From contig NC_092567.1 in assembly GCF_037975245.1 (NCBI RefSeq), forward strand, positions 19,412,876-19,476,875: a DNA stretch of 64,000 nucleotides, given 5' to 3'. Positions 1-64,000 of this stretch are shown here, piece after piece (the stretch's first letter is position 1; each line of letters starts with the position of its first letter). A model generated the notes under the pieces. It was not told the origin of the DNA and made no database searches. It saw nothing but the letters and a program-made list of their open reading frames with translations. The position numbers were made by a program, and so were the translations under genes. Origin of the DNA: Apostichopus japonicus. Taxonomy: Eukaryota; Echinodermata; Holothuroidea; Aspidochirotida; Stichopodidae.

Positions 1-131
1 GGACTATATGACACCACCCTCTCTACTATAAGCTTGATCTGTAACCTGGACTATATGACAGCACCCTTTCTACTATAAAGCTTGATCTGTAACCTGGACT
101 ATATGACAGTACCCTCTCCACTATAAGCTAG
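1..131. repeat. 47-bp tandem repeat
   Basis: About 2.7 copies of a unit starting ggactatatgaca and ending gatctgtaacct, directly abutting the window edge, so the array may be longer. It lies in a BMAL intron. Confidence 0.85.
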
Positions 132-145
132 GAGTGTGTACGCAC

Positions 146-245
146 CTTTCCAACACCTCTTCTGCAATCTTCCATCCTATCTGGACACCTGCAGGATGTA
201 GGTTGCATGGCACGCCCAGAACATCTTGTAGCACAGATTGCACAC
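146..245 (-). CDS. ARNTL: BMAL C-terminal exon
   Basis: It encodes [19 protein letters not shown] and [13 protein letters not shown], aligning with the vertebrate GKIGRMIAEEIME segment after PAS-B. Donor GAAAG|GTGCGT; acceptor TTCAAG fits the upstream phase. Remaining exons lie outside the window. Confidence 0.82.
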
Positions 246-3200
246 CTTGAAGGAAAACGAATTGAGTAACTTTCAGAAAGGGGTTGCCAGGGCTGGTGGA
301 ACCAGGATTTAAAAAGGTAGTGGAATTGGCCCTAGGGTCCATGAAGCCCCCCCTTTCCTTCCCTCCACAAAAAAAATAACATTTTAGATGGCAAATGGTG
401 CATCCTGAGGCATACTCAGACTTTCAAGTAGGTACACAATTAGGTCTTAAAGTACAGTTAATGCTAAATAACTGCTTTGAAGTTTTTGTGAGGTTTAAAA
501 AGAGGGCATGTAGTCCCCCCCCCCCCCCGTCCCCCTGGATCTGTACCTTGCAGCCTAAAAGAGTGTCTTTAGGCACATCATTAGTTTTGTTATGTTGAAG
601 CCTGGGTTGTACTGCTATACCAATAGTTTAAGGTTTGCAAAATATGGCTCATCAATGTAAGTGGCTGGACTACTTAGTCTAACACACAGACTGAAGGTGG
701 GGAGGTAGGCTGACTACTTTCCACAGGATCAGAGGTATATAGAAAGCATCCAATGAACAACAGGCCCTAGAATTCACAAATATAGCCACATGCTCTAAAA
801 TGAAAGTGCTTGAACCATCTAGCTCAAATCAAGTCCTCATTTGACATTTTTCATGAATTCAAACACACATCAGTACTGTATAGGCTTATGAGAGGAGACC
901 AATAATATTTGCTGATAATGAGCAGTATGGTAAGGTTTATGTTAGGAATGAAAATCGTGTAGATACTTTGACTGATGATCGTTCATCAACTTAGAATGTG
1001 TTGATTTTATCGTTTTTTTAATGTCTGACTGGCAGAAAAATACGAGGGTATTTTATTTTACAGGCAAACTGCAAAATCTTCTAGCATTACGCCACAAAAA
1101 AGAGCCCAAAGTTTCAAGGTCTGAAAACGAAATCGAAAATGCAATTCCTAGCGGGAAGTTCAGTCATTTCCAAATCGTGCTCTTTAAAATTTTTCCATGT
1201 GGGATTAAATTTGAAAATAAAATACAAATCATATTTATTCCATTTTTACGACTTTTTTTTCAAAAAGGAGGCCTGAAACCCACCATATCCTGTCATTTCA
1301 AAGGGTGTGAAGACTTGCACACAAAGAAACGTCTCATGCCGGTTATCTGACCTAGTTTCGAATGAGGTGTAACAGAAGTGTTAGACACCACCATCGATCC
1401 CAGAAAATACACACACAGCTTGCTACCATCGGTAATTAGACACTAGTGTACAGTCAATACATACAGCTACGGTCAATACCCACAGCACAGTGTACATAGC
1501 AGCGATGGACATCTCAGGTCCAGCTAAAGATATTAAGGTATCACGTTTCACTACTGTCTGCATTTTGTAGCGACACGAACAAAACATCACTTGCAAGCAA
1601 CGGAAAGTTAACTTTTTTTAGATGGCCGCACGCGGTTTGGGGCGAGTCTTCAATGCCTTTTAACACTCACCTATATCGCCTAAAATGTTTTCAACCACTG
1701 TACGTCCATCGTTGGTCTTGTCACTTTTATTAGACGTCCCATTCGATTCGTCTGGGTCTCTGTTACCGGAAAAATAAAATGCCCCAAAATTAAATAATGG
1801 CGAGAATCACAATTGAACAACTTTGTTATTACAGTAATATAGCAAGTATTTTGTCTGGAGATAGTGTCTGGATAAAGAATCTGGATATAGTTTCTGGATA
1901 TAGTGTCTGGATATAGCGTTGGGATATAGTGTCTGGATATAGTGCCTAGATATAGCGCCTGGATACAGCGTCTGAATATAGTGTTGGGATAGTGTCTGGA
2001 TATAGGGCCTAGATATAGTGTCTGGATATAGCGCCTGGATTTAGTGTCTGGTTATAGCATCTGGATATAGTGTCTGGATATAGTGCCTAGATATAGCGCC
2101 TGGCTACAGCGTCTAAATATAGTGTTGGGATATAGTGTCTGGATATAGGGCCTAGATATAGTGTCTGGATATAGCGCCTGGATACAGTGTCTGGATATAG
2201 GGCCTAGATATAGCGCCTGGATACACCTTCTGGATATAGTGTTGGGATAGTGTCTGGATATAGGGCCTAGATATAGTGTCTGGTTATAGCATCTGGATAT
2301 AGTGTCTGGATATAGTGCCTAGATATAGCGCCTGGATACAGCGTCTAAATATAATGTTGGGATATAGTGTCTGGATATAGGGCCTAGATATAGTGTCTGG
2401 ATATAGCGCCTGGATACAGTGTCTGGATATAGGGCCTAGATATAGCGCCTGGATACACCTTCTGGATATAGTGTTGGGATAGTGTCTGGATATAGGGCCT
2501 AGATATAGTGTCTGGATATAGCATCTGGATATAGTGTCTGGATATAGTGCCTAGATATAGTGCCTGGATACAGTGTCTGGATATAGGGCCTAGATATAGT
2601 GTCTGGATATAGCGCCTGGATACAGTGTCTGGATATAGTGTTGGGATAGTGTCTGGATATAGGGCCTAGATATAGTGTCTGGATATAGCATCTGGATATA
2701 GTGTCTGGATATAGCGCCTGGATACAGTGTCTGGATATAGGGCCTAGATATAGCGCCTGGATACACCTTCTGGATATAGTGTTGGGATAGTGTCTGGATA
2801 TAGGGCCTAGATATAGCGTCTGGTTATAGCATCTGGATATAGTGTTGGGATATAGTGTCTGGATATAGGGCCTAGATAAAGTGTCTGGATATAGCATCTG
2901 CATATAGTGTCTGGATATAGTGTCTGGATATAGTGCCTAGATATAGAGCCTGGATACAACGTCTGGATATAGCGTTTAGATATAGTGTCTGGATATAGGG
3001 CCTAGATACAGCGTCTGGATATAGTGTTGGGATATAGCGCCTGGATATAGTGTCTGGATATAGGGCCTAGATACAGCGTCTGGATATAGTGTTGGGATAT
3101 AGCGCCTGGATATAGTGTCTGGATATAGTGTCTGGATATAGTGTCTGGATATAGGGCCTGGATATAGCATCTGGATATATCGTCTGGATATAGCGTCTGG

Positions 3201-6200
3201 ATATAGCATTTAGATATAGTGTAGGTCAGGGCTCAAATTGAGCATTGAGATGGACAAGGCAATTTTTAGGGCAAGTCAGAAATTGCATTGGGTTTTCATT
3301 GAATAGGCAAGGCAAAACAACAAGTTTTCACCTGCCAAACCAGCACCGAGGTATTTTTGGTTATAAGTGATATAAAATATGCTTGACGTAGCATATTCTC
3401 AGTAGCTTAACTCAAATTGAGTTGTAGCTGTGAACTGAGTGAAATTAAGGCAATAAATCAAGAGATTCCATTCTAAGCCACAGATACAGGGTGATGCAGT
3501 GTTTTAACATATGTTTAGAATCTCATTAGGTTAATTGGAATCCTGGTGAGGATGTGGAGTTGGTGAAAGTTGGAAATAATTCAAGAGATTCTATTCCAAG
3601 CCGCAGATGGTCTTAGTTTACGTATTGAGATAACAATATGCAGAAAGAAAAATAAACACAAAAATGAAGAAAAACAAGAAGAAGAGGAAGAAACATGAAA
3701 ACTCACAAGATCAAAGTATTGGTAGAGACTATGTACTCCACTTCTTTCGTCCAAGGATTACGAAAGCAGAACAATTTGGACTTGAATTTGAGAAAAGAAC
3801 CATTTTTAGCACGAAATCTGTATACTTTTGTTTCGACCTTCTCCTTCTTCAATAAGACTGTCGAGAGAGGACAAAGACAGAGTGAGAGACAAGAGAAAGA
3901 TAAATACATCAGAGGGTGGAAGTACCTCTAATATTGAGACAGGAAGGGAACATCTGTTATCACAATTGATGATGGATCAGAATCTTAGGGTTGAATGTTT
4001 GTACATTGCGATAGAAATAGGGCATTTTGCGTCCATGTCAAATCTTCTGTCTCTTCTATGGTTTTTCAAGATATTCATCTGCAGTATACTGTTAAATGTC
4101 GGAAAATGTACTATGACAGCAAAAAGCAGTCTAAGCCAACGTCAGATAATACTTAAAGCAGCATTTTGCCTCCTTTTTAATGATTTTTCTCAACCTCACT
4201 GACTCCAATATGCCATAACGACAAACATAACTAGCTTATCTATTTAAATCTTACTTCAAATGGTGGCATAAAAGTCGAAAAATTTGCAACTTTCAACTTT
4301 GTTTATCTCCAAGATATTTTCCGTTGGGATCCCAATAAACCTTGCCCATAATATGAATATTTAAACACTACGAGCGTCATTGACCAATACGTAATACAAC
4401 ACCATGCCTTATTTGTGTACAGTCTATATGGCAGTTGTACCAGGCAGTTCCATAACAACTCCCTGGTTGTACCAACGCAAAGTCTTGAATCTATTTTTAG
4501 CAACGGCTCATAACTAAACCTGCATCTCTGATTGGTTGAACTCTGAGTGGGTTTGGGGGAATTGTATGCGATTAATTTTAAATGTTGAATTTGTCGTGGA
4601 CACTTTTCTCATTATCTGCAAATATCCTTAATTACTCGCCAATTAACGTTGTTGGCAGGGAGAAACTTGGCTAATATCTTAGTTTGCTGTTATGTGATTG
4701 ATATAAGTAAAAAACTTGATGGACATATCAAAAAAAAGTAGAAAACGGCGACCAAACGCAAAATGCTGCTTTAAAGGAAGAGGTTCTCACCTGCGTAATG
4801 ATTTTCAGCCATCTGCTTGATATCACCGACGTGGATGTATTCATAACAGGATGTACCTAATAACTCTTGAGGTAGATATCCCAAAATGGATGTTGCTCTA
4901 AACAAGATTTAAAAGAAAAAGAAATTATAAAAAAAAAAAAAAATTATCACATGGTTCTCATGCTTGTGAACAAATAAAATGTCAGACTTTTTTCATGACC
5001 AAAAACATGTTTTCCAGTTTGCTACAACAGGAATTTATTACCTGGTTCCCCATGTTTTCAAACAAATAAAAATTCCACACATTTTCAAGAATAGAAAACA
5101 TGTTTTACAGTTTACCATAAAAGCCTAACAACTCATTTGGAACTAATGTATAGGTCACTTATTGCAGACCCTTACAATTGCAACTTGTGTTTAAAAGTGT
5201 TGCTAATTCCTATCGTTAAAATGGCTTCAGTAAGATGTTCAAGCAACCAAAAACACGGCATTCCATAATGTAACATTTCACCACAGTTTGTTCTATGCCA
5301 TTAGCTTTATCGCACATCTTAAACGCTAAATGCTCAAGTCTTAGTATAGTGTACTAGTCTAGGCCTAGCTGTAATATCCAACACATCATAGAATCGTTAG
5401 GCTACACGCATTGTCTCTGCTTAATTGCATAAAGGCTAGGAGAGAAAATTACAATCTTTGGAACAGATATATTAATACTTGATCACTCCAGCCTATTTTT
5501 ATTACTTATCAAGATGCCTGCTAACAAGAAGAATTGTTCAAATCAGGATTTAATCTCACTTTTCCAGAATTAATTTCAAAATGCCTAAAAAATTAAGGAC
5601 TTTCAAGTGTCAGGTTTTCAAACTTTCTGGACTGCATGTGATTTTTCCTGTTTTCCAGACTGTGTGATTTTCCTGTTTTCCAGACTTCATGTGGAGGGGG
5701 GGGGGGGGGAGATGGTGGTATAAATACAACTAATTGCTGTTATACATCTATCAAAACAACATCATTGATGATGGTATCGAACCTTTGATCTACAAATGTG
5801 AATTTGCCATCCATAGCTTGTCTGGATACAAATTGATAACAAGCCTCTTGCCCGCCTCCTGGAGGGTGACCCATCTCGTGGACGTCTTGTGTAGTCTGAG
5901 AAAGAGACAGACGTAAGAAATAAATTGTATGAACCATATAAAAAGCACAAAGAAATTATCAGTAAACCTTTCAAAAGAACACGTCAAATGAAAAAGCTGA
6001 TGTATTAATCAAACCCATTTTATGTGCAAGTATATTTCCCCACTAAATGGCACCATTTTATTTTGGTACAGTCGACTTGGAGCAGTCGACTTAAAACCAG
6101 TGGAGTGCATCTGAAATTTTCATGGTCAGCAAGGTACTGTCCAGTGTTAAGTTATACAAATATATCAAGACAGGTTAAAAGCTAAGAACAATTTGAAGGG

Positions 6201-9200
6201 GTTGTTTTGTCTGTTCTTTACAATGGACAAACAGTTAAGTAGCTGATATAAGTTTACCTGAACAAAAAAGTAATTGGGACAGTGAGTGATATGACCCGAG
6301 CCTTTTTCTTTACTTAAGAGAGAGACTCGCAACTTAACTTCAAATTTTACAATGCCGTGGTAAAATCACAGAATTCCCAAAGTGCACCATGACTCGCACG
6401 ATGCTGTACTGGATAAAAAAAACTATACTTTACCAAAAGATGGCAGCTGTCTTCTATGTTATGACATCCACCAACAATGAACAGCTAAACCAGAAATGAG
6501 TTTTATAAAAGAAATGTATTCTTCTGTCTACAATTAGCAGAAACATCATAAAACTTATCAACATGAAGAGAGACTAAACCAACAAATTGTTCAAAACCTG
6601 GGACATGTACAGAGGTATAAATTTTTTTGGTTGTTATTATACCTTTGCTATAGCGATGAGACAGCTAAGGGTGCAGCCCTCCGTATCACCTTCCCTTTCG
6701 TTGTCGTATTCCACGCCGATCTGAGATAAGGGCCAGCTCTTGAGATAACCAGTACACTGTATCGTAACATACTTTTTACGATCTGAAATGAAACGTTAAA
6801 TGTTATTTTTTTTCGTTAAATTAAGTCGCAGCAAAGAAAAGTTGTGGTAATATCATTATATTTAAACCATGCGATTAAATATGTCTGCAAGGTTGTAGGG
6901 GAGGGGACAAAGGGGGGTGGGGCAGGGTTGTTACCAGTCAGCAAATGGGTGACAATTCTGATGACACATTACATTCAATGAAATGAGGTAGAAGCTGTAC
7001 ACAGAATAAATTTGATATATTCTATCTTACTTAACACTTCTAGCCAATGCTACTGTAAGACATTCTTTTCTCTATGATTTGGTAGATGTTTATTCCATTT
7101 GCATTCGGCATTCTGCATTCCTTTCATCTGCCATAGCAGTTTAAATCATTTCAGAATTTCAAATTATTTTCCGAGTGCCGAATATTCTGATACGAACGAG
7201 AAAACGGTCGTGGAGTCAGTTCTGACAACTTTGCTACATGGTTATCATATCTCGAAGCCTGTGAGCAGGTAACCATGGAGAGACTGTGAGATTGTTGCTA
7301 AGGCCTTTTTTACCTGGAACATATTTCAATTTCTTCTTGATGTTTGATTGGTCCTCTGTCTTCACGATGCTGTCTTTGGAATGCTGTCGCATCCGACAGA
7401 AGAATGACCTCCTGCTACCAGAGGACAACTGTGGAATGATGGGAGCCACATCAGACTTGACCGGGAGACCAGCTGAGAAATCAAAACAAGATATATAATA
7501 TAGAAAATAACAATAAATAGATGTCATAGCTTAAATAATTGTTATAATTGCAGGCTATGGACTCTATCAGGGATGAGCTTGGGGTAAACAAAAAAATCAC
7601 TGAACTTTGCAAAAATTGCGGTATAGGCTCCAGTTTGCATATGCTACAGTGTGTTAGGATAATAGTTTTTGTCCCCGAGGTAGAAAAGAAATCACGGATA
7701 TTCCGCGAATTCGCGGAAAAAGCTCATGCTTGCTCTATACTGCATTTACAAATGTCTGCAAGTCAGGGCTTGAGGTACCTGTTACCGACGACAACAACTG
7801 CATCGACCCCTTCAAGCTGGGGTTTCCGATTCCAGAGGTGCTCCTCATTATAATAAGGATTGTTTTGCTCTGTGTTAGATTCAGTTGTTTTCCAATTCCT
7901 AAGTAACTACATGGTTAATACAACTTGTCTTTCTATACCACAAACAAATGCCCAAACTTCCACCAAATATAGACTCTAATTTTAAGGCTTGCACAGTTTG
8001 GACAGAAAACCGGTGAGGGAGATACTGCAAGATTATAGATAATATTAATGAGAAACCTGTATAAGACACAGAGGGCAGTAGATCGTTCGAGGAATAGGTC
8101 ACCGGGGCTAGACAGTGCTAAAAAGGTTTACCCGTGACATAGTCGCAAGGGGTGTACAGTACGTGTTAAAAGGTTAGCAGGGCACTCTTGACATGGTTGC
8201 TAAGGGTGTACACTGCTAAAGTTAGGCAGGTTGCTCTTGACAGAGTTGCTAAGGATGTACACTTCAAAAGGTTGCCAGGTCACTCTAGACATGGTTGCTA
8301 AGGGTGTAAAGTGCTAAAAGGTTACCAGGTCACTTTTGACATGGTTGCTAAGGTTGTACACTGCAAAAGGTTGCCAGGTCACTCTAGACATGGTTGCTAA
8401 GGGTGTAAAGTGCTAAAAGGTTACCAGGAGGGTGTACACTTGTAAAGGTTGCCAGGTCACTCTTAACATGGTTGCTAAGGGTGTCAAGTGATAAAAGGTT
8501 ACTAGGTCACTCTTGACAGGGTTGCTAAGGGTGTACACTTCTAAAGGTTGCCAGGTCACTCTTGACAGGGTTGCTAAGGGTGTAAACTGCTAAAAGGTTA
8601 CCAGGTCACTCTTGACAGGGTTACTAAGGGTATAATAGTGCTAAGGTTGTGAGCAGAGAGGTGGGTGATAAGAGATACAGATCTATCCTTCCAACAATAA
8701 TACACATATGTTAAAATTGCTCATCTGTGACACTCACTCTTTGTATCTATAAACCTCTCTCTTGGGGTCAGGTCCGAGGATGACAGTTGTTCCTTGACCT
8801 TTGACATATCTTTTGGATGTAGAATATCAAATAAGCTCTGTCCAATTAAATATTCCTGAAAAATGACGAAGAACAAAAAGTGCAAAAAATAACTAAATAA
8901 ATAAACACAATGGTTCAAAGTATTCAGGATTTAGAAAATAATTTCAAACAATAGCTGATGATTTTCTTATCCAAAAGAGTATATTATTTTTACCTTTTTG
9001 GTTTTAAAGCTCAGATGAAAATGTTATCTCATGTTAAGGACAAGACATTGACAAATCGGGGATTTTACTATGATGAACCTCTCAGAACACATGGGAGGAA
9101 GTCTAATGTCAATCAAAATAGGTTATCTTCAATCAACCATATCTCGTGTTATGGACAAGACATTGACAAATCGGGCATTTTACTATGATGTACCTCTCAG

Positions 9201-12200
9201 AGCACATGGGAGGAAGGTCTAATGTCAGTCAAAATAGGTTATCTTCAATCAACCATATCTCGTGTTATGGACAAGATATTGACAAACAGGGATTTTCAAG
9301 TAACAGTGTGGAATATTTTGGTCTTTCAGATGGTTAGCATGAAACAGCTTACCCTTGATACACAAAGCGTATTGACGACAGATTCTGAAACGTACAGCAT
9401 TCTTCCTCGGTCACAGCTGACTACTACCAGGAAACCTTCAGCGCTCTACATAAATATGAAATATAGAACAAGAACAAGATTTTATTCAACTGATCAACTA
9501 TGCCCATTCTTCCCCCCCCCCCTCCCACCACTGTCACAGGATTCTCTGTGGTATATTTTTGTTAGTGATGGGAACGGGTCTCCCGGGAACCGACCCGAAA
9601 AAATTACAACCCCGTCCAAAGCCTTTACTACCTGATCCCGAACTTTGAATAAATTCACTAACATCATTCTACATTTCAGTTACATTTTTTATTTGAATTA
9701 ATGATTCATCATTTCGTGATATTCCCTTTAAACGTGAAGTGTAAAATTAGTCACAGTTGTGACTATTCCTTCCAGAGAACGTTTTGATCTTCTATATATG
9801 TTTTGTTTACTTTTACATGTGCACAATTTTATGTAAAGCCCAACAAATTCTTTTGAGGAATTCTTCAATCACGCAAACCACATTTTCATGAGCAATTTGT
9901 TCAATGGGTCATTGCACTTTTAGGCTTGAATGGCCATAGAGTTAACACACACTCGCAAGTTATGAAATCGTCTGCTGACTCTGCATCAAGAATCAAACTA
10001 AATGTACAGTTGTCAAAGCCTTTAAACAGACCTCACCTCTAAAATTAGGGACTTTAATTCATCATCCGAAAGGAAGGAAGGTTTATAGTTTGCCTCTTTA
10101 TAAGAACTAGGACAACCTGCAAAAGAACGAATTAAAAACTATATATTCATGACTCATCATTAAGAAACGTGTCTGCCCCTATGTACAGTACACTCTGTAC
10201 GATCTGCAGGACTATATAGTACAAATACATACATAAATATTTGTGAGGCCACCCAGTTGGGACAATTTTTCCTGCTTCAAAGCACTCGTATTGTCAGTAC
10301 GAGCAGTATGAATATCATGTTTCTATCAGATCAAGGTTAGGAACTGTTTGTACTGACAATACCAGTGCTTTAAGAGCATGATATTGGAGTACAGTTTAGA
10401 GAGGTATTAGCATTAGGAAATTGTCCCAACTGACTGGTAAGGTATAAAAAGTAATAAATATTATGAGTTATATGCATTAATAAATATTCATGAGGTATAT
10501 AATATTAATAAATATTCATGATGTATATGGTAGCTGTGTACCGGTGTTCCTTTCAAGCTGTAAATTGATTGCATCTGTGTATATAGTCAGACACTGATGG
10601 GAGGAGTGACTGAGGTCAGTCATTTATTAAACAAAAGGAATGTAAAAGGTCAAAAGATGGTTACATTTGAGATGCAAAACAATTCACAAGATCCATTTCA
10701 TAAAAAATATACACATTCACACTGTGTTTTATACTTTTCTGCATGCCGAGATGAAAAAGATTTAAATTCACCACGTGCATTCAAGTTTTCTTAGACTTTG
10801 AAAGGAGAGGGCAAGGGAGCTTATAAGAATTGGGACGGAGGGGTAACGGTCGGATCCTGGATTTTAAAACGAAGAGGGTGGGGCCATGGGGTTGTTGAAG
10901 CGGACTCCCATTCAGACTGGTCTGTGGGTCCTCTCCAAATGGGACCTGTGCCTGGGTTAAAATGGGGTGGTAGGAGGGAGACAAGGAAAGTACTGTTTCT
11001 TTCATGACAAATACCTCTGATGGTCTTCATGTGTTGCACAGCCATCCGTAGGATGGTCAGTTTATCCAATTTAGACTTCATGGCGTTGCAAGTTGGAATC
11101 ATGCCACTCAACTCCTGTATGTACGTGTTCATCTTCTCTCGTCTCTTCTTCTCGATTGCACTGTGGGTTTGTCTGGTGGTGATGAAATTTGTCAAAGTAA
11201 CATCATCTTCAGTTTTAAAGGATGACTTTAGGCCCCCCCCCCTCCCCAAAAAATAATTGAATTAATTTTGATACAGCGAGTGGTGTTTTTGTTGTAGACC
11301 ATATTAATACACTGCTATCAGTCCAGTTTGTAATTTTCTTTTTAAAAAACTTTTAATTATCTTTTGGAGAAATTACCATTTTCACTGACTGTGTCTGAGG
11401 TTCATCAATTGGCAGTGGCAGCTGGACTATACAGTTGAATACAAGGACCGTTGGGCCGGTTCGGCCCTCAGATGCGACACAAAAATCACCAAATGTCATT
11501 CAAGGATGATGCTCTGTCATATTTATGTCAAAAGTTAAACTTTTCTTCTTTGTTAGTTCCAAAAGGATATTACATTTTTCTTTAGAACACAAAGAGGTAA
11601 CGTTTTACATTTAGGGGCTGCATCGAGGAGTCGATGTAAATTTAGTTGTCATTAATGATATTAATATCTTAATTAATGAGATGAATATCTTACAGGTGAA
11701 TATCTTGGCAAGGGGAACGGTTATGGAAACATTACGTTAAAATTATGCCAACGGGTCATCCTCTGAAGATTCCCCAAAACATTTTGTAGAAAAAAAAAAT
11801 GTATTCTGTCACTTATCAAGAACTGGATTTTCCTTTCAAACCATTTCCAACAAAATTTGAAGTTTTTAACAATGCAACGACCATTGATCTCTACAATCCT
11901 ATCCCCCGGATATATAGACACTCGTTAACTACGGGACATAACATTGAATCCAGTATTACAACAAGGTTGTGGTTATCTCTGTAATCCACGGAATATCATC
12001 AGAATAGGCTTTTATACTTCACGAATGGTAGATATCGGAAAGAGGAGGTGATGGACAATGACCCGGATGATGGTCAAGGGGGGACGCAGGGGGGTTAATA
12101 ATTACCAGTTATTAGGCCAGGTAGATGGGAAGGTGCAATAGTAGAGTCGAGAGAGGTAAGAGAGGAAGGAGCGCAGTCAATCTCTGTTGTAATAACTCAA

Positions 12201-13937
12201 AATAAATTGACAGATTCGATCAAGCTAAGATGTCCTCCAAGATGTTTAAACCAAATGGTAAAAGTTGTAGAAATGAGTGCCTTAAAGTAGGATAATGATA
12301 CTATTTAAAGTTTTTAATTGAAAACATTGGAAGTAACAACTAAAATATAACTTACTTGGAGACCTTTTTCATGGGCGACCCGTCTTCTGAGGGACCAGTC
12401 ACGATACTATCATTGTCACTGTCCTCTCTACAGAAATATTACGAGATGAGAACGTGGTTAAACAAATCAATGAGTTACAAGAGCCCAACAGGCACTACGG
12501 TTCCTTGCTCAGTGGACTATTCAAGTGTGGTATGTTAGCACATACTGTACATGTACAGTACAGAACCAGCCCTTAACCAACAACTGTAATCCAATCGGAT
12601 ACATTCTGACATAATTTTGCCCCCCCCCCTCAAAAAGTGTGCCAGATAAAATATTGGGCCCCACAAATTTGGGCCCAAAGAATGTGTCCCAATATGCAAT
12701 TGAGGTGGAAATAAAAGTTGGGCCCACCCAGCCTGAAACATGGCCCGGACGTTTCGGGGCACAGATGGTCACAAAAATACAGGCCTAAAATGTGGTCAGC
12801 TGATAAACAACAACAGTATAACAAGTTTGGTTAAAATCCGACTCAAGGTTGCAGAATTATTGCAATGTAAAGATTTTTACGTTTGATCCCATACCTCATT
12901 AATATTCGTAAAAACGATAGGGCACACCTTCTCACTATATAATACATCTACATATCAAGTATGACAAATATCCATCGCTCCATTGTTGAGTTATCACAGA
13001 CGCACACACACACACGCTTACACACACAAACCTGACTGGATACTGTAGGTCCAGCAAGGTACCAAAGAGGTACAGTAACAGTGAAAATCCAGCAATTGGT
13101 GATGCATGTCTCAATAAATTTTAATCAAGTGCTGATCTGAAAATTTGTGATTACATTTTCACAGTTTTTTGTGTTTTCAGGATTTAAAAATACAGGATAC
13201 AGAATACTGATAGACAAGTTGAATGGCAGTTTAAATTATGAAAAAACAAATATTTTGTCTTCGTTTTTGTGTTCCGACTATGCATCATTCTATGATACTT
13301 TACTGTCATTTTCCCATATTTCCCCGTAGGGCCCCCATAGTTTACACACACACACACACAGCGTGTGTATGGTTGGGGCTGGTAGGTGTTGTTTTTAATA
13401 TGTTAGCCATCAGGTTTGCATTAAGTTTGCAGTCTTCAAGTCTAGATATAAATGTGAAGGCAGCGATTCTGCTATAAAAGGTCTGTGTGTTCTGAAAGCT
13501 CTGGTTTATGACGATCTACCATGATGTTTCACATTGCCTATATATGTCAGAGAATGAATAAATTCATACAAAAGTAAAAAAAAAAACAGTAAAAAGTACA
13601 TATTAAAATGAAGACATACAGTAGTCAAATTTGGTGAATAATTTTACGCAGCGTTCTGCGATCCAATACCAGATTAATATTCCCTGACAAGTTCTTTCGG
13701 TAAAATTTTAGAAAAATCTAATTATATATATCTATAGATAAATATTGATTATTTTACAGAGCACTTTCAAAAACATAAAAAAATGTGTCAAAACTGTCAC
13801 GATTTCTTACCCTCCTGATTCCAGAACGAATGAATGTTTGCGTTTATTCATTGTGGTGTTTTGACTGACAGACCTTGGTAAGTGGTTCTTCACTATTGCT
13901 TGCAATATTACAGGTTGTCCTTTTCAATATGTGTTCA
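146..13937 (-). CDS. ARNTL: BMAL / ARNTL (Cycle) circadian bHLH-PAS transcription factor, 3' end outside window
   Basis: BMAL pairs with CLOCK in the nucleus and binds E-boxes to drive the positive limb of the circadian loop. Coding exons (minus strand): 13851-13811, 12427-12356, 11172-11015, 10116-10037, 9445-9353, 8855-8738, 7472-7314, 6782-6643, 5895-5783, 4897-4791, 3857-3707, 1759-1671, 245-146. All junctions are GT-AG and every phase joins without a break, giving 473 codons. Order: short N-terminus (1-37), bHLH (about 39-90), PAS-A (about 98-290), PAS-B (about 300-410), start of the C-terminal region. The bHLH has the His41-Glu45-Arg49 E-box contact triad and the PAS-B end reads [15 protein letters not shown], a BMAL signature. 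Vertebrate BMAL1 is about 626 aa, so roughly 150 residues including the transactivation end are missing beyond base 1. Identity rests on remembered family sequences. Confidence 0.96.
1299..1664 (+). mobile_element. TTAA MITE family, copy A
   Basis: About 365 bp, from aaagggtgtgaagact to gagtcttcaatgcctttt. It is about 80-90% alike to the other copies at 19.5, 44.1, 46.6 and 49.3 kb by eye. The left TTAA is mutated (TTCA); the right TTAA (1660-1663) survives. It has no coding capacity. Confidence 0.85.
1671..1759 (-). CDS. ARNTL: BMAL C-terminal exon
   Basis: Eighty-nine bases from acceptor AACAG to donor ATAG|GTGAGTG encode [19 protein letters not shown] and [10 protein letters not shown]. 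Phase 1-29 codons-1 joins the exons on both sides exactly. The sequence is low complexity and not itself conserved, so the call rests on splice sites and phase. A MITE begins 3 bp past the GTGAGTG donor sequence. Confidence 0.8.
1855..3225. repeat. 13-bp minisatellite with higher-order structure
   Basis: About 100 copies of tctggatatagtg and variants (cctagatatagcg, cctggatacagcg, gttgggatatag), in a BMAL intron. Blocks recur about 232 bp apart (for example 2109 and 2341), a higher-order repeat. Because 13 nt times 3 is 39, the minus strand stays open and spells a 13-residue peptide repeat; this is not evidence of coding. Confidence 0.97.
3707..3857 (-). CDS. ARNTL: BMAL exon, end of PAS-B
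   Basis: It encodes [19 protein letters not shown] and [17 protein letters not shown]. The [15 protein letters not shown] segment is a BMAL hallmark. Donor ATCTT|GTGAGT. Confidence 0.96.
4791..4897 (-). CDS. ARNTL: BMAL PAS-B exon
   Basis: It encodes [20 protein letters not shown] then [15 protein letters not shown], closely matching vertebrate PAS-B. Phases 1 and 1. Confidence 0.96.
5783..5895 (-). CDS. ARNTL: BMAL linker and start of PAS-B
   Basis: It encodes an interdomain linker rich in Gly/Pro followed by [17 protein letters not shown], the first strand of PAS-B. Donor CAAAG|GTTCGA is the weakest in the gene. Confidence 0.95.
6643..6782 (-). CDS. ARNTL: BMAL exon, end of PAS-A
   Basis: It encodes [19 protein letters not shown] and [12 protein letters not shown], the closing strands of PAS-A. 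Acceptor TTTCAG, donor GCAAAG|GTATAA. Confidence 0.95.
7314..7472 (-). CDS. ARNTL: BMAL PAS-A exon
   Basis: It encodes [20 protein letters not shown] then [12 protein letters not shown], matching the GLPVK...RRSFFCRM block. The following Lys/Asp-rich loop is variable across BMALs. Confidence 0.95.
8118..8650. repeat. 50-bp minisatellite
   Basis: About ten degenerate copies of a unit containing ggttaccaggtcactct then gacatggttgctaagggtg, in the BMAL intron between 7472 and 8738. Confidence 0.95.
8738..8855 (-). CDS. ARNTL: BMAL PAS-A exon
   Basis: It encodes [20 protein letters not shown] and [18 protein letters not shown], the most conserved part of BMAL PAS-A. The donor must be AAAGA|GTGAGT to keep phase with the next exon. 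Confidence 0.96.
9026..9294. repeat. 116-bp tandem repeat
   Basis: About 2.3 copies. The phrase gacaagacattgacaaat recurs at spacings of 115 and 116 bp, in the BMAL intron between 8855 and 9353. Confidence 0.92.
9353..9445 (-). CDS. ARNTL: BMAL PAS-A exon
   Basis: Thirty-one codons reading [20 protein letters not shown], the first strands of PAS-A. Both boundaries are phase 0. Too short to stand out as an isolated ORF; found by reading the intron for the expected PAS-A segment. Confidence 0.93.
10037..10116 (-). CDS. ARNTL: BMAL exon, start of PAS-A
   Basis: It encodes [19 protein letters not shown], nearly identical to the vertebrate sequence between helix 2 and PAS-A. Donor TTAGAG|GTGAGG; acceptor TTGCAG. 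Confidence 0.95.
10254..10432. mobile_element. Short fold-back MITE with TIR CAGTTGGGACAATTT
   Basis: Ends CAGTTGGGACAATTT and AAATTGTCCCAACTG are perfect inverted repeats. A second inner pair (attgtcagtac / gtactgacaat) extends the palindrome. A related piece lies at 54957-55040. Confidence 0.8.
11015..11172 (-). CDS. ARNTL: BMAL bHLH exon
   Basis: The exon encodes [15 protein letters not shown], the loop with [13 protein letters not shown], and helix 2 [15 protein letters not shown], all diagnostic of BMAL. His41, Glu45 and Arg49 are the E-box contacts. The chosen acceptor is CACCAG at 11173-11174, which fits the upstream phase and has a pyrimidine-rich lead. The frame stays open upstream to 11249, so a longer alternative exon is conceivable but would break the phase with 12356-12427. 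Confidence 0.93.
12356..12427 (-). CDS. ARNTL: BMAL N-terminal linker exon
   Basis: Seventy-two bases from acceptor CTGTAG to donor CCAA|GTAAGT encode an acidic Ser/Asp-rich stretch ([18 protein letters not shown]) ending in basic MKKVSK, which leads into the basic region. The phase (1-23 codons-2) fits both neighbours. There is no family motif, so support is splice sites and phase only. Confidence 0.75.
13811..13937 (-). CDS. ARNTL: BMAL exon with start codon
   Basis: The exon runs from acceptor TTACAG to donor GGAGG|GTAAG. ATG at 13851-13849 opens [14 protein letters not shown]. An in-frame TGA lies about 85 nt upstream in the same exon, so translation cannot start earlier here. The acceptor upstream implies at least one further 5' non-coding exon, not identified with certainty. 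The N-terminus is much shorter than in vertebrate BMAL1. Confidence 0.75.
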
Positions 13938-14278
13938 CTGTAAGAAAAAGAAATAATTTTAAATTAATGTAAAGCTTGTAATCTTGAGTAGATTTCTGCT
14001 CAAGATTTGCATTTTTTTCATAGTGTTAAGGTCGTAAAGTCTACATTGTGTAGATTTTTCTTTCTTGGTCTTATTTTTCAACCATCAAGTGGCAATGTAT
14101 CAAATTCCTGTAGTGGGTTTAAATGTGGAGCAAACATACACAAACTTCTAAGGGGCTTCAGCTCCCCTTCCCCCCTCGAAAAGATGAACACCAAGGGGGG
14201 ACCCACCCCCACCCTACTAACAGACAATGTTACAACAAATTTCTAATGTACATGTACAGTATTTTCGCCCACAATAGT

Positions 14279-14962
14279 CAACAGGTTCTTCTCACCACAA
14301 AAAAATCCCTGAGCAACAGTTGTTTATGACATTGCTGAACACATCTGAAGCATTTCCTATGATTAAGGCAATGTGTTTTGTTTTTTTTCTGACGCTGGTC
14401 GTCGAAGTCAATAAGCAAAAAAGTTATGTTTGCCCATATTAGCAGAATGATCTGCTACAGTATACTAGCACATATAGTGTGCTTTAAAACATCCCACATT
14501 GTGCCCCTCCTGAAAGAAGTCTAATCTTGAGACAGATGATCAAAAGAACTACCGACCCATTGCTAATTTAATAATGTTCATCTCTAAAGTTCTAGAGAGG
14601 ATTGCCACAACACAGTGCCACTATCGTAAACAGGTTCTTCTCTCCCCCAAAAAAATCCAGAGCAACAGTTGTTTATGACATTGCAGAACACATCTGAAGC
14701 ATTTCCTATGATAAGGCAATGTTTTTTGGTTTTCTTTCGACGCTGGTTGTCGAAGTCAATAAGCAAAAATGTTATGTTTGCCCATATTAGCAGAATGATC
14801 TGCTACAGTATACTAGCACACATATAGTGTGCTTTAAAACATCCCACATTGTGCCCCTTCTGAAAGAAGTCTAATCTTGAGCCAGATGATCTTAAGAACT
14901 ACCGACCCATTGCTAATTTAATAATGTTCATCTCTAACGTTCTACAGAGGATAACCACAACA
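14279..14962 (+). repeat. 349-bp offset direct duplication inside a LINE fragment
   Basis: Sequence at 14282-14610 recurs at 14631-14955, about 90% alike by eye. Both copies end in a reverse-transcriptase-like segment (NYRPIANLIMFISKVLER). The two units are adjacent, so a local tandem duplication is the simplest cause. Confidence 0.88.
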
Positions 14963-16292
14963 CAGTTGAAGATTTCTCTCAATGACAACAATCGTTTTTC
15001 TGATATGGCAATCTGCTCACCGTCGCTACCAATCCACTGAAACTGCATTGCTACGTACATGTGTGTGCCTAATCACGTTTTACTGGCTCTTGACAAAGGA
15101 GAAGAAGCAGTGCCTGTGTTGTTAGATTTTTTTCAGCAGCATTTGACACTATCGACCCCAACATATTATTTCACTGTTTTAGAGCACATGTATGGAATTA
15201 GTGGAGCAGCACTGAAGTTGGATAATTTCCTACTTATCAGATTGCTAGCAGTCTGTAATTATTGATGATGTGCTTTCAGACCCCCTTCCTTTACAATGGG
15301 GTGTCCCGCAGGGTTCAGTTACAGGCCCTTTAGACTTCATCCTGTATTTTTGTTATTCCCGATCACGATGGCATACACGACATGATATATGCTGATGACA
15401 CACAATTGTACTTAACAAAGGTATTAGTGTCCTCAAAGCATTCCCGACTGGGACATCCGCAATAAGCTAACATTAAATGACTCAAAAACAGAAATCTTTC
15501 TTTTTTGATCTAAATTCTGCGATGTCGATGTGGCTTTTCTTGCTATGAATATAAGAAATTGTGCAATTCTTCCATCACCAGCTACTAGGGATCTCGGTGT
15601 TATTCTCGATGAGCAGTTTCAACTTCATGCACATATCAGAAATGTGTAACGCATGGCCTCTTTTGGTATACAAAATTGGTAGAATCCGCAAAAAATTTTG
15701 ACCGATCCTTTATCCTTAACTGAACACTTAAAACATCCTTTTGTTTCTTCCCATCTTGCAATAACTCTCTTCTTTATGGTTTACTTAATTCCCAACTCCA
15801 ACTCCTCCAATTTATTAAAAACTCTGCGGCCAGGCTTGTCACACGTTGCAAACATCACACACACATAACCCCTATCTTACGTCAATTACACCAGTTGGTT
15901 ACCTGTTCAAAAATGCATTCATTTCAAAATTCTCCTCATAACTTACAAAGTTCCAAATTATATCTCTGATCTCATATCTCACTCTACCAATGTAAACTTA
16001 CGCTCATCGAATAAACTTATTCTCAAATCAGGACCTCTATCTAAAACATCTTTCTACGGCGACAGAGCCTTTACATCTGTAGCGCAAAAGCTTTGGAATA
16101 ATTTGCCTTGAATCAATATTCGCAACACACCCTCATTAACTACCTTCAAATCTTATCTCAAACTGTTTTATTTTATGAATTTTTCGATCTTCTCTGTCCG
16201 ATATGTATTTTGTGTTAATTTATTTAAATTATTATTTTGTACAGTGCTTAGGAACTTTTTTGTAGGCACTTCATAAATTGTATTATTATAAC
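14480..16292 (+). mobile_element. CR1/L2-like non-LTR retrotransposon, decayed 3' part
   Basis: Conceptual fragments in shifting frames include NYRPIANL, AFDTIDPN, GVSRRVQL (from GVPQGSV), IYADDTQLYL (the catalytic YADD motif of reverse transcriptase), NSAARLVTRC and the C-terminal LWNNLP...FKSYLK. The tail near 16290 ends in cttcataaattgtattatt, as in L2/CR1 3' ends. Many stops and frameshifts make it a dead copy. Confidence 0.9.
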
Positions 16293-19180
16293 TTTTCATA
16301 AATGTAATATCATGGAGGTAAAGTTGCAAGGAGATTTGAGGTGATATGCAAATTAGATTCTGGTAAGTGGTTAAGGCAATAATATAGAAGAAGCATTCAT
16401 GCAAACAATTTTTAACTAAATAAGGGCCACTGAAAGACTCCGACGTAAAAATTAAGCTCCTGTTTTCTTCTCCCCAAGGCAGTCAAGTGGTTCGTTTGTG
16501 TCGTACAAAACAGTGTACTTCTTCACCTGGGGGCGATTTGCTAGTTTTTATGAGATATTTTCGGCCTGATATTGTTTCTAGAGGGCAGTCTTCAAGTAGG
16601 AGGAATCGCCCAGTACCCTTTTGTTTTTTTTGGCAATTTTTTCTTTTTTGAGCACATACTGTACTTAACTCATACTTGTTTTTGGGGAGGTACTACAGTA
16701 TTATGTACATGCAGTAAAAATACAAAAATGACACAATCAAGAAAACTTACTGTTTGCAAAGACAAAGATATAGCATGTTTGTATACAAGATTATTCATTG
16801 AACTGAGCATAAATCGGACACATGAATCCTACCCTACACAGTGAACAACGTTTGCTATATGGACTCATGAGTACAGTATGTACACTCGTTGATTGAACAA
16901 CAAGAGACTTGAGGGGAGCGGTATATTTTAAACGTGTCCTTTCAATGGCTGACCCACTCTTGTTTTGGAATCGTTTATTGGTAGAAAGAGGGAGTATGTA
17001 GAAGTGTTGATATCTGCCAACAATACGGTACTGTACGATGCTAGGCATGCATAGTGGTCCGGTAAAATGTGTTCCCTACGGTAAGGTACGGTTGGTATCA
17101 TAGGAAGGTTGATATATTCCCCTGTGCATGCGTGTCAGCAATATTGTGGCCTGTTAAATCGCAGACATACACACGCACACTAAACACTCCCTATACTGTA
17201 CCAGTTAATGTACTAGCTAATGTAGGCCTTTAGTCTTGTATCACGCTTACAATATATATTTGATTTCACAATTTATGCATTCTGCTTGCAAAACATTAAT
17301 ATGTTACCCGTGGTCCGCCCCCTATTCAGGTTAGAGTAATAGCCCCTAACGCAGAAGAAACAAAGACACAAAACCCAAGTTATTTAGTTATCCCAACACG
17401 TACTGAATTTAATACAGTCAGGGTACTCAACTATTGAGTTGGGAGAGAGGAATTCCCCCGTTTGAATAGGGTGTGGTATACACTGTTATGCTTTAATACT
17501 GTACTGCTTAATGGAGTAACAATGAATGCTATGCCACAGTCCTGAGATAAACCCCTTCTAGATTAAAACATCCCCGTTGCATGCACTTATCCCCAGCTAG
17601 ACTTTATAAATTTCCCACAATTAATATCGCTCGTTGACTGATCAGTTCGCGGACATCACAGGTTCAGGCAAAGTTCCTGCGACCGTCAACGTATGGATAC
17701 CCGGTCATCAACACCAGTCTGGAGAGAAGGTTACCAAACAGTAATAAAACACTCCCACTACGATGACGTCTAAAATATTTCAATAGGCTTAACTACTGTT
17801 GCCAAACACTTTAATTCTGATCAAATCAATATCAAAATAATACAACATTGAACTTCCTGCAAGGGTGTATTTAACTCCACGGTAAAATGAGGTAACCCTT
17901 TCCCAATCAGTACTAATCCCTTATCACAATAGTATACCCGTTTGTGTACAAATGAGGATCACCAATATTCTGCAACAACGCCCCCACTTGGATATAACAC
18001 AAAGCTCAGGTCTCTGTACTCATGGGCATATCGCTAAGCCTAACAACCATGGCTACTATCACTAACACCTAATACAGTATGGGCTCCCATAACACAACTA
18101 TATCGCCTTATAGGCCAAAACAGCCTATTTATCTTAGAAAACCCCACATTCTAAACATAATCTATCACACAGTAAACTGTATTCAATAACTGTCACCGTA
18201 AACAAAAGTCTTTCCCCAACTAATCAAAGGTTCAGTTATAACAGCGAACAATGCTGAAACTCTGCTGTGCACTACACACAACAGGCTACGTACGCTTCAA
18301 TACTGTACACTAACAAACATAGCACACCGCATGGACGCGATGTGAATACTTTATTATCAAAACTAACTTAAAAGAAAAGGGAAAACCGTACCTGGAGAGC
18401 TGTCAAGTAACTGTCTTACGACAAACAACAAAACACCAGCCGACAAATTGTATCGGCTAAACTATGCCTCACAGAGGACGACAGGGCTAAAGTGGCTGTA
18501 TGGGCAAAGATGGCAACCAGGCAACAAAATCTTAGACGTGTGCAGTGTCATAAAATAACAGCAAATCCTGTAATTAAATCTACATAGCACCACACATAAT
18601 TAAAGTAACACATCACTTTCAAAGGGTTACATAGATAAGAAGATAACTGCTTTCTGGTATGTATCCTTTTTTCATCCTTCACATGTACAGCTGAATTACC
18701 ACTATAAAACAAGGAGAATGTTCCCACACACGTTATTGATGACTTCCGTGCTCCTGCTATCAGTACATCATCAAAATCGGCCAGCCAGTTTTGGAGCCAA
18801 ACATACAGGCGCACTATACACACAAATGACTACTTTTGCTGTATTGTACATGTAATGTGTATACAGCTATCTAAATTTGCACACGCACAGCTCAGGCTCA
18901 GTTATAAAGTAGATCTGCTTTAAAAAACACATTTAACTATAATTCATGAGACCGCTGTGGAAGTAAAAGAAGAAGTCGATTCTCAAATTTCTATTCTAGC
19001 AACCGGTTTGAAACATTACTTGGAAGCTCCTTAAATATCTATAATATTCCTTTTTTTGTACGGTCATTCCTACAAATCTCACCATACAAGTTATATCAAT
19101 TTGTCTTGCAAAAGTCAAGGTAGGCATAACTGCCACTGTATCACAGTGCTGACGTACAAGATACATCACTGAAATTTTAG

Positions 19181-19188
19181 TGACGTCA
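19181..19188. promoter_or_regulatory. Consensus CRE palindrome TGACGTCA
   Basis: A perfect 8-bp CREB/ATF site about 5.2 kb upstream of the BMAL start-codon exon. One such site is expected by chance about once per 65 kb, so function is speculative. Confidence 0.3.
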
Positions 19189-19370
19189 TTTGCAGCAGCT
19201 GAAGTTTGAAGATGCCAATATACCAGATCGTATGTTTGTGTAAGATGGGACTGTTTTTCTGAAGAACATAATTCTATTCAGAATCTTGCCAGTTTACTGT
19301 GCTCATAAATAAGTTTACTTGGCTTCCTCACTTACCTGTCCCCCTACAACAACTGTACTCTTGCTCAACC

Positions 19371-19401
19371 ATGTCTAGAGTGACCTGGTAACCTTGGACA
19401 C
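19371..19401 (-). repeat. Solitary inverted unit of the 8.1-kb minisatellite
   Basis: aaccatgtctagagtgacc followed by tggtaacc is the reverse complement of the core unit in the array at 8118-8650, about 11 kb away. Confidence 0.8.
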
Positions 19402-19526
19402 TGACCACCCATGGTGACCAGTCACCTCCGGTCAACGTACCCCCTTCCGTCATTCTACCATCCATCTAAGTGTCTAGTTCTACACTGTGTAGAGTTGACA
19501 AGATCATCATGTTTATCGATCGCCCC

Positions 19527-19904
19527 TTAAAGGGTGTGAAGACTCGCGCAAAAAAAAACGTCTAATGCCAGTAATCTGACCTAGGCTAGTTTCGAATGAG
19601 GTGTAACAGAAGTGTTACACACCACCATCGATCGCAGAAAATACACACGCACAGCTTTCTACCATCGGTAATTAGACACTGGTGTATAGTCAGTACATAC
19701 AGCTGCGGTCAATACCCACATCACAGTGTACAAACAATACAGCAATGGACATCTCAGGTCCAGCTAAACTTCAAGGTATCACGTTTCATTACTGTACTGT
19801 CTGCATTTTGTAGCGACACGAACAAAACGTCACTTGCAAGCTTTGGAAAGTTAACTTTTTCAGATGGCCGCACGCGGTTTGGGGCGAGTCTTCAATGCCT
19901 TTAA
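19527..19904 (+). mobile_element. TTAA MITE family, copy B
   Basis: Full-length copy. It begins TTAAAGGGTGTGAAGACTCG and ends CGAGTCTTCAATGCCTTTAA, giving TIRs of about 21 bp with TTAA at both edges. Confidence 0.93.
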
Positions 19905-20615
19905 ACTAAAGAGGCTAAGTTAAAGTCTTAAGTATCTTTAATATTTTTAGGTTTCCACCAAATGTACCAAATCTTGAGGCGCACAAAGTCAGTCAGTCAA
20001 TTTCCCCCCCCCAAAAAAACATTACTCAAATGATATGAATCAAAGTTCAAGTGTCTGTTTTAGCGATTTTGTGCAATTAACTGATGCAAGAATCAAAGTT
20101 GTGTTTTGCCAGACGTGGATTTCTTCAGACATAAGGCTACGTTGTGTGGGAATACTGCAAATATTAGGCTAGCTATTTACTGTACTCATTCTTAAAGCCT
20201 AGCCAGGTTGTAGGTTATGATTGTGTGTACATTACGGATATCGCTCTAGCTTTCGTCGATAACAATTAAGAAGACAACCTGTGAAATATCTACCTTCCAC
20301 ATAACGGCCAGTTTTCTTTCACCTTTGAATAAAACGACAGCCCGATCACATATCAACAGAAATGTGTTATTTCTTGTTTCGAAATAACACAAATAAACTT
20401 AAATGGACTGTCAACAATAATATCCAGTGCCAAATTTCGGTCAAGGCTCTTTCATAGGCTTAGCTGACACAGCATAGCACAGATACGCAGTTTTGTATTT
20501 GTTATCACTGTACTGAATGACAAACATGTATTATGCAATTCGAAGCTGCGCTACGTATGGATGTAGGGGGAGAACAACAACACAGGGGCACCGCGGTCTA
20601 GACTGTAATTCCTGC

Positions 20616-22013
20616 CATGGGCGTCAACAGGTGGGGGACGGGGACATGTCCCCCCCACTTTCAAAAGTGGAGGGGATATCATATCATTTGTCCCACCCAC
20701 TTTTCAGAGCAGTTATTAAAAAAAAATCACATGCATATGCGCGATTTTCTATTTAAGGTCAAGAAATCTGGACTCCCTGGGCCCCTGCTATCTATCACTT
20801 GCACCGTCATTTATCTCCCATTCTCCCAATATCCTAAATCTGCCCATTTAATTCGTTCGGGGGGGGGGGGGAGACCATTCGAAAGTGTATTGAATCTTGC
20901 ACACATGTTGTTTGTATGGGTTCCAAGGGATTAGGTAAGCCATACAGGTAGATGGTGATGAGTTACTATGTTCATATCACTACCTCCAGTCCCTTGGACT
21001 GGACGGACGAATAGGGGTGTAGGGGTTAAGTAATTATAAGGCTACATGTATTCGCCGGATATGGTAGATCTTTATTGTTGAGTGCCGGCTAGGCGCTACA
21101 CACGCTCTGCGCGCGGTGCCTTTTTCTGATTATTATTATTAAAGTCTTGGGCAAATAACAACTGACGTCTCGCACCTACATGCATGTATTATATATACCA
21201 CTCCACTCATCCCGGAGGTGACGGCGCCACTTTTTCAATATTTCAGAAAGTGAGGGGGACACTATACTACCTAAGCGGAGCGCCACCATTGGTTGGCGTG
21301 TAGCGAACCAGAAAATTTTGGGTACATAAGACCCCCTAGATCGCAGGAGACGGCCTTCCTGAGTCGTTTTTAGTTACATCAGAATCAGATCTGTGAGGAG
21401 AAATTTTGTCTCACAAAACTAAATTCCGACAGAAAGTACTGGTAGAAAGATGCCGTTCTGACACCAAGGGAAACGAATTACACAGCGTCCATCTCAAACG
21501 AAATATTTTCGGTAGTTTGGTATCATATAATACCCTGCATACAGGCAGAATACTGTCTGTAGGGCCTAAAATATATGATATTACCTTCCTGGTGGGGTCT
21601 TCGACTTGTTTTCAAGTTGAAATGCGTCGTTTTCTCTGATTCACAGTGTAGGGCAAGGGGAATTCCATTTCTGGCGAGAAGGGGTACTTCCACAAAACAC
21701 TCTAAAACATCGTTCAAACATCGCACAAACTTTTATCAGAGGTCTCGGACGAAGCGGGGAGGGTGAATATCGGAGGAAGGGTGATAAAGGGCCAAGCACT
21801 GTTCTAATTTCCAGTGCAATTTATTGATAATGATTCTTAAGTTAGATTCTACTTGAATCAGCTCAGCAATTGTGATAGAAAATCGCGCATATGCATGTGA
21901 TTTTTTTAATAACTGCTCTGAAAAGTGGGGGACAAATGATATGATATCCCCTCCACTTTTGAAAGTGGGGGGGGGGACATGTCCTCCCCGTCCCCCACCT
22001 GTTGACGCCCATG
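20616..22013. mobile_element. 1.4-kb element with 135-bp terminal inverted repeats
   Basis: Arm 20616-20750 and arm 21877-22013 are near-perfect reverse complements, starting catgggcgtcaacagg and ending cctgttgacgcccatg. The interior has no coding ORF and includes the ctaagcggagcgccacc repeat near 21265-21370. No clear target duplication was seen (tcctgc left, tcctga right at offset). Confidence 0.85.
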
Positions 22014-23481
22014 ATCCTGATGAAACTTAGGGCCTTATATCATGATTAATAACATTGAAACTTAAACCCAAAATGGAATCATACTTTAACTTTTCACAAA
22101 GGAATAAAAATCATCTTGTTATACAGATGTTTACAACATGCACACATATGGCATCATAAGTACATTTAAAAGCACTACTATTTTATGTATACTCGGGCTA
22201 CGGCGCTGGGGCATCTTTAGTTTCTACGTTTTTATGTTTCTGATAAAGTGAATTCAGCAAGGGCAGTTGAGGAACATCGTGTATCGTCCAAATGTTATAC
22301 GTAGCGGTGCTGTGATGAACGTATGTATCAGGCAGGGCCGTTTTAAGAATAGTTTAGTGCCTGGGACTTTTCCCAAAGGGACCATCATGACACTATCAGT
22401 TGGTGCGTAGCGTAACTAGAACTTCGCAGCTAGGCCTTGGTTGCATTTAAACATTCTTAATTTTGAGATCTCATGTTTTAGAATTTTGCACTTAGAAATA
22501 AGATTTTTTCCCCGGTAGGACCGGGTAACTTCGTAAGAGAAAACTTGGACTTTACATTACTTTATAAGCTCTGCCTCATTATTTGTTTTACAGAGAACTG
22601 AAGACATGCCGAAAGCATGCTTTAAGCCGCATTCTGATGGTAGCCGTAGCCTATGTTGAGGGGAATCTATACGGGGAATTTAGGTGTAAATGAATTGTTA
22701 GGCTTGTGCTATCATTATTTGTTTTACATGCCAAACAGGGACCTTCTGGGGTGGGGGTGTGGTGTTGGTGGGGATTGAGCAGGGTGGGTGGGTCGTGTAT
22801 ATAAGCGACTGTACCTCAACATTCTTAGTTAGTAAAACATTGGGGCACTGATATATAGGGGTTTCTAATGAAACTGATAGGCCTATATACTGAAAACGTT
22901 ATAATTAAGTACAATTATGAACCGTAGTTTTATGACTGCTACACCGTTCACGCAGGTTAAAATCTTAGGAGCTCTCTATGTTTATTGTTATTCTAACAAA
23001 ACCAAAACGATCGCACGGTCATCGCATCTGCGATCGTGTTAAAGTACGTGATGAGCGGTTAAACTAAACTGTTCTTTTTGAACACCATTCCTCCAATGCG
23101 TAATTAGAATATTGAGGTTGCAAACTACCGACTACTGCAATCAGAAGAAATGATATGAACATTCGCTATAACTAATTGAAATAGCGCAAATACTGTCCAG
23201 TCGTTCACATTATTGTAGTCCAACATTCATTTAATTAGGAAGTTGAAAATTTCAGGGGGACAGCTGCACCTCGATATTCGCCCCCCCCCCCCCTCCTTGT
23301 ATCCGACTTTTTCCCTGACCTTGAGTTGGCACTTTTTTTCATCCAATTCGGTCCGTAATTTGGTTGGTTATGCCACAGCACTGAATACTGACAACCCGGC
23401 GATATTCATGTCAAAATAAAATTAAACTGTTAGCAAACTGCTTATCCACTAGAGAGCCTAGCTGTGTAAGAGAATGTGAAG

Positions 23482-23863
23482 GTAAGTTGGCCTGACGTTT
23501 CGATCCTAGCAGGATCTTCTTCAAAGGCTAAATGACAAGTAACAGAAAGGACAAAAACACGTACAGAATACAGACAGGTTAATGAGCATGGTAAACACAA
23601 AGATGTTTTTCCCTATCCCCTTCCCTTAATCCTCTCTTTGTCCCTCCACTGTTTATCTCCTACCTCTCCAATTCCCCTGTTGGTTTCTCTCTTTCTTCTC
23701 TCCATCCCATGTCTACTAATCCCCTTACATCTATCTCTTTGTGCTCACCATGCTCATTAACCTTTTTGTAATCTGTACGTGTTTTTGTCCCTTCTGTTAC
23801 TGTTACTTGTCATTTAGCCTTTGAAGAAGATCCTGCTAGGATCGAAACGTCAGGCCAACTTAC
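23482..23863. mobile_element. 382-bp fold-back element
   Basis: Arms 23482-23604 and 23733-23863 are inverted copies, starting gtaagttggcctgacgtttc. The 128-bp loop is CT-rich on the plus strand. Confidence 0.9.
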
Positions 23864-26039
23864 TTTTACTTATTCATGTCATCATTCATTACACAGACTA
23901 TAAGAATGATCGACCCATTCCCATTGTGACGATTCTTATTTAAATCCGTTTTTTTTTACTATTAATGTCACTTTATAATTCAGACAACACTTTTATGCAG
24001 ATAGCATAAGAACATTTTCTAATACACAACTAGTATACTGGGTAATTACCTATAAATAATGCACAGGCTCATTACATCTACAGGCTTTATTAAATCCAAA
24101 AATTTCCCCTAAGACTGTTGTTTATAATCGATTAACAACAGTTAATACAACAATATGTCAAATGACTTGAACACATCTTTTCATGTAATGTCTTATTATT
24201 TGGATCAGTGCCAAGTTAAACCCTTACAAGACTGTTTTGCTGTGGGTTTGTCAAGTCCCCATGGTCTTAAACTGGAAGACTATGTCTCCAATTTTCCATG
24301 ACCAGTTTTTTTCATAATACTTTCCATGACCCAAGGAAAACTGAGCTTAAATATCAGTAAAAAATACTCTCATGTAATCTATTGCATTATCGTAAATATG
24401 TGTCGTAACGAATATTACGCATCAAAATTATGTAGGTTTCCATGACTACCGGAAACTAGAATACAATATAGCATTCTAAAACAACAGTGAAACTGCCTTT
24501 CTTCTGACAATGATTATTTAACACATTTTTGTCTTTTTTCTCTCTTTTTTTTTCTATGGTCTTTTTCTTTTCCTTTCTTACATCAAACATTACAATAATA
24601 CATATTTTGATTACAGAAATAAATGGATGGCTTGATTTTAATTAAACTTAATTAAAGAACATTGATTTGCACCAAGTAAGACAAAATAATTTCTACAAAC
24701 ATTGCATTAATTCTGTTATCGGAATGTAAGACAGTGAGAAAATCTATCAAGACAGAATTGAAAGCCATTAAATGGTGAATAATACATAAATGCACACAAA
24801 ATTATCAGCTAATACAATTTTAAATAATATATATGGCAGATTCATAAATAACACATTAGTTACCACACCAATCAGATCCAATGATAAATAATAATTAATT
24901 TGTATAATGTTAATAACTCTTTCATGTCCAAGAATAAATTTATTGCCTCAAGTGTCCATATACAATTGTCTCCATACAGCTTCAAAGCATTTACATGAAA
25001 TTAACAATGCTACTTCCCTTTTTCAGTGATAAGCTCTTACATGGCTACAAAAACAACTTGAATATCCCCCCCCATCTCCCCACTCTAATTCCCAAAGCCC
25101 CTCACCCCACGTCCAAAATCTATCAACTTTACAAAAAAATTGACTAAAAACTAGTATTGCATTAAAAGCTGTTGTAATCTTACAACCGGTAGTATCTCTT
25201 TGGCATGTCCTTTCTCTTCACCCTTCTCTCAAGTCCTCCACTTCCCATTCATACCCCCCTTCCCCCCCCCCTCCTTATTGAAAATGATGACTAAAAAATT
25301 AACAAGTTCAGAGTAAAGAAAACGAAACTTTTACCTTTTGCACTTTTAATAGCTCATTATAAAATTTATTGCAAATAGCACAAGTAATTATTCCAGCACA
25401 TCTACAAAAGGCTTGGTTATATATAAGAGGTCTGATTTCGTAAGTATCATATTCATGATTGGGACAGTAAGGTTGCCATCAACATCATGTCAATGTAGAC
25501 CTTTCAAGATGTTGGTAACTCAAGGGGTGTCAAGAACCGACTACAGCAATAGTGACAACTATGTCAAAGGGGAATCTTTCTGAAATTACCAATTTTTCCT
25601 TCAGAAAATACATTATTCTTTATCCCATATTTCCTATGGCCCCTAGTTAACATGGGCCCCAGGGCTGTAGCCACCCCTCCTAACCCCTAGCCACACACAC
25701 ACAGCTCCCAACCCCTTCCCCACAATTGACTATGTTTGGTAAGTTCTTATATTTCCTAAAATGTTTAATTATACCATGGAGGTGTAAGGAATAGAGCAAC
25801 AACTAAGTATTGAGCCAGAGACTAAGTATGGGAGTTGTCCCCTCTAACCTTGATGAGAGAGAACCAGTGACCCCCTCCTTGTCTGCTACGGCTGAATATT
25901 GCCTTACACCCCCCACCCCCCACATATAACTAGTACTGTCAGCGTCGAAGTATTGTTTTATAACGTATCGTTGTAAGAGTAATTTTCTAGATTATTTAAG
26001 CTTCACGATACCTTGGGAAGGGTAATTCATAGCTTATTT

Positions 26040-26312
26040 TTAAAGGCATTGAAGACTCACGCACAAAGAAACGTCTCATGCCGGTAATCTGACCTAGTGC
26101 ATAGTCAATACATGCAGCTACGGTCAATACCCAGAACACAGTGTACATAGCAGGGATGGACATCTCAGGTCCAGCTAAAGATAACAAGGTATCACGTTTC
26201 ACTACTGTCTGCATTTTGTAGCCACACGGACAAAAACTTCACTTGCAAGCAATGGAAGGTTAACTTTTTCAGATGGCGGCACACGGTTTGGGGCGAGTCT
26301 TCAATGCCTTTA
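26040..26312 (+). mobile_element. TTAA MITE family, copy C, internally deleted
   Basis: The left end has TTAAAGGCATTGAAGACTC; the right end lost the last A of TTAA. About 90 bp between ctgacctag and tgcatagtcaatac is missing relative to copy B. Confidence 0.9.
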
Positions 26313-26750
26313 TGGCACAATGAATTGGTAAGTTGACCAGACGACTCAAATATAGAAATCATTAACCAACTCTAAAGTACATATTTTGATGGGTTTGTAT
26401 CTGTAGAGAGTGTTGTTTCTCCATCTCTAACATCTCCCTGATAATAATGGAAACAGAATATGGCAGATTTAAACTCAAATTTCAACTGCAATATTATTTT
26501 CTCTCTGCGTGAATTTTCTTAGAATATTTTTCAATTATAACGTAACTGACTTTCTGCTTGCATAAATATAAGTGGAAAATTTAAAACAGATTGCATAAGT
26601 TTTGAATTTTTTATCAGAGAAGATTGAATAACGAAATGCTCCCTACACGAGGGGAATATATTGGCAAGTTTTTAAAAAAAGAAATTTCAATATATATTGA
26701 TTTCAGTTCATTGTTTACCTCACTTTTGGGGAACCTCAACTATAATCCCA

Positions 26751-26872
26751 TTACTTTGTTTTCTGGATTGCACTGAGCAATGAAAGTTGTTCCTTGGTCA
26801 GAATATCTGCTTGCTTCATGAAAATAAAATGGTCGCCATCTTTCACAAACATTGCCCTCTGCATTACATCAT
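26751..26872 (-). CDS. Hydrolase exon 6 (catalytic His, stop)
   Basis: It encodes RAMFVKDGDHFIFMKQADIL with His335 and ends QKTK-stop (TAA at 26753-26751). Confidence 0.92.
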
Positions 26873-29800
26873 CTGAAAATGAATAAACAAAATTTTTCGT
26901 CATATCTAAATTCTTGTACATCAGGCAAAACTGGTTGCTGTATAAATATGAGACTATTACCTATTATTACATGTATAACAAGAAAAAACCAGATGTCCAT
27001 ATCAGGCATCTCTGATATACAGGCCCTCAAAGCCTGGCTATTTACTGGCTGAATGCCGGTGGATATTGCCAGTTGACAACAGAAAACCAAAAGGCACTGG
27101 CAATTTTCTGCCTGTGGATATGAAGGACTTAATCACATGGTAAAGTGGGTTTCAAGAGTGGGCGAGATAACTGTACCTAAGGTAAAAGCCCTGTACTACT
27201 GCTTATTATCACCGATATTATTGGGCTGCTCTCAAAATAACTAAAGTGTGGTGTAATTTCAATGAGATTTAAGCCAGTAGCTTTTTTTTAAGCACAGGCA
27301 TGTTTTTGCAAGTGGCTGAAGTTGTGAAATTCTACTGTTGCAGTTAGTAGGTCTACAATTATATATTTATATTTCAACCATTTCTTCAATATGATACTAG
27401 AAGACATAGTGAAACCTTAGGTACCCACCTCCCCATTCTCCCCCTCCCCCCCCACTCAACTATTGCCCCATTTAAGTCTTTGGGAAGCGCGGAAGCACAA
27501 ATATTAAGTTTTGTTGATCACAGACATCGCATCCAAAAATGTTGATCTTTCTCACCTTTGAAATCAGCTACATCTTTCACACCATCTTTATACCAAACAA
27601 AATTCTCCGGTTGAACCCCGATCCTTGTGGCATTGTCTTCAGCAATTTCTAACTGAATGAACCAGTCATTATCTCCATGGACCACCAAGGCACCCATACC
27701 GTGATCTCGTAACAAGGCCAAGTCTTGTGCAAACTACGCAAACGGAATAATTACTCAGATTGACATGTGATGCAGTAAGAAAATATCTGCTGCTGTAAAA
27801 TCTCACATGAAAGTTTTGAAGCTTGAAATGGGGGAGGAATTGGGGAGGAAATGGTACAGAGGAAGTAGGGGAAGATGGTTTGGGGGGTGGGGGGGGGGGA
27901 GAGGGAGACAGAGGGGGAGGGTCAAACAGATTTTACAGGAGACACAGACTAAACCATCATCCGTGGTCAATGTGATAGAGATATTACAGTGATGAACAAC
28001 TGCTGCAAACAGCTAATTAAGAAACATCTTTTACCATTTGAGAGTTATCACAGATCTAATGCTTATTCACACACAAGGCTGGAAACTTTGTCAAGTCTCA
28101 AAATGCCATGATTGAGGCACACCTACTTCCCTTTATTCTTCAATTTTTTCATTATTTATTTACAATTTTTTATCTACACATTTTTGCAAATGCTGAATCT
28201 TTTATAATGAACCTCTTAACATGATGTAATGATAGTGCAGGTTTCAGTGTCAAACCTGTTAACATTCTACCTTGAAGCTCCTAGTAGTGATACGATATTA
28301 AAGATCTTCAAGATGACAGCTACCAGACATGAATCTAAAATAGGATGTCTCCTAACTGGAACCAGTTTTACCTTAGCTAGTTCTTTTTTTTTTGGGGGGG
28401 GGGGCAGATTCTTCATTAAGATCTTGAAATGGTTGTTAACTTCAAATTCATCATCCCTCCTCTACCCTCATCCCGAGGGAAAATTATAGGGAACAATAAG
28501 TAAAGAGAGAATAGTTAACCTCCCTAAATCACCTTTGAATAGCTTTACTTTTGAAAGGTATGCCATTTATTTTTTATTGACACAGAACATCATACATGTA
28601 TGCAAGCTACGACAAACCTCACAGAAGGGAATTGCAAAGTGGATTGAGGGGAAGAAGACACAAAGAAGATAAGCTACTTAAAACGAGACTTAAACAAAAG
28701 GTTTTTCCTCACAGCTGCAAGACTTTCAACTCATATCTCCCCATCCCCTAGCCCTACCCCTTTCCCTGTACTCCTCAAAAGACCTATATCAATATCTTCT
28801 GTAATCATGACATGTCAATACTGTACATCACCCCTCACATAACTTATCCCTTAAACACTCTAATCGATAACATCACCCAACCTACAACACAAGAGGATTC
28901 AACTTGATAATGATGATGATTATGTGTAAGCTCACCTCCTCCCAATTGAAGAGAGCAACCTCATATACAGAATAGACTTGGGACATTTTCGTCTTGCCTC
29001 TGAGACCAACAGCATCAAAGAGGAAACTGGTAGCGTAGACTAATCCTGCTCCGAAAAGTGGTATATTGCACAGCCAGAACAAACAGTAGCAAATATATTT
29101 GTAGAGAGACCAGGGCGACACTCTCCTGAAAATGAATAAAATAACTACTTTACAGTAATACTTTTTTCTCAAATATTATTCTTAATCTCAATTTTCACAA
29201 TATTTTTTCTTTTTTCTGATTAAAAATGTAAAATGATACACAATTGTTTAAGTCTTTACTCTTTGGTAAAACAAAATAGAACAGATATTTGTAGAAAAGA
29301 CAAAGGTAAAAACTTCCCTGAAAATGAGATAACATGACTCCTTGAACGTTGCACTATTCTCCAATATTGCTCAAACACTTTACACAAATCTTTATTACGA
29401 GCTAAAATTGCACACAATTTTTTTCTTCTCTGACAATAATTGGCACGGTTGTAACAAGAACAAATTAGTCATTTACTTTTGCTTAATTAATAAGCCTGCA
29501 AGGGCAGAAAGGGGAAAAGTTAATCTGACCAAAATCAGCTTTGGTGGACATCTGGTGGACCATTGGTTTTTATCATAAAATCCAGAATGCATACATAACT
29601 AAATACACCCCCCCCCACCCCCAATCAGGTAAAAAGATAGATTGACATTGCCCTCTGTCACTTTGGAGATAGTTGTAACAGACAAAGTCAGTTGTTAGTC
29701 ATTTATGTTTGCTTAATCAATAAGCCTGCATGGGCAGAAAGGGTACATGCCACGAAAGTGTCCATTAGCTATAGGTTGCATCCAAAAACCTGCCGTGTGT

Positions 29801-32465
29801 ACTGAATGGCAGGTTTTTTCCAGTTGGTTTACTGAGTGATCAGTTCCATCTTTTTGCACCTTAGTTGAGCTGCCTATTCGTCTATTATGCAATTCATCAC
29901 ACAGCTAGTAGCCAAATCGCTATCAGATTAAGGCAGACATGGCAAGGTGTGAACACATCAACTCTTCCAAACTAACCAGGCTGTTTGCAGAAGACATAAA
30001 GTTTCAGTAAGTTGAGGTCAAGAGAGCTGAAAGATGCAACCTATGGTTAATGGACTAATTCTCGTCATGTACACAAATACAACCTACTATTCAGTGGCAG
30101 AGCTAGGGTTATTGGTCAGAGAGGTGAGAATGGTCTGTAGGGGCGTTTTCGACACTATCAGAGCCGTATCTAAATATACGGCTCTGGACACTATCTAAGC
30201 GGAGCGCCACCACAGGTTGGCGCGAAGCGTACAGAATTTTTGGAGTAAAGATACTCCCTAGATCGCCGGAAATGACCCTTTCCGGGCCTTTCTAATTTGC
30301 AGATAAACGAAAAAAAAAATTAATGACCGTTAGAGCGTTTTGACAGAATATGTGACAAATGTCAATAGGTAGATGAGAGCGCAATAAAAAAGTCAATAAT
30401 CGCTAATAAGTAAAAAGTGGTAAAAAGCTGAAAAGGGCGCCGGCAGTCCATTTGAGTCCGTCAGGGGGGGCGAATGCCCCCCCCCCCTGACTATATGGAC
30501 GCTCCGCCACTGCTACTATTTACACTTACTTGTGAGGTGTAACACCAGGACCAGAGAGAAAGCAGACAGATTTACATTTATCGATGACAGATGGCAACGC
30601 TGCCAAATGAACTACAATATGTACTCCCATGGAATGTCCACAAATCATTTGTATCCTATGTGACAGGAGAAATAAAAAAATTAATGAAAAGTAATTCAAT
30701 GTTAATGAAAATTAGAAAAATGACTGGCTAATAGTACATTGGTGTAAATATCCGTCAGTAATAAGACTGTTTAGGATCGAACAGAACCGTTAAGTACTCA
30801 ACTGCTGAATATATTTGATGAGAATGGTCTATGATGCTACCATATGAGAAAGGTCCATGACAGGGAGGGGGAAATATGTGTCTGACCTTCCCCCTCCCTC
30901 CCACCCCATGAAAGGTTTTCAGAATATTTGTTCTACAAAACAGGTTCCAGCAGTACTCTGTCTGCCCCATAAAGAAAGTATTGCCCCACCGCCACCCCCT
31001 CTGAAAAATAAATCTAGCTATGCAATTGGAAGGTACATGGAAAACGTCTGTTCATACGACCAAAATCAGCTTTGGTGGACATCTGATGGACCATTGGTTT
31101 TTATCATAAAATCCAGAATGCATGAAAATAAATACACCCCCACCCCCAAACAGGTGAAATGATAGATTGGCATTGCCCTCTGTCACTTTTGAGATAGTTG
31201 TACAAAATCAGTTGTTGGCCTGCCATCCAACTAAAGGGGATTTTTACTGTCCCAAAGCTGGTGTTCTATTCACCACTACCTGCACATCTCTCCCACTGCC
31301 CTAACATGGTACATACAGTATTGGTCATTCTTTGTTATTCTGCAATATTTTTCAGACAACCAACATGTAAGACCTAGTTGTGCAAGGGACATCCAAAAAC
31401 AATGTTTAATTTTTTTTTTTAGGGTATCAACAAAATAAAGTGACCTTACTCTTCTATTTCTAGAGCCTCTATTAACCCTCGGATAATATCTGCTTTGTGC
31501 TTTGGACTATGATCATAACAACCAGACTCTGGCATTGGAGTCCATCCCATTCCTACGAGAAAAGAAAATGTAAAGGTGTTACTTGAATAATTATTTCAAT
31601 CACGTTTCATTTTGCAAGGCAGTGGTGTGTGCAAAAACACTGCATGGGGGGGGGGGGGGGAGGCTCAGTGGGACATAGCCCTTCCAACAACATCATCAGT
31701 CAAGGGTAAAATGTTCAGTGGGCTAAGAAATAGACCACTCCTACAGGCCAAAGTCCTTCCAAGAAGGTTCAAAACCACAAAGAGGTAGAAACCACATGAC
31801 ATCACAAAATATATTCTTTGTCAAGGTACCAAGCTTAAACAGTAGCTACCATCAATGCTGATACTTCATAAAACATTTTGTTTCTTCTTTGTTTATGTTC
31901 AGTCCATACTACAACCTTTAGCTGAGTTTGCTCAAATGTTTCCATGTCAGCAGTTTCACTTGTATACGTGTACTATGTGTGTGTAAGGGACAATGAGAAG
32001 AGTTTGGGGAGAGGGAAGAAGGTTTACGTTAGGTAACTTTCACCACTTTAGACTATCTTTTACTCTATCTCCATTCCCCATGAATAGAATAACTGACAAA
32101 CCTGGCAAGTTTGGTAATATCACTCGGTAGCCTTTCTCCACCAACGGTTCCGCCATCTTCTTGAACATCTTATGCGTTGCCGGGGCACCGTGCACACCTA
32201 TGACCACACCTCCATCATGGGGCCCAGCTTCAGCATAAACTAAATCTAATTCTTCTCCAAGAGCTGCTACTTTCTCAGTCTTAATCTCAAAGAAGGCTTT
32301 TTCCGTTTGGGTAATGCCCGATGAGGTATCATGTGATTGTGATTTGGCCATAACTGCGAGCATTTTATCAGGAGCTGTCTCTGTTTGAAGATTGCATGGG
32401 TATAGATAGATAAAGGATAAAAGTTCAGAGCTGGCTTTAGAGGCATTTGCTGATTGTTTCAACAT
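26751..32465 (-). CDS. Alpha/beta hydrolase fold protein, complete (360 aa)
   Basis: Exons (minus strand): 32465-32102, 31552-31450, 30655-30530, 29125-28936, 27733-27556, 26872-26751; all introns are GT-AG and total 1083 nt, 361 codons with stop. The start ATG has an in-frame TGA eight codons upstream. Visible features: HGAP (92-95), the strand-turn that forms the oxyanion hole; GHSMG (162-166) with nucleophile Ser164; HGDND (280-284) supplying the acid, probably Asp284; GDHF with His335. Residues 208-228 are hydrophobic and aromatic, perhaps a lid or membrane-touching helix. The arrangement recalls the invertebrate family Pfam DUF1057 (PF06342), but that assignment is from memory and uncertain; substrate unknown. 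Codon phases and conserved triad argue for a functional gene. It is divergent from RPS13. Confidence 0.9.
27556..27733 (-). CDS. Hydrolase exon 5 (catalytic acid)
   Basis: It encodes GMGALVVHGDNDWFIQLEIA, with the late beta-strand and candidate acid Asp284 (or Asp282). Donor CAAAG|GTGAGA. Confidence 0.92.
28936..29125 (-). CDS. Hydrolase exon 4 (cap region)
   Basis: It encodes the cap, including the hydrophobic segment around residues 208-228 and KTKMSQVYSVYEVALFNWEE. Acceptor TTTCAG, donor GAGGAG|GTGAGC. Confidence 0.9.
29527..29742. repeat. Dispersed repeat, copy 1 (partner at 31058)
   Basis: The block starting gaccaaaatcagctttggtg recurs at 31058-31220 with about 85-90% likeness, in the same orientation, in two introns of the hydrolase. 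A second sub-block (taagcctgcaagggcagaaa) occurs at about 29485 and 29722. Confidence 0.88.
29743..30072. mobile_element. 330-bp element with imperfect 40-bp TIRs
   Basis: The left end gtacatgccacgaaagtg...ataggttgcatc is inverted at the right (gatgcaacctat...gtcatgtac). It is non-coding, in a hydrolase intron, next to the hAT-like element at 30092. Confidence 0.75.
30092..30512. mobile_element. hAT-like non-autonomous element with 8-bp TSD
   Basis: The termini CAGTGGCAGAGC and GCTCCGCCACTG are inverted. Flanks are identical 8-mers CTACTATT (30084-30091 and 30513-30520), the hAT hallmark. It contains the ctaagcggagcgccacc repeat shared with 21.3, 36.7 and 37.8 kb. Internal G and C runs flank the right end. 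Confidence 0.92.
30530..30655 (-). CDS. Hydrolase exon 3 (nucleophile elbow)
   Basis: It encodes IQMICGHSMGVHIVVHLAA with Ser164 in GHSMG. A hAT-like MITE and its target duplication end only about 9 bp past this exon's donor. Confidence 0.93.
31058..31220. repeat. Dispersed repeat, copy 2
   Basis: Partner of 29527-29700, including ggtttttatcataaaatcca and the C-rich run. Confidence 0.88.
31450..31552 (-). CDS. Hydrolase exon 2
   Basis: It encodes MGWTPMPESGCYDHSPKHKA and DIIRGLIEALEIE, the segment before the nucleophile strand. Donor AGAAGA|GTAAGG. Confidence 0.9.
32102..32465 (-). CDS. Hydrolase exon 1 (start, oxyanion loop)
   Basis: It encodes a 60-residue N-terminus without clear signal peptide, then VVIGVHGAPATHKMFKKMAE and GYRVILPNLPG. 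The HG[AS]P turn is typical of the fold. Donor CCAG|GTTTGT. Confidence 0.92.
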
Positions 32466-32789
32466 ACTAGACTTCCTATAGGAACTTCAGAGTAATAAAA
32501 GTAATCTTTACAAAACCAATCCCTTTCCCACCTCTCCCATCAACACCTTATTCTTATGTTTTGATCAAGCATAGCCTAGGGCCGTATGCATTTTGGTAAA
32601 TTTATCCTAGGTCTAGACTACGTTAGGCTCAACTGTTATCATCACTTTTCAGAGTCCACAGAAACAGAATAATTCTTTTTCTTGGCCTAGTTTGTCTCCC
32701 CTACCATCTTCAATCAAAGATGAGCCAACATTCCTAATCCTAGGCCTCACTTGTACTACACACACGCAAACTGTTAGCACTGTTTAGTA

Positions 32790-32975
32790 CTTTTTTTAAG
32801 GAAAAGTCGCCCAGGAAAGAACCTGGGCACGAAAACCAACTACCAAACGACTGATCCGCTCTCAACTCCAGTCCCCTTGCATCGGGACTGTGACTGTGTG
32901 ATCATCGTCGGGTGTGCATCACCATTCCCCTCGAAATGGAACAGATACTACACATGATCTTAGCCAAAAGGATGA
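32790..32975 (-). mobile_element. U2 snRNA-derived SINE or chimeric retroposon
   Basis: On the minus strand it starts CCTTTTGGCTAAGATCATGT followed by GTAGTATCTGTTC, matching about nucleotides 13-45 of U2 snRNA including the branch-site-pairing GUAGUA. The rest (about 140 nt) is not U2: there is no Sm site. Near the 3' end lies a CCCAGG/CCTGGG hairpin, then a 7-A tail. Flanks are a perfect 17-bp duplication (TACTAAACAGTGCTAAC on the minus strand; 32773-32789 and 32976-32992), so it was inserted by LINE machinery. Confidence 0.88.
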
Positions 32976-33259
32976 GTTAGCACTGTTTAGTATTACTAGT
33001 AATAGTATGTATGGTCTGGTCTAAACTAGAACTGTACTACTACTACTAGTAGCATGGTGACTTCGAAGTTCGGACACTTAAGACTTAAAACACCCCAAAA
33101 CTAAATCTTCTGGTATAAATCACCAGAAAATATACTTCATATGGTGGGAGAATTGTGTTATAGTAGGATACACGGCCAAACTTTCTTTCCTGTAAACTGT
33201 TTTCACGTTGTTTTCCAAGAAGATTCTTCGTGATTGTGGAACTGGTATTTCTTTGCTAG

Positions 33260-33536
33260 AGTATTGCGAAGTTCGGACACGCAACCCACAGTGTGGCGCT
33301 GGTGACAAAATTGGTGGCGCAGTTGCTCTTTCAGTACTTATAACAGACTTCATAGATCTTCGTCATTTTATTGACAAATATGTAAGTAATTTCTTGCACA
33401 CGGGTCATTTTGGAGAGAAAATAACTGTAGCTTCGTACTTTTTGGTGAAATTTGGCTCTTCCTGTAGGTTTTCATGGTGAAATCGTGTATTTCCTAGGGT
33501 GTCCGAACTTCGCAGTATGCCGAACTTCGCAATACT
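33260..33536. mobile_element. 277-bp MITE with TIR AGTATTGCGAAGTTCGG
   Basis: The ends AGTATTGCGAAGTTCGG and CCGAACTTCGCAATACT are perfect inverted repeats. The core gcgaagttcgg also occurs near 33063 and 33505, so nested or partial copies exist. Confidence 0.75.
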
Positions 33537-34248
33537 GACTATACTAGTAGAGTAGCCCTAGGCTTTTTTTTTATTAGGATATTTAGTTTATATGGTTTTT
33601 GGCCACAGAGTTGCCCCAAACTTGACATTAACATTGTTACATATATAGGACTAAGCACATGTACACAGCTTTTGTACAACTTCCTGGTATAACGATGGGA
33701 GCGGTTGTAGCCTAGCTAGGGGCTTTTCTGTATATAGCATTATCATTGCTATCTTTAACTTAGGCCTATCTTACTTTCTTATGCATATATACAAAGGAAT
33801 TGCTATGGATAGTATGGCTTACCTTTAATGTTTGTCTAATTCTGGTTGTGTAATATTGGATATTTATTGAAAAATTGGAAACTTGGCGACGATGGTGGTG
33901 GTCCGATAGAAGATGAGCACTCCTCGCTTGACATTGACGTTACGAACCAAATGTGACACCAAAGAAAGTTTCTTAGAAATAGTCACACAATCGTCACCAT
34001 GTTACAACTAGGAACTAGGCCATGCATAACTTGTCTAGTCTATATCCCTATTTCGCGGAATCCCTTTCATAACATGCATTGATGCATAGGATATACTATC
34101 AATGATCGAAATGAGGACAAACATACGGAAGCGGATAAGGTACATACAAATGTAGTAATTATTAGCAGATCGACAGGGCGAATATATTGATCCAGTGAAA
34201 ACTATGAGGGGAAGAGTGGGTTAATGGGTTTGGGGTTAGGTGTGGACA

Positions 34249-34461
34249 TAGGCGTAGGAGCCCAATTTGATTGGGGGGGGGGGGGGCTGTAACGACTTGC
34301 CCGAAAAATATTACCAAAATTTTTCTCGCGCTCCGCGCGCGTTCAACATGTTGATGTGCATATCATATAAAGGCAGGCATCGCATGCCAATTACGTACAA
34401 TCATTTGTCGTGTTATTACCCTTCCATATTGGTTATCAGTTTGGGGGAAGTCGTTACAATC
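34249..34461 (+). mobile_element. CATAGGCGTAGGAGCC-family fragment
   Basis: About 210 bp from cataggcgtaggagcc to agtcgttacaa. The inverse lies at 36378-36598 and a diverged full element at 37192-37629. Confidence 0.85.
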
Positions 34462-34947
34462 AAGGGCGGCGGAAGCACTTTTAATCTGGGGGGCACCGAC
34501 GTCGAAGGGCACTTTGCAGAAATTCGATTGGACTGATGCAGCCTGATATGTACTACCCTTTATAACTGTTATTGTACTATCTTATTTGCGTATACACATC
34601 ACCCCATCAATCAACGCCCCCCCCCCCCCCCTTCAAGGAAAAAATGCATACTAGCACTGCAACATCCAATGTGCAAATTGGGAAACAAGTTTTCTTACGA
34701 GACAAAATGAGGTGAAATCATTATAAAGTCCAAGTCCCTGCACACGCGATCGATACATGCATGAAAGCAAATGAAATATGTCAAAATACGAAAGGATCGG
34801 GTAGGTTATGGGATATTAAAACTATACTCATTATTGATAGTAGGCTATTGAAATGGCTTCTACTTATTACAAAGTCACAATGTAACAGGCCTATATGTCA
34901 ACTTCCGTGGGATAAAACAAAATGGCACCCTCTAGCGCCCCCTCTGT

Positions 34948-36331
34948 TGTGACCCCGGGTTTTCCTTTGGCCTTCAAAGCCGATAAAATACAATTTTAGA
35001 TAGATTCAGGGAAGTAAACTCAAAGGACCAAAAGACTACTGAGAGGTTTCTGAAAGTTAACAAAAACGATATATTTACAATGATACGATCTCTACTGATT
35101 TGTACAGGGATTATTGGGTACTAGAAATTTGGAATATTACAGACAGATTTTACAATATTATACGGCCGTTAAATACTTAAAAGATTACTTAACTTATCTT
35201 ACGCGGCGCGTGCCGGCTCTCGGTTCCTTTCGTATCTGTTCTGACTTCCTTGCGTCACCAACAACGATGTCGGGAGTATCCCTCGTAGGCTGGTATCCCC
35301 GTGACTTGTTCAGGAGCAAAACCGTTCCCCGCTGGTCCAATTCGACTCAACGTTTGTATCCCAAGGATGGCTTCCTCCCGGGTGAACTCCGAAAAACTCT
35401 GCCGAAGTCACGCCTGTCCCGGTTAAACGACGCACCAATCTTATAAACAAACAGTCCACCGGTTCCTCCGTCCGTCCCCTCGATAATTAATCTTTTATCT
35501 CAGATGAATTTCTTCTCACAATAGATCGGAAAAACTCCAAATCACCGAAAATATCTCTTTTTATATATAGCCGGGTTTAATCTCCCGAAAGTTCTTTTCC
35601 AGGAATCCTGACGGAAAAACATCGAGAATCATCCATGTCTCGAAGATACGACTGACAGTTCAACGTTCATTGGTCGACGATATCCGGTCACCTGCTAAAA
35701 ATAACTTCCCGTATGTTCTGGAAATTTGTAATCGCTAATACCGAATAGCGCCATTATTCTCGTCGCTTCCCAGAAACACGGTTATGGTAGCATACGCCCA
35801 TTAAAAGCCCCATTGACTTACACACTAAACCACAAAAGTAATGTGGTCTCTAAGTCTAGATAGAAGTTTTCACTAGCTTAACGCTACCCATCACCGGATA
35901 GCTGACAAGTTGGCCTTTCATGGCACCATCAATTTTCCGTACCATGACCATGTAGATTTTTTGCTATTCGAGCCGGAAGTTTTCGTCACTTGTAAACAAA
36001 CCTCTTCACTCAGTGGTAAACAAATTGCTCCCGGGAGGCCTAAAGGGGTCTAAAATTGCCTCAATTGACCCAACTTTCTCACCACATGTACTTCCATTCA
36101 TGCTCTTCAACATGCAAGCCACAAAAAAACTAGATTATGATTGATAACAGATCACAAAAGATGTTCTCCCACTGCTTTTTGGCACTTTTCCTGAAACAGG
36201 AGAACAATCGAGCGGATTGATATAGACTCTAATAGGAGTATGCCACCTTATCAGTCACGACGAGTGACCTACTTATCACCCAGACCAGCGTATACTGAAT
36301 ACACGTACAATGAATAAAGTCGTTCGTGACA
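34948..36331 (+). mobile_element. LTR-like stretch, uncertain
   Basis: It opens TGTGACCCCGGG and closes AATAAAGTCGTTCGTGACA (TG...CA with a poly(A) signal near the end), unlike its surroundings in composition. No coding region, primer-binding site or target duplication was seen (tctgt left, ctata right), so a solo LTR is only a possibility. Confidence 0.3.
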
Positions 36332-36377
36332 CTATAGCAATGCATTTTTGGAAATTATGATATTATTATTATCATTA

Positions 36378-36598
36378 TTATTGTAACGACTTCCCCAATA
36401 ATTATAAATAATATGGAAGGGTAATAACACGGCAAATGATTGTATGTTATTGGCATGCGGTGTAATAACCGATGCATGCCTATATGATATGCACATTAAG
36501 ACGTTGAACGCTCGCGGAGCGCGCGGAAAAATTTTGGTTATATTTTTCGGGCAAGTCGTTACAGCCACCCAAATCAAATTGGGCTCCTACGCCTATGC
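36378..36598 (-). mobile_element. CATAGGCGTAGGAGCC-family fragment, inverted
   Basis: Reverse complement of 34249-34461 at about 80-85% by eye, including the aacgacttgcccgaaaaatat segment. The end with the TIR is at 36598. Confidence 0.85.
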
Positions 36599-36654
36599 TG
36601 ACCTAATAACAGGCGCGTATCCAGGATTTTCTAACCCGGGGGGCGCGAATTACT

Positions 36655-36765
36655 ATCTAAGCGGAGCGCCACCATCGGTTGGCGCGTAGCGTACAAGAAA
36701 TTTTCTGGTTTTGATACCCCCCAGATCACCGGAAATGGCACTTCTCGGGCTTGAAAATGAGCAAC
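36655..36765. repeat. ctaagcggagcgccacc dispersed repeat
   Basis: About 110 bp with the quasi-palindrome aagcggagcgccacc...ggttggcgc, shared with 21265-21370, 30185-30300 (inside a hAT-like element) and 37782-37890. It is probably an internal segment of one element family. Confidence 0.85.
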
Positions 36766-37191
36766 CAGATGTACACTTTTGCCTGAGAACCAAGTATTTC
36801 CCAAAAGTTTTTTTTTTTTCCATCCATAACCTTTTTGAAGATTGTCACCAGTCACACTAAGCCCATTATTTGTTCAGAATTTGAAAATTCACATTTCTCG
36901 TGAATAAAATCACTTAAAAGCATACCCATAATGTTGCACAAAATTCAATCTATGGACAACCAATATAGAAAAACCTCCTGCAACCCCTAACAGACAGGTC
37001 AAAATTGCAAGAGTAGAGGAAAGTATGATGAAGAATGTTGGTGAGGAAATTTTCGAAAATTCAGACACAGTTAATTTATTGGTGTAGAAATATTAAAAGC
37101 TCTTATAATGGCTATTATAAAACTTCGTTGAAGGAACAGAAATATACCAGATATTTCCTATATCAGGTATATCGAAACCGAACACTACACA

Positions 37192-37629
37192 CATAGGCGT
37201 AGGTCCCGTAGGGGGCGGGGGCTGCAGCCCCCCCCCTCGCAACCAAATTATTTCCCATTTTTTTCGGGCACCTACTGAAAGAAAAATAAATAGCAACAAT
37301 AGCTTACAAATTATCTCCTTGGTAATTAAAATAAAGTTGTAAGCTTGGCCGACATTACTACAGTAAAAGAGAGTATTGACATAAATGGATCTGTATGCTT
37401 TTTCTCCATCTACATAAGACATTTGGTTGTTTACATTAGCATCCGGCGGTATACTGTGCAACTTTCACGGACCGTGCGGTACACGATGCCATGCAATATA
37501 ATGACCGATGCTTGCCTATATGATATTGGCATCGATATGTTGAACGCGCGCTTCGCGCGCGAAAAATTTTGACTTTTTTCCGGGCAAGTCATTACAGCCC
37601 CCAAATCCAATTTGGCTCCTACGCCTTTG
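37192..37629. mobile_element. 438-bp TIR element with 8-bp TSD
   Basis: The left end CATAGGCGTAGG and right end CCTACGCCTTTG are inverted with one mismatch. The flanks are identical ACTACACA (37184-37191 and 37630-37637), again hAT-like. It is the only complete member of this family in the window. Confidence 0.88.
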
Positions 37630-37781
37630 ACTACACACATAGACAGTTTTTGAGGCTGTTCATCGTGAAACATGCATTTCAATGCTCACTGATATGATGT
37701 TATATCTGCTCTTTGCTTTACAAATTCGAACAGGCGTGTAGCGAGTAATTGCCAAGGGAGGGGCGAAGCCTGTAGGCAAAC

Positions 37782-37890
37782 TATCTAAGCGAAGCGCCAC
37801 CATGAGTTGGCGCGAAGCGTACAAGAAAAATTTTGGCCGAAAATGCCTCCCAGATCGCTGGAAATGACACTCCCCAGGCCTTATAAGTTG
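37782..37890. repeat. ctaagcggagcgccacc dispersed repeat
   Basis: Further copy (ctatctaagcgaagcgccac) of the repeat at 36655, within a GC-rich cluster ending in a 17-G run near 37948. Confidence 0.8.
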
Positions 37891-39349
37891 CATCTAAGCA
37901 TTGTCTATTTTGAAATTACTAGCGATGTCATAAAGAAAATTTGCTCGGGGGGGGGGGGGGGGGCGGTCGTCCCCTTCCCGAAATGCGTCATGTTCCCCGA
38001 CGAGTCGGTCGAGTTCAAGACCAGCCACAGTTGGTTCCATATAGCACAATTGTACAATTGTTTAAGGCGTCCACACACACACGCGTTATGATAAACCATA
38101 TATAGTATTTATATAGATACATTAGTGAGAGAGGGAAAATGGAAACGTCGAAAATGGAGTTGTCGGTGTAAGGGGTAGGGTGAGGCGCACACCCCCTCCG
38201 TAATCCTTGATCTGTCACTGGCTACCCTGTGTATATAATAGGGATCTTTCTCTTCCCGAAGTCTTGGCTATCTTCTACTCCCTCTTTTCTCCTTTTTATC
38301 TCTTGTTTTCTTTTTCTTTTCCCTTCCTTCCTCTCCTCCTTTTCCTTTTCCCCCCCTCCTTTTCCCTTTTTTCTTCTCTTTTTTTCTCTCCTCTTTTCCT
38401 TACCCGGGGGGCGCGCCCCCAACGCCCCCCCCCCCTGGATACGCACCTGTAATAAGGTGATCAAGAGTACAATTTTTATGTAGAAAAAGGGCACAATTTT
38501 TAACCTGAGGAAAAGTGGGGGGGCACGTGCCCCCTGTGCCCTCCCGGTTCCGCCGCCCTTGGTTACAATAATAATAATAATATAAGTTTAACCATTGAAA
38601 AACACATTTCAATTTATTTTCCTTTCAGTAGGTGACCTTAAAAATTCTCAGTATATTGCCCGAATTTTCACAAAAATATTTGGTCGGGGTGGGGGGGGGG
38701 CTGAAGCCCATATCCCCAGCCCCCCATATTTTACGCCTATGGATGTGAATAATTTGGTGAAATGCTATATACTGTTCGGAAAACAAATCATATTTGAAGA
38801 CATGTCATAAATGTGCAGATTGACAAATTCATTTCGAGTTGCAGTTTTGTTATTTCATGTACGTTCTCACTGTCTCACACTTGCCCAAACTTTTGGGCAC
38901 GCCTTATCATTCACTCTCAATTTGGCAGGGTTCGTATTGAATTTTATTTGACTCTATGTTTTTAAGTATCACTGGTATTCGGTTTGTAGTAGATGTGTCC
39001 TTTAAATATAAAATAAACTGTGTTTAGTCAGGGGCTGGTTAAAGCTGTATGTTATTCATGATTATTACACAATTATGTTTAAAAAAAATAAAATACTATA
39101 CCGTAGTTAATTTGCATGACAACAAGATTATTACTATTAGTGATATGTTAACATGTGTATCGGCACATTAATTTCAGCTTTTTATTCGTTAAGATTGTCT
39201 CTTTTGAATTTTATCGCTCTGTAACAGCTTTTCTTTTTTATCTGATTTTTGTATGACTGAATAGTCAATTAAGAAAATGCACGTTCAAAAAATAGGAAAG
39301 ATTCTAGGGCATGCGCACATAAATAGGTGGGAAAGATCAGAGTGCCGTT

Positions 39350-39405
39350 TATATATAGCGCCATCTATTTTCTCTCTCTCTCTTTTTGCTCGTACAAAAT
39401 CCAAC
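39350..39405 (+). promoter_or_regulatory. RPS13 core promoter and 5'TOP tract
   Basis: tatatatagcg (39351-39361) resembles a TATA box, followed about 20 bp on by tctctctctctctttttgct, the terminal oligopyrimidine that ribosomal protein mRNAs start with. The implied 5'UTR is about 30 nt. Growth (mTOR)-linked translational control is known for TOP mRNAs; here it is inferred. Confidence 0.75.
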
Positions 39406-42868
<3,463 letters not shown>

Positions 42869-44131
42869 ACCGTTACGACTGGACTCCATTGGTAGTAAAG
42901 ATCTCATTTTGCGATGTAATTTCGTCATGATTTGGTAGAAATATATTAGCAAATCCAACTTTTGTCAAATGTTTTCAATCTATCAAAGGTGTGAGAGTCG
43001 TTTTGTCAACTATGGTCACCCAAATCAGTGATCAAGTTTCATCCAGTCCCTCCCCCCCCGCCCCCACAGATATTTAGCCTTGATACTCCTGTACTGCTTA
43101 GGTGTCATTCATTTTCACAAGAGGCTTAAAGTAGGGGAAAATTAGGTCTTGACTCCTTGTAACTCCCAACCCACCCCTCCATCTGCCAAGCCCCATGTCA
43201 AACTTGTATTAGGGTGCCCATGCTTGACTGACATGTGCATCAATGTTAGTCTTTTGTAATTCATTGTTATTACATCCAGGGTATTACATCACAAAATAAT
43301 ACCATGATGGAAAGATTAATAAACATAAATAGTTAAACATTAAATAATACTTAAACATATAAACAAGGCTTTCCACAAAAATGCTGTTGACAATTGGGTA
43401 CGAGTTCAAAATTATTCCAGAGATACCCTAAATTTCAAGTGCTTGCAAGCTGTTATTTCAGCTCTGGATATGCCCCCCATACACTGTTTACACCAATGCT
43501 ATTAAACCCTCCCTCACCCTCCCCCCCTCTTATCTCAACTTGTTTGGGATCCCTACCTTGGTTGCAAACTATTCATTTCTCCAAGTTTCATAACTTCATG
43601 CATGGGTACGAGTTCACAGTTAATTTGACAGTATCACAGTATACTTTGACTAGTATCACAGTTAATTTGACTGGAAGATTTGTATCCTTTCCTGTAATGA
43701 GCGAGTTAAACTTAAGTATGGAACATTATATTGGGACAAAGGTCAACTCGAGCAAACTGCAGCTTATACATATATGAACATATCAATTCTTCACTTGTAA
43801 ACCTGAAAATACTATTCTTCAATATATTACTTCAAGTATGGGTGACCTCTTTTTCTTCATGTTTGCTTAGAAGTCCGCCTTTCCTTATCATAACTTATTC
43901 AGGTTTGTAAAACACAACAAAAGAATCAAAACAACTGGAAAACTGTTTATTTAAATAAATTCTCTCTCTTGACAGAAATAATTAAATTCTCATAAATGGA
44001 TCTATTTATTTATACAGAACATGACAAAAATAGTTTTTCTTCTCAAGGTGGTTGGTATCAAGGTAAATAGTCATAAGCAGTTACATAAAAAGACAATGAA
44101 AGCCAAATAAAACATCTATAGCATAATATAA

Positions 44132-44475
44132 TTAATCGGAGTGAAGACTCGGGCAAAAAGAAACGTTTGATGCCGGTAATCTGACCTAGTTTCAAATGAG
44201 GTGTAACAGAAGTGTTAGACGCCACCATTGATCCCAGAAAATACACACACAGCTTGCTACCGTCGGTAATTAGACACTATGTGTACAGTCAATACATCAA
44301 CTACGGTCAATACCCACAACACTAAATAGCAGCGATAGACATCTCAGGTCCAGATAAAAGATAACAAGGTATCACGTTTCATTGCCGTCTGCATTTTGTA
44401 GAGACATGAAAAGAACTTCACTTGCAAGCAACTTTTTTAAGAGGGCTGTGTGGGGCGAGTCTTCAATGCCTTTAA
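44132..44475 (+). mobile_element. TTAA MITE family, copy D
   Basis: Begins TTAATCGGAGTGAAGACTCG and ends GAGTCTTCAATGCCTTTAA. The left TIR is diverged and a short internal deletion precedes the right end. Confidence 0.9.
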
Positions 44476-44721
44476 GAGGGAAGGGGAGCCTCCACAATAT
44501 GCAACCTCTGCATCTGTCTGACATGGTTATGTATTAACATTGTCTTGCACCAGCATTTTTGCATCTGGTCACAAATTTCATAAACATTCAATAATCATCA
44601 ATTTTCAAATTCCAAGTATAGACTTAAAGCTACACGAAGGCCCACAAGATTACAGTTCACTACAAACATATTTCAAATTGAGCTGTAAACTAGTTTGTAT
44701 TCTGAATACGTTGCATCAGTG

Positions 44722-45189
44722 GCAGGGATGAGACTGAGCCGGGGGGAAAAAAATCTGAAATTTATCGATCGCCGTTCTGGGGGAGGGGTTTAAGGGGAGG
44801 GGGTGTCCCCCTTTAGAAATTTTTTGTCAGGTAAGGAGGGCTTAGATGCAAAATGGTGGACTCTAGATGGAATCTATCACATCACGTAACTCGCCAGAAA
44901 AGTGTGGAATTTCTGCTTGTATAATTTATCCATTAGCTTTTTTGAACCAAAAAAAGGCTTTTTTGCTTGCTTTGTGCTACTTGATTCCACCACTGGTCAA
45001 ATTCGGTGTTCCTTCCCTTCACAGTCCAGCATGTTCGGCAAAAAAAAATAAATAAATAAATAAATAAATATAAAAAAATAAAAAAATAATAAAAAATAAT
45101 AAAAAATGCGAATTACGAGAAAAAACGCGAAAATGAAAAAAAAAAAAAAATCGGAAATCCGCGTTTCCGCGGAAGAGTCTCATGCCTGC
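44722..45189. mobile_element. 468-bp element with TIR GCAGG(G/C)ATGAGACT
   Basis: The left gcagggatgagact and right agtctcatgcctgc are inverted with one mismatch. Interior is A-rich near the right end (runs of aaata). Flanks share AGTG only. Confidence 0.75.
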
Positions 45190-45584
45190 AGTGGTTAGTT
45201 GCTATCGATAGCTTTCATATTCGTTGCCCTCATGTTGAGCTTGGACGGACTAAGAAACGCAACTCACTGGCAGGACAGATGCCTATGAGACAACATCGAA
45301 CGAAAATCTTCACTTTCTGAATTTGTAACTATGTCTTGTCGAGAGCATAGGCATTAAACTACTAAATTTCTACTCCATTTTCACTCATGTATTGCTTGAT
45401 GGGTTGAAGGTCACATTAGTATTTACTTTGCTAATATGAAAAAAGATCTCAGCTATATCGTTTTCAGTATAAAAACTCAAATGAATCATGTCATACAAAT
45501 GTCTTCAGCTTTAACACAAACATGTACTTTTAATAAAGACAACTGCCATTTTTTCGTGGCACATAATATTGTACTACGGAACTT

Positions 45585-45719
45585 TTATGAGTAAGTGACG
45601 ACTTTCGTGGCCGATAAAATCTGGTTGACCGCATCTGCAAATCTGAAGTCTGTGTTGATTCTCTCACGTCCAGCATCTGAGGACAGTTCCAAGACCATGT
45701 GGTAGAGATCAGCGTGAAA
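45585..45719 (-). CDS. DNAI7: DNAI7 last exon
   Basis: Encodes FHADLYHMVLELSSDAGRER to the terminal KVVTYS and TAA (45587-45585), as in vertebrate CASC1 ending in LTYS/LSYS. Confidence 0.97.
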   Translation of the reverse strand, partial: FHADLYHMVLELSSDAGRERINTDFRFADAVNQILSATKVVTYS

Positions 45720-48700
45720 CTGCAAAGAAAATACAAAGGACAACCATCATACATGAAGACAATTAATCACATATGCCAGCAACAGGCTTGAGGAATCCAA
45801 TTTTCTGGTCCCTCCAATGCAATGGTCCCTCCAATTGGTCCCTCCAATGCAATGGTCCCTCCAATTGGTCCCTCCAATGTAAGGCACCTCCGCCTCTAAC
45901 CTCGTCACTGCACTATAGATTCATTGACAGGTGGGATGGATTGGACACCAAGCAGTACAGGAATACATTTTGTCTTATAAGTCAATATTAAAGCTTACAA
46001 GTTAAGCAAGGGCAATCAAATGAAACTTCTTTTGAATAGTTTGGAAAACAATTTCTTACAAAATTGCAGAAACAGACATTTCTACATTCATTACTTTAAG
46101 AAAATGAAACTTCCCATACAATTTACATTCAATGGGTTGAAATGTCTTTTGCCATGACCTTTCTGCTTCAAAATTGCTGCATTTCTGATGGGAAGGAAAT
46201 GGTTTGGCTTCAGCCAAAGCACAATAAGGGAAAAAATACAAAAGGAATAAAATAAAATAATATCATACCTGTGTTCCTTCAGCGTAAACTTCTGAAAACT
46301 CTTCGTCTTGTTCGCTCATCTTCAACTTGAAGCAACGATCCTTGCGCATCAAAAGCAACGACCATGCATCCTGAAGTGAAGATAAAGAAGTAATAAATAT
46401 TCATGCTTTAAATATATGAATATTTAATTAGCATGAATATTAAATTTAATAAATTTCCCTAACCTGTAAATATTACACAATGGGCACAAACTTTTAGTCA
46501 GCTAGATTACACGAGGGTTAACAGTAGTTCCAACAATGGTATGCCCTGGAAATAATTTAAAGGGTGTGAAGACTCGCTCAAAAAGAAACGCCTAATGCCG
46601 GTAATCTGACCTAGTTTCGAATGAGGTGTAACAGAAGGGTTAGACACCACCATTGATCCCAGAAAGTACGCACACAGCTTGCTACCTTCGGTAATTAGAC
46701 ACTAGTGTACAGTCAGCACATACAGCTGCAGTCAATATCCACAGCACAGGTACAAACGATACAGCGATGGACATCTCAGGTCCAGCTGAAGATAACAAGG
46801 TATCACGTTTCATTACTGTCTGCAGTTTGTAGCGACAAGCAGAAAACTTTATTTGCAAGCAACGGAAAGTTAACTTTATCAGAGCGGGGCACGCGGTTTG
46901 GGGCGAGTCTTCAATGCCTTTAATATTAAAATTACATAGCAGTTTTGAAAGCTCTACATTTTGTGGAGGTGATAGAAAAAAAAAGTATGGCTCATGTGTA
47001 CAAAACTGCTATATACATCTTTGCACAGCTAGTATAGGGACTTTGCCTAATTTGCATAGCAGATGCGATACAGGCTAAATTTTTCCCTGATTCTGTCTAT
47101 GTATGAAAACTGAATATTTGCTAACAGCTACCTTTGTCAAAGAGACTTAGCATGTATACTATCTTAACTTGTATATTTTTAAATCAACAACAGGGAATAT
47201 CATCATAAACGCTTTGAAAAGAGCAGAGAAACGTTTGGTCTGAACGGGATTCATATCTGAACTTGAATAGAAGACTACAACAAACTGCTTCTTGAATTAT
47301 TTTTATCCTGACATGAGCACAGGAGACAAAAGAAGAGAAATTCTCTTTGAGTGATATTGTTTACAAGGTTATTAAACTTTGAACTCTATTGACCATCCAC
47401 CTTCACCGAAAAGAACATGGATTTTTGTACCCAATACGACAGATCCACATACGGAGTATGAAGTTTACCCTATCGTGAACATTTTGAGTTATCCTGTCAA
47501 CGAGCAGTTGTTAAGTACACAAACGCCATCACCGTCGCAAACATTCCTTTGTCTCCAGGGAGGAATCAAAACGAGAAATACTGTCACCACCCAGGTAGCT
47601 TAGCTTGAAGGACCAATTTCATTGGCTAATAATCTCAACATGAATGATAAGAAAGCAACACACGGAGGAATTGTTACCTCCATCATTCTGTGTTACCAAA
47701 ATTGTTGGCTATCCATCCCAAAATGAAAAAACACAAACGAAGATATAAAAACAGAAATAAAACAAAAGAGGGAGAGCCAGAGAATTTCTAACAAAACCCC
47801 AAAGATTCTCACCTCTGTCACTTGGGTGCCGTCCAGTTTCTCGGCTCCTAACATGACAATCTTTTCAGGACTGGCCTCACAATTCCATTTACTCCAAGAG
47901 TAAGCAAAGTTGGAGGCAGTTAGTGCCATCTGTTGGTACACAGTTTCCTCTGTGACCTCATCCTTATGAAAGAGGAAAAGGAAACAATATCAAAATGCGA
48001 AACCATTGTACCATATTGGTATGTAAACTAAACTGATTGTGGGAGGTCAAATGCAAGGGTCATCGCTGGTGGGAGGTCAAATGCAAGGGTGGGTGCTGGT
48101 GGGAGGTCAAATGCAAGGGTGGGCACTGATGAGAGGTCAATTAAGGCTTATATATATGTCGGTATAGGGAACTAGAGTAGCAATTCCGACGGTCGCTGAC
48201 AATAGAAATACGGCTATTCTTGAATTTACGAAGTGCATGGCAGCCTCAACATCAACCACTCTCCTAACAACCACCCTTCCCCACTCGTGAAAGAAGATAG
48301 CAGCATGAGAGGTTCCTCTTCAAACAAAATCCAAAACTTTGAATTCCAAGGGACCTTTATTTGTGTATCTCTTGTTCCAATCACTGATTGTATATTGTCT
48401 GAAGAAAAAAGTAGACTCTCAACTCCCCCCCCCCCCCCCACCCATTCTCTTCCATCTATCAGATAATGGGCACAACTTTTCAAAGAATATTCAAAACAAT
48501 ACAATGCTTGACTGGCTGGTAACATTGAAATCTATTCTCACCTTTTCAGTGATATTGACATATTTCTTGGAATCCCGCTCTGGGAAGACATTCACCCCAG
48601 CTGCTCTCATTGTCTGTGATAAAATTTAGACAAAAGAAAAGATGTTTAATGAACAGTGATCTAATAAACTGGGGAAAGGGAGGGGGGTGGTGGAGGGGGG

Positions 48701-51700
48701 TCTCAAATGTCCAAAATTTCTACAAACATTTTGTGCAAACATTTAAAGCAGCACCGCTCTGCAGGGGGCAACATAAAGAGGACCTTCAGGAAATGTCATT
48801 GACAACATAACAGAAAAAATTTCAGAAAATATTTAGGCATTCTAAATATAAACCTCTGACAGCCAAGCTTACAAAGCCCTTGCATTACTGTGAGAACTGA
48901 TGATTATACCATTAATCCACATTTCGTTACCCCGAGCAAAAGGACGAATTTTACATATTCGGTTCTTTAGCATTCATTCACCCTCTCCTCCCCTTGTTCC
49001 CCGACTTGTTAGTAAGAAATGAAGAAGGATAAAATAGTTGGTGTAAAGACTCATCCATTTTGACAGAACGCAAGAAACATTCGGTCACTCTTTGAAAAAA
49101 AACATGTCAAAATTGTTTATGAAGGCCACTTTAAGTCAAGAGCGTTAAAACTCAATTATGATTCTTCTAGGAGGAAAAAGGTCAGTTGCTTTCTCATTCT
49201 AAAAGAAAGACACACATTTGATCACTACCGATGGATAGCCAAGTGTCTGAGATTAATGCAAACCTTTCAGTGAAGTTGAAGGAAAATGAAAGAGAGCAAA
49301 CGGAGGGGAAAGAAAATCTAATTGTAGCAGTTACTGAAGTGGAAACTTAAAGGCATTGAAGACTTGCCCCAAACTGCGTGCCGGGCTCTGAAAAAGTCAA
49401 CTTTCTGTTGCTTGCAAATAACGTTTTCTTCTTGTCGCTACAAAATGCAGACAGTAATGAAACATGATACCTTGTTATCTTTTATCTAGACCTGAGATGT
49501 CCACGCTGCTATGTACACTGTGTTGTGGGTATTGACCGTAGCTGTATGTATTGACTGTACACTAGTGTCTAATTAACGACGGTAGCAAGCTGTGTGTGTA
49601 TTTTCTGGGATCGATGGTGGTGTCTAACACTTCTGTTACAACTCATTCGAAACTAGGTCAGATTACCGGCATGAGATGTTCTTTGTGCGCGAGTCTTCAC
49701 ACCCTTTAAAAAGAAAACAAGCAAAACTTACTTTAATGAGTTCCTGAGGAGGCATCCATTTGTTGATGATGCTGTCAAGACTGGGTTTGGGGTCGCTTTC
49801 TGCCGACAAGTGGAAACAACACAGCTCTTCCTATTGAACGATGAATGAATAAAACCATTTTTCATAAATGACATTTGTGGCAAAAGTGAGTCATCAAAAT
49901 AATGATTGTAAGGTACCATGTGGTGCTAAAAGAGATGATATAGGCCCCTGGAATTCAAACTTTTTTTGGCTTGGTGAACCCTATTTCATCACCTAGGTGA
50001 CCCTCCAGTGCTGGATGTTGTTGCCTTGGGAAAGGATCTTTCCGGGAGAAATTATTCCAACCTCCCACACCCCCATCCCTCCCCTTTGAGAAATTTCCAT
50101 ACGATTAAGGGTGCATAGTTTAAAAAATGGTGTTATATTTTGCAACTTTTGATGTAATGCATTTTCAAAACTTTTTCACTTGTTTCCCCTCAAATATCAT
50201 CATTTTCCCTTTTTTCCTCCAGGTCTTTTGGCAACCCTCGAAGGGGTTGCAGCCTCCCACATTTCAATTCCATTTAAGCCATCAGGATTGGTATCAATTG
50301 GTAACTTTTCGTAGTGTACAACGGAATGTAGAATGAGGCTGAAATCTAGAGAAAAAGACCCAAATGATGGAGAATTTCAACTCACTTTGATCTCAATCTC
50401 AACCTCCAAGATGGCTGCCACGATGGTCAGCTTGACGTGATTGGCGCCCAACGGCTTCAACTCCCACGACTGGAACGGCATGTTGATGTGCTTATCCTGA
50501 ATACACGCTATCTGTCCAAAGTTGATAGTTTTGAAAGATATTGTCTTTTCAGCTGCAAGGAAAAATTGATGAGAGCAAAGAAGTTATATCTGCCACCATC
50601 CAAACACGACAAAATGGCAGAGTATTTCTACTTCCATGAGTATTTCTTCTTCCGAAAGCTTTAGGCACCAAGTCAAAAAGCTGCAGCAGCTGCAAAATCC
50701 CCTGCAGCAAGGCTGCATCTAGTACAAACGATAGGTATTGCATAGGCAGACCAGCAGTGTCTATTGTGTGAAACTGCAGTCCCTATTGAGTGAAATCTGC
50801 AGAGAAAAAGATATTAAATTCTGCGCAGCCCCGACATCGTCTTTACTTGTTACACAGTGCCCTAGCCATCCATTTAGAACATATCATTTGCTAGACTATC
50901 TTGTTGCCATTATACTAGAATACAGTAGTATACAGTTATGATTAAATACACACTTCCAAGAAGTCACAAGGTTTAAAAAAAATGAGCAAGGACAAACTGT
51001 TGCAATTCCTCCCACCCCTTAACACTCTTCCAAGAAGTTACAAGGTTTAGAAATGAGCAAAGCCAAATTGTTGAATTCAACCTCCTCCCCCCCCTCCCAC
51101 ACGCCTTAACACTCTTCCAAGAAGTCACAAGGTTTAAAAATGAGCAAGGTCAAACTGTTGCAATTCCCACCCACCCCTTTACAACAAGCTACAAGGTTTA
51201 GAAACGAGCAAGGCCAAATTGTTGAATCCCCCCAAAAATTTTACACTCTTCCAAGAAGTCACAAGGTTTAAAAATGAGCAAGCACAAACTGTTGCAATTC
51301 TCCCCACCCCCTCCTCCCCTTTTTTTTGTTGAATATTTTGTTGACTACTTAATATTTAATAAAATGTTTAATATTTTGTAACAGCACAGATTTGGTCTGA
51401 CACTGTTCACTGAAATCTTTCTATTTCTTAAATTTTCACCAAAGGTTTCATCTTGAGTTGTCACACCTTGAAAACGAAGGAAGGTAAAACAAATTTCACA
51501 AGAATTGCACGGAGTGAATTCCTTCTCTCTCACATCAAAAACTATGATTACTTGCAAGCTATTCTTTTCTATGTTTAGGAATCGATTGTCCAGATAGTTT
51601 ATCATGTTTGTTCGTCTAGTTATTCTTAGAAAACTATGAAAAACAAAGAAGAAAATAAGAAGAGGACAACTTTTTTTATTAATAAACAAGATTAATAAAC

Positions 51701-54700
51701 AAGACAACTAAAGACTGGCACCTAAACTTCTGTGTGGAAAGTATTGCAAGCTGACACAACAAACTTGATAAAATAGAAGTAAAAAATGAGAAAAGAAAGA
51801 AAGAAAAGAAATGAAAAAATTCTTTGAATACACTCCACAAACATAACTCATATCTAAAGGATATATTTGAGGAAGGTTTTCTTTCCGTGAGGGTAACATA
51901 ACTATCTCCAAGTTACGGGGAATAATCTCCTAGAGTAGGACCTTGACCAAAAGTACTTCTTGTTTGCAGCTTCTCAAGACAAAGGATCTAATTACTGGTG
52001 TGTAAAAGTGCTCCAAATCACAGGAAATTGTTTCGGAGCCACCAAAAAGCAAGTCAGTATGCAGAGCCGAAAAGGATGACCCGTTAATGAGACCAAAAGT
52101 GCAAACAAGACCAGAGAATATTTTACAAGTCTGGGGTGATCTTATCTTCTTAATTTCAAAGGACATCTCTGAGTAACCACTTCCTTTCAAGGTATATCTG
52201 TTTTTTATGTAAAGATTGGTTTTAATATCTTAATCAAGTTTTTCCCTGACCACTAACAAATAATTCATATGTTTTTGCTCCAGAAAAATATATCTTATTC
52301 TTACATCCAGCAGAGTAGATGCTGTTTTAGTGGCAATTGAAGACAAATTGTAAAAGGAAGGTAGATACTAAATCACTTTAATAGCATGAGAGCTGGAGAA
52401 AGATGTGATGCGATACTGGATAAATTGTTACCAGTGTTAGTTACTGAATCAGTCATAACAGGTTGCCCTCTTTCTCCCAAATTTGAACCTATGTATTGAG
52501 CGCTTTAGTCTTGATAGTCACTGGTTAATGTTATGACCTCCTCCCCCCACCCGCCACCCCCCACCCGCCACCCAGCCTAAATTGTTCAACCTATTCCAGA
52601 AAAACAAGCTTTTCCTCTGCTAGTCACGGGAGCAATATACATATATATGTGCCCTACAATTTCTGCTATGATTATTAAAAACCTAAGTTCTTTTGCGATT
52701 ACCAAATGACTGCAATATGCAATATTTGAGCGAGATCTTTCACGGATCTTTGTTGACTGGAAAGATACCATCACATAAATAGGCTTTATTCTGGGTTTCC
52801 TTCGACCCAAATGCTGTGGTGGTTACTCTCCTTGTAAACAAAGAAATGGTGTGGTAGTAAAGCTTCCTAGTCGTAGGTTATAACTGTATTAGACAAATTC
52901 CCAAGAATCGTACAACTCGTTGCTATGACAACTTGGACAATTTACGAGATAGGGAAAAAAAAAAAAAATTAAATTTATGGGGTAATTCTGACAAAATTGC
53001 ACAACTAATCAGTTTTCAAAGGAAGCTTTAACGTTTTGCAAGAATGCGATATATATATTCTTACCCTCGTCAAAACTAATGTCCGTAAATCCGTCAAGAC
53101 GCCAGTGCTTTCCTTGTTCAGACCAATAAACTAGTTGGGGCTCTTCGCTGTACAGAACATTATCTGGAAGTCTGATAATAAAACACAGCGATAGTGCATA
53201 AGATTAATGACAAATTAAAAGTTTCCTTTTCGAAGAATATCGTCAAAGTCACCAGGTGCTAAATTGTACATTGTCGTCCAGTATTCATATATTAATTTTT
53301 TGCTATATAAATAACAAAATTTAACTTTAACAAAGAAAAAAGGGGGAGAAAAAAACAAAAAAACAAAATTGACTTGTTTCACTGCCTAATTGCACTAAGA
53401 TCTTTTAAAGTCAAACTAAAGAAACCACAGTTGTTTATAAACGCTCGACCCCACAAAATGAACAAAGACCAAACACATTAATGGCAATCAAACCATAAAA
53501 CCTGCTTTGAAATTATACGACTTACTTGAATTTTATGCCAAGAGGAGGTGCTCCCAGGGCCTCAGCGGCCGCTGCTGCATTCGCCACAGCCTTGGGGTCC
53601 AGGGTTTGGCCCATAGTGATAGTCCCTGACAAGGTTTGGCCCAATTTAGGGGCATCATTTATAGCTGGATATGGGACTCTCTGCAACTCGCTGCTCGTCA
53701 CTAGAAAAAGAAAGACACAATTTGTGAATTACCGTCGAATATCATCTTCAAGTTTCATTTATTCTATTTGGTTTTAAGAGAGATTGGGACTAGTTATATT
53801 AGTACCTTACAAAATCATTCTTTACTTTCATGTGACCTGCTGTGATGCTCTGTTGGTCTATAAACCAGACCAATAACTTGGTATGACCTCATACAGTTAA
53901 ATACATTGTTAAAAAGACACTTCAGTTTTATATCCCTGAAACTGAAGCAATATTTGCAAAAGTATCTCTTACTACGCAATTTAAAAAATATCCATTTTGA
54001 GCCATATATAATTGCCACTGTTACATAATGGCATAGGAGGCAACCTTCCAAATAGTACTAATTTCAACTAATTAAAGGTACCAGCTCCCTCATTAAACCA
54101 ATCTAGCTTGTTTGCTTATCAACTGATTAATCACTTTGCTGTGATTTCCATTTTACTTGAATGCTTTCATTCTATACATTAAATGGAACTATAAATCACA
54201 TTGTGATTAATCCTCCCCCACAACAAAGAAAAAGAAAAGGAAAAAAAGAAGGTATAATTGTTTTGTCAGCATGTAAAATCATGCATGCTCTAACACGTTG
54301 CCACAGAAACGGCTGAAAACATATTGAATTAGGTTACAGCAAGGTCATAGGAAGCTGGAAATTACTGTGACAGGATAAGGCATTAATGGTTTTCTTCCTT
54401 CATAAACTTGAGCTTAAAGAGTAAACTCTCAAGAAGAGCTATGATAAGAAATAGAAAAAAAAGGTTCCCTCAAGGGAAAGAGTGATTTACTGCTGTTTAA
54501 AAAAGGAAACGATCTATATATATCCAAAATAGAAACCACCGAAATAATCTTGTAACTTAAAAAGACAAGGCACACACACTCCCAAGCATGTTTTAACTTG
54601 CTGAAATATGGACAGCACGTTTTACTATTAATGAACAACAATTTAGTACTCTTCTAACTGTTAAAGACTTGTTGCACAATCAACAATGGAGATGGCATTT

Positions 54701-54830
54701 AACCTTGTAATTTATTAGGAGGTACAGTTTAACAAAAGTTTAACAAAAACTTAGGCAAAGTGTGTGTTCGATTTCAAATTTAATATTCTTTATGAAAATG
54801 TTCTTTTCTCAATGCACTTTGTGTTGTTTG

Positions 54831-54881
<51 letters not shown>

Positions 54882-56737
54882 TATAGCTGTTAATGTAAAC
54901 ATTGACAACTTTTCATTCCAGATTCTTATGCAAATAGAAGGCTATGTCTAGACTCAACCCAGCTGGGACAACCTTTTTACAAACTGTCTTTTCATGTCCT
55001 GATTCAAAGCTCTCGTACTGACAGTACAAACCGAACAAGTGAGAAGAAACGGATGAATGTTACAAATAAACGTTTAATACCTTGCGTCATGATCCAGCCC
55101 TTAACTTGCTTCGGTTGAGGTGGCAGTGCCAAGAGGTCAAAGTTCAGGACACCGCCCAGAACTTGATAAGCTCTTAAATCTACTGTATCTTCATCTTCGA
55201 ATTCATTCATCTCATCATCGTCGTCCTCGTCGCCATCTTCATCACCGCCTCCCTCAGCGGCTTCTCCCTCAGTTGCCCCCGCTGCTTCAGCTGATCCTTG
55301 CTTCTCATCAGTCTTTTCATCATTTTCTCCTGAGGAAATTTATAAAATCCAGTTTTTTAATTATTGTAGTTTGTGATCACTCCAACCGATGAGAAACACT
55401 ACATATTTAGAGCGGGGCTAACTTGTGTCTGTGTGTGGGATGGGAGTTGTGGGGAGGGGGGACGGCATTCAAGTGTTTGGGCGTACAGGTTGGGTCCTGA
55501 AGGCCTGGGTACCTCTCTACGACCTTAATGTGATGTCTAGCTGTTCCTATTTCTCCTTGGGTCATTTACCTGCTGCTTCTCCGACCACTTCAGCGGTATC
55601 TTCATCTTTCTTCTCTTCGGTCTCTTTTGCATCTCCTTCGACTTCCTTCTATGAGAACAAAGGCAAGAATATTGTCAATCGTAAGTTCACAAGACAGATA
55701 AGGGTAAATTTATGTGTAAAAACAGTAGATCTGGCAGGTGGTCAACTGGGGGGAGGGGGGCAGGGATGAGGACACTGCACATCAGTCTTGAAAGTCATTG
55801 AAATATTAAGTTTTGACTGCAATGAAGAACAGACGCTATTTCCTGAAAGTTCTATTTGATAATTAGTCTAATGTATTACCTTGTCCTCTTCTACAGCCTC
55901 CCCTGCCTCTCCTCCTTTTGGTTCCTCTCCATTCTGTTTCTCCTCCTCGGGAAGCTCTACGACCTCCAAAACGGATGTCTTCTTCTTCTTTTTCTTTAAG
56001 CTGAAGGTCCGACAGCGGTGAGAGTAGTGGTCGTATTTTGTCTGGATGAAACGGACAGCGACATCGGAGAGAGCAAGTTGCTTCGGGAGCTCGAAGGAGA
56101 GTTTACTCTTTTCAAACTCGTATGATTTAAATCTGGGAAGAAAAATTCAGAAAATCTCAGAAAAGCATTAAAGGTCGGGCAAAGCTAGGTCATAAATATG
56201 ACTGTTTGTGCATGAACAAATATGATACACACACATTTACTCATCCCCAATTTGGTCACTTTAATAATACAAAAGGACTGAGGCCTCATAGAAAGGCTTT
56301 GTCTAAAATTCATCTAAAAAGTTTGTCTAAAAAACTTTGTCTAAAAAGTTCTTTTATTCGTACCGACAGGAATGACGGTAAATATCATCATTGAAAGAAA
56401 TAGTTCAGAGGTTTTCCATATTTATCGCTAATAACTTCAAACATGTAAAACAACACTTCACAACAACACATAGATACTCATATGAAGTACAGGTCAAGAG
56501 AAAATGACATTTAAAAAGTCACCTCGTCTGCCCAACATTTTAAACTGAACAAACGTGGTTATGATGTCGTCTATTCAACTCTTTGACGATATGCAACCTA
56601 GATGGACCATATATACCTCAAAGCTGTGAACACCTTCACAAAAAAAGTATTGCTTTCTGAGAGAACAAATGAGCTGTTTTAGGGTTTTTAAATGTAATAG
56701 AAAATTGTCACAAAAGAAAAAAGAAATTCAATGACAA

Positions 56738-56768
<31 letters not shown>

Positions 56769-56993
56769 TTTTTTATCTAGTAATTCACTTGTATTTGTAA
56801 CTTGAAACAGGGATCTGTGAGGACTTAACAACTTCCTGCCTGCCTGAATTCTATTTGATTATTTTCCAGATGAAAAGACTGAAACTAACCTGGGATTTTT
56901 GGTGAGGTTCCCCCAAACCATGAAAAGCATGCATTCATTTCCGTTTACTAGTTGTAGGTTGCCCGATTCACTATCGGCTTGGTACGTAGCTCC
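45585..56993 (-). CDS. DNAI7: DNAI7 / CASC1 (IC97, FAP94), C-terminal 12 exons, N-terminus not found
   Basis: DNAI7 is a ciliary protein; its Chlamydomonas homologue IC97 belongs to inner arm dynein I1 and contacts tubulin. Exons (minus): 56993-56890, 56132-55880, 55648-55570, 55329-55081, 53700-53526, 53171-53065, 50552-50386, 49830-49732, 48613-48542, 47962-47813, 46370-46269, 45719-45585. Phases agree at all eleven junctions, giving 563 residues plus stop. Family blocks: WGNLTKNPR, LALSDVAVRFIQTKYDHYS, EDTVDLRAYQVLGGVLNFDL, QGKHWRLDGFTDISF, IQDKHINMPFQSWELKPL, MALTASNFAYSWSKWN, and the end KVVTYS. Residues encoded at 55570-55648 and the 5' part of 55081-55329 form a long Asp/Glu-rich insert. 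Human CASC1 is about 716 aa, so about 170-200 N-terminal residues (a Glu/Lys-rich coiled coil) are missing; none was recognised up to 64000. Confidence 0.95.
45806..45882. repeat. 30-bp (17+13) tandem repeat
   Basis: About 2.5 units built from tggtccctccaatgcaa and tggtccctccaat, in the last DNAI7 intron. Confidence 0.9.
46269..46370 (-). CDS. DNAI7: DNAI7 exon
   Basis: Encodes DAWSLLLMRKDRCFKLKMSE and QDEEFSEVYAEGTQ; both edges phase 0. Confidence 0.95.
46557..46923 (+). mobile_element. TTAA MITE family, copy E
   Basis: Full-length, TTAA at both edges, TIR TTAAAGGGTGTGAAGACTCG. In a DNAI7 intron, antisense to the gene. Confidence 0.93.
47813..47962 (-). CDS. DNAI7: DNAI7 exon
   Basis: Encodes YQQMALTASNFAYSWSKWNC; the MAL.(S)..FA(F/Y).WSKWN motif is diagnostic. 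Confidence 0.96.
48039..48142. repeat. 30-bp tandem repeat
   Basis: About 3.4 copies of gtgggaggtcaaatgcaagg, in a DNAI7 intron. Confidence 0.93.
48542..48613 (-). CDS. DNAI7: DNAI7 exon
   Basis: Only 24 codons, TMRAAGVNVFPERDSKKYVN..., matching the AGLNIFP segment of human CASC1. Confidence 0.92.
49347..49709 (-). mobile_element. TTAA MITE family, copy F
   Basis: Full-length in reverse orientation: begins TTAAAGGCATTGAAGACTTG and ends GAGTCTTCACACCCTTTAA, TTAA both sides. Confidence 0.93.
49732..49830 (-). CDS. DNAI7: DNAI7 exon
   Basis: Encodes EELCCFHLSAESDPKPSLDS and IINKWMPPQELIK. A TTAA MITE ends about 17 bp past its donor. Confidence 0.92.
50386..50552 (-). CDS. DNAI7: DNAI7 exon
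   Basis: Encodes FGQIACIQDKHINMPFQSWE then LKPLGANHVKLTIVAAILEV, the best conserved block of the family. Confidence 0.97.
50950..51315. repeat. 65-75-bp tandem repeat
   Basis: Five copies of acactcttccaagaagtcac then aaggttta.aaatgagcaag, with variable C-rich spacers, in a DNAI7 intron. Confidence 0.93.
53065..53171 (-). CDS. DNAI7: DNAI7 exon
   Basis: Encodes QLVYWSEQGKHWRLDGFTDI, aligned with human VRWDAEGKHWRTDGISNV. Confidence 0.95.
53526..53700 (-). CDS. DNAI7: DNAI7 exon
   Basis: Encodes ELQRVPYPAINDAPK and an Ala-rich stretch (AVANAAAAAEALGAPPLGIK). Phase 2-57 codons-2 links both neighbours. Confidence 0.9.
54833..54881. repeat. (TA)n microsatellite
   Basis: About 24 TA units with one interruption, in a DNAI7 intron. 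Confidence 0.97.
54957..55040. mobile_element. Partial copy of the 10254 MITE family
   Basis: cccagctgggacaac and tcaaagctctcgtactgac followed by agtac match the left half of 10254-10432. The right half is absent. It lies 40 bp from the donor of exon 55081-55329. Confidence 0.6.
55081..55329 (-). CDS. DNAI7: DNAI7 exon
   Basis: An Asp/Glu-rich start leads to DTVDLRAYQVLGGVLNFDLL and LPPQPKQVKGWIMTQ, closely matching the VDL...LGGVY...LPPQ block of CASC1. Confidence 0.96.
55570..55648 (-). CDS. DNAI7: DNAI7 exon, acidic insert
   Basis: Encodes KEVEGDAKETEEKKDEDTAE and on to VVGEAA. Low complexity; the call rests on splice sites and phase (26 codons plus 1). Confidence 0.85.
55880..56132 (-). 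CDS. DNAI7: DNAI7 exon
   Basis: Encodes KLSFELPKQLALSDVAVRFI and QTKYDHYSHRCR, then a six-lysine run and the start of the acidic insert. Donor GACAAG|GTAATA. Confidence 0.95.
56747..56770. repeat. (TA)n microsatellite
   Basis: Twelve TA units after an A-rich run. Confidence 0.95.
56890..56993 (-). CDS. DNAI7: DNAI7 exon
   Basis: Encodes NGNECMLFMVWGNLTKNPR. It begins in phase 0 after TTTCAG, so a 5' neighbour must end in phase 0; none was found. Confidence 0.92.
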
Positions 56994-57344
56994 CTGAAAT
57001 GAGACAAACAGCAAACACTTCAACAATCATTTGTAAAATGAAAATGAATTTAATTATTAACCAGAAATTGGCGGGAAACAGCAGAAAGACAAAGAACTTA
57101 TCGAACAAAACCAGACTTTAAAGCAGGTGTTAATCTATGCTGAATGTACTGTATATACGACCTGTTCAAAGTATCTCTTTCGAGATCCGGCTTAAGGAAT
57201 TACAAATGACTTCGAGTTGGTTAGAATCATGTTTGATCTCTAGAGTAAGCGAAACAGAACTAGTATTGTTCGATACAGGTGACAAACACCTACAGTGGAA
57301 TTACGACCTTCCTTACCGGTTTCGAACCTATGGACATACAATCA

Positions 57345-57420
57345 GCGTCCATAGCCTAGTGGTTAGGGTGTCCGCATATAAAGCGTTCGAATCCCGGTGG
57401 AGGCTGGAAGTATTTCACCT
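57345..57420 (+). mobile_element. tRNA-derived SINE head
   Basis: A-box-like tagcctagtggttagggtg and B-box-like gttcgaatccc at tRNA spacing. The T-stem does not pair, so it is a SINE or pseudo-tRNA rather than a working tRNA. It runs into a TA microsatellite at 57453. Confidence 0.7.
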
Positions 57421-57449
57421 TTCTGGATTTTCCAACTCATTATGTTTCC

Positions 57450-57452
<3 letters not shown>

Positions 57453-57514
<62 letters not shown>

Positions 57515-57519
57515 TATAT
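57453..57519. repeat. (TA)n microsatellite
   Basis: About 30 TA units with a few interruptions, directly after the SINE body and possibly its tail. Confidence 0.95.
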
Positions 57520-58856
57520 CAATAAATCACTTTGGTCGAACAATTTTTATGGATGTATCTGCTGTTCAATTAACATCTAGAATTCTACTCAGTGTTATCA
57601 AATTGTGGTAAAATACATGTCCCCTGTATAACTCTGCGTTCCTAACTTGTAGCAGGATATATTATTATTTATGTCATAGTAACAAGGTCAGCAGCACTTT
57701 CAGTTCCACATGGAGGAAAATCAGTGGCATTTCCAAGGCCTTACGGGGGATTTCCGTCAGGGAGGTATTAATACAATGCTGTACAATGTTACAGGAGATT
57801 CATTCTGATTCGATAATTACGTATGAAGAGTGCAGGGCAGAGTGCTCTCAACAGTGGGGATCTCATCTCCACCCACACCTCCCCCTCTTAATCTTCCCAT
57901 CCTTTTGTAGAAACACAGTAACAAATGAATACTTATTTGTTACTAATCAAAAGAGGAAATGAAATGTCCTCATCTCTTGAATCTACCCTCCACCTAGCTC
58001 CTCCCTTCCACCTAGCTCCTCCCCTCTCCTAGCTCCTCCCCTCCCCAATGCTATCCATCTGTTGTACAATATGTACCAATAATAAATGAGTTATTATTAT
58101 GTCCGTAATTGAACATTTCCCTCCCTTTGTTTCCCCTCGTCATCCCACCCCACTATAACTTCTCCTGGTTGTAGAAACACCAACAATTGGAGAATGCTTA
58201 TTGTCGCTACACAAATTTATGCTTAGACCGACTGCCCTTTTTGTGTTTTATATCAAATCTCTGAATAACTGCACCCAAAGCTTGAACGAAAGATTGCAAA
58301 ACTGCCCCGGCACCAAGATAATGATATGTAGGGCAGGTTTACATTACACCTTAAATATTCTAAGCCATGACCGACACTCACACAAAAGAAAATGTTAATT
58401 TCAACTGTTTGAAAGTTCAAAGTACTCTTCTTCTCATTGTCTATACATAATTGAGTCAGCTAACGATGTGACACGATATCACAAACACACACACACATAT
58501 ACGTACAGTACACTGTGACACGTTGGCGTACTGGCTAATTACTTTATGTGATAAGGGTTCTGTTGCCGTACTGCCACATGTGACTTATTATCGCTGAGTC
58601 AGGGGAAATTACCTTTATCCGCTTCTCTACCAGGGAAATCAAATTTCCTTTATGTAAAAATTATAGACTAACGAGATGTGACGGACGTCAATTGTTAGTG
58701 GGATGCACTGGAATTTGAATAACGCTTAGCAAGTTGCGTAGAGATTCGAGCTACAGCTCGATAAACTGATTCTGAAGCAATCTGAGAAAAAGTAATATAT
58801 GCCAGTAGGGCACATTGTAACCTTAACTGTGATTTCACACCCTTTAGCCCTGATAT

Positions 58857-59095
58857 AGTGTGGAGTGTTAGCTTACTGGTTAATGCCGGTGCCTTTCAAT
58901 CATAAGGTCCAGAGTTCGAGTCACTCCAAGATTAATGTATGGCGTCCAGTTACAGAGTTTTTGACAATTGACAATTCATAATCAAGGACATTAATATATG
59001 AATCTAAGAGACTGACTTCGGTCAGCTTGCGACTTTGATAAGCCAATGATGGCTTCTTCGCGAGTTCCTACTTGCAGGAGGATCTAAATACATAC
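58857..59095 (+). mobile_element. tRNA-derived SINE
   Basis: Head with ttagcttactggttaatgc (A-box-like) and agagttcgagtcactcc (B-box-like), a body of about 150 bp and a catacatacata end. Confidence 0.65.
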
Positions 59096-60168
59096 ATACA
59101 TATAGAGTACTACTCTATCGTCAGTAACATATACACAAGATAGTTATATTCAAGCCCAGAACAGTGTACAGGTGCTATTATACGAGGGAATAATTTATCT
59201 GGTATCGTATTAAAAACAAGGCTAGGAAAAACAGTCCAATTACTACGCAAGTGCAAAGCTGTAGGGCAGATCACGTTCACAGGAAGTAAGGATTTTACAA
59301 GAGACAAATCTCATAGCCTTTAAGACTGCTATGCAAACTTTGATCCTTTAATTTACTCCTTGCATCAACTTACTATTTTAATATAAAAAATATGTCCTAG
59401 AGATATGAATGGAGACACAATCCCAAACTACCATCTGAAGCTGATATGATAAATTCCTTCAAAACGGCTAAGAAATTCTCGCTGCGTCATTTTAAAGGTA
59501 TCCTATATTATAACAGTCCTGTGTTCTTGGCAAAATCTGTGATGTCATAGCGCCAAATAAAATCTGTAACTTTTAGGTCTTCATATTGTCACGGGTCAGT
59601 AGAATGTTAACACTAAAACCAATGCCATAAATAATAGGTCAGTATTTATAAATTTTAAATTTTTTTTTTCAATATTGATAGTAATTAACACATACAGAAA
59701 AGGAGCACATACTCTATGCATGGTTCTATGGATGTCATACTTGGACTTGCCTAAGTCATCAACCTTATGCGTAACAACGTCATGTGCACCATATTTCAAA
59801 CGTGGACTACAAATTGTCTAAAATTAAGAAAGGTTTGGGTTAATTTACTGGAGAATTTTTGCTTAACTTTGAAAAAGGGAGTGTACTGTACGTCCCAACA
59901 CCGATTCTTGAACCCGGAGGAGTGTTCTGAGTTTCCAGCGAATGAATGTAAAATGACAAGAAAATCACACGACTGAACGTTTTTTTCTCTTAAAACTGAT
60001 CTAAAAAACAGAGTAAGATTTTTGGCTTTTTCATCATTCTTACCTCTTATCACATAGATCAATATTGATGGTTTGGGTTTGGCCATCTTTGTGTTAAACT
60101 TTTCAATATTATGGCAATATCAGGTCAATATTTCACATATGACTAGAAATATCTCAATCCATCTAAGA

Positions 60169-60534
60169 CAGGGGTGGGCAACATACGGTCCGCGGGCCAC
60201 ATGGCACCCGCCAGTGATTTTTTTGCGGCCCGTGAGATGTCTCAAGTAAAAGAAAAAAATTCAATCTATTTTACATCATCACAAAAATGAGCTAGTTGCT
60301 CAGAATTTATCGGCACTAATGATGCTGTCAGGTAGGCCTATGATCCCCATTAATTATCAACTGTACTGTATTGACATTATGTTTTTGTGAATACAGATTT
60401 AGTACACACACCTGCTTGAAAGTCCTCGGAGTCAAATATTTGAAATCAACAGCAGGTCGTTGTTTAGGTGCGGCCCAGTCAATTTTTCACTCCTTATATC
60501 TGGCCCATTTATTCAAGAAGGTTGCCCACCCCTG
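60169..60534. mobile_element. hAT (Charlie-like) MITE with 8-bp TSD
   Basis: Termini CAGGGGTGGGCAAC and GTTGCCCACCCCTG are perfect 14-bp inverted repeats of the type known from hAT-Charlie elements. Identical flanks ATCTAAGA at 60161-60168 and 60535-60542. Length 366 bp, non-coding. Confidence 0.95.
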
Positions 60535-61684
60535 ATCTAAGATATAATTTTGGTTTACAACCAGTTTGCTACTCCTTGGCAGAGTCATTTTGAGAAAATT
60601 AAAAAATTCCCCTTAATTGGAAGTAACGTTTCATGCTCTTTCACCAACATATGAACGTTTTTTTTTTTAATATTTAAAATTTTGTGCAGGTATATGCTAC
60701 TCTCTGTTTTAACTTTTAGTTATGGCAGTACACGATGAGGTACTTCAGGTAAGCTTCACTTGAAACTAGGTTTCAATTTCAAAAGATCTCTTCTTCAATA
60801 ATTTATGGAAGAAATTGTACATATTTTATATGATTCTGCAGAATGTTAAAAATACTGCTTTCAATCTATGTTGTACTTATCACTTTCTATTTTTGAAAAT
60901 AATTTAAATAAAAATCCTTTTAATTTTCTGAGGGTCGTCAGTTAAAGCGGCTGGGTTACATAGTCTAACACACTCCTTTTTACTTAGGTCAGTTCCTCAA
61001 AAACAACACAAAACTCGATAAAAAAAGGTGACATTTTGATGGACTCATATGACTTAGATTCCATGCTTTACAATTTATCAAGGAAAAAGGGATGTTGAAT
61101 GTTCTCTTAACATTGTTTTCCAAAAGCCAAAAATATTTCAGTCCACTTTTTTAATTTGATCTTTTGACTTTTATTACAACTCGCCAGGCTTTCATCAGTT
61201 TATGTTCGTACTCTCTGATACATGTGCTTTTAGCTGAAGCAGTTTATTCAAGTGAGAACTGCAACAGTTTTGAATGTTTTAGGAGACTTGTCAAACTAAT
61301 ATTTCTTATATTCAGTTATAGCAGTGCTTTGGCTTTAAATATGCCTTTATTCCACTTCCCAGATATGTCCAATGCAGTAATTAACTTCTATCCCATATGT
61401 TTTGTAGTAACTTCCTATCGTAAAGGTACTACTACCTAGAATGCTTGGATTCAGACCAGCAAAAATTCAAGAATTTAACCATCGTGCTCCACCGATCAAC
61501 TTGCATTCCTGAGTCACTGGTTAAACCAATTGTAAAACAACTAATTTATGGCACAATGTACAATCTGAGTAAAAACAAATCAGATTGTCAATTGTGCTAT
61601 AAATTAAGTTTACTTTCCATGTCTTAATCATGTGGTATTTGCATTTTGATCGGGCCAGTCACCATGTAAACACAACCAGAAGAA

Positions 61685-61815
61685 TTCAAGGGTGTGAAGA
61701 CTCGCGCAAAAAGAAACGTCTAATGCCAGTTATCTGACCTAGTTTCGAATGAAGTGAAACAGAAGTGTTAGACACCACCATCGATCCTAGAAAATACATT
61801 CACAGCTTGCTACAG
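61685..61815 (+). mobile_element. TTAA MITE family, copy G, 5' third only
   Basis: Matches other copies from aagggtgtgaagactcgcgc to cacagcttgctac, then stops abruptly. The left TTAA is mutated to TTCA. Confidence 0.9.
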
Positions 61816-62109
61816 ACGATTTATATCCGAATGAAGAGAATTGCATTTGAGGTTGACCGTTATTTGACTTTCCTTAAGTTAGGTTTGTGGAAAATTCAGT
61901 TCTTACTGGGACGAAAACATGATAGTAAAACATGTAGTCTACTGTTAAAAAAAAAGCCAGAAAGAAATCAAATGTGTTTATCAGTTTGACAACATATGAC
62001 AGCATTTGCTCCTGAACTAAAGCAACTATGCCCATAGTATAACCATCACTTTCTTGTGTATACCTTAGAAGAAATTTCTAATCTGAGTAGTGTTTCAAAG
62101 ATCTGTTTA

Positions 62110-62725
62110 GAAGAGATACAAACCCAACCCTTTATTTATGTGATAGAGATCGGACATGAACACCCCTCCACAAACACTATTGATTTATGTGATAGAGATA
62201 ACTGTCGTAAACAACACCCCCACCCCTTTCCACTACCACAGACAGGAGACACAAACCCAACCATCATTATTGATCTTTGTGATAGAAATAACCGTCATAA
62301 ACTACCCCCCCCCCTCCCTCCACAGACGGTAGACACAAACCCAACCATCTTATTGATCTGTGATAGAGATAACCGTCATAAACTACCCCCCCCCCCCTCC
62401 CTCCACAGACAGGAGACACAAGCCCAACCATAATTATTGATCTATTTGATATAGATAACCGTTATAAACTACCCCCCACCCCTCCCCCTCCAAAGACAGG
62501 AGACACAAACCGAACTATCATTAATGATCTATGTGATAGAGATAACCATCATAAACTACCCCCCACCCCTTCCCCCTCCATAGACAGGAGACACAAGCCC
62601 AACCATAATTATTGATCTACTTGATATAGATAACCGTTATAAACTACCCCCCTCCCCCCTCCCTCCACAGATGGGAGACACAAACCCAACCATCATTAAT
62701 GATCTGTGATAGAGATAACGGTCAT
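62110..62725. repeat. 85-95-bp minisatellite
   Basis: About seven copies of a unit with gatagagataaccgtcata, a C-rich run and gacaggagacacaaaccca. Spacing between successive gata.aga blocks is about 77-92 bp. Confidence 0.93.
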
Positions 62726-64000
62726 CAACAATGACATCATTGAGCCAGAAATGGTTTTGCAATATCAGAATCTAAAATGTTAACATTTTTTAGCTGATCT
62801 AATGATGGCAGTAGCTTCCAGGTCAACACTGTTAACATTTTGCCTTGAAATGATGGGAAATTCATAAAAGTTTCAGGGCCTAGTGGCTCTATGACATCAC
62901 AAATGGCAGTACCGAGACATGATTTTTAATTTAGTATATATCGCAATAATTTGGAGAATAATTTTCTGCAGCTGTTTTGTGCAGTCTGCAGTTTCGTTAT
63001 ATAAGTCAAAGATAATTGGTTGGGTTTGTCCCCTTTAGAACCAATACCACACTCCATCTTGAATTGAGGAAGTTAACAAGCACCTAACTGTAAATTCCTT
63101 TTCCATTTGGTATTCGTTTGACATCCCAAGGGAGTCACACTAAAGGTTTAGTCTCCGGGTATGAAGTTGGAGCTTTGATGAAGATGTCAAGAGTGCCCAG
63201 TGCAAGCATGTTACCAATTGTTGTAAGCTAGTTAGAGAGGAGTTCACATGTTAAGGAGACAGATGTAAATTCATTAATGACAACAGCACTTCTTGTGGAT
63301 TAATTTCATTCTTTTTTGGTGGGGGGGGGGGGGGTTGGGGTGCTTGATTCTAACTACTCTTATGTCTAATGATTAACTGTGGTTTACAGATCTCTGATTG
63401 TTTTCTGGCGACACTTCAGCCACCTTACAATGTAATGTCATAATAATTCTTTTGTACACAATGATCAGTTTAAACCCAAGTAAGTCAACTTATCACTGAT
63501 ATCTAACATCTTTCCTTATCCTTATATTTTCCTTATCATTCCTCATCAACAACAGAGAGAATTTTACGACTCTTGGAGCAAGTTACCCTCTCTGTGGTCC
63601 TCCGGAATAATTTAAAGGTTTGAAAACTTCACAAAGGTACTTTTTACATCTTTCCGTAAAGTTTTATTAGACCGACATGTTTCGGCACAAACTCAACTGC
63701 ATAATGAACAGTTAACTGTGAAAAAGGTTTATTATGTTGTGTATTTGTTCAGATTTATCCTACTTTTCTTAGTAAACCAGAGAAAAAGACAAATATAAAA
63801 TGAAACTAAATTGTGTTTATTTTCTTTATTTCTTTTTCTCTCTGTATTTACATAAAAAATATTGCTATTATGAACAAGAAGAAGACTTTTACTGAGAGGC
63901 AGCCTGAAGGAACTGAAGAAAGAAGAAGTGCAGAGAGATGGTGAATAGAAAAGAAAAATTAATCTGATGCAGCACTGTATAGTTATGTTAGTTTACCCTG

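Follow-up and report, generated by a model that had tools for sequence, protein, structure and literature searches.

SINEs that begin with snRNA sequence pose a puzzle of transcription: because snRNA promoters lie upstream, an snRNA head should not bring transcription with it. This question is raised by a 186-bp retroposon on the minus strand (positions 32790-32975) of a 64,000-nucleotide stretch of the Apostichopus japonicus genome, hereafter the window, which carries a U2 snRNA-derived 5' end and lies between perfect 17-bp repeats. The element apparently owes its U2 head to source copies located within U2 genes, where the U2 promoter drives their transcription. We consider it quite probable that the window element is an off-target daughter of a SINE that resides in U2 snRNA genes, is moved by U2-targeting LINEs and, as long as it is resident, relies on the U2 promoter for its transcription. 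A single genome shows the sources, the site-specific LINEs and the daughters together, so that residence can be tested as the supplier of the promoter.

Structure of the Element in the Window

The features of the element, in window coordinates, are the following:

32773-32789: target-site duplication, 3' copy relative to the element, 17/17 identical to 32976-32992
32790-32797, minus strand: 3' end of the element, A7 then one G, read from the sequence
32798-32938, minus strand: SINE body, about 140 nt, unrelated to U2; no match to the intact U2 unit, same body inside the U2 genes of contig C16
32810-32827, minus strand: CCCAGG/CCTGGG hairpin near the 3' end, read directly and also predicted in the fold of a U2-resident copy
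32939-32971, minus strand: U2 head, nt 13-45 of the host U2 snRNA, 33/33 identical
32972-32975, minus strand: four extra 5' letters, TCAT, either altered U2 or untemplated
32976-32992: target-site duplication, 5' copy relative to the element, 17/17 identical to 32773-32789

The first-pass annotation had described a U2-headed retroposon with a perfect 17-bp target duplication, a body of about 140 nt unrelated to U2, a hairpin and an A7 tail, and this description was confirmed. The duplication reads GTTAGCACTGTTTAGTA on the plus strand at both 32773-32789 and 32976-32992, and the head includes a host-specific T (GATCATGTG). The intact 645-bp U2 unit, compared with the body at E 1 and word size 7, gave no match, which shows that the body does not come from an ordinary U2 gene extended at its 3' end. 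The Rfam U2 match to the window copy (28.2 bits, E 0.0012) lies below the gathering score of 46. No Rfam family reached its gathering score across the window and ARAGORN found no tRNA in it, so that a tRNA or other Rfam head was ruled out at the thresholds used.

Copy Number and Age of the SINE Family

The genome searched comprises 671,581,487 bases in 35 contigs, with the window on contig 7. At least 55 matches to the element were found, the best 40 of 2117 candidates being scored. Exact searches returned 999 matches to a 16-mer of the body (516 and 483 by strand), 511 to a 29-mer spanning the U2/body junction and 66 to a 36-nt tail pattern, while each of the reversed controls returned none; the element is thus multicopy and not single copy. 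Being short, dispersed, multicopy and devoid of an ORF, and having target-site duplications and an A-rich tail, it was classified as a SINE. Part of the copies are arranged in tandem clusters. For the published A. japonicus assembly, the SINE total is given as 159,644 bp, or 0.02% of the genome (PMC10344927).

Full-length copies start with ATCGCTTCTCGG, that is, at U2 nt 1, and carry a head of U2 nt 1-45, which in young copies is identical to the host U2 gene over its whole length. The window copy is therefore 5'-truncated, and the head of about 33 nt attributed to the element holds for this copy, whereas full-length copies have 45 nt.

Two sets of dispersed copies were used to assess age and target sites. 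A query made of U2 nt 1-45, the body and 8 nt of U2 3' flank, taken from a U2-resident copy (see below), gave at least 49 matches (best 40 of 2789 candidates scored), and the 37 dispersed loci among the matches listed to this query form the nearest-relative set. The tail-selected set consists of 53 copies from 52 loci chosen by their tail alone, regardless of the 3' flank. Mean identity to the resident copy was 99.2% for the nearest relatives (39 measured, with one neighbor at 79.1%) and, over the body, 93.4% for the tail-selected copies (43 measured). Because 18 of the 37 nearest relatives have neither mismatch nor gap against the resident copy over 190-194 nt (best match each), the family looks recently active. 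This bears out the earlier suggestion of a possibly active family, though not through the copy from which it was drawn: the window copy is 92.8% identical to the resident copy (180 aligned columns) and, judged by its sequence, is a member of an older subfamily, an older daughter, so that its perfect repeat is by itself no proof of current activity. One SINE is inserted at GTATTATGTTCC in the head of an older, diverged U2-headed relative (flank of locus L007, match 1501-1688), which suggests that the U2-headed family is long-lived.

SINE Copies Resident in U2 Genes

To locate U2 genes carrying the SINE, we used a pattern joining U2 promoter-proximal sequence, U2 nt 1-45 and the start of the body, with up to 3 mismatches allowed. 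The four matches obtained all lie in the U2 array of contig C16 (reversed control, 0). Three of them are SINE bodies in U2 genes, and one is a LINE copy, of the family termed LINE-A below, joined after the same nt 45. In each of the three resident SINE copies the body follows U2 nt 45 and the U2 upstream region has been preserved; the 500 nt upstream of SINE-carrying units differ from an intact unit by 0-1 nt (5 occurrences read). The order within a resident unit is U2 upstream region, U2 nt 1-45, body, CTTAAAAA, GTATCTGTTC and the remaining U2, so that U2 nt 36-45 are duplicated on both sides of the SINE.

The 3' junctions were surveyed with a 35-place pattern composed of the U2 3' half and the letters preceding it, the first letter of which excluded LINE-A, LINE-B and LINE-D junctions. 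The 70 U2 3'-half junctions matched comprise 60 of the intact type (4 on C15 and 56 on C16), 6 of the SINE and 4, reading ACTTGAAAGAAAGT, of LINE-C. All six SINE 3' junctions found read ...AAAAAGTA/TCTGTTC, where the slash marks the junction, at U2 nt 38/39. The 5' junctions that accompany this common 3' boundary are of no fewer than four kinds: nt 45 followed by CCC (three cases), nt 53 followed by CTGACG (one), nt 53 followed by GGATCAG after LINE-C (one) and a tandem pair (one), with U2 reading to nt 53 in the truncated resident copies. The differing 5' junctions at a single 3' boundary indicate repeated insertion at one U2 site. None of the six SINE junctions represents the older subfamily that includes the window copy, and the U2 source of this subfamily is therefore presumed lost.

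The predicted fold of the resident SINE RNA (MFE -74 kcal/mol, z -4.0) contains the CCCAGG/CCTGGG hairpin and a terminal stem whose 3' arm, AAAAAGU, is the A-run plus GU. In a simple promoter scan of one resident copy, A-box-like words with 1 mismatch occurred at 4 places and no B box was found at the thresholds used. Since no B box was found and an intact U2 upstream region precedes the resident copies, the head is probably not an internal promoter of the tRNA-like kind.

LINE Families at the Same U2 Site

Four LINE families, LINE-A to LINE-D, are inserted in the C16 U2 genes at the U2 site of the SINE. The array lies at about 31.00-31.17 Mb (loci L017, L057-L060, L113, L114 and L122), and several of its LINE copies are near-identical and have open ORFs. 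LINE-A (ORF1 of 410 aa, ORF2 of 1157 aa) is represented by six copies with a C-terminal ORF2 identity of 99-100%, plus fragments, and LINE-B (ORF1 of 510 aa, ORF2 of 1162 aa) by six copies that are 100% identical over the 390 aa compared, three LINE-B copies occupying consecutive U2 units. LINE-C, 47-49% identical to LINE-B, was found in five places and LINE-D, 42% identical, in three. Pfam searches of LINE-A and LINE-B identified APE and RVT_1 domains and a zinc-knuckle ORF1 in these two families, and LINE-C and LINE-D were recognized as their relatives with open frames.

The 3' ends of LINE-B, LINE-C and LINE-D read ...ACTTGAAAGAAA(A)GTA/TCTGTTC and that of the SINE reads ...ACTTTTTCTTAAAAAGTA/TCTGTTC, whereas LINE-A ends in ...TTAAAAGAAA/TCTGTTC (AAAGAAA/TCTGTTC, at nt 39). 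The SINE and LINE-B, LINE-C and LINE-D thus have the terminal pattern ACTT...AAAGTA in common at the same U2 site; as a tie between the SINE and these LINEs this pattern, which was noticed post hoc, is suggestive only. The proposal that the CCCAGG/CCTGGG hairpin could be the LINE recognition element was not upheld by the comparison with LINE 3' ends, which yielded the short terminal pattern but no shared hairpin: the hairpin is absent from the 3' ends of LINE-A to LINE-D and of the dispersed LINE relatives fetched. In BLAST comparisons of the body with LINE-A, LINE-B and the examined 3' parts of LINE-C and LINE-D, only pieces of chance length were aligned. The possibility that the SINE is a deleted form of the LINE-A copy in L017 was rejected, as the ends differ.

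Many LINEs with 34-38% identity to the ORF2 of LINE-A cluster densely on C17 (15-26 Mb), C16 and C11 (e.g., L048-L053), and open frames of about 1150 aa are common among them; a clustered or site-specific relative is possible.

Dispersed Copies and Their Target Sites

Among the 37 nearest dispersed loci, the match to the resident copy starts at U2 nt 1 in 26, at nt 2 in 7, at nt 3 in 1, at nt 4 in 2 and at nt 7 in 1. The U2 promoter word GTTATCGTTATCGCTTCTC occurs in none of the 114 dispersed loci (8 + 17 + 52 + 37). Because the daughters start at U2 nt 1 without the promoter word, the inserted molecule appears to have begun at the U2 start site.

In relatives of the window copy GTA, the U2 trinucleotide immediately before the cut site, often comes after the A-run. 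The 3' ends of the nearest relatives are biased in this respect, since the query held 8 nt of U2 3' flank. In the 53 tail-selected copies, the first letter after the A-run is G in 39, the second T in 33, the third A in 36 and the fourth T in 29, and those beyond are near background (binomial p against flank composition of 6e-17, 5e-7, 4e-8 and 8e-5, respectively); 14 of the 53 have no G after the A-run. A repeat of at least 8 nt was found in 14 of 32 tail-selected copies, 21 of the 53 having been dropped for want of a recognized head, and in the empty sites of those 14 the three positions about the nick are occupied by T, A and T, each in 10 of the 14. In the nearest-relative set, where one of 38 copies was dropped for the same reason, such a repeat was found in 31 of 37, and A precedes the nick in 24 of these 31, a count in which selection bias is possible. 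One dispersed target (L127) itself reads GTATCTGT. In addition, the A-run of a SINE was found 14 times joined exactly to GTATCTGTTCCC, the U2-like site of the SINE head, and only one of these cases lies in the U2 array. These exact joins indicate that dispersed SINE heads act as secondary U2 sites.

Origin of the U2 Head

We propose that resident copies are transcribed from the U2 promoter. As this promoter would drive the resident copy, the RNA would consist of U2 nt 1-45, the body, the A-run and a piece of the U2 3' flank. The helper would be a LINE that targets U2, most probably one from the B/C/D group, and would deliver the SINE RNA either to a further U2 gene or, when off target, to sites similar to ...TA/T. 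In an on-target event the head would merge with the identical U2 target sequence, while in an off-target event it would be inserted along with the body, giving rise to a promoterless U2-headed copy. Such loss of the promoter would explain that dispersed copies need not serve as sources, and their 45-nt head, as a small U2 target, may account for part of the tandem clusters. On the question of the helper, the LINE-A end differs from that of the SINE, and the SINE 3' hairpin occurs in no LINE examined. Also counting against the proposal are the 14 of 53 tail-selected copies that lack a G after the A-run and the modest share of such copies (14 of 32) with a repeat of at least 8 nt.

The head could also have arisen by template jumping, in which the reverse transcriptase of a LINE switched from SINE RNA to U2 snRNA and the resulting chimera went on to multiply like any other SINE. 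After a template jump, copying of the second RNA should start from its 3' end, whereas the head of the SINE is the 5' part of U2 (nt 1-45). One junction is common to the 511 exact copies, the same junction is found in U2 genes with an intact upstream region, and the GTA after the A-run would be left unexplained. This explanation is already weakened by the resident copies and we regard it as unlikely, even though template jumps of R2 elements to U12 snRNA and tRNA at the 5' end are reported (PMC3414825).

Equally improbable is an origin of the head elsewhere, with the SINE propagating by itself and the copies in U2 genes being secondary, owing to a preference of the head or of the enzyme for U2. 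The head does make U2 a homologous target, and none of the junctions seen offers a resident counterpart for the older dispersed copies; however, the heads reach exactly U2 nt 1 without the promoter, the simple scan found no B box, and 18 dispersed copies show no difference from the resident one, although identity alone gives no direction. An ordinary U2 pseudogene or 3'-extended U2 gene, to which the 28.2-bit Rfam match might point, was ruled out for practical purposes by the 999 body 16-mer matches, by the target repeats and A-run that mark the dispersed copies as a mobile family, and by the intact U2 unit, in which the body has no match.

If a residence in U2 genes is indeed the source of the dispersed copies, it would explain how the snRNA head was acquired, and the family would be a clear case of a SINE using U2-targeting LINEs, in which the off-target use of site-specific retrotransposition machinery can be read from many insertion sites.

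Comparison with Known Elements

In structure the family is close to SINEU, in that both are short non-autonomous retroposons and the U2-derived 5' end found here agrees with the U1- or U2-derived head that defines that group. SINEU elements, described by Kojima in 2015, are reportedly crocodilian SINEs with U1- or U2-derived heads; they are said to be prone to insert in a Mariner transposon, to be linked to Tx1-Mar LINEs and to have had their heads added recurrently. To our knowledge, the account of SINEU involves no gene-residence mechanism for the head. The sea cucumber family, whose head we explain by residence in U2 genes, would differ in this respect.

With regard to the target, LINE-A to LINE-D resemble Keno and Utopia, as they lie in U2 genes and the U2 sequence following them starts at nt 39 or beside it. 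According to PMC4640811 (section 6), the Utopia 3' flank starts at U2 nt 39 and the Keno 3' flank is identical; this published nt 39 is the T after GTA at the sea cucumber junctions. LINE-A and LINE-B are like Keno in having APE, RVT_1 and a zinc-knuckle ORF1, whereas Utopia has a restriction-like endonuclease. The likeness of LINE-A to LINE-D to Keno and the Tx1 clade is one of site and, for LINE-A and LINE-B, of domain content, which makes them candidate members. Unlike Keno and Utopia, the SINE itself has no ORF.

In the manner of the SIDEs of R2 type, the SINE is short and non-autonomous and occupies the target of a site-specific LINE; it would depend on a co-transcript of the gene and on target-primed reverse transcription (TPRT) by the LINE. 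SIDEs are, however, made of R2 or R1 end sequences, whereas the SINE body matches no examined LINE end in BLAST, and hundreds of dispersed sea cucumber copies carry the host-gene 5' flank. SINEs derived from tRNA, 7SL or 5S are similar in length, dispersal, target duplications, A-rich 3' end and a short terminal match to a LINE group; the present family differs from them in having no tRNA or Rfam match at gathering score and no B box found in the simple scan, and in a source promoter that would be of the pol II snRNA type.

Within the open-licence PMC papers searched, nothing on point was found on SINEs of echinoderms or sea cucumbers, and no earlier description of a U2-resident SINE with dispersed daughters, Kojima 2015 lying outside this set. 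The parts are known from SINEU, Keno and Utopia, and R2 SIDEs; their combination was not found in the literature searched. The life of the SINE may have two phases. In one, site-specific sources reside in U2 genes, where the U2 promoter, of the pol II snRNA type, would read them; in the other, daughters inserted off target have U2 nt 1-45 but no promoter. By extension, the snRNA heads of SINEs, including those of crocodilian SINEU, may arise by insertion into an snRNA gene rather than by template jumping. We regard this reading, taken as a whole, as about as likely as not.

Other Features of the Assembly and the Window

Contig 35 (16,099 bases) is mitochondrial. It uses the echinoderm code, with AAA read as Asn in the conserved GGFGN of COX1, and its nd1 and nd2 genes share the strand of cox1. 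Outside this contig, at 14745-31219 of contig C29, there are several COX1 matches that contain TGA codons and represent either a nuclear copy or a misassembled scaffold.

The window also contains a 13-bp tandem repeat of about 106 copies (1852-3222), a basic helix-loop-helix exon (10821-11261, minus strand) and a ribosomal S13/S15 N-terminal exon (40691-41122, plus strand). An open frame with weak alpha/beta-hydrolase matches is located at 32040-32486 on the minus strand, about 300 bp downstream of the SINE and on the same strand; the SINE may lie upstream of the first exon of the gene concerned.
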